64,000 nt of DNA, from NCBI GenBank assembly GCA_024403615.1, contig JAKSRM010000003.1:62001-126000 (forward strand), written 5' to 3'. This DNA is from Lachnospiraceae bacterium (GTDB lineage Bacteria > Bacillota > Clostridia > Lachnospirales > Lachnospiraceae). Positions 1 to 64,000 of the stretch are shown here, piece after piece. Both the position numbers and the translations under genes were made by a program. Under the pieces are notes generated by a model. That model was not told the DNA's origin and made no database searches. It saw nothing but the letters and a program-made list of their open reading frames with translations. Every line of letters starts with the position of its first letter. Position 1 is the first letter of the stretch.

Positions 1-333
1 CGCGGCTTCCTGAACTGCTTGGTTATTTACTCCGTTCGGTGCAATGACATAACCGTCAATAACCGTATTTTTTGCCATGGATCCCAGTTTATGTTCTTCG
101 GTCTCTTTTTCGTAGAAATAGTAATAATCATTTTCGATGGTAATCCAGCCAAGGCCCATGGTTCCATCTTCCCGGAAATAATAACGTTCTCCATCAATTT
201 CCTGCCAACCAGAAGGATTCTCTGCGAGAGGCATTTCTTTTTCTTCTCCATAAATCGGCAGAACAAAAACCAGAGCCGTTAAAATCATGCTCATAAGAAT
301 ACAGATATAAGATTTTCGACTGACTTTTTTCAT
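1..333 (-). CDS. Secreted cell-wall-binding-repeat protein, N-terminal part only
   Basis: The reading frame opens at the ATG on the minus strand at 333 and runs 111 codons without a stop to the window edge, so the gene is truncated by the window. A basic start (MKKVSRKS) precedes a hydrophobic stretch at about residues 8-26, which looks like a signal peptide. Then come aromatic/glycine-rich repeats such as GWQEIDGERYYF and LGWITIENDYYYFYE, the pattern of choline-/cell-wall-binding repeats. It follows the flippase gene by 12 bases and is probably the last-transcribed visible member of the polysaccharide operon. The likely role is a surface protein held non-covalently on cell wall or capsule; any catalytic domain lies outside the window. 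Confidence 0.72.
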   Translation of the reverse strand, partial: MKKVSRKSYICILMSMILTALVFVLPIYGEEKEMPLAENPSGWQEIDGERYYFREDGTMGLGWITIENDYYYFYEKETEEHKLGSMAKNTVIDGYVIAPNGVNNQAVQEAA

Positions 334-345
334 CAATAGTTTTAC

Positions 346-1818
346 CTATTTACGTTTTAATTTCGCTTTCATCTGGCCAAGGGTTTCTACCGTAAAGTTT
401 TCTTTCGTTACAATCAGTATAACAAAATCTACAGCGAAAAACAAAATGGCTGAGATTAGAAGAATAATGAAATTCTTTAATTCAATTCCCATGGAATCCT
501 GTAATGGAAGAAGAAGCACCCAGAAGGATGCAGCACATCCAGCAACGGTTCCACCGATGATTTTTCCAAATTGGATGTTCTTCAAAAACGTTCCTAAGAA
601 GTCTCTCAGCACTACTGCCTGAATAATCAAAACTGTAATTTCTGCTACTAAGGTTCCAATGGCAGCTCCTGCTGCGCCTAACTTTGGAATAAATATAAGA
701 TTCAGTACCAGATCCACAATTGCTCCAGCTACAACGGAAAGAAGCACTACCTTCTCCCGATTCTGTGGAACTAAAATCTGAATACCGAGAATATTCGTAA
801 TACCAATCAACAATACGCAAGGCATAATGATCTGCATCGGAACTACCGCTCCTGCAAATTTGATTCCGGACAGCAGAAGAATGCTATTCTTCGCAAAAAT
901 CATAAAATAGACCATCAGAGGAACTGCTGCCAGGAAAACAAAATTTAAGGCTTTCTGGCACAGACGTTTAAACTCCTCCATCTGCTTATTTTCCACATAG
1001 TAGGAAAGCCGCGGTAATAACACCGCTCCGAGAGAAGTAACCAGCCCTACTAAGACCATTTTTATTTTCACAGCAGCATTATAAAGGCCAACTTCTGCAT
1101 CGCCCTTCATAAAGCCTAACATGACTTCGTCCAGATTGTTGTAAACCGTCGTGGCGCAAGCCATGGCAAAGAAAATCAATACTGGTTTCAGATGCTGTTT
1201 GAAATTATATTTTCCTGCAGGCTTGTATTGAATGAATTTCCTTGCATAAAAAATATTCAGGATATTGGAAGCCACGGTGGCAAAAACAGTGTAAGCGCCA
1301 TATAAAACATAGTCTCCCTCAGTCTTAATCAGAAAGAACATGGCAACCAAAGCAATCACTTTAAATATCAGGGATTTTATAGTGATAAAAGTGTACTCTT
1401 CCAAGGACTGGAACAGCCACTCCATACCGATGGCATTTAATAAAATGGACGTACTTACAACAATGAATAATATTTTTTCGTCACGAAGTCTCGGAACAAA
1501 AATAATGGCCGCTGCTAAAAGAGCATAGGCAATCACCGTCATAATCAGATTTATGATTAAAAGCTCCTGGGCGGTACGGGTCAGTTTTTCTTTATCTTCC
1601 CGGACTTTCGCACAGGCGCGGATTCCATAGGTCGGAATACCCAACTGGGCAAACATGGTAAAGTAGGCAATGGTAGATACTGCAAACTGTACCTTTCCAG
1701 TGCCTATGGGTGTCAGGATTCTTGATACATAGGGAAAGCTGATCAGCGGAATAATAATACTGGATACCGTCAGCAAAGCGTTCATTATGAAATTAAGTTT
1801 GATGGACTTTTGCTTCAT
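346..1818 (-). CDS. Polysaccharide flippase, Wzx/RfbX type (MOP superfamily)
   Basis: A 490-residue polytopic membrane protein with about 12-14 hydrophobic helices over its whole length, matching the usual size of Wzx/PST oligosaccharide flippases. The N-terminus contains the family-typical PLISFPYVSRILTP region followed by GTGKVQFA. Such proteins move lipid-linked oligosaccharide units across the cytoplasmic membrane. The stop of the upstream acyltransferase lies 6 bases before this start, with no separate ribosome site, so translation is probably coupled. The Wzy-like polymerase and acyltransferase next door fit a surface-glycan assembly cluster. The substrate cannot be deduced. Confidence 0.85.
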   Translation of the reverse strand: MKQKSIKLNFIMNALLTVSSIIIPLISFPYVSRILTPIGTGKVQFAVSTIAYFTMFAQLGIPTYGIRACAKVREDKEKLTRTAQELLIINLIMTVIAYALLAAAIIFVPRLRDEKILFIVVSTSILLNAIGMEWLFQSLEEYTFITIKSLIFKVIALVAMFFLIKTEGDYVLYGAYTVFATVASNILNIFYARKFIQYKPAGKYNFKQHLKPVLIFFAMACATTVYNNLDEVMLGFMKGDAEVGLYNAAVKIKMVLVGLVTSLGAVLLPRLSYYVENKQMEEFKRLCQKALNFVFLAAVPLMVYFMIFAKNSILLLSGIKFAGAVVPMQIIMPCVLLIGITNILGIQILVPQNREKVVLLSVVAGAIVDLVLNLIFIPKLGAAGAAIGTLVAEITVLIIQAVVLRDFLGTFLKNIQFGKIIGGTVAGCAASFWVLLLPLQDSMGIELKNFIILLISAILFFAVDFVILIVTKENFTVETLGQMKAKLKRK

Positions 1819-1824
1819 AAGAAA

Positions 1825-3189
1825 TTATAAAACTTTATCAACTTTCGGAATCTTTCGGAGCAACCATACAACCACATAAGAAACTACGATGGTCGCAAGA
1901 ATCAGTCCGATAAATGCTGGGATATTATCATATGGATTCAATCCCATGTAACGAAGCACGTAACGTGCCAGGAACATATGAACTAAATAAACACCAAAGG
2001 TACAGCCGTCGAAGGACAGTACCAATTTGGTAAACCAATTTTCTTTCTTCTCCGGTTCCGTTTTTTCTTCTACTGTCATTGCAGCAGCTTCTACTGTTGG
2101 TGTTTCTTCCGTTACTGTTTCCGATACTTCTTCCGTTGTCTCTTCCACTTCCGTCACTGTTTCTTCTACAGTAGTCTCTTCCATTGCCGGAGTAGTTTCT
2201 TCTTCTGCAAGTTTTTCCTCTACAGATTCTTCAACTGGAGCAGCTTCTTCCACTACGGTAGGTTCTTCCTCTGTTACAACCTCTTCCTCTGCTGTAGGTT
2301 GTTCCTCTGCAACAGGCTCTTCCACTACAACAGCTTCTTCCACAACTGCAGGCTCTTCTACCACAACCGCCTCTTTCTTTGGCAGTTTCTTTGCAAAAAG
2401 ATAGAAAACGCTAACCGCCTGGAGAATAACGATGATGGAGGAATAATTAAAGAACATTTCCAGGTTCTGCAAAGTTTCTGGATTTTGCCAACGAAGCAGC
2501 GTCAACACAACCAAAGCCGCTGTAGAAAGCACTAAACAAACTACAGCAACCCATTTGCTGATTTTTACTTCCTGTCTGCTGATAGCATAACCGCAGAACA
2601 GATAAAATGGATAAATGGATGCAATCGGAATTCCAAAACCGATTCCAATGTTCCAAAGTTTTAATATCGGAACTAATGACAGAAAAACAACTGCCAGAAG
2701 CAGGAAATAGCCTAATTCTTTTACGGTAATATGTTCGGTGATTTTCTTGAAAAATGGCATTAAAAGATAGAGGCCGATGAGCATATATAAATACCATAAA
2801 TGAGACCAGCTGCCACCAGTAAAGAAATTGGCAAAGCCTTTAAAGAAACCGGCTGCCGTAAATTCTTCGCCATTCATAAGAATGTCATATACTCGATATA
2901 AAACAGTAAATATCAGCAGTGCTGCTGCCACACGGAAAATATATTTACTGAAAAGTTTTTTATAGGTCAGTTCTCTGGAAGGGTCCAGAAGGAGAGCTCC
3001 CGTTACCATAACAAAGCAAGGTACCGCCCAATAAAGATTATTAACGACGATCCAACTGATATTCCGAGGAAGTTCTGCTGCAGCATTGCCGTAAATCGTT
3101 ACAGCGCCATAAATCATATGCAGAAATACGATGCCGACACAAGCCAAAGCTCTGATATATGAATATCGGTTATTGTTAACTTTTTCCAT
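1825..3189 (-). CDS. Membrane acyltransferase (acyltransferase 3 family) with a large acidic insertion
   Basis: Acyltransferase-3 proteins are polytopic membrane enzymes that O-acylate surface glycans. The N-terminus RYSYIRALACVGIVFLHM holds the family's first helix with its conserved R and H, and about ten helices follow. The ATG at 3189 is chosen because it overlaps the upstream stop as TAATG and lies 12 bases after GGAGG; a TTG at 3195 is possible. Residues about 266-380 form a low-complexity Glu/Val/Thr/Pro segment (repeats like VVEEPAVVEEA, VTEEEPT) between the penultimate helices. Then the normal final helices (FGVYLVHMFLARYVL) resume. The family usually has a short loop there, so this insertion of more than 100 residues is odd. 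It stays in frame, so the gene appears intact. Confidence 0.8.
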   Translation of the reverse strand: MEKVNNNRYSYIRALACVGIVFLHMIYGAVTIYGNAAAELPRNISWIVVNNLYWAVPCFVMVTGALLLDPSRELTYKKLFSKYIFRVAAALLIFTVLYRVYDILMNGEEFTAAGFFKGFANFFTGGSWSHLWYLYMLIGLYLLMPFFKKITEHITVKELGYFLLLAVVFLSLVPILKLWNIGIGFGIPIASIYPFYLFCGYAISRQEVKISKWVAVVCLVLSTAALVVLTLLRWQNPETLQNLEMFFNYSSIIVILQAVSVFYLFAKKLPKKEAVVVEEPAVVEEAVVVEEPVAEEQPTAEEEVVTEEEPTVVEEAAPVEESVEEKLAEEETTPAMEETTVEETVTEVEETTEEVSETVTEETPTVEAAAMTVEEKTEPEKKENWFTKLVLSFDGCTFGVYLVHMFLARYVLRYMGLNPYDNIPAFIGLILATIVVSYVVVWLLRKIPKVDKVL

Positions 3190-3938
3190 TACCAAAACAA
3201 ACCTCCGTCAAGACAACCATCTTTCGAACCTTGTACCGGTAACTCGGACAAATCTGGTTCTTCGTAAACTGGTGGCTGATCATAATCTGCATATGGATTC
3301 TGATAAAAATCCGTATAAGGATCCATAATCTCCCCATACGTTCCGCCAGCATATACGGTATTCTGTTTGAACAAAACAGATTCGGTATCCAGCGTACTAA
3401 TCATTTTATTGTTTTTCAGATTTTCATAAATCAGATATCCAATATTCTGCTCATAAATTGCAAGCATTTTTACGGTCTTTCCCAAAGGGAAATCATGGAG
3501 CAGATATTTCACACCATTATCCAATTCAATTTCCATGGTATATTCCACAGGTTCTCCGTTTTCTGCCAGTTCCACTGGGATGTTTTCCTCAGAAACTGCT
3601 GGGCAAAAAAAGGTTCGGTCTTCCCAATTTTCAAAGGCTTTTTCTTCCGAAACTAATACCGTTTCTTCTTCATTTGCAGAATTACGGACAATCATGGACT
3701 CGATGGCATAACCGGTAGCGTTGGTCATAGTAAAGGAAACACCGGCTCCAGAGAAATCCATCGAAGCAGAAGCCGAGTCTTCAAAAGAAGAGCCCACAAA
3801 AAAAGCAGAACCATTCGAAGACCCAGAAGGAGAAAATTCCGGTGTCGTCTGAGGTGCTGTTTTCGTCGTTCCTCCGCATGCACATATAAAAATTGAGATG
3901 GAAATAATGGATAAACCTAAAAGAAATTTTCTTTTCAT
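3189..3938 (-). CDS. Lipoprotein of unknown function
   Basis: A 249-residue protein starting MKRKFLLGLSIISISIFI and reaching a lipobox (ICAC) at Cys21, so it should be lipid-anchored on the outer face of the membrane. A Ser/Thr/Pro-rich linker follows (residues about 24-50), then a compact region with no motif I recognise, ending in a Tyr/Pro/Asp-rich tail with repeats of DPYTDFYQNPYADYDQ. It overlaps the acyltransferase start by the TAATG junction, so the two are translationally coupled. Its position inside the glycan cluster suggests an accessory role at the cell surface. Function unknown. Confidence 0.6.
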   Translation of the reverse strand: MKRKFLLGLSIISISIFICACGGTTKTAPQTTPEFSPSGSSNGSAFFVGSSFEDSASASMDFSGAGVSFTMTNATGYAIESMIVRNSANEEETVLVSEEKAFENWEDRTFFCPAVSEENIPVELAENGEPVEYTMEIELDNGVKYLLHDFPLGKTVKMLAIYEQNIGYLIYENLKNNKMISTLDTESVLFKQNTVYAGGTYGEIMDPYTDFYQNPYADYDQPPVYEEPDLSELPVQGSKDGCLDGGLFW

Positions 3939-4005
3939 AAATACCTAATCCAGAATAAAAATGCTAAATAAACATAGTCATTTTATTATAGCACATTTCT
4001 ATTTT

Positions 4006-5214
4006 TTATTCTGCATTTATAGCATTTTTTAGCCAATTTTTTTCAAATTTTATTGGCTCAGATTGGGGTTCCAATGCCAGTACTGCCAGAATCGGTAAAG
4101 GCAAGGAAACCAGATTTAAAAGATAAGGTTCTGTAAGGGCATAAGCACATACAATCAGCAAGATACACACCATCCAGTAATCGCCTCTTTTGGCGCCGCG
4201 ATAAATGCCCACCATATATAAAAAGACAATCGCTGCTAACAGCAGAACTCCAAACTGCAGCAAAATTTGCATGTAAGAGCAATCCACATAATTATAAGTT
4301 CCTTCCGGAGCACCAGAGCCATAACCAATCCAGGAAATTTCCTGTCCAAACAGTTTTATTCCATAAGCATCAATGGCCCTGCTTCCGTACCAGATTCGCC
4401 AAGAGAGAACCCGGTCAATGGATTCCCAGAATTTACTGTTTTCATCATACAAGAAATAAACGATGACGGTTCCTACGGCAATCAGTCCCGGTGCAATAAC
4501 CGTCAGCCATTTCAGATGCTTCGTAAATCTCCAATGATTATTGAACAGGCTCTCAATAAAGAAAAACAGAACAACCGCGGTTCCCAGATAGAACGGCATT
4601 CTGGAATCTGTTGCCCAGAAATAGAAAACATTTATTGCTTCCAGAATTGCAAACTCCCAGACTCTTAAGTTCTGTTTTCTCAAATAAATATATTGAAGGA
4701 TAAAGCCCAGATAAATGGAAGGCGCCGTGCTGGCATAAACCAGTCCTAAGCTCTGTCTTGGAGCGGTTCCGTCGGATCTCCAGAATAAGGTGTTCTCTAC
4801 CAATCCGGTCTGGCTGCAAATCAGCATTATCAAAAGAAAAGCCGCCGTGAGAATTGCAGAAATCGTGATGATCCGCTTGCTGTTTTGTTTATAAGCTGCT
4901 CCAAAAATTAAGAAAACTGGTATGTAATTATAGTCTTTGGAAAAATAGGTGCTCAAAAGAACGATGACTCCTACAATTCCATAAGCCAGAATTACTTTCC
5001 AGGAATATTTTCTGCAGATGAAATTCAGAAGAATGATTACTGCAGAAACAATGACAATAATATATTCCAAAACCCACCAAACTGTTTCGCAGGTTCCGGT
5101 TTCATCGAAAATATACCACTCGGTCAGCCAGAAAAAGCCGGCAAGGAGAAAAATACTCCATGCCGCGCTAAATAATTTATTCTGTATTTTATTCTTTTCC
5201 AGCCACTGAACCAT
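4006..5214 (-). CDS. Wzy/O-antigen-ligase-like polysaccharide polymerase
   Basis: A 402-residue protein with about ten to twelve hydrophobic helices and one larger extracytoplasmic loop (about residues 255-300, SKFWESIDRVLSWRIWYG onward). This architecture is typical of Wzy polymerases and O-antigen ligases. The R-x-x-x-W pattern in the loop and the position next to a Wzx-like flippase support a role in polymerising or ligating glycan repeat units. The family is very divergent, so the call rests on topology and context. No clear ribosome site precedes the ATG at 5214. The gene follows the lipoprotein at 5252-6187 by 37 bases in the same direction. Confidence 0.68.
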   Translation of the reverse strand: MVQWLEKNKIQNKLFSAAWSIFLLAGFFWLTEWYIFDETGTCETVWWVLEYIIVIVSAVIILLNFICRKYSWKVILAYGIVGVIVLLSTYFSKDYNYIPVFLIFGAAYKQNSKRIITISAILTAAFLLIMLICSQTGLVENTLFWRSDGTAPRQSLGLVYASTAPSIYLGFILQYIYLRKQNLRVWEFAILEAINVFYFWATDSRMPFYLGTAVVLFFFIESLFNNHWRFTKHLKWLTVIAPGLIAVGTVIVYFLYDENSKFWESIDRVLSWRIWYGSRAIDAYGIKLFGQEISWIGYGSGAPEGTYNYVDCSYMQILLQFGVLLLAAIVFLYMVGIYRGAKRGDYWMVCILLIVCAYALTEPYLLNLVSLPLPILAVLALEPQSEPIKFEKNWLKNAINAE

Positions 5215-5251
5215 AAAATAAAACTACTCTATTTTTGTTAATTTACCGTGT

Positions 5252-6187
5252 TTAATCTGCAAGTTCGAATACGGAACCGTTCTTGGAGTAACAGATATCC
5301 GTTTTTAACGTCAGCGTCGTCGGCGATGTTTTCTCAAAGGTTAAGGAGTAAACATCATCTCCTGCATAACCAACATAATCAATGCTGTAAACTGTACATT
5401 CGATGGTCTTGTCCGATTCGGTATAAGCGCCGTACATATGTCCCATTCCAGAATACAAGTTTTCCTTAAAAGAGAAATAACCAGCGGAATCCAAAGAGAT
5501 TAACGGCTTATAATCATTTACCAACTCGTCGTCTTTTAATACCCAAGTCTGGCTTTCTACGCCTACGATTCCACTACCGTCCGTATTGCTGGTAGAATTT
5601 GGTACGGTTCCGCTAGCGCTAATCTGGCCATTGATAAAGTCTCCAGCATCTGCCACGAAAATATATTCTACAGAGCGGAATTTATCATAGATGTTCTCCG
5701 CATGAATAAAACCTTCTCCAATGACAGATGTATCAATGTGTAATTCACTGTATTCTAAAGGTTTGTCATACTGCAACAGGCTAACGCAGTACATTTTCTG
5801 TTCTGCGTTAAAGGTAACACTGCCGATTTCTGCAATCAGATTGTCCGTTGTTTCTTTGTCCATGTCTCTGTTTGACATGTTGACTAGATATCTTCCGTAT
5901 TTGGTGGAAAATTCCAGTCCATAATCGTTATATTGGGCCGGACATTCCCATTTTCCTTCATCACACATCATGAGATTCATGAAATCCGTAATGGATACGG
6001 TTTTCTCCGTTCCATCGGGCTGATAGGAGGATTCTGGTTCTGTTTGCTGCGCTGTTGTTGTCTGTGGTTCGATTTTTCCTGAACCAACTTCACCAGATGC
6101 AACAGGTTGCTCTGGCTTGGAACCGCCACATCCCGTGAAAACTACTAACATTGCGAAAACTACAAATGCAACTACAATCTTTTTCAT
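5252..6187 (-). CDS. Lipoprotein of unknown function
   Basis: A 311-residue protein with a classic lipoprotein signal: basic MKK, hydrophobic IVVAFVVFAMLVVF and lipobox FTGC with Cys20. A Ser/Glu/Pro/Thr-rich linker (residues 22-62) leads to a soluble domain of mixed strand/helix character with no motif that I recognise. It sits 33 bases downstream of the hydantoinase-like gene and 37 bases upstream of the polymerase gene, so it could be expressed with either. The TTN/Q-rich linker suggests a domain projected away from the membrane. Function unknown. Confidence 0.6.
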   Translation of the reverse strand: MKKIVVAFVVFAMLVVFTGCGGSKPEQPVASGEVGSGKIEPQTTTAQQTEPESSYQPDGTEKTVSITDFMNLMMCDEGKWECPAQYNDYGLEFSTKYGRYLVNMSNRDMDKETTDNLIAEIGSVTFNAEQKMYCVSLLQYDKPLEYSELHIDTSVIGEGFIHAENIYDKFRSVEYIFVADAGDFINGQISASGTVPNSTSNTDGSGIVGVESQTWVLKDDELVNDYKPLISLDSAGYFSFKENLYSGMGHMYGAYTESDKTIECTVYSIDYVGYAGDDVYSLTFEKTSPTTLTLKTDICYSKNGSVFELAD

Positions 6188-6220
6188 AGTAACCTGCCTT
6201 TCTGTTTTTGTATTTGTTAA

Positions 6221-8224
6221 CTAGAATGCTCTACTGTGAGCTACTGCGTGGATATCAATCTCCAAAAGCACTCCACTCTGCTTAATATGGATTTCTTCCT
6301 CAGTAAGGTCAATCACAGGGTCATCTCCTAATCCCTGGAACTGAGCACGTTTCTTGATGCTCTCCAAAGCAAACTTCCGGCCAAAGTCAAGAGCTTCTTC
6401 GCGCATTTCAATCAGATGTTTTTCGCCTTCTGTTACCACGGTATAACCGATACAGGTTCCATAACGATACTTGGCAATTACACGAACATCAAAACGAGAT
6501 ACACGGTTTGCCGCTGCTGCACCAAGGGCGTTTGCTACTTGAGCATACTCTGGAATAACCGCTCTGGTTCCTAAAAGCTTTGCTACTCTTGGAAGGAATA
6601 CATGAATCGGTGCACCAATACCAATCAATGGATAAGGAGTGGTGATGCCGGTATGACCAATTCGGTCCTCGTCATCTCTGATTGCCTGGTCGTAGAAGCA
6701 ATTTAAGAATACATCCGCTTCATCCATGGACAAGAATTCTCTTTGCTCCGGATACTGATGCTGGAGAATGAAGCGACCGATATTCATGTACATTCTCTTA
6801 ACTACAAACTCATATACCATATCTGGCAGCTGCTCTGGCTGTACGCCTACGCATAAGGCTACGAACTTCGCCATCACTTTTGCAGCTTCGCCATCATATT
6901 TATCAAAATCACCCTTCAGAATCATCATATCGGTTGGAGTAAGTCCGCTCTTAATGATAACCCCTTCCTGCTCCAGACGTTCCGTATTCAGATGATACAG
7001 ATCCCATCCGCCTGCTTCCAAAAGGTCCTGAGTAATTAACGGTTTTTCTTTTAAGATTTCACAGATTTTCTGTTCCTGTTCGGTATAGCCCTTTCTTCCG
7101 GAAATATCTTTCTGAAGAACATAGAATTCATGGATCCAACGAGTATGTTTGTCTCTTCTCTTTGCAAATTCCTGAACTCTTGGAAGAACATTGTCATACT
7201 GATAAGCCAGAACTGAAATTGGAATTACACGGACAGAATCTAAATATAATTTTCCGTCTTTGAAGCGGACTGCTGTATCGCCACCTAAAGACATGGCCTG
7301 AGCATCCAAACCTTTAATTGATGTCCTGTACTGACCAATGAAAATACCGCCCTTGGCCATAACTGGATTATTCTTCTGAACTAAAGCCAAGTCGGTTGTG
7401 GTACCGCCCATATCTACTAAAATCGCGCTGTCTTCTTTCGCCAGAACGCAACCACCAATAACGCTGGCAACCGGACCGCAAAGAAGAGTTTCTACTGGGC
7501 AGGTACGAGCCATTTCTTCGGACATTAAGGTACCGTCACTTCGTACGATTGTCAGAGGAACATCCAGTCCTCTCTCTGCCATAACGTGGTGAACGGCTTC
7601 CATAAACTCTGCAATCAATGGAATCAGACGAGCATTCAGCAAGGTGCTGGCACAAACTTTTAAAAAGTCCGTTTCCTGGGAAATATCGTAGGAAATGGTA
7701 ACCGGCATGGTTACGCCTTCTTTCAATACACGTAAGGCCGTCAGTTCGAATCTTCCGCCATTGGCATCCGGATAGGTCTGTACAACACCGATAGAGTCAC
7801 AATCTGCAAACAGTTCCGGAATCCGTTCTTTCAGTTCGTCCCAGTCTGGATCGAAATGGTCTTCATATAAGTTCTCTGCTTTTGCATCAATGGCAATCAG
7901 CTGAGACATATCGTTAATTCCATATTTAGAAAGTACCTGTGTCAGCTGTTCAATCATTTCCGGAGTGGTTCCGATGATTAAAAGCTTTGCACGGTATCCT
8001 TTATTTTCTACACAGGCATTGGTTGCCAAGGTTGTAGAAAGAGATAAACTTTCTACTTGGTCCATCAGTTCTTTTGGTAACGTATCCAACGCATTGGCAA
8101 TACCAATTTCCAGATTTGTCTTCGTTGTAATAGCCTTACCAGAGCCTAAAACCTCTTTTGTATCCAGGTCAAAAATGACCGCATCGGTACATGTGCCGCC
8201 TGTATCAATTCCAATTCCTAACAT
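6221..8224 (-). CDS. Hydantoinase/oxoprolinase family protein (HyuA-like)
   Basis: At 667 residues this matches the size of HyuA/oxoprolinase A subunits, which hydrolyse cyclic amides with ATP. The start MLGIGIDTGGTCTDAVIFD is the family's N-terminal ASKHA-type phosphate-binding loop, and the second signature DMGGTTTDLALV lies at about residue 270. The C-terminal region contains GIGAPIHVFLPRVAKLLG and NALGAAAANRV. A good ribosome site (AGGAGG, 5 bases) precedes the ATG. A 7-bp hairpin at 8238-8256 (AAATCTG/CAGATTT) lies in the leader. No HyuB partner is adjacent, which is common for stand-alone members. The substrate is not predictable. Confidence 0.85.
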   Translation of the reverse strand: MLGIGIDTGGTCTDAVIFDLDTKEVLGSGKAITTKTNLEIGIANALDTLPKELMDQVESLSLSTTLATNACVENKGYRAKLLIIGTTPEMIEQLTQVLSKYGINDMSQLIAIDAKAENLYEDHFDPDWDELKERIPELFADCDSIGVVQTYPDANGGRFELTALRVLKEGVTMPVTISYDISQETDFLKVCASTLLNARLIPLIAEFMEAVHHVMAERGLDVPLTIVRSDGTLMSEEMARTCPVETLLCGPVASVIGGCVLAKEDSAILVDMGGTTTDLALVQKNNPVMAKGGIFIGQYRTSIKGLDAQAMSLGGDTAVRFKDGKLYLDSVRVIPISVLAYQYDNVLPRVQEFAKRRDKHTRWIHEFYVLQKDISGRKGYTEQEQKICEILKEKPLITQDLLEAGGWDLYHLNTERLEQEGVIIKSGLTPTDMMILKGDFDKYDGEAAKVMAKFVALCVGVQPEQLPDMVYEFVVKRMYMNIGRFILQHQYPEQREFLSMDEADVFLNCFYDQAIRDDEDRIGHTGITTPYPLIGIGAPIHVFLPRVAKLLGTRAVIPEYAQVANALGAAAANRVSRFDVRVIAKYRYGTCIGYTVVTEGEKHLIEMREEALDFGRKFALESIKKRAQFQGLGDDPVIDLTEEEIHIKQSGVLLEIDIHAVAHSRAF

Positions 8225-8279
8225 CTTTTTCCTCCTGAAATCTGCGAAACAGATTTATTAAGAAAACTATACCCAAAAA

Positions 8280-8308
8280 TTGACTATTACGCAATAAAAT
8301 AGTAGATT
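8280..8308 (+). promoter_or_regulatory. Sigma-70-type promoter for the arabinofuranosidase gene
   Basis: TTGACT at 8280-8285, a 17-base spacer, then TAGATT at 8303-8308. The ATG of the GH51 gene is at 8348, preceded by AGGAGGGA at 8336-8343. Confidence 0.6.
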
Positions 8309-8347
8309 GTAGGCATAGAATTAACAAATACTAACAGGAGGGAAGAT

Positions 8348-9952
8348 ATGAAAAAAACAAAAATTACGTTACATCCATCTTATGTGATTGGCGATATTTC
8401 TCCACGTCTTTTCGGTGGATTTTTAGAGCCAATCGGTTCTATGGTTAACGGTACTATGTATAACCCAAAACATCCTACCGCAGATGAACAGGGATTCCGT
8501 CAGGACGTTATTGATGGCCTGAAAAAAGCAGACGTTCCTTGCGTTCGTCTTCCAGGTGGAAACTTTATTTCCGGTTGGAGATGGAAAGATTCCATCGGTC
8601 CAAAATCCGAAAGAAAACAGAATCTGGATTTAGCATGGAAACAGTTCATTCCAAACGATGTAGGTCATGATGAATATCTGCAGTGGGCAGAGAAAATCGG
8701 CGCAGAACCTTTATATACCATCAATTTGGGAACCGGCAGCCTGAACGATGCCATCGACATCGTAGAATATACCAACTTCCCTGGCGAAACCTATTGGTCC
8801 GACCTTCGTAAGAAAAATGGTCATAAAGATCCTTACGGCGTAAAGGTTTGGTACTTAGGAAACGAAATGGATGGTCCATGGCAGATTGCTTCCTGGGAAA
8901 AAGATCCAAAGGGCTACGGCGTTCTGGCACATGAGACTTCCAAAGCAATGAAATTTACGGACCCATCCATCGAAACCGTTGCTTGCGTTTCTTCCTCTCC
9001 TTTCCTTCCTCATTATCCGGATTGGGACAGAGTTGTTTTAGAGCAGTGCTACGAATCCGTAGATTACATTTCTCTCCACCATTATCATTCCGCACTGGTT
9101 GGTGATGTTGGCGGATTAATGGCTGGCGTAAATGCTTTTGAAGATTATATCAACACGGAAATCGCTTTAAGTGATTACCTGAAGACAAAACTCCGCTTAA
9201 AGAAAACTATGATGCTTTCTTTAGACGAGTACGCAAGCTCCTGGCGTTACAGCCTTGGTGCAAAATACGGTCTGGGGGGAAGATTATCCCCAGATGATTT
9301 CTATAAATTTGACCCTACGACCAACTTTATCCATCATGATCCAGACAACATGACTATGAATGGACCAATGTCCTATACAACAGAAGTTATGTCTGCAGTT
9401 GCTAACGCATCCATTTCCTTAACTCTTCTCCGTCACGCAGACAGAGTAAAGATTGGTTGTGCTACCGGCGGTCTTTCCATGTATTGCGCAAGCAACCATG
9501 ACAACGTATGGACCGGTGCTTCCCATTACACCATGACGGCTCTTCACAACCTGGCAAAAGGCAAATCCATCCTTCCTGTAGTTGAAACCGATAAATATGA
9601 TGTAGATACCTATGCAATTGATAACATGAACCAGTATGCAGGATTTGAAGATGTTCCTTACGTTACCGCTGGTGCTGCTTTTGACGAAGAGAATGGTGCT
9701 CTCACCGTATTCGTTTGCAACAGCGATTGGGAAGATGAGCATGAATTCACTCTGGACGTTCGCGGCTTCGGCGATTACAAACTGGTAGAATATACCGCTA
9801 TGGCAGACGTAAATGGCGATAAGAGAAATTCCTTCGAGAACCCAACCTTAAACAGCCCAGTAGACGTAACCAAAGATGCAAAATTTGAAAACGGTATTCT
9901 TACCACAACTTTAAAGAAGATTTCATGGAACGTATTTAGATTCCAGAAATAA
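8348..9952 (+). CDS. abfA: Alpha-L-arabinofuranosidase, GH51, intracellular
   Basis: A 534-residue GH51 enzyme that releases terminal arabinofuranose from arabinan or arabinoxylan oligosaccharides. Family markers are visible in order: FGGFLEPIG near the N-terminus, VRLPGGNF at about 62-69, WYLGNEMDGPW with the acid/base Glu at about 173, and LSLDEYASSW with the nucleophile Glu at about 293. A C-terminal beta-sandwich follows. No signal peptide is present, so it acts on imported oligosaccharides, consistent with the sugar-type ABC importer at 19.8-24.3 kb. It has its own promoter and a bidirectional terminator. A 60-bp piece of its 3' end recurs at 12567-12626. Confidence 0.93.
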   Translation: MKKTKITLHPSYVIGDISPRLFGGFLEPIGSMVNGTMYNPKHPTADEQGFRQDVIDGLKKADVPCVRLPGGNFISGWRWKDSIGPKSERKQNLDLAWKQFIPNDVGHDEYLQWAEKIGAEPLYTINLGTGSLNDAIDIVEYTNFPGETYWSDLRKKNGHKDPYGVKVWYLGNEMDGPWQIASWEKDPKGYGVLAHETSKAMKFTDPSIETVACVSSSPFLPHYPDWDRVVLEQCYESVDYISLHHYHSALVGDVGGLMAGVNAFEDYINTEIALSDYLKTKLRLKKTMMLSLDEYASSWRYSLGAKYGLGGRLSPDDFYKFDPTTNFIHHDPDNMTMNGPMSYTTEVMSAVANASISLTLLRHADRVKIGCATGGLSMYCASNHDNVWTGASHYTMTALHNLAKGKSILPVVETDKYDVDTYAIDNMNQYAGFEDVPYVTAGAAFDEENGALTVFVCNSDWEDEHEFTLDVRGFGDYKLVEYTAMADVNGDKRNSFENPTLNSPVDVTKDAKFENGILTTTLKKISWNVFRFQK

Positions 9953-9978
9953 GAAAAGTTTATAATCAATAAATAAGA

Positions 9979-10014
9979 AAAGAGCACGAAGTTTTCCGCT
10001 TCGTGCTCTTTATT
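9979..10014. terminator. Bidirectional terminator, copy 1
   Basis: A 13-bp stem AAAGAGCACGAAG/CTTCGTGCTCTTT with a 7-base loop and A/T runs on both sides. It serves the converging arabinofuranosidase and surface-protein genes. An identical copy lies at 12646-12684. Confidence 0.88.
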
Positions 10015-10039
10015 ATTTTACTAATTCAGGAATGATTAA

Positions 10040-12469
10040 TTAGTTGCTCTTTTTTCTAAGAACGCATGCTCCAATCAGTACAAGTAAGGATGCTGCTGTA
10101 ACACCTGCTGCCAGAGGAAGATTGCTATGATCGCCGGTATCTACTGGCTTACGTTCTACTTCCGTCCATTTTGCATATACGGTCGTGTTTTCTTTGATTA
10201 CTGTAGAGAAGTCAAAAGTCTTTGTGAATTCTGCATCAGCAAACCAACCTTCAAACTTCCATCCAGAAGCTTTTGGATCTTCTGGTTTTTCTGCAGTTTT
10301 TCCTTCGGTTACAATCTGGTCTGCAATAGTCTCGCCATGCTTGTTCATCTCGAATTTCACAGTATACTGTGCCAACCATTTTGCATAAACTGTAGTGTTT
10401 TCTGTGATTGGAGTTTCAAAGTCAAATTCTTCGGTAAGTTCTTCATCTGCAAACCAACCATCAAAAATCCAGTTCGCTTCTTCCGGATTTTCTGGCTCAA
10501 CTGCATTTTCGCCATCTGGAACAACCTGAGCGGTAATCTGCTCGCCATGGCCGTTCATTTCGAAGGAAACGGTATGATCCGGAATAACGATTTCAACTGT
10601 ATAGTATACGTCTCGGTTATTATCGCATCCACCAAGGTTGCTACTGAAAATCCAGTTTTCACACAGATAATACAATGTATAAACGGTTTCTCCAGCATCG
10701 GAATCCATGGTCTTAACCATTTTCACTGGAGTAATATCTAAAGTTAATCCTGCTCCGTCTCCATATCCTTGTCTGTTATTTCGGATATAGATTGCATCTT
10801 CTTCAACGTTCATTCCTTTACCGGAATTAAATGTAACGGTATAAGTAAGATTTAAATTGTCATAAGTAACTGTGTAGTCATCTTCCGGCACAGTATTACC
10901 ATCCTTGTCTTCCAATGCAAGTTGATTAAGTCCCATAGAGGTAATGTTTACTGGTTCTGAGGAACTATAATACAGCACGAAAATCGGACCATCATGCATA
11001 TCATCCCGTGCCATAATCTCAAAACCATTTTCGCCTAAGAAAATTACGGAATAATCTTTATCGTCCTCGTCTTTGTTAAATTTACCAGCGATTCCCTGAG
11101 GATAATTCTGTTTTTTGGAACTGATTCCAACCCATGCGTGATCATCCGGATCCGTATTAAGGTCGTCTAAGATTCCAATTAAATTTTTACCTTCTGGATA
11201 GTAATATAAGTCATAGCCTTCATTTCCAATAATCTGAACGCTGCCACCAAGGTTTAATGCTGGGTCATCTGCAAGGGAAGATTTATCTTCCAGGTATACG
11301 CCGCCACCTTTATTTCCGGTAATAACTAAAGTTCCTTTCAGATCTACGCCGTCAATATCGTCTTCATTAAACTTATGACAGTAAAGTCCGCCACCTTCGT
11401 TTGCAATGTTCTTTTCAATGATACCACCGGAAAGGAAAACTCTTCCGTCATCGATGTAAACGCCGCCGCCTTTATTTGCTTCGTTTTCGCTAATTACTGC
11501 GCCTTCAAACATCTGGAAATTTGCATTTCCACCATCATAATATACGCCACCACCATAAGCAGGGGTAATATTCTTTGTGATCACACCACCGTGCATATAG
11601 AAACCAGCATCATCGATAGCAACACCGCCGGCATACATTCCGCTAGTAGTACCTATAGCAAAATTTATGTTTTTGCTGATTTCTCCGCCATACATATTGA
11701 ATACCGCAGCATTAAACATGTTTTCACATACATAAACGCCAGCGGCTTTTCCAGCGGATTTATTCTGTGTAATAAGTCCATCATACATTTCAAATACGCC
11801 ATCTTCAATATATACTGCACCTTCTGAATCTGTAGTATCAATGTCGGAAATCGTTCCGCCATACATAATGAATCGTCCTCTGTTGTTCTCCGTATTACCA
11901 TCACCAATTACGCAAACAGCACCACCGCCGCCAGTGATGAGAGGTAAAAAGGAGTAGTCGAATACGTTATAGGTAAGCGAACCGCCTTTCATGATAAACA
12001 AGCCGTTATCAACGTAAACGATTCGGCAATCTACATCATCATTTCCCATCAAGGTACCACCCTCTAAGGTAAAGCTACTGTCTTGATCTACGTAAATCAG
12101 TTGGTCGTAATCTTCATTAATATGATCGTGTGAAATATAAATCGTGCCTTGATCTTTATCGGTAGTATTTTTTATCGTAAGGGATGCTCCATCTTCTACA
12201 GAAAAGATGAAATCTGCATCATCGCCGATTCCCTCAATATTATTTCCTTGAAGATCGATGGTTACACTGCCTTTATCAACAACATACTCGTCTTCCAAAG
12301 TAATATCATTCTCAATGTAGATCGTAGCATTTGTTGACATTGCTGTATCCCAAGCAGATTTTAATTCTGATTCCTTGGTTACATGGATTTCTCCACCAGC
12401 AAAAGCAGGGAACGACATCATGCTCACTGCTAACAATACTGCGGTAAAAAGAACTGCTATTTTTTTCAT
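10040..12469 (-). CDS. Beta-helix surface protein with InlB-type repeats, copy 1
   Basis: An 809-residue secreted protein. Signal peptide at residues 1-24 (ending SFPAFA). A right-handed parallel beta-helix-like region at about 30-420 is built of G-rich turns (GGGVYIDDGR, YGGGVYYDGG, MYGGEISKN). A middle domain (about 430-630) is followed by two InlB/Listeria-Bacteroides-type repeats (about 630-770; WIFDGWFADEELTEEFDF, WKFEGWFADAEFTKTFDF, each ending in YAKW). The C-terminus is a wall/membrane anchor: PVDTGD, a hydrophobic helix and RKKSN. PVDTG is a non-canonical version of LPXTG, so sortase recognition is uncertain. AGGAG lies 11 bases before the ATG. It is a probable adhesin or glycan-binding protein, and a close paralogue of the next gene. 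Confidence 0.85.
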   Translation of the reverse strand: MKKIAVLFTAVLLAVSMMSFPAFAGGEIHVTKESELKSAWDTAMSTNATIYIENDITLEDEYVVDKGSVTIDLQGNNIEGIGDDADFIFSVEDGASLTIKNTTDKDQGTIYISHDHINEDYDQLIYVDQDSSFTLEGGTLMGNDDVDCRIVYVDNGLFIMKGGSLTYNVFDYSFLPLITGGGGAVCVIGDGNTENNRGRFIMYGGTISDIDTTDSEGAVYIEDGVFEMYDGLITQNKSAGKAAGVYVCENMFNAAVFNMYGGEISKNINFAIGTTSGMYAGGVAIDDAGFYMHGGVITKNITPAYGGGVYYDGGNANFQMFEGAVISENEANKGGGVYIDDGRVFLSGGIIEKNIANEGGGLYCHKFNEDDIDGVDLKGTLVITGNKGGGVYLEDKSSLADDPALNLGGSVQIIGNEGYDLYYYPEGKNLIGILDDLNTDPDDHAWVGISSKKQNYPQGIAGKFNKDEDDKDYSVIFLGENGFEIMARDDMHDGPIFVLYYSSSEPVNITSMGLNQLALEDKDGNTVPEDDYTVTYDNLNLTYTVTFNSGKGMNVEEDAIYIRNNRQGYGDGAGLTLDITPVKMVKTMDSDAGETVYTLYYLCENWIFSSNLGGCDNNRDVYYTVEIVIPDHTVSFEMNGHGEQITAQVVPDGENAVEPENPEEANWIFDGWFADEELTEEFDFETPITENTTVYAKWLAQYTVKFEMNKHGETIADQIVTEGKTAEKPEDPKASGWKFEGWFADAEFTKTFDFSTVIKENTTVYAKWTEVERKPVDTGDHSNLPLAAGVTAASLLVLIGACVLRKKSN

Positions 12470-12501
12470 AAGGTATATATCTCCTATGGTATAGTTGGTT
12501 T

Positions 12502-12531
12502 ATTATATTCTAAAAAGGGACCTTGCTACAA
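12502..12531 (-). promoter_or_regulatory. Promoter of surface protein copy 1
   Basis: Read on the minus strand: TTGTAG (12531-12526), an 18-base spacer, TATAAT (12507-12502). The start codon is at 12469. The same layout is found upstream of copy 2. Confidence 0.65.
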
Positions 12532-12566
12532 GTGTAATTTGTTTACTTTTTGTTTATTTTTATGCG

Positions 12567-12626
12567 ATGATTTCTACCCAAACCTTAAAGAAAATTTTCT
12601 GGAACGTATTTAGATTCCAGAAATAA
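12567..12626 (+). pseudogene. Remnant of the 3' end of the GH51 arabinofuranosidase gene
   Basis: In the frame ending at TAA 12624-12626 the DNA reads ...TLKKIFWNVFRFQK-stop, against ...TLKKISWNVFRFQK-stop at the end of the arabinofuranosidase (9952). Similarity begins at about 12570 and continues through the stop and the following terminator. It has no start or catalytic part and is a scar of duplication, not a gene. It shows that the duplicated segment began inside the last codons of the arabinofuranosidase gene. Confidence 0.88.
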
Positions 12627-12645
12627 ACAAGTCAAGTAAGCAATA

Positions 12646-12684
12646 AGAAAAGAGCACGAAGTTTTCCGCTTCGTGCTCTTTATT
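12646..12684. terminator. Bidirectional terminator, copy 2
   Basis: Same hairpin as at 9979-10014 (AAAGAGCACGAAG, 7-base loop, CTTCGTGCTCTTT). Here it terminates surface protein copy 2 on the minus strand; the plus-strand gene it once served is only a remnant. Confidence 0.85.
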
Positions 12685-12705
12685 ATTTCACTAATTTAGG
12701 AAGGA

Positions 12706-15135
12706 TTAGTTACTCTTTTTTCTAAGAACGCATGCCCCAGCAAGTACAAGTAAGGATGCTGCTGCAGTTCCTGCTGCCAGTGGCATATTGCTATGATCGC
12801 CGGTATCTACTGGTTTACGTTCTACTTCCGTCCATTTTGCATATACGGTCGTGTTTTCTTTGATTACTGTAGAGAAGTCAAAAGTCTTTGTGAATTCTGC
12901 ATCAGCAAACCAACCTTCAAACTTCCATCCAGAAGCTTTTGGATCTTCTGGTTTTTCTGCAGTTTTTCCTTCGGTTACAATCTGGTCTGCAATAGTCTCG
13001 CCATGCTTGTTCATCTCGAATTTCACAGTATACTGTGCCAACCATTTTGCATAAACTGTAGTGTTTTCTGTGATTGGAGTTTCAAAGTCAAATTCTTCGG
13101 TAAGTTCTTCATCTGCAAACCAACCATCAAAAATCCAACCTTCTTCTTCTGGATCTTCTGGTTCCGTAGCCGTCTCGCCATTAGGAACAACCTGAGCGGT
13201 AATCTGCTCGCCATGGTTATTCATTTCAAAGGATACTTCATGATCTGGAATAACGATTTCTACAATGTAATAATCATCTCTGTTATTATCACATCCACCA
13301 AGGAAGTCACGGTAGATCCAATTTTCGCACAGATAATACAGAGTATAAGTGGTTTCTCCTGCATCGGAGTCCACGACCTTCTCCTGTTTTACTGGAGTAA
13401 TATCTAAAGTTAATCCGTCTCCGTCTCCATATCTATGTCTGTTGTTACGAATATAAATCGCATCTTTATCTACATTCATTCCTTTGCCGGAATTAAATCT
13501 AACTTTATATGTGAGATTTAAATTATCGTAATTAACTGTGTAGTTGCTTTCCGGCACAGAATTACCATCTTTATCTTTCATCGCCTGGCCATCAAGTTCC
13601 ATCGTGGTAATATCCACTGGGTCAGAAGAAGAATAATAAAGTACGAAAATCGGACCATCATGCATATCATCCCGTGCCATAATCTCAAAGCCATTTTCAC
13701 CTAAGAAAATTACGGAATAATCTTTATCATCCTTATCTTTGTTAAATTTACCAGCGATTCCCTGAGGATAACTTTGTTTTTTGGAGCTGATTCCAACCCA
13801 TGCGTGATCATCCGGATCCGTATTAAGGTCATCTAATATTCCGATTAAATCGTCACCTTCTGGATAGTAATATAAGTCATAACCTGCATTGTCAATAATC
13901 TGAACGCTGCCGCCAAGGTTTAATGCTGGGTCATCTGCAAGGAAGGATTTATCTTCCAGATATACGCCGCCACCTATATTATCGGTAATAACCAGAGTTC
14001 CTTTCAGATCTACGCCATCAATATCGTCTTCATTAAACTCATGGCAGTAAAGTCCGCCACCTTCGTTTGCGGTATTCTTTTCAATGACACCACCGGAAAG
14101 GAAAACTCTTCCGTCATCGATGTAAGCGCCGCCGCCTTTATTTGCTTTGTTTTCGGTAATTACTGCGCCCTCAAACATCTGGAAATTCGTATTTCCACCG
14201 TCATAATATACGCCGCCACCATACGCAGGGGTGACATTCTTTGTGATCACGCCACGGTCCATATAGAAGCCCGCATCATCGATAGCAACACCACCGGCAT
14301 ACATTCCGCTAGTTTCGGTAGTATAATTTACGTTATTGCTGATTTCTCCGCCATACATATTGAATACCGCAGCATTAAACATATGCTCACTTACATAAAC
14401 GCCAGCGGCTTTTCCGTAGGATCTATTCTTTGTAATGAGTCCATCGGTCATTTCAAATACGCCATCTTCAATACAAACTGCGCCATCTGCCTCTGTAGAA
14501 TCAATGTTGGAAATCGTTCCTCCGTTCATGATAAAGCGGCCTCTGTTGTTCCCTGTATTACCATCACCACGTACGAAAACAGCGCCACCACCGCCAGTGA
14601 TGACTGGGAATACGGAGTCGTCGAATACGTTGTTGCAAAGCAAACCGCCTTTCATGGTAAACAGGCCGTAATCAACGGTAACAAGTCGGCAATCCTCATC
14701 CTCGTTTCCTTTTAAAGTACCACCTTCTAAGGTGAAGCTACTGTCTTCACCTACATAAATCAGCTCCGTATAATCTTCATAAAGGGTTGTAATATAAATC
14801 GTGCCTCGATCTTTATCGGTAGTATTTCTAATCGTAAGAGATGCTCCATCCTCTACAGAAAAAATGGAATATGCATCGTCTCCGATTCCCTGGATATTAT
14901 TTCCTTGAAGATCGATGGTTACATTTCCTTTGTCAATCGTATATTCGTCTTCCAACGTAATATCATTCTCAATGTAGATCGTGCCATTTGTTGCTAATGC
15001 CGAACTCCAGAATGATTTCAAATTAGCCTCGCTGTATACATGAACTTCTCCACCATCCGCAAAAGCAGGGAAAGACATCATACTTACTGCTAACAATACT
15101 GCAGTAAAAAGAACTGCTATCTTTTTCATTTTCAT
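12706..15135 (-). CDS. Beta-helix surface protein with InlB-type repeats, copy 2
   Basis: Also 809 residues and collinear with the 10040-12469 gene, offset by about 2,666 bases. It has the same order of parts: signal peptide (ending SFPAFADG), beta-helix-like region, middle domain, two InlB-type repeats and a PVDTGD-helix-RKKSN anchor. The N-terminal 60 residues are clearly diverged (HVYSEANLKSFWSSAL versus HVTKESELKSAWDTAM), while the last InlB repeat is nearly identical at DNA level. The start at 15135 (MKMKKIAV) keeps the same distance to GGAGG as copy 1. It is probably a variant of the same adhesin with altered ligand-facing surface. Own promoter upstream. Confidence 0.85.
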   Translation of the reverse strand: MKMKKIAVLFTAVLLAVSMMSFPAFADGGEVHVYSEANLKSFWSSALATNGTIYIENDITLEDEYTIDKGNVTIDLQGNNIQGIGDDAYSIFSVEDGASLTIRNTTDKDRGTIYITTLYEDYTELIYVGEDSSFTLEGGTLKGNEDEDCRLVTVDYGLFTMKGGLLCNNVFDDSVFPVITGGGGAVFVRGDGNTGNNRGRFIMNGGTISNIDSTEADGAVCIEDGVFEMTDGLITKNRSYGKAAGVYVSEHMFNAAVFNMYGGEISNNVNYTTETSGMYAGGVAIDDAGFYMDRGVITKNVTPAYGGGVYYDGGNTNFQMFEGAVITENKANKGGGAYIDDGRVFLSGGVIEKNTANEGGGLYCHEFNEDDIDGVDLKGTLVITDNIGGGVYLEDKSFLADDPALNLGGSVQIIDNAGYDLYYYPEGDDLIGILDDLNTDPDDHAWVGISSKKQSYPQGIAGKFNKDKDDKDYSVIFLGENGFEIMARDDMHDGPIFVLYYSSSDPVDITTMELDGQAMKDKDGNSVPESNYTVNYDNLNLTYKVRFNSGKGMNVDKDAIYIRNNRHRYGDGDGLTLDITPVKQEKVVDSDAGETTYTLYYLCENWIYRDFLGGCDNNRDDYYIVEIVIPDHEVSFEMNNHGEQITAQVVPNGETATEPEDPEEEGWIFDGWFADEELTEEFDFETPITENTTVYAKWLAQYTVKFEMNKHGETIADQIVTEGKTAEKPEDPKASGWKFEGWFADAEFTKTFDFSTVIKENTTVYAKWTEVERKPVDTGDHSNMPLAAGTAAASLLVLAGACVLRKKSN

Positions 15136-15167
15136 AAGGTATATACCTCCTATGATATGGTTGGCTA

Positions 15168-15196
15168 ATTATATTCCAAAGGGAGACCTGCCACAA
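15168..15196 (-). promoter_or_regulatory. Promoter of surface protein copy 2
   Basis: Read on the minus strand: TTGTGG (15196-15191), a 17-base spacer, TATAAT (15173-15168). It is homologous to the copy 1 promoter, showing that the promoter was part of the duplicated segment. Confidence 0.65.
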
Positions 15197-15245
15197 GTAA
15201 AAATTGTATGAATTTTATACAAATTTTACAGAATTTTTTCTACTT

Positions 15246-17903
15246 TCACCGTAAAGCAATGCTGCTGCCGGTTTCCGATTTAATAACTTCCAAATGGGTT
15301 GGAATGTTGGCTTCCAGCAATTGCACATGACTGATAATACCAATCATGCCGTTGCCCTTTCGTACGCTATCTAAAACATCCATCGCATCGTTGATGGAGT
15401 TGTCATCTAAGGTTCCAAATCCTTCATCAATGAAGAGAGCTTCTATCTGTACACCAGACTTCTGGGCAATGGTAGACATACCGATGGACAAAGCTAACGA
15501 TACCAAAAACTTCTCGCCACCAGAAAGCATACCTACACTTCTTCCTTCTTTCTCCGGGCTGCGACTGTCATGCACTTTAAGTTCCAATCCACGTTTATTT
15601 CCAACGCCTTTGTCATCCGAACGATAGAGATAATATCTTCCACCATGAACCTTTTCCAGCATTCGGTTGGCTTCCCCAATGACTTGATTAAACATAATGG
15701 CCAGCACATATCTCTGCAGACCAATGCCAGAATCTCCACGGAGTTTTTTTGCAAAAGCAAGATCATTTCCTGCTTCCGTAATATTGTCCGCATAATCTTT
15801 TGCTTTTACGGAAAGAACTCTGTATTTTCCCGTAAGTCGTTTGATTTCCTGTTCGTAGTTTGCATTATTTTCTGCAAATGAAACCTTTTCTGCTTCGATT
15901 TCTTCTTTCCGTTCCTCAAACAGAGAACTATCCGGTTCCTTTTTTCCTTCCAGTTCCTTCTGCAGTTTTTCCAGATTGCCTTCTGCTACTTCGCAGGCTG
16001 TCTTATAGCTGACCAGTTCCTCATGAAGCAACTTCCGCTCAGAATCTTCTTTCATCAAAGCTTTTACGCTTTCAAAGTCCGCATAGCCTTTTTCTTTTAA
16101 AGCTTTTTTCAAAATGCCATCTGCTTTTTCATAATCCGAATCGGCTCTTTCTTTTTCTTTCTTTGCAGAATCAATTTTTCCTTTTAATTCATTCAGAGTC
16201 TTGACTGCCTTTGAATAAGAAGTTTCTCGGGTTTCTGTTTCTTCCTTGTAGTTTTTGATTGCCGTCTGAATATCTGTTATTTTTTTCGTCAAGGCTTTTG
16301 AATCTGTAATTCCTTCAATCAGATTCTTTTCTGCAGCTTCCAGCTTCGCATCCGCAGCCGTCTTCAAGCCTTCCTTTTCATTATATGCCTTCTGCTTTTG
16401 ATCTTTTTCCTGTTCCGCCTGTTCGCGTGCTATCTCAGCCTCACTCCAAAGATTTTTTTTCAGCTCGCTAGCAGCCTCTTTTTCCTCCACATCCTCTTTG
16501 CTGACACTGTTTAGACTTTTCTGAGCAGGTTCTGGATGGTCGCAGCTACCACATACCGGACATTTTTCCCCTTCCTCTAAGGTTCCGGCAATTTCCCCAT
16601 AAATTCCGGCATAATATCTGTCTCGATACTCTTTTGCAAAATCCTCGGCTTCATCGAAGTCTTTCTTCGCTTTTTTTGCCGTATCTGTCGCATCTTTTAA
16701 CGAATCGGCTGCTTTCTTTAAATTATTCTGAGCAGTCTTTAATTCCGTTGCTGCTGTTTTCGCTGCTGTTTTCAAACTAGCGACCTCTTGGTAAGCCCCT
16801 TTTTTGCTTTCATAGGTTCCTAACGTCTTGGTTAATTCCGGAATTGGAGAATTCTTTTCATGTACTTCCTTCGCAACGCGAGTAGACTCTACGGATTCTT
16901 CCGCTTCCTGCAGACCGTTTTCTATATCAGATAATTCTTTGTTCCTTAAGGTTTGTTCTGTACAAGCATTTTCAAAATGACGGATTGGTTCCCGTAAAGC
17001 TTCCGCTTTTTCCGCCTGCTCATATTCTCTCTGTTTTTCCGCATAGGAATCCTTTTCCGCCTGCAGATTACTTAAGGTCTTTTCTGCCTCATGAAGAGGC
17101 TTAAATCCTTCCGACAGTTTTATGTCCTCATCCAGCTTTTTCTGTTTTCCTTCTCCATCAAATTTCTGATGATTACGAATTAATTCTTTTTTCGAGTCTT
17201 TTAATAACTGAATTTTTTCTTCCAGTTCTTCCAGACAGAACACATCTTCCTCAGCCAAAGAATTATCGATTTCCTTCTTTTCTTCGTCTAAAGCATTCTT
17301 TCTTGCATTGGCGTCATTAAAGAACTTCCATGCATATTTCGTCCACTGACCTGAGCCAAAAATCTTCTGAAGAATTGCTTCTTTTTCTTCGGAAGACGCC
17401 GTCAGAAACCGTTCAAACTGGCCCTGTGGCAATAACACAACCTGACGGAATTGTTCCTTGGTCAGTCCCACCAGTTCCTCTGCCTTTTTGTTAAGGTCTG
17501 CTTTCTTTGGATTGTCAAAAAACGGTATGATATTTCCGTCTTCATCCATTTCCCCTGCTTCATATTTTTCGCTTAAGTTTTTTGTTTTCTGAATCAGGCT
17601 CCTCGTAAAAACGTATTTTCGTTCCCGTACAGAAAAAGTGAAAGAAACTATGGTGTCCAAATTCCTGTCCGCCTGTATACACCGCCATTCGGTTAAATCA
17701 TTCCGTCCGGATTTTAATTTGTCGTTTTCTCCGCTGCCTCCACCATAAAGGGCAAAAGTCATAGCGTCAAAAATCGTGGTTTTTCCACTGCCAGTTTTCC
17801 CCTTTATGAGGAACATACCTTTTTCTGACAACTTTTCAAAATCCACAACCTGTTTTTCTACAAAAGGACCAAAGGCCTGTAATTCCAATCTTAAAGGTTT
17901 CAT
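15246..17903 (-). CDS. sbcC: Exonuclease SbcCD, ATPase/coiled-coil subunit
   Basis: An 885-residue SMC-like protein. The N-terminal Walker A loop GKTGSGKTT lies at about 35-43. Two long charged coiled-coil arms (about 180-440 and 460-700) flank the zinc-hook CPVCGSC at about 449. The C-terminal half-domain carries the ABC signature LSGGEKFLVSLALS (about 794) and Walker B ALFIDEGFGTLD (about 822). With SbcD it cleaves hairpins and protein-blocked DNA ends. The ATG overlaps the sbcD stop by 4 bases, indicating one operon. SbcCD attacks long palindromes, which is relevant to the palindromic repeat arrays in this window. Confidence 0.95.
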   Translation of the reverse strand: MKPLRLELQAFGPFVEKQVVDFEKLSEKGMFLIKGKTGSGKTTIFDAMTFALYGGGSGENDKLKSGRNDLTEWRCIQADRNLDTIVSFTFSVRERKYVFTRSLIQKTKNLSEKYEAGEMDEDGNIIPFFDNPKKADLNKKAEELVGLTKEQFRQVVLLPQGQFERFLTASSEEKEAILQKIFGSGQWTKYAWKFFNDANARKNALDEEKKEIDNSLAEEDVFCLEELEEKIQLLKDSKKELIRNHQKFDGEGKQKKLDEDIKLSEGFKPLHEAEKTLSNLQAEKDSYAEKQREYEQAEKAEALREPIRHFENACTEQTLRNKELSDIENGLQEAEESVESTRVAKEVHEKNSPIPELTKTLGTYESKKGAYQEVASLKTAAKTAATELKTAQNNLKKAADSLKDATDTAKKAKKDFDEAEDFAKEYRDRYYAGIYGEIAGTLEEGEKCPVCGSCDHPEPAQKSLNSVSKEDVEEKEAASELKKNLWSEAEIAREQAEQEKDQKQKAYNEKEGLKTAADAKLEAAEKNLIEGITDSKALTKKITDIQTAIKNYKEETETRETSYSKAVKTLNELKGKIDSAKKEKERADSDYEKADGILKKALKEKGYADFESVKALMKEDSERKLLHEELVSYKTACEVAEGNLEKLQKELEGKKEPDSSLFEERKEEIEAEKVSFAENNANYEQEIKRLTGKYRVLSVKAKDYADNITEAGNDLAFAKKLRGDSGIGLQRYVLAIMFNQVIGEANRMLEKVHGGRYYLYRSDDKGVGNKRGLELKVHDSRSPEKEGRSVGMLSGGEKFLVSLALSIGMSTIAQKSGVQIEALFIDEGFGTLDDNSINDAMDVLDSVRKGNGMIGIISHVQLLEANIPTHLEVIKSETGSSIALR

Positions 17904-19036
17904 ACTTCTGCCTCCTCGGTTGCTTTTACCGCCTGGGTGAACAATTCAATCAGATGATCCGATGCTTCTTCTCCCACTTCTTCCTTGCAAAAATACTTAA
18001 ATACTTCTACCGGATCTTCTTCCAGTTTTTCCAATTCCTCTATCGAGAGGGTTACGGTAGCATTTTCCCCTTCAAAAGTCTTGCCGGAAGCTTCTAAAAG
18101 ATTCGGATATACACGACGGAGTTCGGATAAAACCTCCAATCCGACATAATTATCCGTTACCTGAAGCCTTACATACCCTTCTCGGATATCATCCTCACAA
18201 GTTGGGTGGAGCAAATAATCCAGTTCCCCAATAAACGTCGTTCTCTTATGAAGTAACATCAAAGGAACAACGGTTCTGCTCATATCTGTAGTATCAATTA
18301 TGGTTACGCTCTTTTCTTGAGTTTCTTCTTTTCCAAAGGAATACGGCATTGGCGTTCCGGAATAACGGACGGTCTTGGAAACGTCCTGTGGCTTATGGAT
18401 GTGACCTAAAGCCACATAATCAAATCCATCAAATACCTCTGCACTTACCTGGGCTGCAAACCCAATTTCTGCAGCTCGGTCGCTCGTAGAAGTTTCCGAA
18501 TCCGTAATAAAAGCATGAGAAAGAACGATATGTTTCTTGTCTTTATCAAAGGTCGTTCGCATACAATCTAATACAACTCTATAAGCATCTTCCAAAGACT
18601 GAATTTTTTCTTTTTGGTCCGGGAATACGCTTTTTACTCGTTCTTCCGTAATCCATGGCAAAAGATAAACATCCGTATCTTCCAGGGAAACCTTTTCTAC
18701 TTTTTCACTCAGGCTGCCGGCTATATAAAGACCTGCAGCAGAAAGCAAATCACTGCAGCTGGAAAGGCGTTCTGCACTGTCGTGGTTTCCTGCGATAATC
18801 AAAACTTTTGCCCCTGAGTCTCTACAGAGACGAGTCATGGCATAATCATAAAGCTTAATCGCGTCCGCAGAAGAAACGGAACGGTCATAAACATCGCCAG
18901 CAATCAGTACTGCTTCCACCTTTTCTTCTTCTACAATCTTACATATTTCATCAATAAAAAATTTCTGGTCTTCCTTCAGGCTACGGTCGCCGTCGGCAGC
19001 TCCTAAATGCCAGTCGGATGTGTGTAATAATTTCAT
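17900..19036 (-). CDS. sbcD: Exonuclease SbcCD, nuclease subunit
   Basis: A 378-residue calcineurin-like phosphoesterase with the metal-binding motifs of SbcD/Mre11: TSDWHLG at the N-terminus, AGDVYD at about 47, GNHDSAERL at about 82 and GHIHKPQ at about 212. It forms the manganese-dependent nuclease of the SbcCD complex. It overlaps sbcC by 4 bases and follows the acetyltransferase at 19051 by 14 bases, so the three genes may be co-transcribed. Confidence 0.95.
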   Translation of the reverse strand: MKLLHTSDWHLGAADGDRSLKEDQKFFIDEICKIVEEEKVEAVLIAGDVYDRSVSSADAIKLYDYAMTRLCRDSGAKVLIIAGNHDSAERLSSCSDLLSAAGLYIAGSLSEKVEKVSLEDTDVYLLPWITEERVKSVFPDQKEKIQSLEDAYRVVLDCMRTTFDKDKKHIVLSHAFITDSETSTSDRAAEIGFAAQVSAEVFDGFDYVALGHIHKPQDVSKTVRYSGTPMPYSFGKEETQEKSVTIIDTTDMSRTVVPLMLLHKRTTFIGELDYLLHPTCEDDIREGYVRLQVTDNYVGLEVLSELRRVYPNLLEASGKTFEGENATVTLSIEELEKLEEDPVEVFKYFCKEEVGEEASDHLIELFTQAVKATEEAEV

Positions 19037-19050
19037 ATTACTCCCTCTAA

Positions 19051-19650
19051 TTACATTCTAATGGTTTCAAAATTTTCGTTCCCTTTATCATACATAAGGA
19101 ACTTGTCCTTCTGGTTCATGCGTTCAAAAATATAGCGGTAGGTTTTTACATATTCCTCGCCGTATTCCTGTTCTGAAGCTATATTACACAATTGCAAGTA
19201 CCAAAGTCTGTACTTGACTCCAAATACTTCCGAACGAAAGGACGAAAGTTTCACTCCTGCCTTTTCATAGAACCGGTCTCTACGGGTGCGCTCTGCAAGT
19301 TCTGCTTCCGTTTCTGCAAAATCCGCATCCTCTGTTTCCAAAATAATGGCATTCCATTCTCTTTCTATGGTTGCCAGTTCCTTTAAGAAAGCGCTGCCTT
19401 TTCCCTTTCCTCGGGAGCTTTCCGTCATGGCCAGATATTCTAACAGTCCGTCTTTGGCTCCCGGTGCTGCACAGAATAAGGCATACCCATAAAACTCGCC
19501 CTCATCATAATATCCGTATCCAAAATAGCAGCCATCTTCCCACATTTTTTCTATGGAAATCAAAGGTCTTCTTTCCCCTGGCGGAAAGTCCTTCATCATA
19601 TACTTTTTATAAATTTCTCTCGTCTCATCTAATGTCAGTTCTTTTATCAT
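19051..19650 (-). CDS. GNAT family N-acetyltransferase
   Basis: 199 residues. The acetyl-CoA-binding region is seen as YLAMTESSRGKGKGSAFLKEL (about 92-112, with R-G-K-G-x-G). This is followed by a region where GNAT enzymes usually place the last strands (RDRFYEKAGVKLSS). The acceptor substrate is unknown. It is the first gene of the minus-strand run leading into sbcDC and is divergent from the sugar ABC operon; the two share a short regulatory region. Confidence 0.78.
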   Translation of the reverse strand: MIKELTLDETREIYKKYMMKDFPPGERRPLISIEKMWEDGCYFGYGYYDEGEFYGYALFCAAPGAKDGLLEYLAMTESSRGKGKGSAFLKELATIEREWNAIILETEDADFAETEAELAERTRRDRFYEKAGVKLSSFRSEVFGVKYRLWYLQLCNIASEQEYGEEYVKTYRYIFERMNQKDKFLMYDKGNENFETIRM

Positions 19651-19689
19651 TTTTTGTCTCCTAAAAGCCCATTTTTTTAGAAATTCCCG

Positions 19690-19737
19690 AAGCTACGGAA
19701 GTTATAATAATTATACCATACAAGTAGGTCCGTAGCC
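19690..19737. promoter_or_regulatory. Inverted repeat in the divergent promoter region, candidate operator
   Basis: GCTACGGA at 19691-19698 and TCCGTAGC at 19729-19736 form a perfect 8-bp inverted repeat separated by about 30 bases of AT-rich DNA. That DNA contains TATAAT-like boxes on both strands (19703-19716). The right arm ends next to the -35 of the sugar ABC promoter. The spacing suits a dimeric regulator or a looped site. The regulator is not identified. Confidence 0.4.
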
Positions 19738-19766
19738 TTGCAAATATTAGTTTCTCTATTTATAAT
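19738..19766 (+). promoter_or_regulatory. Promoter of the sugar ABC importer operon
   Basis: TTGCAA (19738-19743), a 17-base spacer, TATAAT (19761-19766). The first gene starts at 19805. The same -35 sequence is seen upstream of the lipoprotein at 24381. Confidence 0.72.
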
Positions 19767-19804
19767 TTACCTTAACTAGAGTCTTTCAAAAACGAGGTAG
19801 ACAT

Positions 19805-20902
19805 ATGAAAATCGTATTAGAACATCTTACAAAAATTTATCCGAATCGAAACCGGAAAATCAAAGACGAAAAAATCGCTGTAAACGATTTCACCTTTGAA
19901 ATCCCGGACGGAAAATTAATCGGTCTTTTAGGACCTTCTGGTTGCGGAAAAAGTACAACCTTAAACTTAATCTGCGGTCTGGAAGATGCTACCAGTGGAA
20001 AAATCTTTTTCGGTGAAGACGATGTAACTAAGGCTCCACCAGAAAACAGAGGCGTTGGCATGGTATTCCAGAACTATGCGCTTTATCCACACATGACCGT
20101 TGAGCAGAACATCATGTTCCCTTTAGGTAACTTAAAGGGTGAGGCAAAACTGTCCAAAGAGCAGATGAAAGCAAAAGCTTTAGAAGCTGCTAAACTCGTT
20201 CAGATTGATGAGTACATGGAAAGAAAACCTGCAGAGCTTTCCGGTGGTCAGCAGCAGCGTGTAGCCATTGCCAGGGCTTTAGTTAAACTTCCGAGAGTAC
20301 TTCTTTTGGATGAGCCTTTATCCAACTTGGATGCCAGATTAAGACTGCAGACCCGAGAAGAAATCCGTAGAATCCAAAGAGAAACCCAGATTACAACCAT
20401 TTTCGTAACCCACGACCAAGAAGAAGCCATGAGTATTTCCGATATGATCGTTGTTATGGAAACTGGCGTTGTACAGCAGATTGGTAAACCTCAGGAAGTT
20501 TATGATGATCCGAAGAATCTGTTCGTTGCTAAGTTCTTGGGAACTCCTCCAATCAATGTATTTGACGGAGAAGTAAAGGGTGAAAAACTTTATATTGGGG
20601 AATGTGCTGTTCTCGATGTGAAGGGTGTTGCAGACCAGCCAGTTTTCATTGGCATCCGCCCAGAAGGTTTCGTACTGGCAGATGATGGCGTTTTTGAATG
20701 CAAACTCAGCTCCGTTGAAGTCATGGGCCGTGACACCAGCGTAGTTTCCAAACACGATGCGCTTTTAGGAACAGAAATCCGCTCCATTATTCCTGCCGAA
20801 AATAAGGTGGATACCTCTTCACCTGTTGTAAGATTTAATTTAAAACCTGCAAAGGTTCATATATTCAACAAAGAAACTACGGAACGTATTTATTTCGAAT
20901 AA
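19805..20902 (+). CDS. Sugar ABC transporter ATPase, MalK/UgpC/MsmK type
   Basis: A 365-residue ATP-binding subunit: Walker A GPSGCGKSTT (about 43-52), Q-loop in FQNYALYPHMTV (about 89-100), signature LSGGQQQRVAIARAL (about 145-159), Walker B VLLLDEPLSNLD (about 165-176) and H-loop THDQEEAM. The C-terminal MalK-like regulatory (TOBE) domain covers about 245-365. It energises uptake through the two permeases encoded just downstream (13-base gap). MsmK-type ATPases can serve several sugar importers in a cell. Confidence 0.93.
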   Translation: MKIVLEHLTKIYPNRNRKIKDEKIAVNDFTFEIPDGKLIGLLGPSGCGKSTTLNLICGLEDATSGKIFFGEDDVTKAPPENRGVGMVFQNYALYPHMTVEQNIMFPLGNLKGEAKLSKEQMKAKALEAAKLVQIDEYMERKPAELSGGQQQRVAIARALVKLPRVLLLDEPLSNLDARLRLQTREEIRRIQRETQITTIFVTHDQEEAMSISDMIVVMETGVVQQIGKPQEVYDDPKNLFVAKFLGTPPINVFDGEVKGEKLYIGECAVLDVKGVADQPVFIGIRPEGFVLADDGVFECKLSSVEVMGRDTSVVSKHDALLGTEIRSIIPAENKVDTSSPVVRFNLKPAKVHIFNKETTERIYFE

Positions 20903-20915
20903 TCAAGGAGATACT

Positions 20916-21806
20916 ATGAAAAAAAGTAATATCAAAGCATGGTTATACCTTTTACCGGCCCTGGTTTTTCTTGGGGTCTTTATGGTATATCCGCTGTTCG
21001 ATGTAGTTGTATACTCCTTTGAGGAAGGTTATAACTCAGCTTCCCAGTCCTTCTTTGGAACCGGTTTATACAACTTCTCTTATGTTCTTCATGACCCATA
21101 TTTCCTTCAGGCCGTAAAGAACACCTTTATCCTGGTTATCATCACAGTTCCTGTATCCACAGGTCTGTCCTTGTTAATCTCTTTGGCCTTAAGTTCTATC
21201 CAGAAACTGAAAGACCTGTTCCAGACCCTTTACTTCCTGCCATACGTAACCAATACTCTGGCAGTCGGTCTGGTATTTATGATTTTATTTAAGAAAACAG
21301 CTTACTCCGACGGTCTCATAAACCTACTGATCAATATTTTCGGCGGACAGTCGGTAGACTTTATTGAAGGTCCTTATTGGGCGAAAATGCTGGTTCTTTG
21401 CATCTACACCATCTGGATTGTAATGCCGTTCAAGATTTTGATTCTGACCAGTTCTTTAGCTTCCGTTAATCAGGACTATTATAAAGTTGCAAAAGTGGAT
21501 GCGACTCCAAAGTGGAGAGTCTTCACGAAGATTACTCTTCCAATGATTTCCCCTATGTTGTTCTATCTGATCATCACTGGTTTCATTGGAGCCTTCAAAG
21601 CCTACTCCGATGCCGTCGCCTTGTTCGGCGTCAACCTAAATGCTCAAGGAATGAACACCATCGTAGGATATGTTCTGGACATGCTCTACGGAAATTCTGG
21701 CGGTTATCCGTCTTATGCGTCCGCCGCCGCCCTGATCTTGTTTGCCATCGTGCTTACGGTTACTGTGATTAATCTGCTGGTAAGCAAGAAGAAAGTTTAT
21801 TATTAG
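20916..21806 (+). CDS. Sugar ABC transporter permease, MalF/UgpA type
   Basis: 296 residues and six predicted helices. The N-terminus WLYLLPALVFLGVFMVYPL is typical of this family. The ATPase-contacting EAA loop region is seen at about 190-210 (YYKVAKVDATPKWRVFTKITLP). It pairs with the permease at 21815 to form the membrane channel. A good ribosome site (AAGGAG) lies 7 bases before the ATG. Confidence 0.9.
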   Translation: MKKSNIKAWLYLLPALVFLGVFMVYPLFDVVVYSFEEGYNSASQSFFGTGLYNFSYVLHDPYFLQAVKNTFILVIITVPVSTGLSLLISLALSSIQKLKDLFQTLYFLPYVTNTLAVGLVFMILFKKTAYSDGLINLLINIFGGQSVDFIEGPYWAKMLVLCIYTIWIVMPFKILILTSSLASVNQDYYKVAKVDATPKWRVFTKITLPMISPMLFYLIITGFIGAFKAYSDAVALFGVNLNAQGMNTIVGYVLDMLYGNSGGYPSYASAAALILFAIVLTVTVINLLVSKKKVYY

Positions 21807-21814
21807 AGGTCATT

Positions 21815-22690
21815 ATGGGAAACAATATAGATTACAAACAAAAAGAAATCGCAGCCAAAAGGCGGAACCGTATCTTCAAAACTGTTGTTTACGTCTTTTT
21901 ATGCATCTGGGGACTGGTTGTTCTGTTCCCATTCTATTGGATGATTCTTACGTCCATTAAGGGATATGGTGCTTACAACTCCGAATACATTCCTCAGCTG
22001 TTTACGACGTCGCCAACGCTCCAGAACTATTTTGAAGCTTTTAATGCTGTGCCTTTAGGCAAATATTTTTCAAACACGCTCATCTTCACGCTGATTACCA
22101 CAGCGTTGATGCTGATTGTTATTGTTCTTTCCGCTTTCGCCTTCTCCCGACTGGAGTTCCGTGGAAAGAATCTGGTATTCACTCTGTTCCTGGCTCTGAT
22201 GATGATTCCAAACGAGCTGGTTATTATCACCAACTTCCAGACCATCACCAACATGGGACTGCGCAATACCTTCTTAGGTCTCATCCTTCCGTCGGTAACG
22301 TCGGTCTTCTACATCTACCTGCTAAAGGAAAACTTTGAGCAGATTCCGGATGAGCTTTATAAAGTTGCAAAAGTTGACGGCACTTCCGATTTAAAATACC
22401 TGTTAAAGGTTATGGTTCCAATCTGCCGTCCAACCATTGTTACGGTAGTAATTCTGAAAGTCATCGAATGCTGGAACTCTTACGTATGGCCTCGTCTGAT
22501 TACAGACAATCAAGCCTACTTCTTAGTTTCCAACGGCATTCAGGAAATCCGTGAAAACGGCTTCGGACGTGAAAACATACCAGCCATGATGGCAGCGGTT
22601 GTTGTTATTTCCATTCCGCTGATCATTTTATTCTTAATCTTCCGTAAGAAGATTATGGCCGGCGTATCAAGAGGAGGCACAAAAGGATGA
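21815..22690 (+). CDS. Sugar ABC transporter permease, MalG/UgpE type
   Basis: 291 residues. The first helix is followed by FPFYWMILTSIKG, a hallmark of the MalG-type subunit, and the EAA loop appears as ELYKVAKVDGTSDLKYLLKV. It ends in a short basic tail. Its stop overlaps the start of the binding-protein gene (ATGA), so the two are translationally coupled. Confidence 0.9.
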   Translation: MGNNIDYKQKEIAAKRRNRIFKTVVYVFLCIWGLVVLFPFYWMILTSIKGYGAYNSEYIPQLFTTSPTLQNYFEAFNAVPLGKYFSNTLIFTLITTALMLIVIVLSAFAFSRLEFRGKNLVFTLFLALMMIPNELVIITNFQTITNMGLRNTFLGLILPSVTSVFYIYLLKENFEQIPDELYKVAKVDGTSDLKYLLKVMVPICRPTIVTVVILKVIECWNSYVWPRLITDNQAYFLVSNGIQEIRENGFGRENIPAMMAAVVVISIPLIILFLIFRKKIMAGVSRGGTKG

Positions 22691-24288
22691 AAAAATTTAA
22701 AAAGAGTGTGCTTCTAGTTCTCTCGGTCCTGATGGTTTTAGGATTATTCACCGGCTGTCACGGTGCCAAGAAAAGCGCTTCCTTCATTGTTCCGGAAGAG
22801 TTTGATACTTCCAAACATTATGACATTACCTTCTGGGCAAAGAACGATACCAACAAATTCCAGACCGATATTTATCAGAAGGCCATTGACGATTTTGAGG
22901 CTCTTTACCCGAACATTACGGTCAATATGCGTCTGTACACAGACTATGCCAAAATCTATAACGATGTAATTACCAACATCGCTACAGAAACCACGCCAAA
23001 CGTATGCATTACCTATCCGGACCATATTGCGACTTACAAAACAGGAGAAAATGTTGTAGTACCTTTGGATCAACTTTTCGCAGATGAAAAGTATGGCCTT
23101 GGCGGCAGCGAACTGAAATTTGACGGACCATCCTTAGAAGAAGTTGTTCCGGAATTCTTAGAAGAATGTAAACTGGGCGATTCTTACTACGCGCTTCCTT
23201 ACATGCGTTCTACCGAAGCCTGCTACATTAACAAAGACATGGTAGAAGCGTTAGGCTACAAAGTTCCGGATGTTCTCACTTGGGATTATATTTGGGAAGT
23301 TTCTGAAGCCGCTACCAAGAAGGATGCCAACGGAAATTATGCAATTAACGGTCAGAAGGTTCTGATTCCGTTTATTTACAAGTCTACGGACAATATGATG
23401 ATCAGCATGCTGAAACAGCTGGATGCTGGCTATTCCGATGAGCAAGGTAATATTTACATCTTTAATGATGATACAAAGAGTATTTTAAATACCATTGCAG
23501 AACACACCGCTTCTGGTGCCTTCTCTACTTTTAAGATTTCCGGTTATCCGGCAAACTTCCTGAATGCCGGCCAATGCATTTTCGCCATTGACTCTACTGC
23601 CGGAGCTACCTGGATGGGAAGTGATGCGCCAAACTCTGATATCAGTCCGGATAAATTCATCCGTTTTGACACCGAAGTCCGTACCATTCCTCAGTTTGAC
23701 ACGGAAAACCAGAAGATGATTTCTCAGGGACCTTCTCTTTGCGTATTTAACAAGGAAGACCCTCAGGAGGTTGTTGCTTCCTGGCTGTTCGCTCAATACA
23801 TGCTGACCAACGATGTACAGATTGCGTATTCTGAAACAGAGGGTTACATTCCGGTAACTACAAAGGCACAGAATGCGCCGGAATATGTTCAGTATCTGGC
23901 GGACTGCGGAAAAGACACCTCCACCCATTACGAAGTAAAAATTAAGGCCGCAAAGCTTTTGATTGACCATACTTCCGATACCTTCGTAACTCCAGTCTTC
24001 AACGGTTCTACCTCCTTGCGAGATGCTGCCGGACAGATGATTGAAAATGTTACGAAATCGGTAAGACGTAAAGAAAAAGTAGATGATAAATACATCAATA
24101 AGATGTATGACGATGTTACCTCTCTTTACCGTCTGGATCAGCTGAATGCTTCTGGTGGCAGTTCCAAAGCAGACCTTGGTCCTTTACCGGGAACTTCTAT
24201 TGCCCTGCTGGTAATTTTAGGGGTGGTATGGCTGATGATTCTCGCTTATTTGATTTACGGTCAGGCCAAGAAGAAAGTAAACAAATAA
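22687..24288 (+). CDS. Sugar ABC transporter solute-binding protein with lipid and C-terminal membrane anchors
   Basis: 533 residues. Signal peptide and lipobox (LFTGC, Cys24) give an N-terminal lipid anchor. The body is an extracellular solute-binding domain of family 1 (YDITFWAKNDTNKFQ..., FEALYPNITVNM). After a short SGGSS linker the protein ends in one hydrophobic helix (ALLVILGVVWLMILAYLIY) and the basic tail KKKVNK. Binding proteins normally stop after the domain, so the second anchor is unusual and would hold the receptor at both ends near the permease. The ligand is probably an oligosaccharide; the GH51 enzyme at 8.3 kb could process arabinose-containing substrates. Confidence 0.87.
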   Translation: MKKFKKSVLLVLSVLMVLGLFTGCHGAKKSASFIVPEEFDTSKHYDITFWAKNDTNKFQTDIYQKAIDDFEALYPNITVNMRLYTDYAKIYNDVITNIATETTPNVCITYPDHIATYKTGENVVVPLDQLFADEKYGLGGSELKFDGPSLEEVVPEFLEECKLGDSYYALPYMRSTEACYINKDMVEALGYKVPDVLTWDYIWEVSEAATKKDANGNYAINGQKVLIPFIYKSTDNMMISMLKQLDAGYSDEQGNIYIFNDDTKSILNTIAEHTASGAFSTFKISGYPANFLNAGQCIFAIDSTAGATWMGSDAPNSDISPDKFIRFDTEVRTIPQFDTENQKMISQGPSLCVFNKEDPQEVVASWLFAQYMLTNDVQIAYSETEGYIPVTTKAQNAPEYVQYLADCGKDTSTHYEVKIKAAKLLIDHTSDTFVTPVFNGSTSLRDAAGQMIENVTKSVRRKEKVDDKYINKMYDDVTSLYRLDQLNASGGSSKADLGPLPGTSIALLVILGVVWLMILAYLIYGQAKKKVNK

Positions 24289-24291
24289 TAG

Positions 24292-24318
24292 TTGCAAAAA
24301 ACAAAAATAGTGTATAAT
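24292..24318 (+). promoter_or_regulatory. Promoter of the lipoprotein gene
   Basis: TTGCAA (24292-24297), a 15-base spacer, TATAAT (24313-24318). The spacer is short, so this is moderate evidence. Confidence 0.5.
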
Positions 24319-24380
24319 ATCACGTGTTACGATATTAGTTATAAAACCCCAAGGGGATCAAAATGAATAGGAGAAACAAA

Positions 24381-25160
24381 ATGAAAAAAACACTTTTAGC
24401 AGTAATCCTTGCAGTTGCATGTGTAGCTTGCTTAGCAGCATGCGGCGGCAGCGAACCAGCTCCTGCTCCTGCTCCTGAAACACAGTCTCAGGCTCCAGTA
24501 GTAGCTTCCGTTCCAGTTATGACACATGAAGAATATGTTGCAGCTCCATTAGATTCACAGGTTTGCGTTGAAACTTACATTCAGGCAAAACAGGGCTGGT
24601 GGGAGAATCAGGCAACCATCTACACACAGGCAGAAGACGGTGCTTACTTCCTTTACAACATGCCATGCACAGAAGAAGATTATAACAATGTTCTGACAGT
24701 TGGTACAAAGATTAAAGTTACAGGTTTCAAATCTGAATGGTCAGGCGAAGTTGAAATCATCGATGCTACATACGAAGTTATCGAGGGAGAGACATATATT
24801 GCAAATCCAATTGACGTAACTGATCTTCTTGGAACAGATGAACTTATTGCTCATCAGAACGAATTCGTATCCTTCAAAGGCCTTAAGGTTGCAGCAAGCA
24901 AAGATGCTAACGGCAACGACGCTGCTTACCTTTACAACTGGGATGGTTCTGGTTCAAAGGGCGATGACCTTTACTTCAACGTAGAAGATGCTAAGGGTAA
25001 CGTATATCAGTTTACAGTAGAATCTTACCTTTGCGGTGCTGACACAGAAGTTTACCAAGCTGTTGAAGCTCTTCAGATTGGTCAGACAGTAGATCTTGAG
25101 GGATTCTTATACTGGTATGAAGGTGTTAACCCACACATCACAAACGTAGTTGTTAAATAA
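24381..25160 (+). CDS. Lipoprotein with two OB-fold-like repeats
   Basis: The ATG at 24381 is preferred because AGGAG lies 7 bases upstream and the protein then starts MKKTLLAVILAV. An in-frame ATG at 24363 would add six residues. The lipobox CLAAC is followed by an Ala/Pro repeat linker (PAPAPAPETQ). The body looks like two tandem OB-type strands-rich units: VETYIQAKQGWWENQATIY...GTKIKVTGFKSEWSGEVEI and FVSFKGLKVA...GQTVDLEGFLYWYEGVNPHI. Each has the G-x-x-V-x-(V/L)-x-G-(F/Y) turn. Such domains often bind nucleic acid or glycans outside the cell. It has its own promoter and terminator. Specific function unknown. Confidence 0.65.
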   Translation: MKKTLLAVILAVACVACLAACGGSEPAPAPAPETQSQAPVVASVPVMTHEEYVAAPLDSQVCVETYIQAKQGWWENQATIYTQAEDGAYFLYNMPCTEEDYNNVLTVGTKIKVTGFKSEWSGEVEIIDATYEVIEGETYIANPIDVTDLLGTDELIAHQNEFVSFKGLKVAASKDANGNDAAYLYNWDGSGSKGDDLYFNVEDAKGNVYQFTVESYLCGADTEVYQAVEALQIGQTVDLEGFLYWYEGVNPHITNVVVK

Positions 25161-25197
25161 TTAATTAACAAATTTTGTTCTGAATTACAGGACACGC

Positions 25198-25234
25198 AAA
25201 AGGACCGGATCTTTCGACCCGGTCCTTTTTATTT
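25198..25234 (+). terminator. Terminator after the lipoprotein gene
   Basis: Stem AAAAGGACCGG/CCGGTCCTTTT with an internal 9-base loop, followed by T-rich sequence. It could also act on the converging FAD oxidoreductase gene. Confidence 0.85.
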
Positions 25235-25252
25235 GATGAATTCATCAACTTT

Positions 25253-26779
25253 TTATTCGTTCTTTCCCGTTATGGTTTCTGCTGCAATGTAGCTCCAAAG
25301 AAGAGCTCTGCCATGGCTGTTTCCTAAAATCGTCGTAACATATTCATGTCCATACATACCACCTGTGGTATCGCCAACGGCATAAAGTCCTTCGATTGGC
25401 TGACGATCTTTATTCAGTACCTGCATCTTGGTATTGATAGCCAGACCTCCAACAACCTCTAAAAGAACCGTACCAATCTTCAAAGCAACGAACGGTCCCT
25501 TCTTCAATGGGTATAATAATTCTTTGCGTTTTCCGTATTGCTTGTCATCTTTTTCGTCACAGTATTCATTATACTGGGCAACGGTCTTAAGAAATTGTTC
25601 TTTGTCCACATCAATCATATCAGCTAATTCTTCTAAGGTATCTGCCTTAAAAGCCGTTCCATCTTTCAGCGCGTTGTTAACATAAAGTTCGCTGGATTCT
25701 GCAACATTGATGTCGATGCCGTATTCATGTCTAGGGATTCCCCAGAACAGTCCGCCACCATACTGCATACTTTCTTCTACATGCTCCGAATAATCGCCTG
25801 CTAAGATGCTGTAGCAGATACCATCCGGCTGACGCATGATAGAGGTTGCACGTCCCTGAACATAACTGTCCTCATTCATAAAACGCTTTCCATCTTTATT
25901 AACGAACAAATAGAATAAGTTCTGCCATGCATAATGCTGTGGATGCATCATCAGAGGGAATACTTCCTCTGCCATAACGCCGCCTACCCAAAGGCCCATC
26001 TTATGGCCATCACCGGTATTGCAGCCTACTGGAACATACTGGCTTGCTAAAGTTCTTAAAGCGTCTGGCGCATAGGCTCTGCACATTTCTTCATCACCGC
26101 CAATATCACCAGTTGCAAGTACAACACCCTTTGGACAATTGAATTTAATAATTCCATCCGGTCCCTTTGCATAAAGGCCGATAACTTTTCCCTTCTCGTC
26201 CTGAATCAGCAAATATCCAGCAGTATTGAAACGAATTTCAACGCCCTGCTTCTGGCAGTCTTCATACAAAGCTCTGGTTACATGATTTCCTCGAAGGGCA
26301 GTTTCCGGCATAAAAGCATGGGAACCATAATATTCTTTATAAGGAGCTGAGGCGTATGCGCAGTCAATCAGTTTTGGTCGAAGATTTGCAGCAACTGTCT
26401 TTGGCATAAGCCAATCCATTGCTTCATGACCACGGTTTAAGAATAACCAGATTAGTTCCTGGTCTACATTATTTCCGCTCATTAAAATCCACTGTCTGGC
26501 AACTTCCTGTAAATCGTTGTGGATGCCTTTTTCTTCCATCAAAGAAGAACTTGCGACGCCAAAATGTCCGCCTTTACCAGAATAGCTTGCACTCTTTTCG
26601 ATGATAACAACATCCGCGCCTAACTCTTTCAGTCTTGCTGCAGCTGCAAATCCACCGATTCCGCCACCTACAACAACGACTTCACAGTCAATAACTTCCA
26701 CAATGTCTTTTTCCGCTGGAGCTTCTGGTTTCACCTGAAAACTCCACTTTGCATTTTCTTTTGTAGTTGCTTCGTACAT
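25253..26779 (-). CDS. FAD-dependent oxidoreductase (fumarate reductase/ketosteroid dehydrogenase type flavoprotein)
   Basis: 508 residues. The dinucleotide-binding loop VVVGGGIGGFAAAARL lies at about 34-49 with the acidic strand end VVIIEKS. The C-terminal FAD motif (GLYAVGDTTGGMYG, about 463-476) is typical of the succinate dehydrogenase/fumarate reductase flavoprotein superfamily. It lacks a signal peptide, a heme domain and an FMN-binding domain, so it is probably a cytoplasmic enzyme reducing or oxidising a small organic molecule. Several other stand-alone reductases (OYE-type) occur in the window. The substrate is unknown. Confidence 0.83.
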   Translation of the reverse strand: MYEATTKENAKWSFQVKPEAPAEKDIVEVIDCEVVVVGGGIGGFAAAARLKELGADVVIIEKSASYSGKGGHFGVASSSLMEEKGIHNDLQEVARQWILMSGNNVDQELIWLFLNRGHEAMDWLMPKTVAANLRPKLIDCAYASAPYKEYYGSHAFMPETALRGNHVTRALYEDCQKQGVEIRFNTAGYLLIQDEKGKVIGLYAKGPDGIIKFNCPKGVVLATGDIGGDEEMCRAYAPDALRTLASQYVPVGCNTGDGHKMGLWVGGVMAEEVFPLMMHPQHYAWQNLFYLFVNKDGKRFMNEDSYVQGRATSIMRQPDGICYSILAGDYSEHVEESMQYGGGLFWGIPRHEYGIDINVAESSELYVNNALKDGTAFKADTLEELADMIDVDKEQFLKTVAQYNEYCDEKDDKQYGKRKELLYPLKKGPFVALKIGTVLLEVVGGLAINTKMQVLNKDRQPIEGLYAVGDTTGGMYGHEYVTTILGNSHGRALLWSYIAAETITGKNE

Positions 26780-26902
26780 TTTTATCTCCTTTTCAAATCT
26801 GTTTGTAAAAATACACTACTAACTGGATGTTAGCATTGCATCCCTCTGATTTCAAGAAAACTTACATTTGTTTAAAAAATATCCAAAATTCAGGTAATTT
26901 TC

Positions 26903-26933
26903 TTTACAAATAGAAAAACTTTTCTGTTATAAT
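26903..26933 (+). promoter_or_regulatory. Extended -10 promoter of the UroD-like gene
   Basis: TTTACA (26903-26908), a 19-base spacer, and TGTTATAAT (26925-26933), a consensus extended -10. A leader of about 75 bases precedes AGGAGG and the ATG at 27016. Confidence 0.65.
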
Positions 26934-27015
26934 TCTTAATGAATATATATTTATTTCCGTGCCGTCTGCTATGCGACATGGGAATTTAGAATTCTAATAA
27001 CTAGGAGGATAAATC

Positions 27016-28086
27016 ATGGCAAGAGAAATTATTCCTTTTGATTCCAAGGAACTTGAAGCTAAAGGCGAATACCGTGGATTCAGACCAGGCTCACCTGGAT
27101 TACCAGTTTTAAACACACCTATTACACCTAAGGAGAACTTCCTGAGAATGGTTAAAGGTGAAGGTGAATTATGGACACCTACAACAGCTGAATACAAAAT
27201 GTTCAACCCACACGAGTACCCAGATAACCTGGCTCGTTACATCGTAGCTGATCAGGCTGCTTACAGACCAACAGAAATCTTCAATAAAGATGCTTTTGGT
27301 GTAGAATGGGAATTCGTTCCAACCGCTGGCGGTGCAATGGTTCGTCCTGGCGCTCCTTTCATTAAAGATATCGAGAACTGGGAAAAAGAACTTACAATGC
27401 CAGATCCAGATTCCTTCGATTGGGAAGGCATGGCTGAAAGAAATAAAGAATTCTTAAGCGAGCCTCGTGCATACAGAACAACTATCTTCACAGGTTTCTT
27501 CGAGCGTCTGATTTCTTTCATCGACATGGCTCCAGCTCTTTTAGCACTTGTTGATGAAGACCAGCAGGAAGCAGTTCTTCGTCTGTTCGATGCATTATCT
27601 GACTACTACGGAGAATTATTTAAGAGATTCAAAAAATACTTCGACGTTGATTTCGTATGGTTCCATGATGACTGGGGCAGCCAGAGAGCTCCTCTGTTCT
27701 CAGTAGATACCGCTCGCGAAATGTTAGTTCCAGCATTAAAACGTACCATCGATGCTTGCCACGAAGCTGGCATGTTCTTCGAACTTCATTGCTGTGGTAA
27801 AGATGAACTTCTTGTTCCTGCAATGATCGAAGCTGGCGTTGATATGTGGGCTGGCCAGCCAATGAACGATTTCGAAATGCTTTACAAACAGTACGGCAAA
27901 GACATCATTCTTGGTGTTGATTTAGATCCACTGCCAGAGAACCCAACAGATCAGCAGATCCGTGACAACGTTGAGAAATTCCTTGATACATATCCAGAGA
28001 ACGTATTCGTTGGCATGAGCATTTACGAAAACGCTGACCGTTACATTGCTCTTTACGAAGAAAGCAGAAAACGTTTAGCTAAATAA
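27016..28086 (+). CDS. Uroporphyrinogen-decarboxylase-family protein, MtaA/CmuA-like, incomplete zinc site
   Basis: 356 residues, the usual size of UroD/MtaA-family TIM barrels, starting after a strong AGGAGG site. This family includes heme-pathway decarboxylases and cobalamin/coenzyme M methyltransferases. In the methyltransferases zinc is held by H-x-C and a later Cys. Here the first site reads ELHCCGKDEL (about 256-265), but the later position reads ILGVDLDP with no Cys. The two paralogues at 59-61 kb have TLHNCGK and TGCINSS, hence all three ligands. This copy may thus bind metal differently or not methylate. It is monocistronic with its own promoter and terminator. Confidence 0.8.
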   Translation: MAREIIPFDSKELEAKGEYRGFRPGSPGLPVLNTPITPKENFLRMVKGEGELWTPTTAEYKMFNPHEYPDNLARYIVADQAAYRPTEIFNKDAFGVEWEFVPTAGGAMVRPGAPFIKDIENWEKELTMPDPDSFDWEGMAERNKEFLSEPRAYRTTIFTGFFERLISFIDMAPALLALVDEDQQEAVLRLFDALSDYYGELFKRFKKYFDVDFVWFHDDWGSQRAPLFSVDTAREMLVPALKRTIDACHEAGMFFELHCCGKDELLVPAMIEAGVDMWAGQPMNDFEMLYKQYGKDIILGVDLDPLPENPTDQQIRDNVEKFLDTYPENVFVGMSIYENADRYIALYEESRKRLAK

Positions 28087-28105
28087 TTAAACTTTGGCAA
28101 AAGTT

Positions 28106-28134
28106 AAGGCCGGCTGTTTCAGCCGGCCTTTTTA
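28106..28134 (+). terminator. Terminator of the UroD-like gene
   Basis: Perfect 10-bp stem AAGGCCGGCT/AGCCGGCCTT, loop GTTTC, then T-rich tail. Confidence 0.93.
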
Positions 28135-28167
28135 TTTCATTATAGTTAACGATTTTCAGGTCAATCA

Positions 28168-28479
28168 GACGAAATATGTCACTTGTGTACCAGACATTTT
28201 TTTCTTCGCTCAAATATGACACTTATGTACCGTATTTCCTCTCGCCTTGATCAAATATCACACTTATGTACCTACTCTCCCTCACGAGCCGACAAAATAT
28301 ATCACTTGTGTACCGTACTTCCTCTCACACCGACAAAATATCTCACTTATGTACCAAATTCTAGCCATTCATTGGTACATAATCGTAATATTTTCTCTTT
28401 TCTAATTTTTCGTTGGTACATAGCCGTAATATTTTGTTTCTCTTAATTTGGGATTGGTACATAAGTGTTATTTTTTGTT
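28168..28479. repeat. Palindromic repeat array 1 (variant core)
   Basis: Eight 24-nt units. Forward units: 28168-28191, 28208-28231, 28249-28272, 28291-28314, 28332-28355. Reverse units: 28374-28397, 28415-28438, 28456-28479. The period is 40-42 bases in the forward half and exactly 41 in the reverse half. The forward unit reads CAAAATAT, two variable bases, CACTT(A/G)TGTACC. Forward spacers are pyrimidine-rich (for example TACTCTCCCTCACGAGCC). It fills the gap between the terminator of the UroD-like gene and the nuclease-like gene; the last unit lies inside that gene's final codons. Forward and reverse units can pair, giving a long segmented hairpin. Same frame as arrays 2 and 3 but a different core. 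Not a recognised element. Confidence 0.92.
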
Positions 28480-29474
28480 CCAAATAATTCTTTATATACC
28501 TCTTCTCGTTTCATTCGATACTTTTTAAGGGTTGCTCTTTCACTTTTTCCATTCAGTTGTTTTTTTATTGACATAAACAGTTCATCCAAACGGTCCAGAG
28601 ACAATAAATCTTTTGATACAATCGGAAAAACTTTATAATCCGATATTGTTAACGATCGATATTTTATTTTATCGTATGCAAACTGTTCTGCGTTTCCATG
28701 AGCTAGATCACTATCATATTCCAATACGATTTTTTCTTTTGGCCAAACCAAATCGCAATTGCTACTCTCTCTATTTAGCAACATTTTTCCTGCATTCGAA
28801 TGATAGATATCATAATTGAGCTTTGGAAATTTCATTCCATACCCACCTTGATATTTCGGCAAACAACTAACTGTAGCCAACTTGCTTTCAATAGGAGAAC
28901 GAGAATTATCTTGAACAAATTTTGCAGCCAGCAAAGCTTTTTTATGATGTTTCATATTATTTGTATTAGAAATATACTCTGCTAACAATTTGCTAGTAAG
29001 TATAGGATCTCTTTGGTATTGTCCAAACGAAGAGTTTCTATCTTTAACATACATAGCGCAAAGATTTATCCCAATCTCCACCAACTGGCAAAAAGAGTAA
29101 TCTTTTGCTGCACATAAAAAACAATATTCCGGGCTTGCTATCAAAACTTCATACTGTGATAAAGCCGGATACAGGCGTGTGTCCATCTTGATAAAACTAT
29201 CAGTAGAGAAATGCCTAGGCCGGATATATTTTTTAAAGTTTGCTTCATTTCTTCGATTTTGATTTGACGGAACCATAAAAGATATCGGTTGAGTAACATT
29301 CAAATTCAATGATATTTCTTTTGCTATTATATTTAAATCTGGCACCGCAAAATAGGCGGGAAGACCCTGAAGTTCCCGGTTTTGATAAGAATATTTTTCT
29401 GTATTTTCCCAATTTGTTCCATCCAGCCATAATTCGAGAGCAGTTGGATACGTTATCACAATAATTTCTGTCAT
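28443..29474 (-). CDS. Nuclease-like protein with C-terminal Vsr/DUF559-type endonuclease fold
   Basis: 343 residues, noticeably more AT-rich than its neighbours. The N-terminal two-thirds has no motif I can name, apart from SPEYCFL and QLVEIGINLC blocks that resemble large families of uncharacterised proteins in Coriobacteriia (recollection, not searched). The C-terminal part (about 225-310) has SPIESKLA, GGYGMKFPKLNYDI, CDLVWPKEKIVLEYDSDLAH and DKIKYRSL, ending in a YKVFPI strand. This is the order E...D-E-x-D...H...D...K seen in Vsr/DUF559-type PD-(D/E)XK-like nucleases. The last codons (TKNNTYVPIPN) are written by a unit of repeat array 1. Probably horizontally acquired; a DNA-acting role is inferred, with no partner gene seen. 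Confidence 0.6.
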   Translation of the reverse strand: MTEIIVITYPTALELWLDGTNWENTEKYSYQNRELQGLPAYFAVPDLNIIAKEISLNLNVTQPISFMVPSNQNRRNEANFKKYIRPRHFSTDSFIKMDTRLYPALSQYEVLIASPEYCFLCAAKDYSFCQLVEIGINLCAMYVKDRNSSFGQYQRDPILTSKLLAEYISNTNNMKHHKKALLAAKFVQDNSRSPIESKLATVSCLPKYQGGYGMKFPKLNYDIYHSNAGKMLLNRESSNCDLVWPKEKIVLEYDSDLAHGNAEQFAYDKIKYRSLTISDYKVFPIVSKDLLSLDRLDELFMSIKKQLNGKSERATLKKYRMKREEVYKELFGTKNNTYVPIPN

Positions 29475-29611
29475 TTTCCCAATCCTGTATTCTAATAATT
29501 TTTAATAACGGATTTATATGCGTGAAACACGCCAGTATTTAAGAACTCCCCAGAAAAGAGATTCGAATAAGAGTAAAAGGATAGTAGCACAAAAGAATAA
29601 TAAATCAAGAC

Positions 29612-29679
29612 GTATACAACAACTTTCACAAAATATTGGAAGGTATACAGAAAGGCTTCTTTACATTGAAATGTATACC
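29612..29679. promoter_or_regulatory. Three phased GTATAC palindromes upstream of the nuclease-like gene
   Basis: GTATAC occurs at 29612-29617, 29643-29648 and 29673-29678, 30-31 bases apart, about three helical turns. The last two extend to a perfect inverted pair GGTATACA/TGTATACC. TACATTGAAATGTA at 29662-29675 is a further near-palindrome. The rest of the 29475-29702 gap shows no gene that I can support. It is a possible operator or binding cluster for the nuclease-like gene (start 29474). Confidence 0.4.
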
Positions 29680-29702
29680 ATATTTTTTATGCACCATTGC
29701 AT

Positions 29703-29743
29703 AAAAAAGCGCATGTTGCTAACGATCCGCCAGCCTCATGCGC
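29703..29743 (-). terminator. Terminator of the MBL hydrolase gene
   Basis: On the minus strand GCGCATG ... CATGCGC with a 21-base loop is followed directly by TTTTTTAT. The loop is long, but the T-run placement fits a terminator 30 bases after the stop at 29774. Confidence 0.7.
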
Positions 29744-29773
29744 ACTCATATCATATGCAATTTTCTTAAATTT

Positions 29774-30655
29774 TTATTCTGCCTTTTTCCAAAGCATCTT
29801 ATTATTCTCAAAAATATATTCTACTCTTCCGGCATCGCTGAGCCAGCTTAAGTAGGATTTTACGGTACTGCCGATGAGCATACGCTGTTGGAGATTCATC
29901 TGCATTTCATAATCCGTAAAGAGCTGAGCCAAAAGGTCTTCAAACATAACTGGTTCTGCACAAAGGTCTACGATTTTTTCTCCAACTTCCAAAGTCTTAT
30001 CAATGTTGTACTGAGCCAGCGGAGCAATATCTTCCGTCATGGCTGCATGAGCTGGTACAAAAACTGTCGCCTGCAGGCCCTTCACCATTTCTAAGGTCTC
30101 TAAGTACGCTTTTACATCGTAAAGATAACCGATTTTATACTTATCAATAGTTTCTGCGCTACTTAAGCAGTCTGCTAAGTAAACTACATCGTCTGCCGTA
30201 CGAAAACCAACCATATCGAAACTATGGCCTGGAAGAGGAAGGATGGAAAAACCTTCTGGAAGGACCTCTTCCGTCAATGGCTCCACGACACTCTCCTTTG
30301 CCATAAGGAACTTATTATGCAGTCCTTTCATAGCAAAGCCACCATAAAGGGTGGTGGATTCCAACACTGGGAATTCTGTATAAGCTTTTTCAATACCAGG
30401 CGCATAGATTTTGCATTGAGTCTGATTCTGTAAATATTGATTGCCACCGATATGGTCCGCATGAGAATGGGTATTGAAAATCGCCGTGGCTTTCCAATTC
30501 TCCCGTTCTAAAACCTGGCGAACTTTTTTGCCGGCGTCTTTATCACTGCCTGCATCAATCAAAACAACTTCCTGCTCACCAGTTTTTACAATACCGATTT
30601 TTGCCGGACAATCTACAAAAAAACTATTCCCTTTTGCCTGAATTAATTCGTACAT
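29774..30655 (-). CDS. Metallo-beta-lactamase-fold hydrolase
   Basis: 293 residues. The HxHxDH metal motif appears as NTHSHADHIGG at about 61-71, preceded by the LIDAGSD strand. Further ligand positions are seen in LPGHSFDMVGF and VYLADCLSS. The C-terminal 90 residues resemble the helical extension of hydrolases such as glyoxalase II-like or thioesterase-type members. The substrate is unknown. A leader hairpin GCATTCGTGC/GCACGATGC lies at 30687-30707, just after the terminator of the upstream small gene. Ribosome site GAGGTGAT precedes the ATG. Confidence 0.82.
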   Translation of the reverse strand: MYELIQAKGNSFFVDCPAKIGIVKTGEQEVVLIDAGSDKDAGKKVRQVLERENWKATAIFNTHSHADHIGGNQYLQNQTQCKIYAPGIEKAYTEFPVLESTTLYGGFAMKGLHNKFLMAKESVVEPLTEEVLPEGFSILPLPGHSFDMVGFRTADDVVYLADCLSSAETIDKYKIGYLYDVKAYLETLEMVKGLQATVFVPAHAAMTEDIAPLAQYNIDKTLEVGEKIVDLCAEPVMFEDLLAQLFTDYEMQMNLQQRMLIGSTVKSYLSWLSDAGRVEYIFENNKMLWKKAE

Positions 30656-30713
30656 TTTATCACCTCAAATTACACGAGCGTCAAGTGCATTCGTGCAAGC
30701 ACGATGCTTTAAT

Positions 30714-30744
30714 AAAAAAACAGCCGCTGCCCGAAAGCAGCGGC
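30714..30744 (-). terminator. Terminator of the 99-residue gene
   Basis: Minus-strand stem GCCGCTGC/GCAGCGGC with a short loop, followed by a run of seven T. Confidence 0.9.
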
Positions 30745-30758
30745 CTTAGGTCTTCTAA

Positions 30759-31058
30759 TTACAGACGAACTGCGTCAAATTTAGAATCGCCAAATGAGTT
30801 TGTGGATGTTCCAGAAAGCTTATCGCCATCGATAACGCCTTTAAGAGTGTTCTTCATTGCGCCAAATGGAGACTGAATTTCTACTTCATAGCTGAATTCG
30901 TTTCCGTTGATAACACCGTTCTGAAGAGCTGCTGCTTCGCCGTTCTCTGTAGCTGTGCCTTCAAGTTTGCCTTCTACTTCTTTAACTTCAAGAATGTTTT
31001 TCATATCGCCAAAAGGTGTATGAACTGCTACTTCCCATTTTCCATCAATTGCTGCCAT
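30759..31058 (-). CDS. Small two-repeat beta protein of unknown function
   Basis: The ATG at 31058 is chosen because GGAGG lies 8 bases upstream; a longer frame from 31142 has no ribosome site. The 99-residue product is an internal duplication: HTPFGDMKNILEVKEVEG-KLEGTAT and QSPFGAMKNTLKGVIDG-DKLSGTST align, both rich in alternating strand residues. It ends FGDSKFDAVRL. It has no signal peptide, cysteines or charged active-site cluster. Similar stand-alone small domains are common in bacteria without an assigned role (from memory, not searched). Strong ribosome site and dedicated terminator suggest an abundant protein. Confidence 0.7.
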   Translation of the reverse strand: MAAIDGKWEVAVHTPFGDMKNILEVKEVEGKLEGTATENGEAAALQNGVINGNEFSYEVEIQSPFGAMKNTLKGVIDGDKLSGTSTNSFGDSKFDAVRL

Positions 31059-31188
31059 TTTATTTACCTCCTCGTGTAATTTAATTAGTAATAATATTAT
31101 GCCTAATTTTTCACTCTTATGCAATGTTTTTTTATTAGCCAAGAATAAAGTCTCTTTTCATTTTCCATGCTCTGCTTTGTCGAACATG

Positions 31189-31197
31189 TGCTATAAT
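31189..31197 (+). promoter_or_regulatory. Extended -10 promoter of the MFS gene
   Basis: TGCTATAAT at 31189-31197 is a consensus extended -10; no good -35 is visible. The gene starts at 31250. The same TGnTATAAT form is found at 35577 and 57789. Confidence 0.55.
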
Positions 31198-31249
31198 CCC
31201 CTTTGTACAAAATCAGCTTTCGCTGAAAAAACTAGCAAAAGGCAGAAAA

Positions 31250-32452
31250 ATGAACAAATTATCCAGTGTTTTCCGTGAAAATTCAAAATTTAAAGTATTC
31301 CTTCTATCCGTCCTAATTACAGGTCTTGGTTATGGAATCTATAAAGGTCTGATTGATAACTATCTGGCAGAAATCGTTGTCATGGGCGAATTTGACCGAG
31401 GCATTGCAGAATTTTTCCGGGAACTTCCAGGCTTTCTTTTAATTTTGATTCTGGCTGCTTTGTATCATTTCTCCGCAGAAAAACTTTATAAATTAGGTGC
31501 CATTATCATGCTCATTGGTATGGGACTTCTTTCTATCGTTTCCCCGACCAAAGTTCTGGTAACTCTGGCAACCTGCATCTACTCTTTAGGTGAACATATC
31601 CAATTAGGAATGAAAAGCACCTTAGCCCTCAGTTACGCGAAGGAGGGAAAAAGCGGCGAAGCCCTAGGCTTCCAAAGTTCCTCCCAGCAGATTGGCACGC
31701 TGGTAGGCTATGTTGTCGTCATTATCTCCTTCTTGATTCTGTCAAAGACTCAGCCATTCCGGACCTTCTTCTTAGTAGCTGCAGTGATTACCGGAATTGC
31801 CATGCTGATTTCCTTCGGCCTGGTCGGAGATTCTAAAACAGAAGAATCCAACCGTCACTTCTACTTCCGGAAGAAATACACGAAATACTATATGTTGGAA
31901 GTATTCTATGGCGCCCGGAAGCAAGTTTTCTTAACTTTCGGTCCTTATGTACTGATTCTGTTCTACGGAGCCAGTGCCACCACCATCAGCTTGCTGTTCG
32001 CCATTTCCGCCATTGCCTGCTTCATCATGTCTCCTGTTGTAGGAAAGATTATCGATAAAGTCGGCTACAAGATTGTTATGGTTATGGATACCGTCATCTT
32101 AGTTGTGGTTTGCTTCTTTTACGGATTTGCCCATCACATCTTCCCGATGAATGTGGCCTTCATTGTTTGCTGCGTCAACTATATTTTGGACTCCGTAATT
32201 TCTCTGGCATCCATGGCATCCAGCGTTTATGTAAACGATATCTCCGATAATATGACGGAAGTAAAAGCCACTCTTTCTACTGGTATTTCCGTTAACCATA
32301 TGATCACTCTTCTGATTGCTTTATTTGGTGGATGGATTTGGCAGACCGTCGGCATTGAGACCCTGTTCATCATTTCTGCAATTTTAGGATTATGTAACAG
32401 CGCTTACGCTGCATCTATTAAAATGCCAAAGAAAGACAAACAAATCGACTAG
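31250..32452 (+). CDS. Major facilitator superfamily transporter
   Basis: 400 residues with about 12 hydrophobic helices in two halves separated by a charged central loop (GDSKTEESNRHFYFRKKYT, about 193-211). The helix 1 region GLGYGIYKGLIDNYLAEI and the intracellular loops fit MFS carriers. Whether it is a pump or an uptake carrier cannot be told. It is monocistronic, followed by a strong terminator. Confidence 0.8.
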   Translation: MNKLSSVFRENSKFKVFLLSVLITGLGYGIYKGLIDNYLAEIVVMGEFDRGIAEFFRELPGFLLILILAALYHFSAEKLYKLGAIIMLIGMGLLSIVSPTKVLVTLATCIYSLGEHIQLGMKSTLALSYAKEGKSGEALGFQSSSQQIGTLVGYVVVIISFLILSKTQPFRTFFLVAAVITGIAMLISFGLVGDSKTEESNRHFYFRKKYTKYYMLEVFYGARKQVFLTFGPYVLILFYGASATTISLLFAISAIACFIMSPVVGKIIDKVGYKIVMVMDTVILVVVCFFYGFAHHIFPMNVAFIVCCVNYILDSVISLASMASSVYVNDISDNMTEVKATLSTGISVNHMITLLIALFGGWIWQTVGIETLFIISAILGLCNSAYAASIKMPKKDKQID

Positions 32453-32490
32453 GCTTAAGAAAGTATTTATTCCTGCTTGATACCGCATAA

Positions 32491-32533
32491 AAAACACACC
32501 GAAAAGGATTTATCCTTTTCGGTGTGTTTTTCA
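32491..32533. terminator. Bidirectional terminator between MFS and MATE genes
   Basis: An 18-bp perfect stem AAACACACCGAAAAGGAT/ATCCTTTTCGGTGTGTTT with a 2-base loop, flanked by A and T runs, so it can serve both converging genes. Confidence 0.93.
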
Positions 32534-32574
32534 TAGAGCCATCGCTCCAAATTCTAATTATCTAATTATCTAAT

Positions 32575-33924
32575 TTAGCTTTCAATTCTCCGTATCTTGC
32601 TTCTTAACATAAGCAAAACAATAATCAAAGAAAGAACATCTGTTATTGGCTGTGCCCAAATCAGTCCATCTACACCAATCAAGGCCTTCATGATCAGAAC
32701 TGCTGGAACAAAAATAACCGCCTGACGAATAACCGTGGATAAAAGCGCTGGCGTTGCAGCGCCCATAGCCTGAAGAGCATTCTGACAAATGATAAATGGT
32801 CCTATGAGCCATCCCGTAGTCATGAGGATCCGTGTAAAATGAATGCCGGAACCGAAAGCTGTGAAATCCGTAAGGAAAATTTTAACGATAGGACCAGCAA
32901 AAAGGAAACAAAGCCCAGAAATTACCAAACAGAAAATAATGCCAAAGAAAAATGTAAAACGGAATCCGGCGGTAAATCTTGCTTTATTTTTTGCGCCATA
33001 ACAATAGCCCAAAAATGGCTGTACGCCACTGCCAATACCGATACCGATAAGAGTAACCAACATGATAATCTTCGCTGTTACACCATAGCCTGCAACCAAC
33101 ATATCTCCCCCGTCATATCCGGAAAGCTGAGAATTTACAAAGATAGAGGTCACACTGGAAAGCAAATTCGCAATCGATGCAGAAATACCTACGGAAAGAA
33201 CGCCGGTAAGAATTTTATCCTTCATGGAAAAATGTTTTAAGCTGATACTCAAAACAGACTTTCCTTTCAAATAATACATAATATAATAACCTGCTGCCAC
33301 CGCATTTCCAATAACAGTAGCTACCGCTGCGCCGACTACGCCCCACTTAAACCCAAGAATAAAAATCGGATCCAGAATCAGATTTAACAGATTACCGATG
33401 AGCGTTCCCGTCATTGCTTTCATGGATTCGCCCTCCGTACGGACAATCGATGAGAAGCAATTGGAAATCATAGAAAAAATACCGCAACCAATGACGATTC
33501 GTAAATAGTCTTCCGTCAGCTTCAAGCTGGCTCCACTTGCTCCCAGCATTTTCGTCACATCTTCCAAGAAAATCCAAAGAAGAATCATAAAGAATGCTCC
33601 CACTGCCACGCAGGACCACATGCAAAATGAGCAAGCTTTTTTTGCACGGTCAACCTTTCCCTCGCCTAAGGCACGAGAAATAACTGACGTTCCACCAACG
33701 CCAAATAAAGTCCCTAAGGACATAAAAATCATAAAAAGAGGTGTTGCAAACGATACAGCTGTTACTTGCAGGTCGTTGTGGGTGAGCCCCAAAAAGAAAG
33801 TGTCGGCAATGTTGTAAACCATTACCATCATCATGGCCACTAAGGCCGGAATACTGTTTTTGATTACGATTTTGGAAATAGGGTCTGAATTAAAAGACTC
33901 AATGGATATCGATTTCGAGTTCAA
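32575..33924 (-). CDS. MATE family efflux transporter
   Basis: 449 residues, the normal size, with 12 helices in two homologous halves. The N-terminus has the IPALVAMMMVMVYNIADTFFLG pattern (position 15 onward) typical of MepA-like MATE pumps, and the second half has GVQPFLGYCYGAKN. It exports drugs or metabolites using a cation gradient. The start is TTG at 33924, with GGAGG nine bases upstream; no ATG fits as well. Confidence 0.9.
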   Translation of the reverse strand: MNSKSISIESFNSDPISKIVIKNSIPALVAMMMVMVYNIADTFFLGLTHNDLQVTAVSFATPLFMIFMSLGTLFGVGGTSVISRALGEGKVDRAKKACSFCMWSCVAVGAFFMILLWIFLEDVTKMLGASGASLKLTEDYLRIVIGCGIFSMISNCFSSIVRTEGESMKAMTGTLIGNLLNLILDPIFILGFKWGVVGAAVATVIGNAVAAGYYIMYYLKGKSVLSISLKHFSMKDKILTGVLSVGISASIANLLSSVTSIFVNSQLSGYDGGDMLVAGYGVTAKIIMLVTLIGIGIGSGVQPFLGYCYGAKNKARFTAGFRFTFFFGIIFCLVISGLCFLFAGPIVKIFLTDFTAFGSGIHFTRILMTTGWLIGPFIICQNALQAMGAATPALLSTVIRQAVIFVPAVLIMKALIGVDGLIWAQPITDVLSLIIVLLMLRSKIRRIES

Positions 33925-34037
33925 TGTATAGGTCCTCCCTTGTTCTTTTATTGTTCTTTAATTTTCAATGGTCGTAAGCAGATGCTTTTTTATATTTTAA
34001 GTCATAAATCGAAATTCTGCAACTTTTGAGCCTTTTC

Positions 34038-34070
34038 AAAAAAACCCTGAAAAGCATCTGCTTCTCAGGG
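34038..34070 (-). terminator. Terminator of nudC
   Basis: Minus-strand stem CCCTGAGAAGCA/TGCTTTTCAGGG with a tiny loop, then a run of seven T. Confidence 0.9.
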
Positions 34071-34114
34071 CATAAAAATTATTTTGCTAAGACCAATTGG
34101 GGTGTTTTCTTATC

Positions 34115-34933
34115 TTAAATTTTTCCTTCTTTAAACATGGTCAGCATTTCGTTGGTCAGGGAGAAATTATCTGGCTGAAGAACGATATCCTTACGGTCTC
34201 TCCATTCTGCGGAATGCAGTTCATTATGATCCACACGGATGGTATCGTCACCATCTAAGTCACAGTAAAAGCCTACCAGAAGGTCCTTTACAATGCCCCA
34301 TGGCTGAGACTTGTAATACCGGATGTTCTTTACGTGGACTCCCGTCTCTTCAAAAACTTCCCGGGCTACGGTCTGCTCTAAGGTTTCACCAATTTCTGCA
34401 AAGCCCGCAATCAAAGCGTAGAACTTTCCTGCCCGATATTGAGTTACCAAAAGTTTGTCTCCATTGGTTACGCCAACAATAACTGCTGGCATCAATCGTG
34501 GATAAATGTTCTTTCCACAGTTTGGACATTTCATGGCCCGCTCATAGTCACTGTGAACCGTAGGCGTTGCACAGCTTCCACAGAACTTGCTTTCCATATA
34601 CCACTGGTGCAGATGGGTTCCGGTAAAGAGAATCATACCGTCCACGTTGGAGCAGCCTCTCCTGGCCTCCATCAAATCTAAATATTCAAAGCCTTCGATA
34701 TCTATGACTTTTCCACTCAGATCTAAAAAATATTCCGTCTCATCCACAGCAAAGGCATACACCAGAGGCGTATCTTCCAAAAGCATGCTCTTTGTTGGAA
34801 AAACCAACCCTCTTTCTTCCTTTTTTGCTAAAATCTTTTTCCCATCAAAGCATAAAACGAAAGAGTTTTCGTTCGCCTTTGCTTCTGGCCGATACTCGTT
34901 ATGAAAAACATGAGGTTCGATATCCTGTATCAT
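34115..34933 (-). CDS. nudC: NAD(+) diphosphatase / NAD-cap hydrolase
   Basis: 272 residues. A zinc ribbon CGSC...CPNC lies at about 119-138, followed by the Nudix box (GFAEIGETLEQTVAREVFEE, beginning at about 176) and the SQPW element downstream (YYKSQPWG). These are the defining features of NudC, which hydrolyses NADH to AMP and NMNH and removes NAD caps from RNA. The N-terminal domain is the usual length. A ribosome site (AGGAAG) precedes the ATG. Confidence 0.93.
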   Translation of the reverse strand: MIQDIEPHVFHNEYRPEAKANENSFVLCFDGKKILAKKEERGLVFPTKSMLLEDTPLVYAFAVDETEYFLDLSGKVIDIEGFEYLDLMEARRGCSNVDGMILFTGTHLHQWYMESKFCGSCATPTVHSDYERAMKCPNCGKNIYPRLMPAVIVGVTNGDKLLVTQYRAGKFYALIAGFAEIGETLEQTVAREVFEETGVHVKNIRYYKSQPWGIVKDLLVGFYCDLDGDDTIRVDHNELHSAEWRDRKDIVLQPDNFSLTNEMLTMFKEGKI

Positions 34934-34993
34934 TTTTTCTTCCTGCTTTCTATTTTCAAGACGGCGGCTTCTCCGCCCATCTTATATCATTCG

Positions 34994-35518
34994 CTATAAC
35001 ACATATTGAAACGTCTGAAACCAAGGAAGTCCGTACTCCGCAAGCCCTTCATCAATCGTTCCCGTATATTGAAATCCATGTCGCTGATAAAGACGGATGG
35101 CTGGCTCATTTCGCTCCACCACATCCAACCGAACGGCTTTCATTCCATCTTTTTTCGCTTCTTCCAGAATGAAATCCATCATCTGGTCGCTGACTTTATT
35201 TCCAAAATAATCACATCTTACCGCAAAAGTATATACCACATAAATCTCATCATAGGTGAAATCGTTTCCCCAATCTGCGGTTTCATACCCAGGCTCCGGG
35301 CGATGCTTCAGCATAAAAGTTCCGACAACCGTTTCTTCCGGATCATCGACTGCCACGTATAAAGCTCCCATGTTCAGACCTTCTTCTGCATCCGCTCTTA
35401 CGGGATATTCCGAATTCCAGCCCGGATAGTTTTCATGGCTTTCCAAAAATGCCACTACGTTTTTATATAAGCTTTCTATTCCGTCTAAATCTTTTTCTGT
35501 CGCTTTCCGTACAATCAT
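34994..35518 (-). CDS. GNAT family N-acetyltransferase
   Basis: The ATG at 35518 has AGGAG six bases upstream and gives a 174-residue protein starting MIVRKATEKDLDGIESLY, the usual GNAT opening; an upstream extension to 35569 is not needed. The core contains VYTFAVRCDYFGNKVSDQMMDF in the acetyl-CoA loop position, but without the usual R/Q-x-x-G-x-G, and the C-terminal NEPAIRLYQRHGFQYTG motif is clear. The acceptor is unknown. Confidence 0.8.
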   Translation of the reverse strand: MIVRKATEKDLDGIESLYKNVVAFLESHENYPGWNSEYPVRADAEEGLNMGALYVAVDDPEETVVGTFMLKHRPEPGYETADWGNDFTYDEIYVVYTFAVRCDYFGNKVSDQMMDFILEEAKKDGMKAVRLDVVERNEPAIRLYQRHGFQYTGTIDEGLAEYGLPWFQTFQYVL

Positions 35519-35576
35519 GCCCTTCTCCTGATTCAAGCCCTTATTTTGCGAAACGTTAGGGACTGTCAAACTTTTG

Positions 35577-35585
35577 TGCTATAAT
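35577..35585 (+). promoter_or_regulatory. Extended -10 promoter of the amidohydrolase gene
   Basis: TGCTATAAT at 35577-35585, 32 bases before the ATG at 35617. No convincing -35. Confidence 0.6.
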
Positions 35586-35616
35586 ATAACGCAAATAAAT
35601 AGGTAGGTCAAAATAA

Positions 35617-36486
35617 ATGATAACAGCAGAACTTCACGCCCATGTGTTCATGGACGGGATTGATTATAAAAAAAGCGTTGAGCGCCACAAAACAGCCGTA
35701 GACAAGGAATCAGTCAAAGGCGTTTTTCAGGCATATAAGGACCGTGGTATTACTTGCGTCCGGGAAGGCGGCGACCATTACGGTGCCAGTCTTTATGCAA
35801 AAACCATTGCGGCAGATTACGGCATCACCTATTTAAGCCCATGCTTTGCCCTTTACAAAGAAGGCAACTATGGAAAGGTGGCAGGCCTTTCTTATGCGGA
35901 CTTTACCGAATTTCAGGAACGAGTTGCCAAGGCAAAAGAATTAGGCGCGGATTTCATTAAAATCATGGTTTCCGGCATTTTAGATTTTGATAAATATGGT
36001 GTGGTTTCCGAGACGGATTACACTACGGAATACATTACCGAACTGGTCCATGTTGCCCACGAAGAAGGCTTTGCAGTGATGGCCCATGCCAGCGGAACCG
36101 AACGAGTTCGCCAGGCGGCAGAAGCCGGCGTAGATTCTATTGAGCATGGCTACTATATGGACAGTGAAACTATGGACATCTTAAAAGATAAAAACATTCT
36201 CTGGGTTCCGACAGCCGCTACCAGTGCCAATTTAAGAGGAACCGGCCGGTTTAACGAAACGGAAGTTGAAAGAATTGCCGAACGGCATCTTTCCGCTATC
36301 GCTGAGGCGTACGAAAAGGGCGTTTTTATTGGTTGTGGAAGTGATGCAGGCGCTTATGCAGTTCTTCACGGAAAAGGCACCATAGACGAATATGAGCTGT
36401 TAAAAAGCATCATGGGAGACTCGGCTGACGAGAAACTAGCAGAAGCAGAGGAATTTGTGAAACAGAAGTTCCGAAAAGAGAGATAA
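35617..36486 (+). CDS. Amidohydrolase-family protein, imidazolonepropionase-like
   Basis: 289 residues, shorter than most members (about 400) because the N-terminal beta-sandwich is absent: the protein starts directly at the first metal motif, ELHAHVFMDG. Later ligands are visible: FIKIMVSG (the Lys position), VMAHASG, SIEHGYYM and GCGSDAGAY. Thus a TIM-barrel metal-dependent hydrolase of small cyclic amides or esters is likely, but the substrate is not predictable. Monocistronic with terminator. Confidence 0.8.
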   Translation: MITAELHAHVFMDGIDYKKSVERHKTAVDKESVKGVFQAYKDRGITCVREGGDHYGASLYAKTIAADYGITYLSPCFALYKEGNYGKVAGLSYADFTEFQERVAKAKELGADFIKIMVSGILDFDKYGVVSETDYTTEYITELVHVAHEEGFAVMAHASGTERVRQAAEAGVDSIEHGYYMDSETMDILKDKNILWVPTAATSANLRGTGRFNETEVERIAERHLSAIAEAYEKGVFIGCGSDAGAYAVLHGKGTIDEYELLKSIMGDSADEKLAEAEEFVKQKFRKER

Positions 36487-36488
36487 AA

Positions 36489-36521
36489 CAAAAGCGGTCG
36501 TTTAAAACGGCCGCTTTTTTC
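36489..36521. terminator. Terminator between amidohydrolase and flavoprotein genes
   Basis: Stem AAAGCGGTCGT/ACGGCCGCTTT (one G-T pair) with a 5-base loop and T run; A-rich on the other side, so probably bidirectional. Confidence 0.88.
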
Positions 36522-36540
36522 TACATAAATTATCAATCAT

Positions 36541-37176
36541 TTACAGTTCTTCGCCTAACGCAAAAGCTTTCTTCAGATAATCACCGAAAGTCTCGTCATG
36601 GCGTTTCTTTTTCGCTTCTGGGTCGAAGTTGGTCCAGTCATACTTGCTGTAATCATCAACCTGAAGGGTATCTCCACAAGTCAGAACTTTTGTCGGTCCT
36701 ACGATAGCGCTTAAAGTTCTTCTATAGCCTTCCAATAATTCCGTATAGCCTCTTTCGCCGTACATTTCTTCCGGGCAGTTGCTGGTCATAATCAGAACCG
36801 TTGGAATGAAATGCTCGTTGCAATTAGATTTTTCTTTGTTATAGGTCAGATACTGGAAAATCAGTCTTTCATAAAGAGCGCGGAATCCGGCTGTCAGGTT
36901 TCCAATATAGTTCGGAGAACCGATAATCAGTCCGTCAGCGGTTCTGATTTTTTCCAGAACTTCGAAGAGACCATCGTGACAAGCGCATTTTCCAAAAGAA
37001 GCTTCCATCTTACATCCGAAGCAGGAAATGCAACCAGTAAATTTGTCCAGCTTGTAGAGGTCAATGTACTCAACTTCTGCGCCTTTGCTTTCAGCGCCTT
37101 TTCCAACTTCCTTTACCAGTTGTGCGGTATTCCAGTTGGTACGTGGTCCTGCATTAATCGCAATTATTTTTTTCAT
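36541..37176 (-). CDS. Flavodoxin-fold NAD(P)H/iron-sulfur flavoprotein-like reductase
   Basis: 211 residues. The phosphate loop GPRTNWNTAQLVKEV (about 9-23) and the IIGSPNYIGNLTAGFRALYERL region (about 88-110) define the FMN-binding flavodoxin-like fold of NADPH-dependent FMN reductases. The stretch CISCFGCKMEASFGKCACHD (about 49-68) has several cysteines in the position used by iron-sulfur flavoproteins. It is probably a cytoplasmic electron-transfer reductase; the partner is unknown. Confidence 0.82.
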   Translation of the reverse strand: MKKIIAINAGPRTNWNTAQLVKEVGKGAESKGAEVEYIDLYKLDKFTGCISCFGCKMEASFGKCACHDGLFEVLEKIRTADGLIIGSPNYIGNLTAGFRALYERLIFQYLTYNKEKSNCNEHFIPTVLIMTSNCPEEMYGERGYTELLEGYRRTLSAIVGPTKVLTCGDTLQVDDYSKYDWTNFDPEAKKKRHDETFGDYLKKAFALGEEL

Positions 37177-37237
37177 AGTTTTCCATCCTTTCTTTCATTC
37201 CCTGGGAGCAAAAACTTTGATGTCTGTATTTTTTATT

Positions 37238-38419
37238 TCACTGTTCAATTGTAAACGAATGAAAGAAGTTTTGAATTTCCTCTAAGCTTGCCTTTAAGGT
37301 TCCCTGAGCAAATCCGTTTCGTCCGCCACCTCGGCCGTTTAAGGCTCCGTTCATTTCCTTTACAAAAGCAGAAATATCGTTGCCTTTGCTAATTAATGCA
37401 AACCGATAAGAATTTTCTTCGCCACCAGCAGGCGTCAGAGCTGCGGTAATTCCGCCACAGCAATCGGAAATCATATCTGCCAGACGTCTTCCCTGGTCTG
37501 CATTCATCCAATCGCTGATAATCAGAATATTTTCTTTTCCCTGCAGGGAATCTGCCCACATACGGAACAGACGGTCTTCAATAGCTGTATTTTCTGCTTT
37601 CAACTGAACATAATCTGCTATCTGCTTCTCCACCATCTGCGGAGTCTTGTCTTCTTTCGTACTTAACAGAACCGCTACGTCCTTATTTGCCCGATGGTTC
37701 ATGGAAAGGAAATCCAAGGCTCTCTTTCCGCAGAATAATTCCAGACGGGTTCCTTCGTGGAAGTTATGCGCAGAAGTGATTTTTACCAGACCAACTTCTC
37801 CGCTGCGGGAAACATGAGTTCCACAACATGCGCAGGTGTCCGCGCCCGGAAAACTGGTGATACGAACCGCGCCGGACAGTTCTTTTTTGCTTCGATAATC
37901 AATCTCTTTTAATTCTTCTGCCGTCGGCCAAAGCTCCACAAATTCATGATTTTCCCAGATGTATTTATTAGCTGCAGTTTCGATTTCCATGGCCTGCTCA
38001 TAAGAGATCCGCACGTTATAATCGATGGTGACTACGTCATCGCCCATATGGAAGCCTACGTTATCGCAGTGAAACGCTTTGCAGATCAACCCGCTGACAA
38101 TATGCTCACCGGAATGCTGCTGCATATGATCGAAACGGCGGTCCCAATCGATACTGCCATGTACTTTCGTTCCAACTTCTACGGATTCGGACAAAGTATG
38201 CCAAATGGTTTCTTCCTTCTCATGGACATCCAGTACATCGATTTTCCGTCCGTCTTCCAGTATCAAAAGGCCGTAGTCTGCGTCCTGTCCGCCGCCTTCT
38301 GGATAAAAGGCGGTCTGGTCAAACGCCGCCAGAAACGTTCCGTTCTTTTCGGAGGTTTCCGTAACGACTGCATCAAATTCCTTCATGTAAACATCTTTAT
38401 AAAATAATTTTTCAGTCAT
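37238..38419 (-). CDS. Alanyl-tRNA editing protein, AlaX-L type
   Basis: 393 residues. The N-terminal part matches the AlaRS editing domain: TAFYPEGGGQDADYG (about 30-44), the zinc motif HSGEH at about 95-99 and C-x-x-C-G-T-H at about 197-202. The C-terminal DHHA1-like domain ends with the Gly-rich GGRGGGRNGFAQG. Such proteins deacylate mischarged Ser- or Gly-tRNA(Ala) in trans. Full length and all metal ligands are present. Confidence 0.92.
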   Translation of the reverse strand: MTEKLFYKDVYMKEFDAVVTETSEKNGTFLAAFDQTAFYPEGGGQDADYGLLILEDGRKIDVLDVHEKEETIWHTLSESVEVGTKVHGSIDWDRRFDHMQQHSGEHIVSGLICKAFHCDNVGFHMGDDVVTIDYNVRISYEQAMEIETAANKYIWENHEFVELWPTAEELKEIDYRSKKELSGAVRITSFPGADTCACCGTHVSRSGEVGLVKITSAHNFHEGTRLELFCGKRALDFLSMNHRANKDVAVLLSTKEDKTPQMVEKQIADYVQLKAENTAIEDRLFRMWADSLQGKENILIISDWMNADQGRRLADMISDCCGGITAALTPAGGEENSYRFALISKGNDISAFVKEMNGALNGRGGGRNGFAQGTLKASLEEIQNFFHSFTIEQ

Positions 38420-38497
38420 ATTTTCTCCCTAAATTTATTTGAATATTCTTGAAATTTCTTTCTTAAAAAGCACTCTTTTCGCTCTATCAATCTCTTT

Positions 38498-39184
38498 TTA
38501 TCCGACAATCCAATGAATTCCCTTCGTCAGCCGCTCGCCGGAATCTGCGAAATGTCCGCCGTTATTCCATTCCAAAATTACGTCACTGACCTTCGGGTCT
38601 GCCTTCAGAATCTCTTCCTGAGCTCTGGTCCGGTCGCCTACCAAGGCCATAGTTTTATTTCTCGTCTTTTCTTCTTTTGTGCCGAGACTTAAGTAAATTT
38701 TACAAGTCTTCTTTACAGAATGGCTTGCAACATATTCTTCCCACTTTGGAAACCAAAGAGAACCGGAACCACAAATGATTCCGTCAAAGGCGTCGGATTC
38801 ATAAGCTGCCCATAAAGCAAACAATCCAGCTAACGAATATCCTGCAAGAATCAGCTGCCGTTCTCCAAACTTCTCCTTCAGATAGGGAATATAGACTTTT
38901 TCCAGCCAGTTTAACGTTGCCTTTCCTTCTCCGGCAAAAACGCCATCCCCGTAAGCCGCCGGCGCTTCCCAAGGGGAAAAGTCCTTATTCCAGTCTTCTA
39001 CCTGAAAAGCTGCCAGAACAAACTCCTTCTTCGGGCAGATGCGCTTTATGCTTTCTATCATATGCTCCACTTCATCTCCCTGATGCGGAAACATTCCCCA
39101 CAGAATAATCGGCCCTCCTTCGCCTCTTTGAACAATATGACAAATTCTATTATCGATTGTAATTGAATATTTCTCTTGTTTCAT
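38498..39184 (-). CDS. Alpha/beta-hydrolase esterase
   Basis: 228 residues. Nucleophile elbow GYSLAG at about 110-115; Asp and His candidates near VGDRTRAQEE and NNGGHFADSG complete a plausible triad. It resembles the putative esterase (esterase D/enterochelin esterase-like) group, cytoplasmic since no signal peptide is present. The TATAAT at 39199-39194 lies only about 10 bases before the ATG and no ribosome site is visible, so the mRNA may be leaderless. Upstream lies repeat array 2. Confidence 0.75.
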   Translation of the reverse strand: MKQEKYSITIDNRICHIVQRGEGGPIILWGMFPHQGDEVEHMIESIKRICPKKEFVLAAFQVEDWNKDFSPWEAPAAYGDGVFAGEGKATLNWLEKVYIPYLKEKFGERQLILAGYSLAGLFALWAAYESDAFDGIICGSGSLWFPKWEEYVASHSVKKTCKIYLSLGTKEEKTRNKTMALVGDRTRAQEEILKADPKVSDVILEWNNGGHFADSGERLTKGIHWIVG

Positions 39185-39193
39185 ATCATTTTT

Positions 39194-39199
39194 ATTATA
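39194..39199 (-). promoter_or_regulatory. -10 box very close to the start codon (possible leaderless mRNA)
   Basis: TATAAT on the minus strand at 39199-39194, with the ATG at 39184. Transcription would begin at about the start codon. The -35 region is weak. Confidence 0.45.
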
Positions 39200-39276
39200 T
39201 CTTGTGGACTTTAACCTGCATAGACCTTTTCTATGTCCATGGAATAATATGAAATCTCATCCCTTTGTGTCTGTTT

Positions 39277-39561
39277 TTCAAAATAGTTGAGATATGTACT
39301 ATTGTTTTTCAGCCTATCTGCAAAATAATTGAGATATGTACCGTCTCATTTTGTCTGTTTTGCAATATAGTTGAGATATGTACAATTCCAATCCTGTTTT
39401 CCTGCGAAAACATCGAGATATGTACAATAAACACTCTAATTATTATCTAAAATAGGTACATATCTCGACATTTTCGCTATTACACTTTTCTGAGCCGTAC
39501 ATATCTCAACTTTTTCGTCTTGACGTCTTATTGAGACCGTACATATCTCTACTTTTTATGC
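39277..39561. repeat. Palindromic repeat array 2
   Basis: Seven 24-nt units. Forward: 39277-39300, 39319-39342, 39361-39384, 39403-39426 (period exactly 42). Reverse: 39455-39478, 39496-39519, 39538-39561 (41, 42). The forward unit is TGCAAAATA, two or three variable bases, then TTGAGATATGTAC; unit 4 and reverse unit 5 share the variant TCGAGATATGTAC/GTACATATCTCGA, a covariation between partners across the centre. The 28-base centre is AT-rich. It lies between the start of the esterase gene and the terminator of a carboxylesterase gene. The 42-base period equals 14 codons, so spurious frames give repeated peptides (IVEICT). No gene is supported in 39185-39641. Confidence 0.93.
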
Positions 39562-39580
39562 AACCTCAGCTTTCAAACAC

Positions 39581-39611
39581 AAAAGGAGCAGCCCTTAGGG
39601 CTGCTCCTTAC
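39581..39611 (-). terminator. Terminator of the carboxylesterase pair
   Basis: Perfect 12-bp stem AAGGAGCAGCCC/GGGCTGCTCCTT with a 3-base loop; T-rich on the minus-strand side. Confidence 0.9.
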
Positions 39612-39641
39612 TTTATTCTATCGAAAATAAAGCCTCGTAAA

Positions 39642-41159
39642 TTATAAACCGTATGTCTCAAGATTCTTCTTTACTAAGAATTCGCTCTTCTCAGTAAATG
39701 GACCGCTTTCGGAATACATTTCATCTTTGAAGTACATTACGCACTGGTCTTCTGCGGTAAGAGGTCTCCACTCAGGCATTGGTGTGCCGTCAGCGTCTAA
39801 GCCGTTTGGATCACCAGTCTTAGCAAAGTTAGCCCAGCAGTTGCACATCTTACGTGAAAGATCGTAGTGATGTCCATCGAAAGGTCTCCAGCATTTCTGC
39901 AGAGATTCAAACTCGAACCAAAGGTCAGATGAATGGAATGCGCCTGCATCGTCGCCAGGGATGGTTGGTCCAAATACATAGTAGTAGGCTTTTCTTCCAT
40001 GTTTTGCATACATTCTGCCAGCCTGTTTTGCTGCCAGTTCGAAACCGCAAACTGCGAGAGCTTTTCTTAAAGCTTCAGGATCATCACTTCCAGCCTCTCT
40101 CTTGCAGATTTCCATATATTCATCAGCGTCATCGCCGAAGTTTTCTTTAACCCAAGCTTCCATGTCTTCGCCAGGTTTTGTCATGAATTCAGCATCGGTG
40201 TTTCCATACATGAAGTCGATGTCGATAATGTCGTCATCAATAATGCTCATGTCCGTCTGTTTAAAGATATATTTTCCATCACGAACTGCTGCCATGGTCA
40301 GACCGCTCTCTAAGAATTTCTCTTCGATGTATTTAGGGTCTAACTTACGGGCTTCATCGATAGATTTGCATCCTAAGATGTCTTCGATAAAGTGACGGCC
40401 TCTCTCTTCAGCAACGTCATACTCTGTAGCCATTGGAATCCATGTTTTTGGTTTTGAGATTCCTAAGCCACCAGCTGACTGTGCGATTGCTCTCTGGAAC
40501 AGTCCCTGGTTTGCAGGATTTGTGATGTGGAAGTAAGTGCTGCCACCGCCTGCGGACTGACCGAAGATAGTAATCTTTTCAGGGTCGCCACCGAAGTTAG
40601 CGATGTTTCTCTTAACCCATTCAATAGCGAATCTCTGATCCAATAAACCGAAGTTTGTAGGAGCGTCAGGATTTTCTTTTGTAAGATCCGGATGGCATAA
40701 GAATCCGAATACATTCAGACGATAAGCGATGGATACTAAGATAACGCCACGTCTGCAGAAGCTTTCTCCGTCGAATTCCATCTCATATGAATAGCCTTCT
40801 CTCATGCCGCCACCGAAAATCCAAATCATAACTGGAAGTTTTTCGTCTGCAGATTTTGCAGGGGTATAAATATTTAATGCAAGGCTTCCGTCTTCGCTCA
40901 TAGGAACTTCTGGATCAACGTGCCATTCTTTTGAATAAAAAGCATCTGGATTTTCTCCAGGAACTTTCTGCATGGTAATCGGTGCGAATTCGTTGCATAC
41001 GCGGATTCCTTCCCATGGTTCTGGAGCTACCGGTGGTTTCCACATTCTTTCACCAATTGCAGAAGCTGCAAAAGGAATGCCTTTAAAAATTGTATTACGA
41101 GCATCTGCGCCAGGAGTTCCCTGAACCATGCCGTACTCAGTTTTAGCTACTCTTAACAT
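39642..41159 (-). CDS. Type B carboxylesterase, copy 1
   Basis: 505 residues, the usual length of bacterial type B carboxylesterases (PnbA-like). The oxyanion-hole region is MIWIFGGGMREG (about 108-119), the nucleophile elbow FGQSAGGGS has Ser at about 202, and the catalytic His is expected in GAFHSSDLWFEF. There is no signal peptide, so hydrolysis of small esters is likely cytoplasmic. It follows the related gene at 41172 by 12 bases in one operon; the two proteins are alike through their length, indicating duplication. Confidence 0.88.
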   Translation of the reverse strand: MLRVAKTEYGMVQGTPGADARNTIFKGIPFAASAIGERMWKPPVAPEPWEGIRVCNEFAPITMQKVPGENPDAFYSKEWHVDPEVPMSEDGSLALNIYTPAKSADEKLPVMIWIFGGGMREGYSYEMEFDGESFCRRGVILVSIAYRLNVFGFLCHPDLTKENPDAPTNFGLLDQRFAIEWVKRNIANFGGDPEKITIFGQSAGGGSTYFHITNPANQGLFQRAIAQSAGGLGISKPKTWIPMATEYDVAEERGRHFIEDILGCKSIDEARKLDPKYIEEKFLESGLTMAAVRDGKYIFKQTDMSIIDDDIIDIDFMYGNTDAEFMTKPGEDMEAWVKENFGDDADEYMEICKREAGSDDPEALRKALAVCGFELAAKQAGRMYAKHGRKAYYYVFGPTIPGDDAGAFHSSDLWFEFESLQKCWRPFDGHHYDLSRKMCNCWANFAKTGDPNGLDADGTPMPEWRPLTAEDQCVMYFKDEMYSESGPFTEKSEFLVKKNLETYGL

Positions 41160-41171
41160 AATTTCCTCCCA

Positions 41172-42695
41172 TTAGCTGTTTGCTAAAATGTTATCTAATT
41201 CTGCTTCTAATACTTTTGTATGTGGGCCTTCATCTACTTCGATCTGATCATAGAAGTGGATGGTTGCAGGTTTTTCTTCGGTATAAGCAGCCCATGTAGG
41301 CATTGCGGTTCCGTCTGCATCTGGTCCGTTTGGATCGCCATTCTTGAAGAAGTTGCACCAGTAATTGCACATCTGACGAGCTAAATCATAATGCTTGCCG
41401 GTGAAAGGTCTCCAGCATTTTGCCAGACTCTCAAAGAAGAACCAAAGGTCAGAAGAATGGAAAGCGCCTTCATTATCGCCAGGCATTTCCGGGCCGAATT
41501 CATACGCCCATCTCTTGGATGTATTCTTGCCAGATTTCTCATCACCTCTTAAGAAGCTTCTGCTGCCTAATTCTGGTCCCATACGGTTCAGCATCTTCTT
41601 GATTGCGTCAACATCATCTAATTTCTCAACTTCTGCTGCGATAACCTGCGCATATTCCGGATTGAAATACTTGTTGATTTCTGCAAGAATCTCTTCCTTG
41701 GTTTCGCCCTTCGGTCCGTCTACAGATTCGCCGTTGGTCCAACCTACGATCATAGGAACATCGAGACGGTCGCCGTGACGTAAGCCTAATTTATTATCGC
41801 CAAACTGGAATTTGTCATCCCATACCGTTGCGAACATTCCGCCTCTGAATTCAGCGGTTTTATCTCTTAAGTAGAATGCATCTAAAGCTCTTGCTTCTTC
41901 CAAAGTTTGAACGCCTAAGAAATCGAAAAATGCTTTACCAACTTCCTCTGCCTGAGCTAAGGTCTTTGTGAAAGTACCAGCAATTCCGAAACCGGTTCCT
42001 ACGATACCGCTCATGATGATTGCTTTATGGAAAAGTCCTTCGTTAGCTTTGCAGTAAAGCTGTGCAGAAACGCTCATGCCGCCAGCACTCTGGCCGCCGA
42101 TAGAAACGTTGGTTGGGTCTCCGCCGAAGGCTGCGATATTTCTCTGAACCCATTTCAAAGAATATTGCTGATCTAAGAAACCGAAGTTTGCAGGAGCATC
42201 TGGATTTTCTGCTGTGATTTCCGGATGTGCTAAGAAGCCGAAGGAATTCAGACGATAGTTAACAGATACGACTACGATTCCTCTTCTTGCGATTCTTTCT
42301 CCATCAAATTCCATCTCTGGAGGATAGCCTTCCTGAAGTCCGCCACCGAAGAACCATACGAATACAGGGAACTTCTCATCGCCTGTTTTTGCAGGAGTCC
42401 ATACGTTTAAGTACAGACAGTCTTCGCTCATAACGATTTCTGGATCTACATGCCATTCTTTTGTATATACATTATCTGCCAGGCCAGGAGTTCTCTGCAT
42501 CGCGATAGGTCCAAACTCCTTGCAAGGAAGAACGCCTTCCCATGCATCTGCCGGCTGTGGAGCTTTCCAACGAAGCTGTCCAATTGGTGGCTTCGCATAA
42601 GGGATGCCCTTATAAGATGTGATTCTCGGATCGGAAGCCGGGATGCCTTCTACCCAGCCAGTTTCCGTCTTTGTTTTACGTAAATAAACTGACAT
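41172..42695 (-). CDS. Type B carboxylesterase, copy 2
   Basis: 507 residues, paralogous to the 39642 gene: same opening (TKTETGWVEGIPASDPR, YKGIPYAKPPIG), oxyanion region VWFFGGGLQEG, elbow GGQSAGGMS with Ser at about 202, and GAFHSSDLWFFFESL for the His. The differences are concentrated at residues 225-330, the part that usually shapes the substrate pocket, so the pair may have different ester preferences. First gene of the operon, with CCTCC complement (GGAGG) just before the ATG. Confidence 0.88.
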   Translation of the reverse strand: MSVYLRKTKTETGWVEGIPASDPRITSYKGIPYAKPPIGQLRWKAPQPADAWEGVLPCKEFGPIAMQRTPGLADNVYTKEWHVDPEIVMSEDCLYLNVWTPAKTGDEKFPVFVWFFGGGLQEGYPPEMEFDGERIARRGIVVVSVNYRLNSFGFLAHPEITAENPDAPANFGFLDQQYSLKWVQRNIAAFGGDPTNVSIGGQSAGGMSVSAQLYCKANEGLFHKAIIMSGIVGTGFGIAGTFTKTLAQAEEVGKAFFDFLGVQTLEEARALDAFYLRDKTAEFRGGMFATVWDDKFQFGDNKLGLRHGDRLDVPMIVGWTNGESVDGPKGETKEEILAEINKYFNPEYAQVIAAEVEKLDDVDAIKKMLNRMGPELGSRSFLRGDEKSGKNTSKRWAYEFGPEMPGDNEGAFHSSDLWFFFESLAKCWRPFTGKHYDLARQMCNYWCNFFKNGDPNGPDADGTAMPTWAAYTEEKPATIHFYDQIEVDEGPHTKVLEAELDNILANS

Positions 42696-42793
42696 AATAC
42701 CCTCCTTAATTTCAAAAATGAAATATCTTTATTTGGTTATATGATACCTTGAAATCTGTGAAATTTCAAATTTACTTTTCAAGATCTTGCTAT

Positions 42794-42826
42794 AAAAAAA
42801 GCCGCCCTTAGAAAAAAGGACGGCTG
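42794..42826 (-). terminator. Terminator of the YbaK gene
   Basis: Minus-strand stem AGCCGTCCTT/AAGGGCGGCT (one T-G pair), then seven T. Confidence 0.88.
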
Positions 42827-42839
42827 TAAATCAAAAGCG

Positions 42840-43319
42840 TTATTTTGTTAAATCTGCGTAGGTTACGGGAATTACTTTTCCCAGGTCATCGGGCTCGATT
42901 TCCACTTGATAACCGATTTTTCCGGCGCTGAACAGAATGGTCTCCTGCAAGATCGCAGTCTCATCTAAAAAAGTTGGAAACAGTTTTTTCATGCCAATGG
43001 GAGAGCAGCCACCATGAACATAACCCGTAAGAGGAAGCAGTTCCTTTTGGGTAATCATGGCGATGTTCTTTTCGCCACAAGCATTGGCTGCTTTCTTTAA
43101 ATCCAATTCCTCGGCCACCGGAATAATAAAAACGTAATGCTCTTTGCTTTTTCCTACGGTGACTAAGGTTTTAAATACCCGTTCTTCCTTTACACCCATA
43201 AGCTTTGCCATCTCCACACCAGACAAAGCTTCCTTCAAATCAAAGGCATAATGTTTGTACTCTACTTTATTTTGATCCAACAGTCGCATAACGTTGGTTT
43301 TCTCTTCACTGGTCTTCAT
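42840..43319 (-). CDS. ybaK: YbaK/EbsC family aminoacyl-tRNA deacylase (Cys-tRNA(Pro) type)
   Basis: The ATG at 43319 has AAGGAG six bases upstream and gives 159 residues, the family's usual size. A frame from 43364 would add 15 residues, but its ATG sits almost on a TATAAC -10-like box. Family markers: VFKTLVTVGKSKEHYVFIIP with the conserved Lys, and GYVHGGCSPIGMKKLFPTFLD. These enzymes hydrolyse cysteine mischarged onto tRNA(Pro). The gene is monocistronic. Confidence 0.9.
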   Translation of the reverse strand: MKTSEEKTNVMRLLDQNKVEYKHYAFDLKEALSGVEMAKLMGVKEERVFKTLVTVGKSKEHYVFIIPVAEELDLKKAANACGEKNIAMITQKELLPLTGYVHGGCSPIGMKKLFPTFLDETAILQETILFSAGKIGYQVEIEPDDLGKVIPVTYADLTK

Positions 43320-43450
43320 ATCGGACTCCTTCGCAGCAGACATTTTCCCTTCTGCCTCTTTCATGTTATAATACTATATCACAGCAATGGGCATCTGTGA
43401 TAAAATAAGACTCTACTATTTTACCGATATTAATATTTTTGGAGAATACT

Positions 43451-43969
43451 ATGATTAGAAAAGCTGAATTAAAAGACATTGATGGTTTAAATAATCTTTT
43501 ATATCAGGTCCATAGAGTTCACGCTGAGGGCAGACCGGACTATTTCGTACTTGGACAGAAAAAATATACCGACGAAGGCCTGGCTCAGCTGATTCAGGAA
43601 GGCCTCGATGGCTGTGAAAGCCGAAAAGCTGCGGGATACAAAGAAACCGCTGAGAATCCAATTTATGTTTATGTGGATGAAAACGGAATGATTGCGGGCC
43701 ATGCTTTCTGTATGTTTGAAATTAACGAAGGAAACCACTCCGTATATCCTAGAAAGAACCTGTATATCGATGATATCTGTGTAGACAGCGACCATCGTCG
43801 TCAGGGCATCGGAGAGGCTCTGTATGAATATGTTCTTCAGGTCGCCAAGGAAAATGAATGCGACAGCATCACCTTGAATGTCTGGGAACTGAATCCAGGC
43901 GCAAAAGCTTTTTATGAAAAATGCGGCCTGAAGCCACTGAAAACCGTAATGGAACAAACATTATCGTGA
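43451..43969 (+). CDS. GNAT family N-acetyltransferase
   Basis: The ATG at 43451 (MIRKAELKDIDGLNNLLY) has GGAG six bases upstream; a TTG at 43439 would place the start on the ribosome site itself. 172 residues. The acetyl-CoA loop VDSDHRRQGIGEALYEYV lies at about 113-130, and LNPGAKAFYEKCGLKPL is at the C-terminus. A typical RimI-like protein or metabolite acetyltransferase; substrate unknown. Confidence 0.85.
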   Translation: MIRKAELKDIDGLNNLLYQVHRVHAEGRPDYFVLGQKKYTDEGLAQLIQEGLDGCESRKAAGYKETAENPIYVYVDENGMIAGHAFCMFEINEGNHSVYPRKNLYIDDICVDSDHRRQGIGEALYEYVLQVAKENECDSITLNVWELNPGAKAFYEKCGLKPLKTVMEQTLS

Positions 43970-44015
43970 CAAGAAGACGGCGTTTTGTCACGTTTAGAAA
44001 GGAGTAATTATAGAA

Positions 44016-44849
44016 ATGGAAAACAAAAACAATACCGTATATTACGAAGCAAAAAAGCCTATCTTTTCCAAAAAGAAAATCGGTATTATCATTGCTGCTT
44101 TAATTATTATTGCGATTATCGCCGCATCGATTACCACAGTTAAACCAGGCCATACTGGCGTAGTTGTTACTTTAGGAAAAGTATCCAATAACGTTCTTTC
44201 CGAAGGTCTTCATATGAAAGTTCCTTTTGTCCAGAACGTAGTTCAGATTGATAACCGTATCGTAAAACTGGAAGTAGAAACCGAAGCCTTCTCCAAAGAC
44301 CTTCAGACCGTTTCTACTGTTCTGGCAATCAACTATCGTGTAGAAAGCGATATGTCCTACAGCGTTTACAAAAACGTCGGCTCCAATTATGAGGCCGTTT
44401 TGGTAATTCCTGCAGTAAATGAAGCCTTGAAGGCAATCACTTCCAAATACACCGCAGAAGAAAGCGTTACTAACCGTGTTCTGATTGCGGATGGTCTTTT
44501 AGATGAACTGAATAAGAAGCTGAATAGCAGCGGACTGATTGTTACCGATGTTAACATCATCAACTTCGATTTCTCTGATGTATTTATCGAAGCCATTGAA
44601 GAAAAACAGGTTGCACAGCAGCGTCTTCTGAAGGCAGAGACCGATAAGCAGACCGCCATCACCAATGCAGAGGCAGATGCAGAAACTCTTCGCATTAAGG
44701 CCGAAGCGGAAGCAGAAGCAAACCGTATTATCAACGAATCTCTGACCGCTCAAATTATCGAATACAATAAGATTGAAAAATGGGACGGTGTATTGCCAAT
44801 CGCAACCGGCACCAGCAATATTATTGATTTAGGAAGCTTTGAAAAATAA
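44016..44849 (+). CDS. SPFH/prohibitin-family membrane protein
   Basis: 277 residues. One N-terminal helix (KIGIIIAALIIIAIIAASI, about 22-40) is followed by the SPFH domain start TVKPGHTGVVVTLGKVSNNVL, and a long Ala/Glu coiled coil (QRLLKAETDKQTAITNAEAD, about 205-245). This matches prohibitin/HflC-type proteins that form membrane-bound ring scaffolds, with the bulk outside the cytoplasm. It is not linked to an HflK partner or protease. AAGGAG ribosome site; own terminator. Confidence 0.88.
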   Translation: MENKNNTVYYEAKKPIFSKKKIGIIIAALIIIAIIAASITTVKPGHTGVVVTLGKVSNNVLSEGLHMKVPFVQNVVQIDNRIVKLEVETEAFSKDLQTVSTVLAINYRVESDMSYSVYKNVGSNYEAVLVIPAVNEALKAITSKYTAEESVTNRVLIADGLLDELNKKLNSSGLIVTDVNIINFDFSDVFIEAIEEKQVAQQRLLKAETDKQTAITNAEADAETLRIKAEAEAEANRIINESLTAQIIEYNKIEKWDGVLPIATGTSNIIDLGSFEK

Positions 44850-44866
44850 TTAAATCATGACGAACC

Positions 44867-44899
44867 AAAAACTGCGGCCCAAAGGACCGCAGTTTTTTT
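44867..44899 (+). terminator. Terminator of the SPFH gene
   Basis: Stem ACTGCGG/CCGCAGT with a GC-rich inner loop, followed by seven T; the A-run opposite may also serve the converging OYE gene. Confidence 0.88.
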
Positions 44900-44921
44900 A
44901 TATCTATTAATTTGATTTTTA

Positions 44922-46946
44922 TCAAATATGGATGCAAGCTCTAAATGCTTCGTTTACAGCATCACCAATCTGTGCTGGACGTTTTGCATCGCCGATGACG
45001 AAGATTTCTGTTTCTGGTGCGCAATGACGCATAGACTCAGCTTCTTCGGTCAGAGATTTCATACCTAAAGCCAGAAGAACGGTGTCTGCTGGGAAGGTTA
45101 CGGTTTCGCCAGTCAGCAGATTCTCAGCAATAACTTCTTTCTCTGTAATAGCAGTAAGTTTTGTGCTGTAGTGAATCTGATAATTCTTTTCTTTACAGAT
45201 GTTCAGCATTTCGCCTGCGGAAGAACCTGCGCTCTTTCTTAACTGCATCATGCCGTTTTCTGCTGCGCCCATTTCCAGTAATTCCACTTGTTTGCCCATA
45301 TCGCCGAATTCGATCATAGCTTCCATACCTACGGAACCGCCACCGATGATAACGACTTTATCGCCTACTGGAATCTTGCCTTCTTCAGCGTCTGGAGCCC
45401 ATGCAACATGTGGAAGATCAATGCCAGGAATGTTCTTTGGAATAATTGGTTCGGAACCGATAGCAATAATGATTGCATCGTACTGTTCTGCATCCAGCAT
45501 TTCCTTGGTTGCTCTGGTGTTCATTAAAATCTTAGCGCCGTATTTGTCAGCATATTTGCCAGCCTGAACCTGAAGGTATTTCAGGTAGTCTGCGGTATCG
45601 TTCTTAAATGGAGGGATGGCTGCCTTAATTACCTGGCCGCCTAACCGGTCGGTAGCTTCGTATAAGGTTACATCATGGCCTCTCTCACAAAGAGTCATAA
45701 GAGCCTGAATTCCGCCAGGGCCGCCGCCTACAACAGCTACTTTCTTCTTCTCAACAGCTTTTGGAACCACGCCGTCACGAAGGACGCTGGTCATGCCAGA
45801 CATTGGGTTAACTGCACAGAAGATTGGCTTTGGAATCATCAGATGCTTCATACAGGTAGAGCATCTTAAGCATGGTCTGTGATCTTCTGGATGATCATGA
45901 GCATATACGTTTGGCATATCTGGGTCTGCCATCAGAGGACGGCACATAGCTACGAAATCTGCCCAACCGTTTGCGATGATTTCTTCTGCCATGTCGATGC
46001 TGGTAATAGAACCAACAGTAGTAACCAGAAGGTCTGGATAAGCTTTCTTAACTGCTGCAGCGTAATGTACGTTAAAGCCTCTCTCCATAAAGAAGTTCTG
46101 GCACCAGTTACGCATATAAGCACCGCCGAAATCACTGTGAAGACCTGCAGATACATGGATAATATCGATATGGTCTTTCAGCATTCCGATGAGTTCTAAG
46201 GTTTCATCAAAGTGCATTCCTTCTTCTGCGATTTCGTCTGCAGAAATACGGAATTCAATAACGAAGTCTTCACCACATTTCTGACGGATGTTATCACATA
46301 CTTCGATAGCGAAGCGGGCTCTGTTCTCTAAAGATCCGCCGTACTCATCGGTACGATGGTTGTACAGAGGGCTGGTGAACTGGCTGATTAAGTTACCATG
46401 TCCGCCATGTACTAAAACGATATCCATGCCTGCTCTCTTCATTCTTGCAGCAGCATCGCCGTATTTATTGATGGTCTCCTGGATTTTTTCTTTTGTCATT
46501 GCGATGGACGGAATCGGGTCACGTCCTAAACGTTTTGCACGAATCAGCTCCGTACCGGAAATCAGTTCGGAGGAACTAAATGGTGCATGACCTACCGTCT
46601 CAAAAGCGGTATTCTCGCCGTTGTGGTTAATTTCCAGAGAAGCGTGGCAATCAAATTCCTTGCACATATCGGCAAAGCGAGCCAGCTCACGGATGCCATC
46701 ATCAGAGCTTAAATCCAGCTGATAAGCTTCATCTTTACATTCCGTAATATCGATGGAAGAGTTACCTACATACAGAGTACATACGCCGCCTCTTGCGAAC
46801 ATACGGAACCAGTCAATGAACTCATACGTAATCTTGCCGTCAGGACTTGCCAGGTTTGGTGATGGTGGAGCCAGAGTGATTCTGTTTTTAAAATCGATTC
46901 CACGAATTTTAATTGGTGAAAAAACATGTGAATATTTAGAGCCCAT
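44922..46946 (-). CDS. OYE/2,4-dienoyl-CoA-reductase-type flavoprotein, copy 1
   Basis: 674 residues with the three-part layout of FadH/BaiH/enoate-reductase-type enzymes. An N-terminal FMN TIM barrel (about 1-340) carries HGGHGNLISQFTSPLYN and RTDEYGGSLENR. A 4Fe-4S cluster motif is spelled by CLRCSTC plus Cys in KPIFCAVNP (about 355-373). A C-terminal FAD/NAD(P) part begins VAVVGGGPGGIQAL (about 400) and has VVIIGGGSVGMEAM. The family reduces activated C=C bonds. In the barrel motif the common HAAHG is HGGHG. It may act on plant-derived enones or phenylacrylates, but the substrate is unproven. Confidence 0.9.
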   Translation of the reverse strand: MGSKYSHVFSPIKIRGIDFKNRITLAPPSPNLASPDGKITYEFIDWFRMFARGGVCTLYVGNSSIDITECKDEAYQLDLSSDDGIRELARFADMCKEFDCHASLEINHNGENTAFETVGHAPFSSSELISGTELIRAKRLGRDPIPSIAMTKEKIQETINKYGDAAARMKRAGMDIVLVHGGHGNLISQFTSPLYNHRTDEYGGSLENRARFAIEVCDNIRQKCGEDFVIEFRISADEIAEEGMHFDETLELIGMLKDHIDIIHVSAGLHSDFGGAYMRNWCQNFFMERGFNVHYAAAVKKAYPDLLVTTVGSITSIDMAEEIIANGWADFVAMCRPLMADPDMPNVYAHDHPEDHRPCLRCSTCMKHLMIPKPIFCAVNPMSGMTSVLRDGVVPKAVEKKKVAVVGGGPGGIQALMTLCERGHDVTLYEATDRLGGQVIKAAIPPFKNDTADYLKYLQVQAGKYADKYGAKILMNTRATKEMLDAEQYDAIIIAIGSEPIIPKNIPGIDLPHVAWAPDAEEGKIPVGDKVVIIGGGSVGMEAMIEFGDMGKQVELLEMGAAENGMMQLRKSAGSSAGEMLNICKEKNYQIHYSTKLTAITEKEVIAENLLTGETVTFPADTVLLALGMKSLTEEAESMRHCAPETEIFVIGDAKRPAQIGDAVNEAFRACIHI

Positions 46947-46970
46947 ATTTACCTCCTATATTTGAGTAGG

Positions 46971-46998
46971 AAAACCGGACCTTTTCCGTCCGGTTTCT
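46971..46998 (-). terminator. Terminator of the second OYE gene
   Basis: Minus-strand stem ACCGGAC/GTCCGGT with a 7-base loop, then TTTTCC. It lies just upstream of the first OYE gene's ribosome site. Confidence 0.82.
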
Positions 46999-47006
46999 TA
47001 CATTTT

Positions 47007-48974
47007 TTATAAACGTCCAATATCTAAAGCAACTGTTTTTGCAGATGCATTTGCTTCAGAAATATTTCCAGGAATTACACAATCGCCAACTGCAGTAAAT
47101 CTGCCGCCGCAATCATAGAGAGCCATAGCTTCTTCGGTTAAGGATTTCTGTCCTAAAGCACAAACAACCGTATCTGCTGGGAAGAATTTCTCGCCATCTT
47201 TGGTTTCGCCCCATACGCCGCCAGCTTCTACTTTTGTAACCTTTGTAGAGAAGTTTGGAACGATTCCGTTATCGGATAAAGCTACTTCTACAGACTGTAC
47301 GCCGATTGGGTTCGGACCCATATTCATTCTTGGAGCCATTTCAAGAACATTAACATTCTTTCCTAAAGACTTCAGATAGATTGCCAGTTCCATACCAACC
47401 AGGCCGCCGCCCATAATAACTACGTTCTCGCCTGCCAGATCTGGATTGGTATAAACTTCTTCTGCGAAGTATACATTTTCACCATCGATGCCAGGAATTG
47501 CTGGTTTCACTGGTTTTGCGCCTAAAGCTGCAATCAGTACATCCGCGCCAATTTCTTTTGCATACTCAGGAGTTACTTCGGTATTTAAACGAACATCGAT
47601 GTCCGTTTTTCCAATCTTGCAGATCTGCTGGTCGATGTATTCTTTTAAGTGTTTCTTAAATGGGACCTGTTCTTCACAACGGATGTGACCGCCTAAAGCA
47701 CCATCTTTTTCACAAAGAACTACTTCGTGTCCATTTTCTACTGCCGTTAAGGCTACCTGCATACCTGCAATACCGCCGCCAACAACTAAAACTTTCTTCT
47801 TATCTGCCGGTTTTGTGATGCGAGCAAATTCACGTTCTCTGTTGGCAACTGGATTTAATGCACACCAGAAATGACCCTTCTGCATTCCACTGGAGAAGCA
47901 AGCGTTGCAACGCATGCAACGAACGATTTCGTCTTCTCTTCCGTCTCTTGCTTTGTAAGGGATGTCCGGATCGCAAGTAAGACCACGGCCGATTTCTACG
48001 ATGTCTGCTTTACCGGAAGCGATAATGTCTTCCATCATAGCTGGGTCTGTAAGAGCACCAACGGTGGAAATATAAACGCCGGATACTTTTTCTTTTACTG
48101 CTGCTGCATATTTTACGTTCTGTCCGTCTGGACCGTACATACTTGGGAACGTGATAACGGTTGTACGAGCTTTATCTGGAAGACCAACGCCACAGCCAAC
48201 GCTGCAGTTAATCAGGTCTGCATGACCTACTAACATCTGTGCGAAAGCTGCGCCTTCTTCTACCGTATATCCATAAGGAGAACATTCATCGGCACTGATA
48301 CGAACTTCAACTGGGAAGCCCTTGCCACATTTTTTGTGAATTGCATCTACAACTTCAATGGTGAAGCGAGCTCTGTTTTCCATGCTGCCACCCCATTTAT
48401 CGGTACGACGGTTGATACGGCTGCACATAAACTGGTTTAACAACCATCCATGGCCAGCATGAACCATAACCATACCAAAACCAGCGTCCTTACAGAATTT
48501 TGCTGCATTTGCGAATTTTTCGATGATTTCATAAATGATTTCTTCCGGCATTTCCTTTACTGGATAGCCTGCGAATTCATCATCAGAAGGACCATAAATA
48601 ATATCAGATGTGGTTCCAACACCAGGGGTGTAAACCTTCGGAACGGCCTTCATTCCTGGGTGCTGAAGCTCGATGGAAGGAATGGCACCATGACGACGGA
48701 TCGCGTCAGCCATCTTGGTCAGTCCTCTTAACGGCTGGCGAGAATCCAAACTGATTTCTGCTGCATAGCCTTTTCCGTAAGTACTGTCAACGCAAGCTTC
48801 ACCTAAAGTTACGCAAGCTGCACCGCCCATTGCTTTTCTCTCGAAGAATGCGATGCAGTCATCGGAAAACTTACCCATTACATTGTCTGGGTGTCCCATC
48901 GGTGCTGCGAAAATTCTGTTGCGGAACAAAGTATCGCCAATCTGAATCGGCTTAAATAAATTTGGATAGTTCAT
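47007..48974 (-). CDS. OYE/2,4-dienoyl-CoA-reductase-type flavoprotein, copy 2
   Basis: 655 residues, same architecture as the 44922 gene: FMN barrel with HAGHGWLLNQFMCSRIN and RTDKWGGSMENR, iron-sulfur motif CMRCNAC plus Cys in GHFWCALNP (about 352-370), and FAD/NAD(P) domain starting VLVVGGGIAGMQVAL (about 393) with VVIMGGGLVGMELA. The active-site barrel residues differ clearly from copy 1 (FMCSR against FTSPL), so the two probably reduce different substrates. Transcribed just before copy 1 but separated by a terminator. Confidence 0.9.
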   Translation of the reverse strand: MNYPNLFKPIQIGDTLFRNRIFAAPMGHPDNVMGKFSDDCIAFFERKAMGGAACVTLGEACVDSTYGKGYAAEISLDSRQPLRGLTKMADAIRRHGAIPSIELQHPGMKAVPKVYTPGVGTTSDIIYGPSDDEFAGYPVKEMPEEIIYEIIEKFANAAKFCKDAGFGMVMVHAGHGWLLNQFMCSRINRRTDKWGGSMENRARFTIEVVDAIHKKCGKGFPVEVRISADECSPYGYTVEEGAAFAQMLVGHADLINCSVGCGVGLPDKARTTVITFPSMYGPDGQNVKYAAAVKEKVSGVYISTVGALTDPAMMEDIIASGKADIVEIGRGLTCDPDIPYKARDGREDEIVRCMRCNACFSSGMQKGHFWCALNPVANREREFARITKPADKKKVLVVGGGIAGMQVALTAVENGHEVVLCEKDGALGGHIRCEEQVPFKKHLKEYIDQQICKIGKTDIDVRLNTEVTPEYAKEIGADVLIAALGAKPVKPAIPGIDGENVYFAEEVYTNPDLAGENVVIMGGGLVGMELAIYLKSLGKNVNVLEMAPRMNMGPNPIGVQSVEVALSDNGIVPNFSTKVTKVEAGGVWGETKDGEKFFPADTVVCALGQKSLTEEAMALYDCGGRFTAVGDCVIPGNISEANASAKTVALDIGRL

Positions 48975-49055
48975 GATGTTTCTCCTTAAGTAAATTTATG
49001 ATAATTCTTTTCATTCATTATATGGTCCGAAGTCCCTCTCTGCAATTGAAAAATG

Positions 49056-49991
49056 TCAATCCAGGTCCGGCACGGAGGAATAATCTTTACGATAAATTTC
49101 AGCCGCCCGAGAGGAGTCTCCTAAGATTTCCAAAAGTCCTGCAGCCTTGGACATATCCGTATTTACCTTCCGTCCAGTTTCATTGGCTGCATGAGCAACA
49201 ACGGTAATCTCTCTTCCACTCTTCTGACTTAAAATATCCGTTTCTGCCTTGAATAAAATCATGGCCCAAGGAATATGATAATCGCTGGTAACGATAGCGA
49301 TTTCATCCACTTCCGGATAATCCTCCTGCAGAAGTTTTCCCGTGTTCATGGCATTCTGACCTGTAGTCATGGACTGATTTTCTATAATCAACCGTTCTTC
49401 TTCCAGCCCCTCTTCCAAAAGCCATTGACCCATTACATCTGCTTCCTTGGCATCCGGTACGCCACCACCGCCAGTGCAGACAATGTAAGCATTTGGATAT
49501 TCCCAGGAGCAATAAAGTCCTACCTGAAGCCGATCAATCAGCTCGTCTTTCATAGTGCCGTCACTTTTCAGCCCGTAACCTAAAATAACGATTGCCAAAT
49601 TTTCACCATCGGAAAGGTCGTAAGGAAGTTCGTCATAATTGATTTCCAAGTCCTCCAAATCCTCTGCCCAGTAAGAATCCATGTCTTTCCAGAACATTCC
49701 CTGCTCCGGATCTTTTTCTATGGCTTCCGCATAGATTTTCTCTATTTTTTCGTTTGCCCCTTCGCCGTAGTTTCCTCGTAATAAAAGAGCATCGCCGATG
49801 AGTTCTTGCGCCGTTTTTTCTGGCTCGGTCTCTGGCGGAGTAGTCGTTTCTGTGGTTACTTCCGTTTCTATTTCCGACTCTTTTGGACCGCAGCCCACGC
49901 AGGAAAATATCAGAAGAACCGCCAGAAGTGCCCCCAAAGCAATTCCCGCTCTTTTTCTTTTTTTATTTTTCTTCTTGTTAAAAAGTCTCAT
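49056..49991 (-). CDS. YdcF/SanA-like (DUF218) membrane-anchored protein
   Basis: The ATG at 49991 has AAAGGGG six bases upstream. A very basic N-terminus (KKKNKKRKR) precedes one hydrophobic segment ending CVGC, so it is a lipoprotein or single-pass anchor. A Glu/Thr-rich linker follows, then the DUF218 core: NLAIVILGYGLKSDGTM, AYIVCTGGGGVPDAKEADVM, IENQSMTTGQNAMNT and VTSDYHIPWAMILF. Members of this family are linked to envelope integrity and isoprenoid-carrier cycling. Extracytoplasmic. Confidence 0.85.
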   Translation of the reverse strand: MRLFNKKKNKKRKRAGIALGALLAVLLIFSCVGCGPKESEIETEVTTETTTPPETEPEKTAQELIGDALLLRGNYGEGANEKIEKIYAEAIEKDPEQGMFWKDMDSYWAEDLEDLEINYDELPYDLSDGENLAIVILGYGLKSDGTMKDELIDRLQVGLYCSWEYPNAYIVCTGGGGVPDAKEADVMGQWLLEEGLEEERLIIENQSMTTGQNAMNTGKLLQEDYPEVDEIAIVTSDYHIPWAMILFKAETDILSQKSGREITVVAHAANETGRKVNTDMSKAAGLLEILGDSSRAAEIYRKDYSSVPDLD

Positions 49992-50064
49992 GTTCTTCCC
50001 CTTTTCCATATACTTTATTATATAATAAAATTTAAGAGATAGAAAATACTAAAGGACGGACCCA

Positions 50065-50634
50065 ATGAACAAAATTTTATTTATCGACGCAACCAACCAT
50101 GAAGACTCCAGAACCAAATCTCTGGCAAATCATATATTGGAGAAACTAGAGGGAGAAATCACTCGCGTTCCCCTTTTTGAACTTACCATTCCTACCTTAA
50201 CGGAAAGCTTTTTGAACTGGCGAAACGGATGTGTAGAAGAAAAGAATTTTACAGATACTTATTTTGATTGGGCAAAAGAGTTTGCTTCTGCGGATACGGT
50301 TATCATCGCCGCTCCTTACTGGGATCTTTCCTTCCCTGCCGTGCTGAAACAATATCTGGAAGCGATTACCATTGTTGGTCTCACTTTCTATTACACCGAA
50401 GAAGGTTTCCCAAAGGGCCTGTGTAAGGCGGAAAATCTCTTTTATGTTACGACTGCGGGCGGACCGATTATCAGTGATGATTTTGGATTTGGATATGTTC
50501 AGGGACTGACCCAGAATATGTTTGGTGTAAAAAATGCACATTGCTTTAAGGCAGAAAATCTGGACATCTGGGACGCTGATGTGGAAAAGATTCTTTCCGA
50601 CTGCAAAGCGGAAATCGATCAGTATTTTGAATAA
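50065..50634 (+). CDS. FMN-dependent NAD(P)H oxidoreductase, azoreductase/AcpD-like
   Basis: 189 residues of flavodoxin fold. IDATNHEDSRTKSLANHIL (about 6-24) is the phosphate loop, APYWDLSFPAVLKQYLEAI (about 92-110) is the AzoR-type FMN-contacting segment, and TTAGGPI lies at about 131. AzoR-type enzymes reduce quinones and azo compounds with NADH. It is placed beside other flavin enzymes and the PhlG-like gene, but has its own terminator. Confidence 0.85.
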   Translation: MNKILFIDATNHEDSRTKSLANHILEKLEGEITRVPLFELTIPTLTESFLNWRNGCVEEKNFTDTYFDWAKEFASADTVIIAAPYWDLSFPAVLKQYLEAITIVGLTFYYTEEGFPKGLCKAENLFYVTTAGGPIISDDFGFGYVQGLTQNMFGVKNAHCFKAENLDIWDADVEKILSDCKAEIDQYFE

Positions 50635-50674
50635 GAACGATTCGAAAACAGCTTTCGAAGTGCATTTTTCGAGA

Positions 50675-50712
50675 CAAAAAAGGGACTTCTTTCGAAGTCC
50701 CTTAATTTTTTG
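50675..50712. terminator. Terminator between azoreductase-like and PhlG-like genes
   Basis: Perfect 10-bp stem AAGGGACTTC/GAAGTCCCTT with a 4-base loop, A and T runs on either side; probably bidirectional. Confidence 0.9.
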
Positions 50713-50724
50713 TTATTCAACAAC

Positions 50725-51498
50725 TTATCTCTGTGGTGGAAGGTTTTTATGAACGTGTCTCCATGTTCCGTCTTCGTTCTTAGCTGTTGTTAAGTCGAAC
50801 TGCATGTTCTCGAATGGATCTGGATGTCCTACCCAAAGAGCGTATAACTGTGGAAGGAAATCTTTCAGTCTGCCTGATTCATATTCCATATGGCCTGCGA
50901 TGTCTGGTCTTGGAGGCATTGGTTTGCCTTCTGCTGCCATCTTAGCTGCCATTTCCATCATCTTCTTCATGCCTTCCATTCTCTTCTGGCTGGATACAGA
51001 GATGGTTCTCCATTTGATACCGCCTGGGCAGTCTTCATACATGTGAATTAAGAAGCCATCATCAGGATCATCTGAGAAGCAGGAAAGCCAGCAGTGCTCA
51101 TAGCAATCTGTGTATGGATAATGCTGCATTCCAAGACGGGTAATCTTGATAGGTTTTGTTGCGTCAAACTCGTAAGATCCTTCTACAGATCCTTCGTAAC
51201 CAACTTCGCATGGAGGAACGATCCAATCGAATCCATGATGCTCACCAGGAGCCCAAAGAAGGTAACCTTTTTCCATGTTTGCCCAGAACCAGTCAACCAT
51301 CTTAGCTTCTACTCCAGGAACAAATTCTGCTTTATCACTTGCTGTGAAAAAGTGTTTGTCTGCAAATTTTGGATGAAACTCGTATGGAGCTTCTTCAATT
51401 ACTTCTGCTTTGTCGAAAGGAACACGGCCCCAAACCTTGGTCTCTTCGCCAGCTTCATATCTTCTTTTCTGTCCAGCGTTATATAAATATTCGCCCAT
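50725..51498 (-). CDS. PhlG/DAPG-hydrolase-like protein (C-C hydrolase family candidate)
   Basis: 257 residues, no signal peptide. The central part (MVDWFWANMEKGYLLWAPGE, then HHGFDW, about 88-112) and the paired acid/His motifs (HYPYTDCYEHCWLS, about 138-151; GHMEYESGRLKDFLPQLY, about 206-223) resemble the zinc enzymes that cleave 2,4-diacetylphloroglucinol (PhlG) and the related phloretin hydrolase of flavonoid-degrading gut Clostridia. This is recognised from family memory, not by alignment. Between the motifs is a Met/Lys/Ala-rich stretch (MKKMMEMAAKMAAEGKPMPP), probably a mobile lid. If correct, it breaks a C-C bond in acylphenols. Confidence 0.55.
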   Translation of the reverse strand: MGEYLYNAGQKRRYEAGEETKVWGRVPFDKAEVIEEAPYEFHPKFADKHFFTASDKAEFVPGVEAKMVDWFWANMEKGYLLWAPGEHHGFDWIVPPCEVGYEGSVEGSYEFDATKPIKITRLGMQHYPYTDCYEHCWLSCFSDDPDDGFLIHMYEDCPGGIKWRTISVSSQKRMEGMKKMMEMAAKMAAEGKPMPPRPDIAGHMEYESGRLKDFLPQLYALWVGHPDPFENMQFDLTTAKNEDGTWRHVHKNLPPQR

Positions 51499-51676
51499 TT
51501 TTTCAATCTCCTTCTCTTAAAAACTTGTATAACTAAAGTACACTTACAATGGATATTATACTTTTCTCTTATCTCTAATTCAATATGATATTTGGAATAA
51601 GATAATTCATAAATTTAATAGGTGGTTTCGCTTATTCCTGTTCGGCCCTTAAATAAGCGCGACGTACTCCAGATTA

Positions 51677-52453
51677 TTATGATGCCTTCTTCAGAATTCT
51701 TCCGCAAATATATTTCAGTAACACTTCAATTATGATACTGAACAAAACTACGGTTAAAGTTGCCGCGTACACTTCGTCGAAATTCAAGGCAGCTTTGGCG
51801 GAATAGATGATATGGCCTAAAGATTTCGCCGGGGTACATAATACTTCTGCTGCCACTCCTGCCTTCCATGCATAGCCTAGGGCACTGACACAACTAGAAA
51901 AGAACTCCGGCAAAATCTGCGGCAGTTTTACCTGCACCAAAGTTTTCATTTTCCCAACATTGTACAGCCGACTAACAGCATCTAATTCCTTGCTGGTATT
52001 GGCCAAACTATCATGAACACTCTGCCAAATTAATGGAACTACCATTAAAAACGAGATGACGATTGGCAGATTATTTACATCCACAAATAAAAAAGCAATG
52101 ATAATAAAGCTGACAACCGGCACCGCCCGAATAACTTTCATGGCAGGTGCGAAAATATAGTCCACGATTTTCAAACCATGGGTTAATAATCCCAACAGAA
52201 AGCCGACCAGAATACCTAAAAGAAAGCCGACCAGAATTCGCAACAAGGTGATTCCTGCCATTTCCAAATAGGTCGGTGTAAAACCGACAGTAAACCATTT
52301 TGCAAATACTTGAAATGGTCCTGGTAAAAATAGTTTCAACCGGTCGCTAACCAAAAGACTCAGCACTTCCCAAAGACCGATCCAAAAGATCAGGGGAAGG
52401 GCGATTTTTAAAATTCGATCTACTATTTTGTTTTCGGTTAATCTGTTTTTCAT
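51677..52453 (-). CDS. ABC transporter permease, SsuC/TauC type
   Basis: 258 residues with six helices. GILVGFLLGLLTHGLK and the ATPase-facing loop around KELDAVSRLYNVGKMKTLVQ are typical of permeases for sulfonates, taurine, nitrate or thiamine precursors. It pairs with the binding protein at 52532 (78-base gap). No ATPase gene is adjacent: the next gene on the same strand is the PhlG-like hydrolase, so an ATPase must be supplied from elsewhere. Confidence 0.86.
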   Translation of the reverse strand: MKNRLTENKIVDRILKIALPLIFWIGLWEVLSLLVSDRLKLFLPGPFQVFAKWFTVGFTPTYLEMAGITLLRILVGFLLGILVGFLLGLLTHGLKIVDYIFAPAMKVIRAVPVVSFIIIAFLFVDVNNLPIVISFLMVVPLIWQSVHDSLANTSKELDAVSRLYNVGKMKTLVQVKLPQILPEFFSSCVSALGYAWKAGVAAEVLCTPAKSLGHIIYSAKAALNFDEVYAATLTVVLFSIIIEVLLKYICGRILKKAS

Positions 52454-52531
52454 TCTAATTGATAATTCTGAATTTATTCTACTTAGGAAATCCTTGTTTT
52501 AACTTGCTTCGCTCAAAAAGCTTTTTCCTAT

Positions 52532-53545
52532 TTACTCCACTCCATAGAAGAAATCGTTTTCTGGCAGCTTTCCGCCAATTGAAGTAGGATCAAATCCCTT
52601 TAATACCTCAAAGTAAGGAAGAATCTGCTCCTGCATTTCTTTTCCAGTTACAAACGTCAGATTGCATTGCGGAATGGCCTGTTCTGCAACCTTTGCGGCA
52701 GGAATGATTTCATATTTCTCACAAAGATCCGCTGCGTCCGTTATGTTTTCTTTCGCATAATTAATGGATGCTTCATATTCCCGGAGGAACATATCCACCG
52801 CCGCCTGGTTCTCCTCCACAAAAGTATCCAGTGCTACTATACAGCCCATCATCAGACCGTCTCCCTGTACCTTTTCCCATTCGTCGTTAATGGAAAGCAC
52901 CCGGTTCAGGCTTTCGCTTTTCGTCAAAACAGTAGTAGCTGCTGGCTCCGGAACCATCGCTACTTCTGCATTTCCGCTTACCAACTGAGCAATCAATTCA
53001 TCGTTGGTTGCCACAAACTGTATCTGTACATCTTCCCCAACCGTCATTCCGTTTTGCTCCAACAAATACCGTAAAATATATTCTGGGTTGGATCCTTCGC
53101 CAGTGGAATAAATAGTTTTTCCTTTTAAATCCGCAAAGGAAGAAATGCTGTTTCCATTTTCAATGACGGAAAGAACGCCCAACGTATTTACTGCCAGCAT
53201 TTGGATTTTTCCTTCTGTTTTGTTGTAAAGTTTCACCGCCAGGTTGGTTGGCACAGATGCTATATTAATATCTCCAGAAACAATTTTTGCACTGATTTCA
53301 TCTGCGCTGGAAACGACCGTAAAAGCATAATCGTTTTTTGCATTTCCAGTTTCTGCGTCTTCCATTAATTTCACCATGCCCACACCGGTCGGTCCTTTTA
53401 TACAAGCAATTTCCATATGAACCGGTACGTAGGGTGCTAGAGCTTCCGTAGATATTTCTTCGGATATATTTTCTGTCTGGCCACAGGCCATCAAGCTAAT
53501 AAGTAGTAATCCGCAAATTACTGCAACTATTATTTTTTTTATCAT
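52532..53545 (-). CDS. ABC transporter solute-binding lipoprotein, SsuA/NMT1 type
   Basis: 337 residues. Signal and lipobox (LLLISLMAC, Cys21) precede a type II periplasmic-binding fold with the NMT1/SsuA hallmarks: IACIKGPTGVGMVKLMED, ASVPTNLAVKLYNKTEG, ADLKGKTIYSTGEGSNPEYI and VSGNAEVAMVPEP. It recruits a small organic ligand for the permease at 51677. The Crp-type regulator gene ends 40 bases upstream on the same strand, so regulator, binding protein and permease form one operon. Confidence 0.88.
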   Translation of the reverse strand: MIKKIIVAVICGLLLISLMACGQTENISEEISTEALAPYVPVHMEIACIKGPTGVGMVKLMEDAETGNAKNDYAFTVVSSADEISAKIVSGDINIASVPTNLAVKLYNKTEGKIQMLAVNTLGVLSVIENGNSISSFADLKGKTIYSTGEGSNPEYILRYLLEQNGMTVGEDVQIQFVATNDELIAQLVSGNAEVAMVPEPAATTVLTKSESLNRVLSINDEWEKVQGDGLMMGCIVALDTFVEENQAAVDMFLREYEASINYAKENITDAADLCEKYEIIPAAKVAEQAIPQCNLTFVTGKEMQEQILPYFEVLKGFDPTSIGGKLPENDFFYGVE

Positions 53546-53585
53546 TCTCTTGTAATTTCCTATTTTTCTTTATTAAAAACTTAAA

Positions 53586-54188
53586 TCATTTCAAAATAAA
53601 TTTATTCTTCTCTCTTTTTACTAATCCAGCCTCTTCCAAGTTATCGATACAGCGATACAGACTGCTTCGGCCGATTTTCAGCCTTCGTGCCAGCTCCGCC
53701 ATGCCGATATCTAAAGAAGCCGTTCCTTCTTCATCTGCAATGGATAACAAATATTCATACAACTTATGATCTACGCTTCCCGCAGAAAAGGTATCCAATC
53801 GTTTATTCAAAAACCGAATTCGGTCTGACAAAAAAGCGATATAGTTTAATGCAATCTGTGGATATTGCTGAATCAATTCCTTAAAATCCGTTTCTGTAAT
53901 ATATCGGATGGTTCCATTCTCCATTGCAAGAATGCTGCTCAAAGAAGAGTCCCATTCTCCAAACAAAGAAGCTGCTCCAAACATTTCTCCCGCACCGATT
54001 TTTCGAACGGTTATAGAGGCTCCCGCTTCCGTGTTCCGAATGATTTTTGCCGAACCAGTGATTATCATTCCAATGCTTCCTGTCCGGTAAAGTTCCGTTC
54101 CTTTTTGAAACCGTTCTGTCTTTAGCCGACCTTCCACTTTTTTTATTTCTTCTTCTTTTAATCCTTCAAGAATAAAAAAGCTCATCAT
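53586..54188 (-). CDS. Crp/Fnr family transcriptional regulator
   Basis: 200 residues. The cyclic-nucleotide-like beta-roll (about 20-110) includes IGAGEMFGAASLFGEWDSSL. A long dimerisation helix (YIAFLSDRIRFLNKRLDTFS) follows, then a C-terminal winged helix (GMAELARRLKIGRSSLYRCI, about 163-182). It has no cysteine cluster for an iron-sulfur center. It probably senses a small effector and controls its own operon with the binding protein and permease downstream. The effector is unknown. Confidence 0.88.
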   Translation of the reverse strand: MMSFFILEGLKEEEIKKVEGRLKTERFQKGTELYRTGSIGMIITGSAKIIRNTEAGASITVRKIGAGEMFGAASLFGEWDSSLSSILAMENGTIRYITETDFKELIQQYPQIALNYIAFLSDRIRFLNKRLDTFSAGSVDHKLYEYLLSIADEEGTASLDIGMAELARRLKIGRSSLYRCIDNLEEAGLVKREKNKFILK

Positions 54189-54354
54189 AACCTCTTCTTC
54201 TAACAGTCTTTATCTCTTCAAATACTATTATTCAGGAGTTGTTTCAATATGTCCCATATAGTACACTTTTTTATTATTTTATACTATAATACTCCTAAAA
54301 ATCAACCTGCTTCCTTGAAAACATCCTCTCATCCAATTTGTATTTCCAGTTTTC

Positions 54355-54608
54355 CGCAAAATCATTGAGATATGTACTGCTACTTTTCCTCTTCTCTGCG
54401 AAATTGTTGAGATATGTACACCTACTCTTTCTCTTTTCTGCGAAATTGTTGAGATATGTACTCTTTTTTTAACTTTTCACGTTGCAATGGCTTCAAAATA
54501 TGTACATATCTCAACTTTCTTGCAGCAAAATACTTTTGAGTGCGTACATATCTCAACTTTTTTGCAATAAGAGACTTTTGAGGTCGTACATATCTCAACT
54601 TTTTTCGT
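54355..54608. repeat. Palindromic repeat array 3
   Basis: Six 24-nt units. Forward: 54355-54378, 54397-54420, 54439-54462. Reverse: 54501-54524, 54543-54566, 54585-54608. The period is exactly 42 throughout. The forward unit is TGCGAAATTG then TTGAGATATGTAC; reverse units read GTACATATCTCAACTTTTTT. Forward spacers are pyrimidine-only or nearly so (CCTACTCTTTCTCTTTTC). Reverse spacers repeat ACTTTTGAG just before CGTAC. The centre is 38 bases. The array sits between the start of the Crp-type regulator gene and the terminator of an acetyltransferase gene, as array 2 sits between an esterase start and a terminator. The rest of 54189-54746 shows an AT-rich upstream region and no supported gene. 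Confidence 0.93.
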
Positions 54609-54662
54609 TTTTTTCTACATTCATAGCCCACAGAGCCTTTATATTTCCAAAAAAGTAGCATC

Positions 54663-54687
54663 AAAAAGGCAGGGCGAAAAGCCCTGC
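54663..54687 (-). terminator. Terminator of the acetyltransferase gene
   Basis: Minus-strand stem GCAGGGC/GCCCTGC with a 5-base loop, followed by CTTTTT. Confidence 0.88.
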
Positions 54688-54746
54688 AATTCTTTATTCC
54701 TTTAATAATTTTATAAACTTATTTTGACCTAGCTCTTCCGTAGTCT

Positions 54747-55178
54747 TTACAAATCCTTACGGAACCGCAGCTGGGTTTTATCGCATTCATAGCCCAGGTG
54801 CTCATAGAAGCCATGGGCCTCTTTCCGCTCAATTCTGGAATTCAGACGGATATAGGAAGCGCCAGTTTTCTTTGCATGCTCCTCAAAAGCCTTTAACAAT
54901 GCTTTTCCGTAGCCTTTGCCTTTTTCTTCATTTGCTACCGCCAGCCCCATAACGTTCCAGCCTTTTTCTTTATACACCAAATGAAAATCTTCCGCCTGGA
55001 TAAAGCCTTTTACTTTTCCGTCCGTCTCGTCTTCATAAACTGCGACATAATAATGCTCATCGGCAGATAGAACCGGAATCTGCTCCCGTAAAATTTCCAC
55101 CGTAGTCATTTGGTCTAAGGATGTGATGCAGATTTCCATTACTTCTTCTGCATCTTTTATTTCTATCGGTCTTATCAT
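54747..55178 (-). CDS. GNAT family N-acetyltransferase
   Basis: 143 residues, a minimal GNAT: MIRPIEIKDAEEVMEICI at the start, the acetyl-CoA loop VANEEKGKGYGKALLKAFEE (about 81-100) and the C-terminal KEAHGFYEHLGYECDKTQ. Its ATG lies one base after the stop of the spermidine-synthase-like gene, so the two are translationally coupled. This may mean a shared pathway, for instance polyamine acetylation, but that is speculation. Confidence 0.85.
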   Translation of the reverse strand: MIRPIEIKDAEEVMEICITSLDQMTTVEILREQIPVLSADEHYYVAVYEDETDGKVKGFIQAEDFHLVYKEKGWNVMGLAVANEEKGKGYGKALLKAFEEHAKKTGASYIRLNSRIERKEAHGFYEHLGYECDKTQLRFRKDL

Positions 55179-55179
55179 T

Positions 55180-56808
55180 TTATTGCAACGCGTTAATCAG
55201 CCCTTCCAGGCCTTCCTCTTTGTAAATTTCTTTATAGTATTCCGTTTCTTCACCAATCAGGTCATCAATTACTCTCATGCTTAAGAGCTCCACTGGCGCC
55301 TTATCGTCGGTCATTACATGACCGGTAGAAACATAATCTACCAAATTCTTATCTAACTTTTTCATCAGACTTTTCAGGTCTGCATTTTTCTCCGCCTTCA
55401 CATTTTCCGTAAAGGTCTGACGGAAATTTGGATCATTTACTGCAAACAGTTCCCGGTTGGTAGCATAAGGAACATCCACGGTGCAAACTTCCGAGAACAC
55501 ATTGGAAATGGTGTCTGCCAGATACTGGTTCATATTTCCTTCTTCTTTTCCCCGCATGTTCATGTTAACTACCATGACACCGCTCGGATTCAGATGATCT
55601 TTCACCAGATTAAAAAATTCTACCGACGCCATCTGGAACGGAATGGTAATGTCCTGATACGCATCCAACATAATGACATCGTATTTTTTATCAATAACAT
55701 TCAAATAGGCTCTGCCATCATAGGTCACAACCGGAATATCTTCCGAAAGGTGGAAATACTCCGATGCTAGCTTCGTAATGTCCTCATCGATTTCCACGCC
55801 AGTAATATTCAGTTTCGCATGGTCGCCAAAATACCTTTGACACTGAGTCGCATAAGTTCCCGTTCCCATACCTAAAACCAGAATGTCCAGTTCTTCTTTG
55901 TCATTGATGCCCGCCATCAACGGAGCTGCCATCGCATAATCATAATACATACCGGTCAGCGTATCCGACTTCTCATAAACGGACTGAACACCGAACAAAA
56001 CGTTGGTGGACAAAATCACTCTGTTTTCGTCTTCCTTTACCTGAAGGTAGTTATATACGGACTCTCCTTCGTAGGTCAGGTCGCTTTCCCAAAAAGCGAA
56101 GCTATCGGAATGTCCAAAAACACAAGCTAAAATAAATACTACGGCGCCGACCACAACCTTGGCCGTTTTTACTTTACTGCTTAAGAAATAGATTATTGCC
56201 AACGCCAAAAGAATTCCGGCAAAAATCAAAAATGTAATCGAAGTGCCAACTGCCGGAATGGTAACGAAAGTTGGAACGAAAGTACCGATAATGCTACCGA
56301 TGGTATTGGATGCATTTAATCTTCCGACAATTTTTCCACTGTCGTCTAAATCATCTACGGTATATTTTACAAGGCAAGGAGTAACCGTTCCTAACAGAAA
56401 CAGTGGAAATACGAAAATAATCATACAGGTTGCAAAGGCAGCCCATACCAAAAACGCATTGCTGACCGTAAAAATCATAACCGCCGCAATGCCAATAACG
56501 ATATATTTTCCAACCACCGGAATCAAACCGATCCAGATGGATGCAATAATAATACGGCCATACAAACGGTCTGGATTTGGATTCTTGTCCGCGCTACGTC
56601 CGCCGTAAAGATTTCCCAAAGCCATGGCAATCATGATGGTTCCGATAATAATGGTCCATACAATCTGGGAAGAACTGAAGTACGGTGCTAACAACCTGCT
56701 GGCACCTAATTCTACCGCCATCAAAGACATGCCGGAGAAAAACTCCGTCAGATATAAAAATATCTTATTCTTTAATATTTTCCGTTTTTCTACTTTTTTC
56801 GGCTCCAT
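55180..56808 (-). CDS. Membrane-fused spermidine-synthase-like methyltransferase-fold protein
   Basis: 542 residues. The first 230 residues form about eight helices (FFSGMSLMAVELGASRLLAP at the start; LNASNTIGSIIGTFVPTF in the middle), as in the fused MFS/spermidine synthase group. The soluble half has VLGMGTGTYATQCQRYF (about 314-330), TGVEIDEDITKLASEYF and VVTYDGRAYLNV, then DVIMLDAYQDITIPFQM, the pattern of SpeE-type aminopropyltransferases. Whether it makes polyamines is uncertain because the family is diverse. Operon with the acetyltransferase downstream. Confidence 0.85.
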   Translation of the reverse strand: MEPKKVEKRKILKNKIFLYLTEFFSGMSLMAVELGASRLLAPYFSSSQIVWTIIIGTIMIAMALGNLYGGRSADKNPNPDRLYGRIIIASIWIGLIPVVGKYIVIGIAAVMIFTVSNAFLVWAAFATCMIIFVFPLFLLGTVTPCLVKYTVDDLDDSGKIVGRLNASNTIGSIIGTFVPTFVTIPAVGTSITFLIFAGILLALAIIYFLSSKVKTAKVVVGAVVFILACVFGHSDSFAFWESDLTYEGESVYNYLQVKEDENRVILSTNVLFGVQSVYEKSDTLTGMYYDYAMAAPLMAGINDKEELDILVLGMGTGTYATQCQRYFGDHAKLNITGVEIDEDITKLASEYFHLSEDIPVVTYDGRAYLNVIDKKYDVIMLDAYQDITIPFQMASVEFFNLVKDHLNPSGVMVVNMNMRGKEEGNMNQYLADTISNVFSEVCTVDVPYATNRELFAVNDPNFRQTFTENVKAEKNADLKSLMKKLDKNLVDYVSTGHVMTDDKAPVELLSMRVIDDLIGEETEYYKEIYKEEGLEGLINALQ

Positions 56809-56867
56809 AAAGAACCCTTGCCTTTCACATTTTCTAACAATCGTGAAGTCTTCGCCTTGTAGTCGGT

Positions 56868-57674
56868 TTATCGTTCAATTCCGAAATATTCCTTCAGAAC
56901 ATCCAGAACTTCTGTTTCTTCAATTTCTTTAACGGTTTTTCCTGCCTTATTTACTTCCGTAAATTTATTTCCCATTAAAGAAACAAAGCCTTCTTCCGTA
57001 CGCTTATTTACCATACGCATTTTACGGAAGCCAGAATCTGGAGCATTTGCACAATGGTCGCAATGATATAAAAAGTCCACGTTCAGGAATGGAGACTCAG
57101 AGAACATAACAACTGGCTGGCGTTCTGCGTCGTTGGAGCCGTCCTCGCCATAGCCTACGCCTTTTCCCCTGCATACCAAATGCCATCCGGAGAAAGACTC
57201 TTCACACCAGTAAGTTTCGTTCTTGTAAGTCTGCTTTTCTTCACTCAGTTCTACTGCAAATGGAGCCATTGGTCCGCCAAAACCAACATCACAGAAATAT
57301 CTCTTTCCCTCCAGGAAAACGAGAACTCCTCGATGCATAACCGGCGTAAGGATGTCTCTGCGGGACTCTACTCGGCACATAACAGAATATGCATCAAAGC
57401 CTAAATCGCGAAGCAGGCAAACAAACAATCCGTTCATTTCAAAACAAAAACCGCCTCTTTTACGATTGACGATTTTATCGAACAAAACTTCAGTATCCAA
57501 AGATACCTGCTCATCAAACAGGGCCGTGCTTAAATCTTCAAAAGGAACATAGCACTGATGATGCCAGATTAAAGAATTCAGGCATTCTAAATCTAATTTT
57601 ATTGGCTCATCAAAACCGATTCTCTCCAGGTATTTTTTTGTGTCCGGAATATGGTCATAGGTAAATTCGTACAT
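56868..57674 (-). CDS. nat: Arylamine N-acetyltransferase
   Basis: 268 residues, the usual NAT length. The Cys-His-Asp triad is visible: RGGFCFEMNGLF (Cys about 73), MHRGVLVFLEGK (His about 111) and CDVGFGGPMAPF (Asp about 128). The N-terminal helical domain includes LIWHHQCYVPFEDLS. It transfers acetyl from acetyl-CoA to aromatic amines or hydrazines. It is transcribed toward the spermidine-synthase-like gene (59-base gap). Ribosome site GAGGAG precedes the ATG. Confidence 0.92.
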   Translation of the reverse strand: MYEFTYDHIPDTKKYLERIGFDEPIKLDLECLNSLIWHHQCYVPFEDLSTALFDEQVSLDTEVLFDKIVNRKRGGFCFEMNGLFVCLLRDLGFDAYSVMCRVESRRDILTPVMHRGVLVFLEGKRYFCDVGFGGPMAPFAVELSEEKQTYKNETYWCEESFSGWHLVCRGKGVGYGEDGSNDAERQPVVMFSESPFLNVDFLYHCDHCANAPDSGFRKMRMVNKRTEEGFVSLMGNKFTEVNKAGKTVKEIEETEVLDVLKEYFGIER

Positions 57675-57788
57675 GATACTTCTCCTCTATAAGTAATTAC
57701 GGCAATCATACCATATTTTTTAAGGAAGTCGCAATGAGAACAAAGTTTCTCTGTACAAAAACAGTACTATGCGAAGAGGAAGTAAAAA

Positions 57789-57840
57789 TGGTATAATACG
57801 GTCATAAACAAGGAAGTCAGTCTCTGCCAGTTTTGCAGAG
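57789..57840 (+). promoter_or_regulatory. Extended -10 promoter and leader hairpin of the esterase gene
   Basis: TGGTATAAT at 57789-57797 is an extended -10. Transcription would start near 57804 and make a leader with a 7-bp hairpin TCTCTGC/GCAGAGA (57821-57841) before the GAGGAG ribosome site and the ATG at 57862. Confidence 0.5.
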
Positions 57841-57861
57841 ATTCCAAAGAGAGGAGAAGAT

Positions 57862-59007
57862 ATGAATATACCTGAAGAATTTTTAACAAACCAAGTTTTT
57901 GATTCCCGCGCGATCGGATTTAACCGTCAGCTGATTTCTCCACAGTTAATCAAAGGTGGACAGATTGAAGGCTCTAACATTGGTTACAAAGTATTTCCAG
58001 ATGGAAAAGTATGGGTTACCTTAGATGGCCCTACTGCAAATGAAGTAAAAGCTGGCTATCCAGGCAACATGGTTGATCTGGTAAAGAACGAAGACGGCAT
58101 CTGGACCGGAACTATCCAGTATGATGCTCCTGGTCTGAAACAGCTGATTTTCTACGTTGATGGCGTAAGAATTATCAACCCACTGTCACCTATCGGCTAC
58201 GGCTGGGGCGTAGGTATCAACTACATCGAAGTTCCAGATCCAGAACAGGATTACCTCTTAATTAAGAACGTACCACACGGCACCGTTTCCCAGGAATATT
58301 TCTATTCTGAGATTACCGGCGAAACTGAATGCTGCTATATCTACACACCTCCAAAATATCGTGATGATTTAGATACAAAATACCCAGTATTATATCTGCA
58401 GCACGGCGGCGGAGAAAATGAAACCTGCTGGACAGACCTTGGAAAAGTAAACTTCATCATGGACAACCTTTTAGCAGAAGGCAAAATCGTTCCTTTCATC
58501 ATCGTTATGAACAACGCTATGATGCAGATGAATAAAGATGGCAACCCAGTTCTTGACAACAGCCAGTACAATGACATGATTATCCAGGACTGCATCCCAT
58601 TCATCGAGTCCAAATACCGTGTAATCGCTGATAAGAAGCACCGTGCAATCGCAGGTCTTTCCATGGGATCTCTGCTCTCTGGCGAAATGATTATGTACCA
58701 CTATGATGTATTTGGTTCTGCTGGATTATTCACAGGCTATACCTATCCAAAGGTATTCAACCGTGGCAAATCTCAGGACGATCAGCTGAAAGTATTTGAT
58801 GATCCAGAAACCTTCAACCGTGAAGTAAATCCATTCTTCGGCGCTATCGGCGACCGCGAGCCTTCTGTTCCTCTGTTTGAAGAAGAACGCAAGATGTGCG
58901 CAGAAAAAGGCATCAACTACATCCAGAAGATTTATCCAGGCGAGCATGAATGGAGAGTATGGAGAGCTGCATTCCATGATTATGCACAGATGATTTTCCG
59001 TGATTGA
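57862..59007 (+). CDS. Esterase of the enterochelin/feruloyl-esterase-like group with N-terminal early-set domain
   Basis: 381 residues. The first about 125 residues form an immunoglobulin-like early-set domain (GYKVFPDGKVWVTLDGP..., LKQLIFYVDGVRIINP). The esterase domain then starts with SQEYFYSEITGETECCYIYT and continues with YPVLYLQHGGGENETCW. The nucleophile elbow IAGLSMGS has Ser at about 267, and the His is probably in GEHEWRVWRAAFHDY. This two-domain layout is common in feruloyl/acetyl-xylan esterases of gut bacteria, but they are often secreted and this one has no signal peptide. Could act on imported hydroxycinnamoyl or acetyl esters. Confidence 0.84.
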   Translation: MNIPEEFLTNQVFDSRAIGFNRQLISPQLIKGGQIEGSNIGYKVFPDGKVWVTLDGPTANEVKAGYPGNMVDLVKNEDGIWTGTIQYDAPGLKQLIFYVDGVRIINPLSPIGYGWGVGINYIEVPDPEQDYLLIKNVPHGTVSQEYFYSEITGETECCYIYTPPKYRDDLDTKYPVLYLQHGGGENETCWTDLGKVNFIMDNLLAEGKIVPFIIVMNNAMMQMNKDGNPVLDNSQYNDMIIQDCIPFIESKYRVIADKKHRAIAGLSMGSLLSGEMIMYHYDVFGSAGLFTGYTYPKVFNRGKSQDDQLKVFDDPETFNREVNPFFGAIGDREPSVPLFEEERKMCAEKGINYIQKIYPGEHEWRVWRAAFHDYAQMIFRD

Positions 59008-59044
59008 TTTCGTTACTGAACTTTCAAAATTATAAGAGCAAAAT

Positions 59045-59076
59045 AAAACAGCGGGAACAATTCCCGCTGTTTTTAT
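59045..59076. terminator. Terminator between the esterase and UroD-like genes
   Basis: Stem ACAGCGGGAA/TTCCCGCTGT with a 3-base loop, A and T runs on both sides; serves both converging genes. Confidence 0.92.
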
Positions 59077-59093
59077 GATGTCTTACGACAAGA

Positions 59094-60116
59094 TTATTTC
59101 TGGTAGAATTCGTGGCTGATTTCATCCATGATTCTGTTAACAGTAGCTTTCTTCCAAAGAACGAACTGATCGTTAGGGTCTGGAATGATGAAGTGTACCT
59201 GGAATGCGAATCCACCGCCTGGAGCGTACTGGTTAGCAACATCCCAAAGGATCTCACGGATTTCATCTTCTGTGATGCCAGGTTTCTCGAATGTCTGTGA
59301 AGAGTTGATACATCCGGTAAGAACAACTTTGTTACCAAATCTCTTCTTGATTGCTGCAAGGTCGTTGCAGTTCTGAGCTGGGTTCCATCCAGTAACACCA
59401 ACTTTTTCAATCATGTCAGGCATAAAGATTTCACATTTACCACAGTTATGAAGAGTAATAGGAAGATTTCTTTCTTTTGCAAACTCAGTTACTCTGCTGT
59501 AACGAGGAACGAAGTATTTCTGCATCATCTCTAAGGATACGAAAGGATTTCCCCAAGCTGCTGTATCATCACCAATACCAAAGATGTCTGGTTTGTAGTA
59601 GTCGATAGAATTCTTTACTACTTCACATGTGAAATCGCAAAGATAATCGAATAATGCTTCGCACTCTTCTGGTTCTTCAGATAATGCGCAAAGGCCCTCT
59701 GTGAATCCCATGAATGCCATTAAATTCTGGAAGTATCCAGCGCTTGCGCCGTAAGATACTGCCTGATTTTCATAATCGATGTGAGCATTTTCAAGGTCTT
59801 TCTTAGCCATCATTTCCCAGTCAACACCTTCCAGTGATGGAGCCTTGATTACATCGTGCCATTTTGTGATGTCGTCTAACAGGAAGTCCCATGTCTTAGG
59901 AATTCTTCCGCCAGCTGCTTCTTTGCTGGTGATGAGTTCTACTCCCCAAATATCCCACATACGTCCTTCAGCATCAAACTTTCTGCCAATAACAGATGGT
60001 GAAACACCTGCGCTTGGTCCAGGAATAGCTGGGTCCATGGAAATATGAGGAATCCATTCAGGCTGTTCGCCACGAAGACACATCAAATAGTTTTCTTTTT
60101 CTGTTAATTTTGCCAT
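59094..60116 (-). CDS. UroD-family MtaA/CmuA-like protein, tandem copy 1
   Basis: The ATG at 60116 follows GGAGGAGG by eight bases, giving 340 residues (MAKLTEKENYLMCLRGEQPE). A longer frame to 60206 covers the leader and is not needed. It has the methyltransferase-type zinc motif TLHNCGK (His, Cys) and the later Cys in VLTGCINSSQTFEKPG. It is closely similar to the gene at 60279, even in the leader and ribosome site, so it is a tandem duplicate. The likely role is corrinoid or thiol methyl transfer, or a related demethylation, rather than heme synthesis. Confidence 0.85.
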   Translation of the reverse strand: MAKLTEKENYLMCLRGEQPEWIPHISMDPAIPGPSAGVSPSVIGRKFDAEGRMWDIWGVELITSKEAAGGRIPKTWDFLLDDITKWHDVIKAPSLEGVDWEMMAKKDLENAHIDYENQAVSYGASAGYFQNLMAFMGFTEGLCALSEEPEECEALFDYLCDFTCEVVKNSIDYYKPDIFGIGDDTAAWGNPFVSLEMMQKYFVPRYSRVTEFAKERNLPITLHNCGKCEIFMPDMIEKVGVTGWNPAQNCNDLAAIKKRFGNKVVLTGCINSSQTFEKPGITEDEIREILWDVANQYAPGGGFAFQVHFIIPDPNDQFVLWKKATVNRIMDEISHEFYQK

Positions 60117-60225
60117 TAGATTATCCTCCTCCAATAAAATTATATAGTTTTCTTTACAAATACCGTCATAAAAATCACGCCCATAATTGTTTCTATTTGT
60201 ATACACGATATTCTACCACATTCAT

Positions 60226-60255
60226 AAAAAAAAGGGGAGAAAAATCTCCCCTTTT
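60226..60255 (-). terminator. Terminator between the tandem UroD-like genes
   Basis: Minus-strand stem AAGGGGAGA/TCTCCCCTT with a 4-base loop, then a long T run. Confidence 0.9.
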
Positions 60256-60278
60256 CCTTATTCGAAAAATAGTTCTTT

Positions 60279-61298
60279 TTATTTGTAGAAAGAAACACTG
60301 ATTTCGTGCATAACTTTGTTAACGGTAGCTTTCTTCCACTGTACAAACTGATCGGTTGGATCAGGAATGATGAAGTGGCTCTGGAATGCGAATCCGCCGC
60401 CAGGAGCATATTTGTTAGCAACGTCTTCAAGAATCGCACGGATTTCATCTTCTGTGATGCCAGGTTTCTCAAAGGTCTGAGAAGAGTTGATGCATCCGGT
60501 AAGAACTAACTTGTTACCGAATTTTTCTTTGATTGCAACAAGGTCGTTGCAGTCCTGAGCTGGGTTCCAGCCGTTAACACCAACAACATTTACCATGTCG
60601 TCCATGAAGATTTCGCATTTTCCGCAGTTATGAAGAGTAATAGCAAGACCTCTATCTTTTGCGTAATCTGTTAATCTGCTGTAACGAGGAACGAAGTATT
60701 TACGCATCATTTCCAGAGATACGAAAGGATTGTTCCAAGCTGCTGTATCGTCTGTCAGATTGAAGATGTCTGGTTTGTAATAATCGATAGATTTTTCAAT
60801 TACTTCACAAGAGAAGTCGCAAAGGTAATCAAATAATGCTTCGCATTCTTCTGGTTCTTCTGATAAAGCGCAAAGGCCTTCTGTGAATCCCATGAATGCC
60901 ATTAAGTTCTGGAAGAATCCGCCGCCAGCGCTGTATCCAACTGCCTGGTTCTCACGGTCGATAGGTCTAGCTTCCAGATCTTTCTTAGCCATCATTTCCC
61001 AATCAATGCCTTCCAGTGATGGAGCTTTGATTACGTCATGCCATTTTGTGATGTCGTCAAGAATGAAATCCCATGTCTTAGGAATTCTTCCGCCAGCTGC
61101 TTCTTTACTTGTGATGAGCTCAACGCCCCACATATCGAACATTCTTCCGTCTGGTTCTACTTTCATTCCCATGATAGATGGGCCAGTTCCTGCGGATGGT
61201 CCAGGGGTTCCCTGATCCATAGCGATATGAGGAATCCATTCAGGCTGTTCGCCACGGAGACACATCAAATAGTTTTCTTTTTCTGTTAATTTTGCCAT
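60279..61298 (-). CDS. UroD-family MtaA/CmuA-like protein, tandem copy 2
   Basis: 339 residues from the ATG at 61298, again directly after GGAGGAGGATAATCTA. It is a near-duplicate of the 59094 gene: shared blocks include MCLRGEQPEWIPHI, PKTWDFILDDITKWHDVI, SLEMMRKYFVPRYSRL, ITLHNCGKCEIFM and VLTGCINSSQTFEKPGITED. The zinc ligands His-x-Cys and Cys are all present. Variation clusters at about 25-50 and 125-145, near the expected active-site mouth, suggesting different substrates. No corrinoid protein gene is adjacent. The DUF362 gene lies 87 bases upstream. Confidence 0.85.
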   Translation of the reverse strand: MAKLTEKENYLMCLRGEQPEWIPHIAMDQGTPGPSAGTGPSIMGMKVEPDGRMFDMWGVELITSKEAAGGRIPKTWDFILDDITKWHDVIKAPSLEGIDWEMMAKKDLEARPIDRENQAVGYSAGGGFFQNLMAFMGFTEGLCALSEEPEECEALFDYLCDFSCEVIEKSIDYYKPDIFNLTDDTAAWNNPFVSLEMMRKYFVPRYSRLTDYAKDRGLAITLHNCGKCEIFMDDMVNVVGVNGWNPAQDCNDLVAIKEKFGNKLVLTGCINSSQTFEKPGITEDEIRAILEDVANKYAPGGGFAFQSHFIIPDPTDQFVQWKKATVNKVMHEISVSFYK

Positions 61299-61385
61299 TA
61301 GATTATCCTCCTCCAAAGAGTATTGTTTTTTTTACGTACGCCCCATTTTAGCACATCAAAGTAAAAAAGGGGATAAATTTTTGTT

Positions 61386-62771
61386 TTAAACAGTTTTTAT
61401 ATAATTCGACAGCAAGGATGGTACCAGAGCCTTCGTTCCGTGAAGTTTCGCCTGAATAATGCATCGTACGGATACCAATGGGGAGATTGGTGCAAATTCC
61501 AGTGGAGAAACTTTCATCAGATAGAACATAGCTGCCGCACTCTTTGCCAATTCGTTACATTTTCCAGAGAAGAAAACGTTTTTCTTTCCCAGACGCTGAA
61601 CCAGCTTATCGCCGACTTCATTAATGGCGCAATGACCTACTACCAGTACCTGGCCCTGAATAGCGTCGATTTCAGCTTCATCAAAGCCTTTGCCCATAAC
61701 CATGGTCCAGCCGCCTTTGCCATGGTGGTCATTATACAGAATCTGCAGCAAAGTCAGTGGATTATTGACGCAGCCTTCCTTACATGCACGCTCTTTTCCG
61801 TAAATCAGTTTTACATCTTCTGGGAAAGCATCATACAGATCCGTTGGATATTTCTCTGTGTACATTGAGATATCGCCATCAATTTCGATATCATCTAAAG
61901 ACTGAACGCCTTCGGAAAATCCTTTTTCTACTGCCAACTTCAGATGTGGTACATCCTCTAAGCCCAGGCCAAAGATTCTTGCGCCTACCATATCGGTCGC
62001 AACGACGTTCTTTCCTGCAACGATGACTTTCAGCGGTAATACGGCTTCGTCTGCAAGGGCGGTTACTGGATAATGTCCGTAAATGGTACCTTCCACGCCT
62101 TCAATCATCGTAAAGTCCGGCCGCAGATAGCTGAGTACATCTACCAGTTTGCTTCCCAGCATATAGTTATGGTCGAAACCTCGGTCGGACTGACGCGGGA
62201 ACGCCCACTGATTCTTTACGCCAAGAGTTACTCCGGCCATAGAATGGGTTTTTAATTTCGGCAGGGAAATGTATAAATTTTTATCGCGGTCTTTAATCAA
62301 ATTCTCAATAACAAAGTTTGCCATTTCAAAGGTGTTGCTTTGATACTCATCACTTCCCTTGAACTCATAAATCTGGCCTTTGTCTTCATCCAGATATACT
62401 GGAATGGCACCGGTTCGGCGACAAATAGCTGCATAGCCGGTTAATTCGTAAACGAGGCGGGTAAAATTACTTTGTGTGGAATTTTCGAAAAGATAAATCT
62501 TATTTGCGCCATGCTCTTTCCAATACTGGATGACAGCTTCTACAAACTCCGGCCGGGTATAGCAATAGGCTTTTCCGTCGATTCCGTTTGGCTTAATGTA
62601 AACGTTTTTGGATTCCTTTAATAAGGCCTCGCCGCCAGCGTCATCAAGAATGTCGTATACGACGTCCTTGATTTCCTTGCTCATTTCTTTCGACAGGGGC
62701 AGGAACTTGGTACGGCTTTCTTTTTGATAGTCGCTTGTTAAATGTTTTACATAAACTTTCGTATTTGTCAT
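61386..62771 (-). CDS. DUF362 domain protein
   Basis: The ATG at 62771 follows GGAGGAGGG by four bases, giving 461 residues (MTNTKVYVKHLTSDYQKESR). Domain blocks typical of DUF362: VYIKPNGIDG, LYISLPKLKTHSMAGVTLGV (about 165-184), VEGTIYGHYP and VVATDMVGARIFGLGLEDVP. No ferredoxin-type cysteine motif is attached, unlike many DUF362 proteins. Function is undefined in the family. Its place upstream of two MtaA-like genes hints at a corrinoid- or redox-linked role, an inference only. Confidence 0.82.
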   Translation of the reverse strand: MTNTKVYVKHLTSDYQKESRTKFLPLSKEMSKEIKDVVYDILDDAGGEALLKESKNVYIKPNGIDGKAYCYTRPEFVEAVIQYWKEHGANKIYLFENSTQSNFTRLVYELTGYAAICRRTGAIPVYLDEDKGQIYEFKGSDEYQSNTFEMANFVIENLIKDRDKNLYISLPKLKTHSMAGVTLGVKNQWAFPRQSDRGFDHNYMLGSKLVDVLSYLRPDFTMIEGVEGTIYGHYPVTALADEAVLPLKVIVAGKNVVATDMVGARIFGLGLEDVPHLKLAVEKGFSEGVQSLDDIEIDGDISMYTEKYPTDLYDAFPEDVKLIYGKERACKEGCVNNPLTLLQILYNDHHGKGGWTMVMGKGFDEAEIDAIQGQVLVVGHCAINEVGDKLVQRLGKKNVFFSGKCNELAKSAAAMFYLMKVSPLEFAPISPLVSVRCIIQAKLHGTKALVPSLLSNYIKTV

Positions 62772-62825
62772 TTTTCCCTCCTCCATTAATTTTTTTTATT
62801 GATTCAATTATACATTATGTACTTT

Positions 62826-63602
62826 TTATTTATTGCAAAAACTTAAGACGGTTTCCACGCTTTTCACGGTCAGTTCCACCCATGCTGGACGGAATCCGCT
62901 TTTAATTGCATTCCGCGCAGATTTCACATTGGACCATGCACAACAATAGAATGGAACTTTTCCTGCGTTTAAGACCTCAATTGCCAGACGACTGGTAAGA
63001 GCAGATGCGATTCCCTGTCTGCGGTATTCCGGCAAAACATCGATGCCAATCTGCCACATGGTATCGCAGTCCGCAGAGCAGCCTGCCAAGCCAACTAGTT
63101 TTCCATTATCATAGGCGCCTACACCCAGAACATCTAATTCCTTCCGTTCTTCACATAGAGCGTTGCTCCATTCCTTCACATATAGATCCGCAAAGTCTTT
63201 CGAGTGAAGGATTTTCAGCTCATAGTCGCAAGACAATTCTTTTAGAAAATTCATATTCGGCAGAAAATACTCCGCCATAAAACAAACCCGGTACCCGTCT
63301 TTTTGAAAGGCATCGTTTAACACATGCATATTCGGTGTTTCGAAGCAATGCTCTATCGGATACTTGTTGATATAGTCTGCAACGATGTCCTTATACGTCT
63401 CATCAATAGTCGCAACAATGTTGCTCCCATAAGAAATCAGATTGCACACATGGGGAAGATTTAAATATTTTCTGGCGTTAGGATTCGCCTTGGAAGATAC
63501 TATAACGTTCTCCTCTTTCGTGAAATCCTCCCATCTGCAATTTGCATCAATTGCAGACTGCTCCATCGCAATCTGCCAAATTGTTTTATTATCCATTTTC
63601 AT
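62826..63602 (-). CDS. GNAT family N-acetyltransferase
   Basis: 258 residues; the GNAT domain is in the C-terminal half, with VLPEYRRQGIASALTSRLAI (about 188-207) as the acetyl-CoA loop and CAWSNVKSARNAIKSGFRPA after it. The N-terminal half is unrelated in pattern and may be a second, degenerate acetyltransferase lobe. The nearest GGGGAGG lies 25 bases before the ATG at 63602, so the start (63602 or 63596) is not firmly fixed. Confidence 0.75.
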   Translation of the reverse strand: MKMDNKTIWQIAMEQSAIDANCRWEDFTKEENVIVSSKANPNARKYLNLPHVCNLISYGSNIVATIDETYKDIVADYINKYPIEHCFETPNMHVLNDAFQKDGYRVCFMAEYFLPNMNFLKELSCDYELKILHSKDFADLYVKEWSNALCEERKELDVLGVGAYDNGKLVGLAGCSADCDTMWQIGIDVLPEYRRQGIASALTSRLAIEVLNAGKVPFYCCAWSNVKSARNAIKSGFRPAWVELTVKSVETVLSFCNK

Positions 63603-63632
63603 TTGATTTTTTGCGAATGGTCAAACCTCCCC

Positions 63633-64000
63633 TTATTTTTCAAACATTTTAAGAAGCTTCATCTTCGTCTTTTCGTTCTTGCCACCGTACGGATGCTCGC
63701 GGAGCGGAAGATTCAGATGTGTTTTTCCCGTTAATACCGTCTGCGGGTGGGTGAATTCACGGAATCCCCACTCTCCATGATATGCGCCCATGCCGGAATG
63801 TCCCGTGCCGTTAAAAGGTACGCCTTTCACCATCATGTGGACGCAGACCTCGTTGATACAGCCACCTCCATACTGTTGCGTCTGCATCACACGGTTTGCC
63901 CACTTTTTGTTGTTGGTGAAAATATAGAGTGCCAGTGGATGCTCTCGTTGTGCCATGACATCGAGAATTTCATCGACTTGGCTGTCCTTAAACGGAACAA
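63633..64000 (-). CDS. Aldehyde dehydrogenase, C-terminal part only
   Basis: The minus-strand frame is open from the window edge (upstream part reads VPFKDSQVDEILDVMAQR) to a stop at 63633. LALYIFTNNKKWANRVMQ, GGGCINEVCVHM and GTGHSGMGAYHGEWGFREFT are the C-terminal features of class 3-like aldehyde dehydrogenases, which lack the longer tails of other classes. The catalytic Cys and NAD-binding part lie outside the window. The internal Met at 63956 is not the start. Confidence 0.88.
   Translation of the reverse strand, partial: VPFKDSQVDEILDVMAQREHPLALYIFTNNKKWANRVMQTQQYGGGCINEVCVHMMVKGVPFNGTGHSGMGAYHGEWGFREFTHPQTVLTGKTHLNLPLREHPYGGKNEKTKMKLLKMFEK

Follow-up and report, generated by a model that had tools for sequence, protein, structure and literature searches.

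The closest described counterpart of the locus considered here is REPIN-RAYT (REPtron), in which REP doublets occur with a TnpA_REP tyrosine transposase (PMC3116915, PMC8266576). Three features characterise it: an inverted extragenic sequence lies next to the gene of the enzyme dedicated to it, further copies of that sequence in the genome are non-autonomous, and enzyme and element diverge together. Three further groups are relevant on the protein side, namely the EDxHD endonucleases of the I-Bth0305I/Vsr type, TnsA of Tn7, and the antitoxins AbiEi and Rv2827c. The ends of Tn7 carry several phased transposase sites. AbiEi and Rv2827c bind 23-bp inverted repeats, two of which are bound cooperatively by AbiEi (PMC7319586).

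The present locus lies in a window, by which we mean the whole 64,000-nucleotide stretch analysed (G000:C23:62001-126000, G000 being the label of the source genome), and combines a nuclease-like gene with an adjoining array of short sites. It shares with REPIN-RAYT all three features named above, and in its Lachnospiraceae genus dispersed extragenic inverted doublets occur with an enzyme gene beside one of them. There are also significant differences. The REPIN-RAYT enzyme is an HUH Y1 protein of the IS200/IS605 type, whereas the present protein is PD-(D/E)XK and Vsr-like; REPINs form single-stranded hairpins, whereas the units here are phased double-stranded sites of ~24 bp, which the genus has in groups of about 4-9 per array; and REPINs reach hundreds of copies, against about 20 array loci here. 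No unit word among the array families that were scored contains the GTAG/CGTC tag of REPIN-RAYT. The best reading is that the system works like REPIN-RAYT and is unrelated to it. It appears to be a very small, semi-mobile genetic system of a kind not described before, and nothing on this family with arrays was found in the open-access literature.

The window gene, its protein and its array

The gene (28443..29474, minus strand) encodes a protein of 343 aa with an AbiEi-CTD-like part and a PD-(D/E)XK (Vsr/I-Bth0305I-like) part. A first, sequence-only reading had called it more AT-rich than its surroundings and alone between unrelated genes, and both statements hold: its GC content is 33.5%, lower than the 42-43% of both neighbouring genes and the 41.7% of the window, a single one of 245 segments of its size is more AT-rich, and the flanking ORFs are of metabolic type and unrelated to it. 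The ORF is free-standing in an intergenic region, outside any intron or intein, and no toxin-type partner gene was seen among the adjacent ORFs. Comparison with the orthologue in the related genome G012 gave a dN/dS of 0.066/0.53 = 0.12, and the protein is under strong purifying selection.

The full-protein structure model has a pLDDT of 89. In the nuclease domain (aa 190-310; 28545..28907, minus strand), the modelled residues resemble I-Bth0305I (Z 11.4), Vsr (Z 9.1) and TnsA (Z 6.5), and E196, D241, E252, H259 and D268 are invariant across 24 of 24 aligned family members. With this modelled catalytic fold and these acidic and histidine residues, the protein is predicted to belong to the Vsr/EDxHD endonuclease superfamily. 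The C-terminal domain had been described as Vsr/DUF559-like; the Vsr half of that description agrees with the modelled fold, and DUF559 (PF04480) gave weak matches in 14 of 25 family members (best E 3.5e-4) and none in the window protein, which taken alone matched no Pfam or PADLOC family. A homing endonuclease model matched two family members weakly, and the profile matches of the family members include no transposase profile. Unlike the I-Bth0305I/Vsr-type enzymes, this one is not encoded within an intron or intein, has an AbiEi-like domain at its N terminus and stands beside phased arrays; unlike TnsA, it has no TnsB (DDE) or TnsC gene beside its own, and its sites do not lie at the ends of a cargo element.

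The N-terminal domain (aa 1-188; 28911..29474, minus strand), modelled alone with a pLDDT of 91, has a fold like the C-terminal domain of the AbiEi antitoxin. Its model matches AbiEi (6y8q_A; Z 7.1, 123 residues) and Rv2827c (Z 4.7), the former match being moderate, as a Z of 7.1 is within the range of common fold arrangements. The alignment covers residues 64-195 of 6y8q, which is the part without the wHTH (winged helix). An AbiE type IV toxin-antitoxin system consists of AbiEi with its wHTH and an adjacent AbiEii gene, whereas here both the winged helix and the AbiEii toxin partner are absent, a nuclease domain is added and the sites are dispersed.

The window array (28168-28479) comprises eight units of ~24 nt, five forward and then three reverse, 40-42 nt apart. 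The forward block (28168..28355, plus strand; sites at 28168, 28208, 28249, 28291 and 28332) has the consensus GACAAAATATCTCACTTATGTACC, and the reverse block (28371..28479, minus strand; sites at 28371, 28412 and 28453) faces it. AAATATNTCACTTNTGTACC has seven matches in the window against 0.09 expected, and none of 100 shuffles scored as high. The gene-proximal site (28453..28479, minus strand) spans the codons for the C-terminal TKNNTYVP, with IPN and the stop codon at or beyond the unit end, so that the last codons are indeed array-encoded, as had been noticed at the outset. The orthologous array in G012 has seven units against the eight in G000.

Linkage of the gene family to arrays in two phyla

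Three family copies are present in G000, and homologues occur in 11 of the 14 genomes of the Lachnospiraceae genus (1-6 copies each), the congeners being ruminant and horse gut MAGs, several of them named Parasporobacterium. None was found in 149 other sampled genera of Lachnospiraceae. A distant relative in Enterorhabdus sp. P55 pointed to Eggerthellaceae, a family in which homologues, up to 16 per genome, were found in 77 of 99 genomes. The family spans gut bacteria of two phyla, the genomes compared being mostly MAGs. A phage origin was rejected, as no relatives were found in viral contigs and PHROG matches were only stray; a defence system was rejected as well, the window protein being without a PADLOC match.

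In the Lachnospiraceae genus, an inverted pair was detected in 32 of 53 near-gene segments and in 14 of 360 control segments (p=6e-23), and 25 of the 27 genes have such a pair on at least one side. A strict tandem-array detector scored 7/22 downstream and 5/23 upstream segments, compared with 4/253 controls; these near/far tests were designed after the arrays had been seen. Most congeneric homologues adjoin an array with a period of 39-43 and a word of its own, mostly on the 3' side, and no tandem array was found near paralogue L033. Eggerthellaceae served as a second phylum, with an inverted-pair criterion set after viewing loci, and gave 31 of 73 near-gene segments against 5 of 140 controls (p=2e-12). 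The association between gene family and arrays, on which the sequence-only reading depended, is very strong in both groups.

The form of the arrays in Eggerthellaceae is that of long inverted pairs, usually 110-170 nt apart, which adjoin 26 of 37 genes; tandem arrays of 39-43 nt were found at 0 of 34 loci. The arms often open with a common TGGC/TGCC...AA outer half, a pattern picked after the arms had been inspected: the first four bases are shared by 18 of 28 arms (8.3 expected), and the four bases together with the A tract by 13 of 28 (1.9 expected), with 0/2000 shuffles as high in either case. Several Lachnospiraceae units open in a similar way, with TGC(R)AAA. L097 and L101 have a pair on each side of the gene with a common word. 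At L097 (genome G239), the two pairs (1149-1310 and 2511-2650) have the same 27-bp arms around different insides, and the arms of the upstream pair are nearly unchanged at the orthologous locus L101. Dispersed cognate copies did not turn up in the Eggerthellaceae sample, a search for the G239 word over 400 kb yielding one weak candidate pair only. At two loci with homologous, partly syntenic genes (L107, about 1320-1500; L110, about 2400-2580), the pair words differ and both arms have changed alike.

The overlap of gene and array seen in the window recurs in part. The array reaches with its first unit into the final codons of L031, L034 and L043 and into the stop codon of L032, while other homologues stop before the first array unit. 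To the question whether homologues also end in array-encoded residues, the answer is yes for the G012 orthologue and for L043, which has a different word; in L032 the overlap is at the stop codon, and in other homologues there is none. The proposal that the gene inserted into a pre-existing array, where its tail was lost or acquired, is not supported, since the G012 orthologue has the same overlap, and since L043 and L032, with quite different words, also overlap their first units.

Dispersed arrays and their history

The core word GAGATATGTAC has 93 exact matches in G000 (49 forward, 44 reverse; control 0) at about 20 places, this count being approximate because the MAG assembly breaks at arrays and some end arrays may be identical. 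Paired GAGATATGTAC units were found in none of 13 congeners. One array of this type touches the 3' end of paralogue L032 (G000 C4:16483-17463), and two lie in the window: one at 39268..39557, of the site type cognate to L032, with four forward and three reverse units and a central distance of 41, and one at 54343..54620, with three of each and a central distance of 51. The G001 word GAAATTACGCTTGTGACCA likewise has 31 matches at several loci, in G001 only, and adjoins its gene L043; the word of L035 (G003) forms 40-nt arrays at several loci, in G003 only. These three site types are dispersed only in the genome with the neighbouring gene. Arrays of the window-gene word adjoin the orthologous genes of both G000 and G012, and further arrays of this type occur in G012 (C2, C4, C79 and C116) and once more in G000 (about C23:17700). 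Array positions in G000 bear no single relation to the neighbouring genes. The contig ends C3, C4, C8, C9, C10 and C16 of this genome fall at arrays.

Among 104 G000 units, the core GAGATATGTAC and an upstream AAA are nearly invariant, core positions nearly all carrying 1.6-2.0 bits, whereas spacer identity between arrays is 29%, against 27% when shuffled, and 51% between neighbours. Same-strand spacing is 42 nt, or four turns, and the central distance is 21, 31, 41 or 51-52 in all 16 of the 16 G000 arrays having both strands (phase concentration R 0.975; 0/20000 random sets as high); in G001 the period is 41 and the central gap 23 in 8/8 scored arrays. Because each central gap amounts to a whole number of helical turns, the arrays resemble sites at which proteins bind double-stranded DNA, and this quantisation points to proteins lying on one face of double-stranded DNA. 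The best spacer identity between arrays is 0.70, compared with a null of 0.61 (sd 0.007), a few of the closest pairs being at contig ends, where they may represent one array assembled twice. Array C4:7369 has the same centre as the gene-linked array C4:17495. Overall, the G000 arrays appear to be related through copying. A CRISPR array was rejected, as the repeats converge from two strands and neighbouring spacers are related.

Five array loci were compared between G000 and G012, and at each of them only one of the two genomes has the array. G012 is without the G000 arrays at window 39268, where it holds an unrelated gene, at window 54365, the syntenic place of the 54343..54620 array, at C4:7369, and at C4:16359-17807, a place at which it lacks gene L032 along with the array. 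The last case fits the earlier suggestion that gene and array moved together, at a paralogous locus rather than that of the window gene itself. In the reverse case (window about 42790-42850; L167 5700-6040), G012 has an array at C79:5795-5987, and downstream of the same gene G000 has a transcription terminator instead. With MITEs and insertion sequences the arrays share inverted outermost sites and loci that are empty in a relative; no clean-ended insertion or target-site duplication was found at an intergenic divergence (dS 0.53) too high for the ends to be read. In this two-genome comparison, presence and absence could also reflect loss.

A probable nuclease system with cognate arrays, and competing explanations

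We regard as rather probable a two-part system, in which a nuclease is accompanied by cognate, dispersed and probably mobile site arrays. One part would be a protein, single-copy per specificity, whose N-terminal domain is AbiEi-CTD-like and whose nuclease is of the PD-(D/E)XK type and Vsr/I-Bth0305I-like; the other would be its cognate ~24-bp site. Next to the gene, this site takes the form of inverted pairs or of tandem arrays that converge and are helically phased, and in the Lachnospiraceae genus it also occurs in intergenic positions elsewhere. Phasing and constraint suggest cooperative binding of the protein to its sites, along a single face of the double-stranded DNA. The nuclease might then nick or cut bound arrays or the DNA next to them; through repair or strand transfer, arrays, occasionally together with the gene, could be copied or inserted elsewhere. 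Protein and site specificity would diverge together, which would therefore give each gene a private array family. The sequence-only reading had proposed that the repeat is the target of the protein or its mobility signal, and this appears the better supported of its branches because the gene-array association is very strong. The chances are about even that these elements form a new class of miniature mobile DNA, present in two phyla, in which phased arrays are copied through the cuts of a dedicated Vsr-like nuclease and specificities co-evolve into many private pairs per genome.

The strict phasing of the sites and their far better conservation than the spacers, which are usual for functional binding arrays, might instead suggest a domesticated regulator or chromosome organiser, binding phased arrays for a host purpose such as gene control or DNA looping, with a nuclease fold that is a relic and does not move the arrays. 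The intergenic location of the arrays and the strong purifying selection on the protein would agree with this. However, the catalytic residues are invariant in 24/24 aligned members, words private to one genome and loci that differ between G000 and G012 would be odd for a host function, and array positions have no single relation to neighbouring genes; we consider this explanation unlikely, although of appreciable probability. The presence or absence of gene and arrays together, and the resemblance of the N-terminal domain to an antitoxin domain, could also be understood if the nuclease is potentially toxic and the arrays titrate it or protect against it, gene and arrays being retained jointly in the manner of restriction or toxin-antitoxin pairs. 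Such an addiction or decoy function has a small probability, as there is no adjacent partner gene and the spread to about 20 loci would by itself be left unexplained.

Two further explanations concern the arrays alone. As RNA-level elements, that is, bidirectional terminators or stabilisers of mRNA 3' ends, they would lie near the gene by chance or through an intergenic preference; the inverted repeats of the G000 types, which have A/T tracts, and the G012 array in place of a G000 terminator hairpin are compatible with this. Yet central gaps of whole DNA turns are not needed by RNA hairpins, and termination as the main function is disfavoured because of this helical quantisation; other site words are without T tracts, and enrichment by one gene family in two phyla is not accounted for, so that we give this possibility very little weight. 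Phased multiple end-sites are usual for transposases of the Mu/Tn7/IS21 type, and the arrays might accordingly be ends or remnants of an unrelated transposon, with its transposase elsewhere and the nuclease gene as mere cargo. This is just as improbable, given that the site word tracks the adjacent nuclease paralogue in several genomes and that no other gene lies consistently between or beside arrays.

If the two-part system is real, the REPIN/RAYT lifestyle, in which small extragenic sequences are sustained by a dedicated single-copy enzyme, would have a second solution unrelated to the first. Its many natural protein-site pairs, with long and differing words, would be of direct use in studying how some 24 bp are recognised by a Vsr-like protein, and contig-breaking intergenic repeats of gut genomes would be explained as well. 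Finally, it should be mentioned that another dispersed repeat, of about 57-77 nt, has many copies in G012 (C177:4674, C90:19343, C35:3281, C165:5313, C152:7487, C151:4540 and C127:5536) and one in G000 (C4:7217-7294, L173), where it lies between a tRNA and an array.
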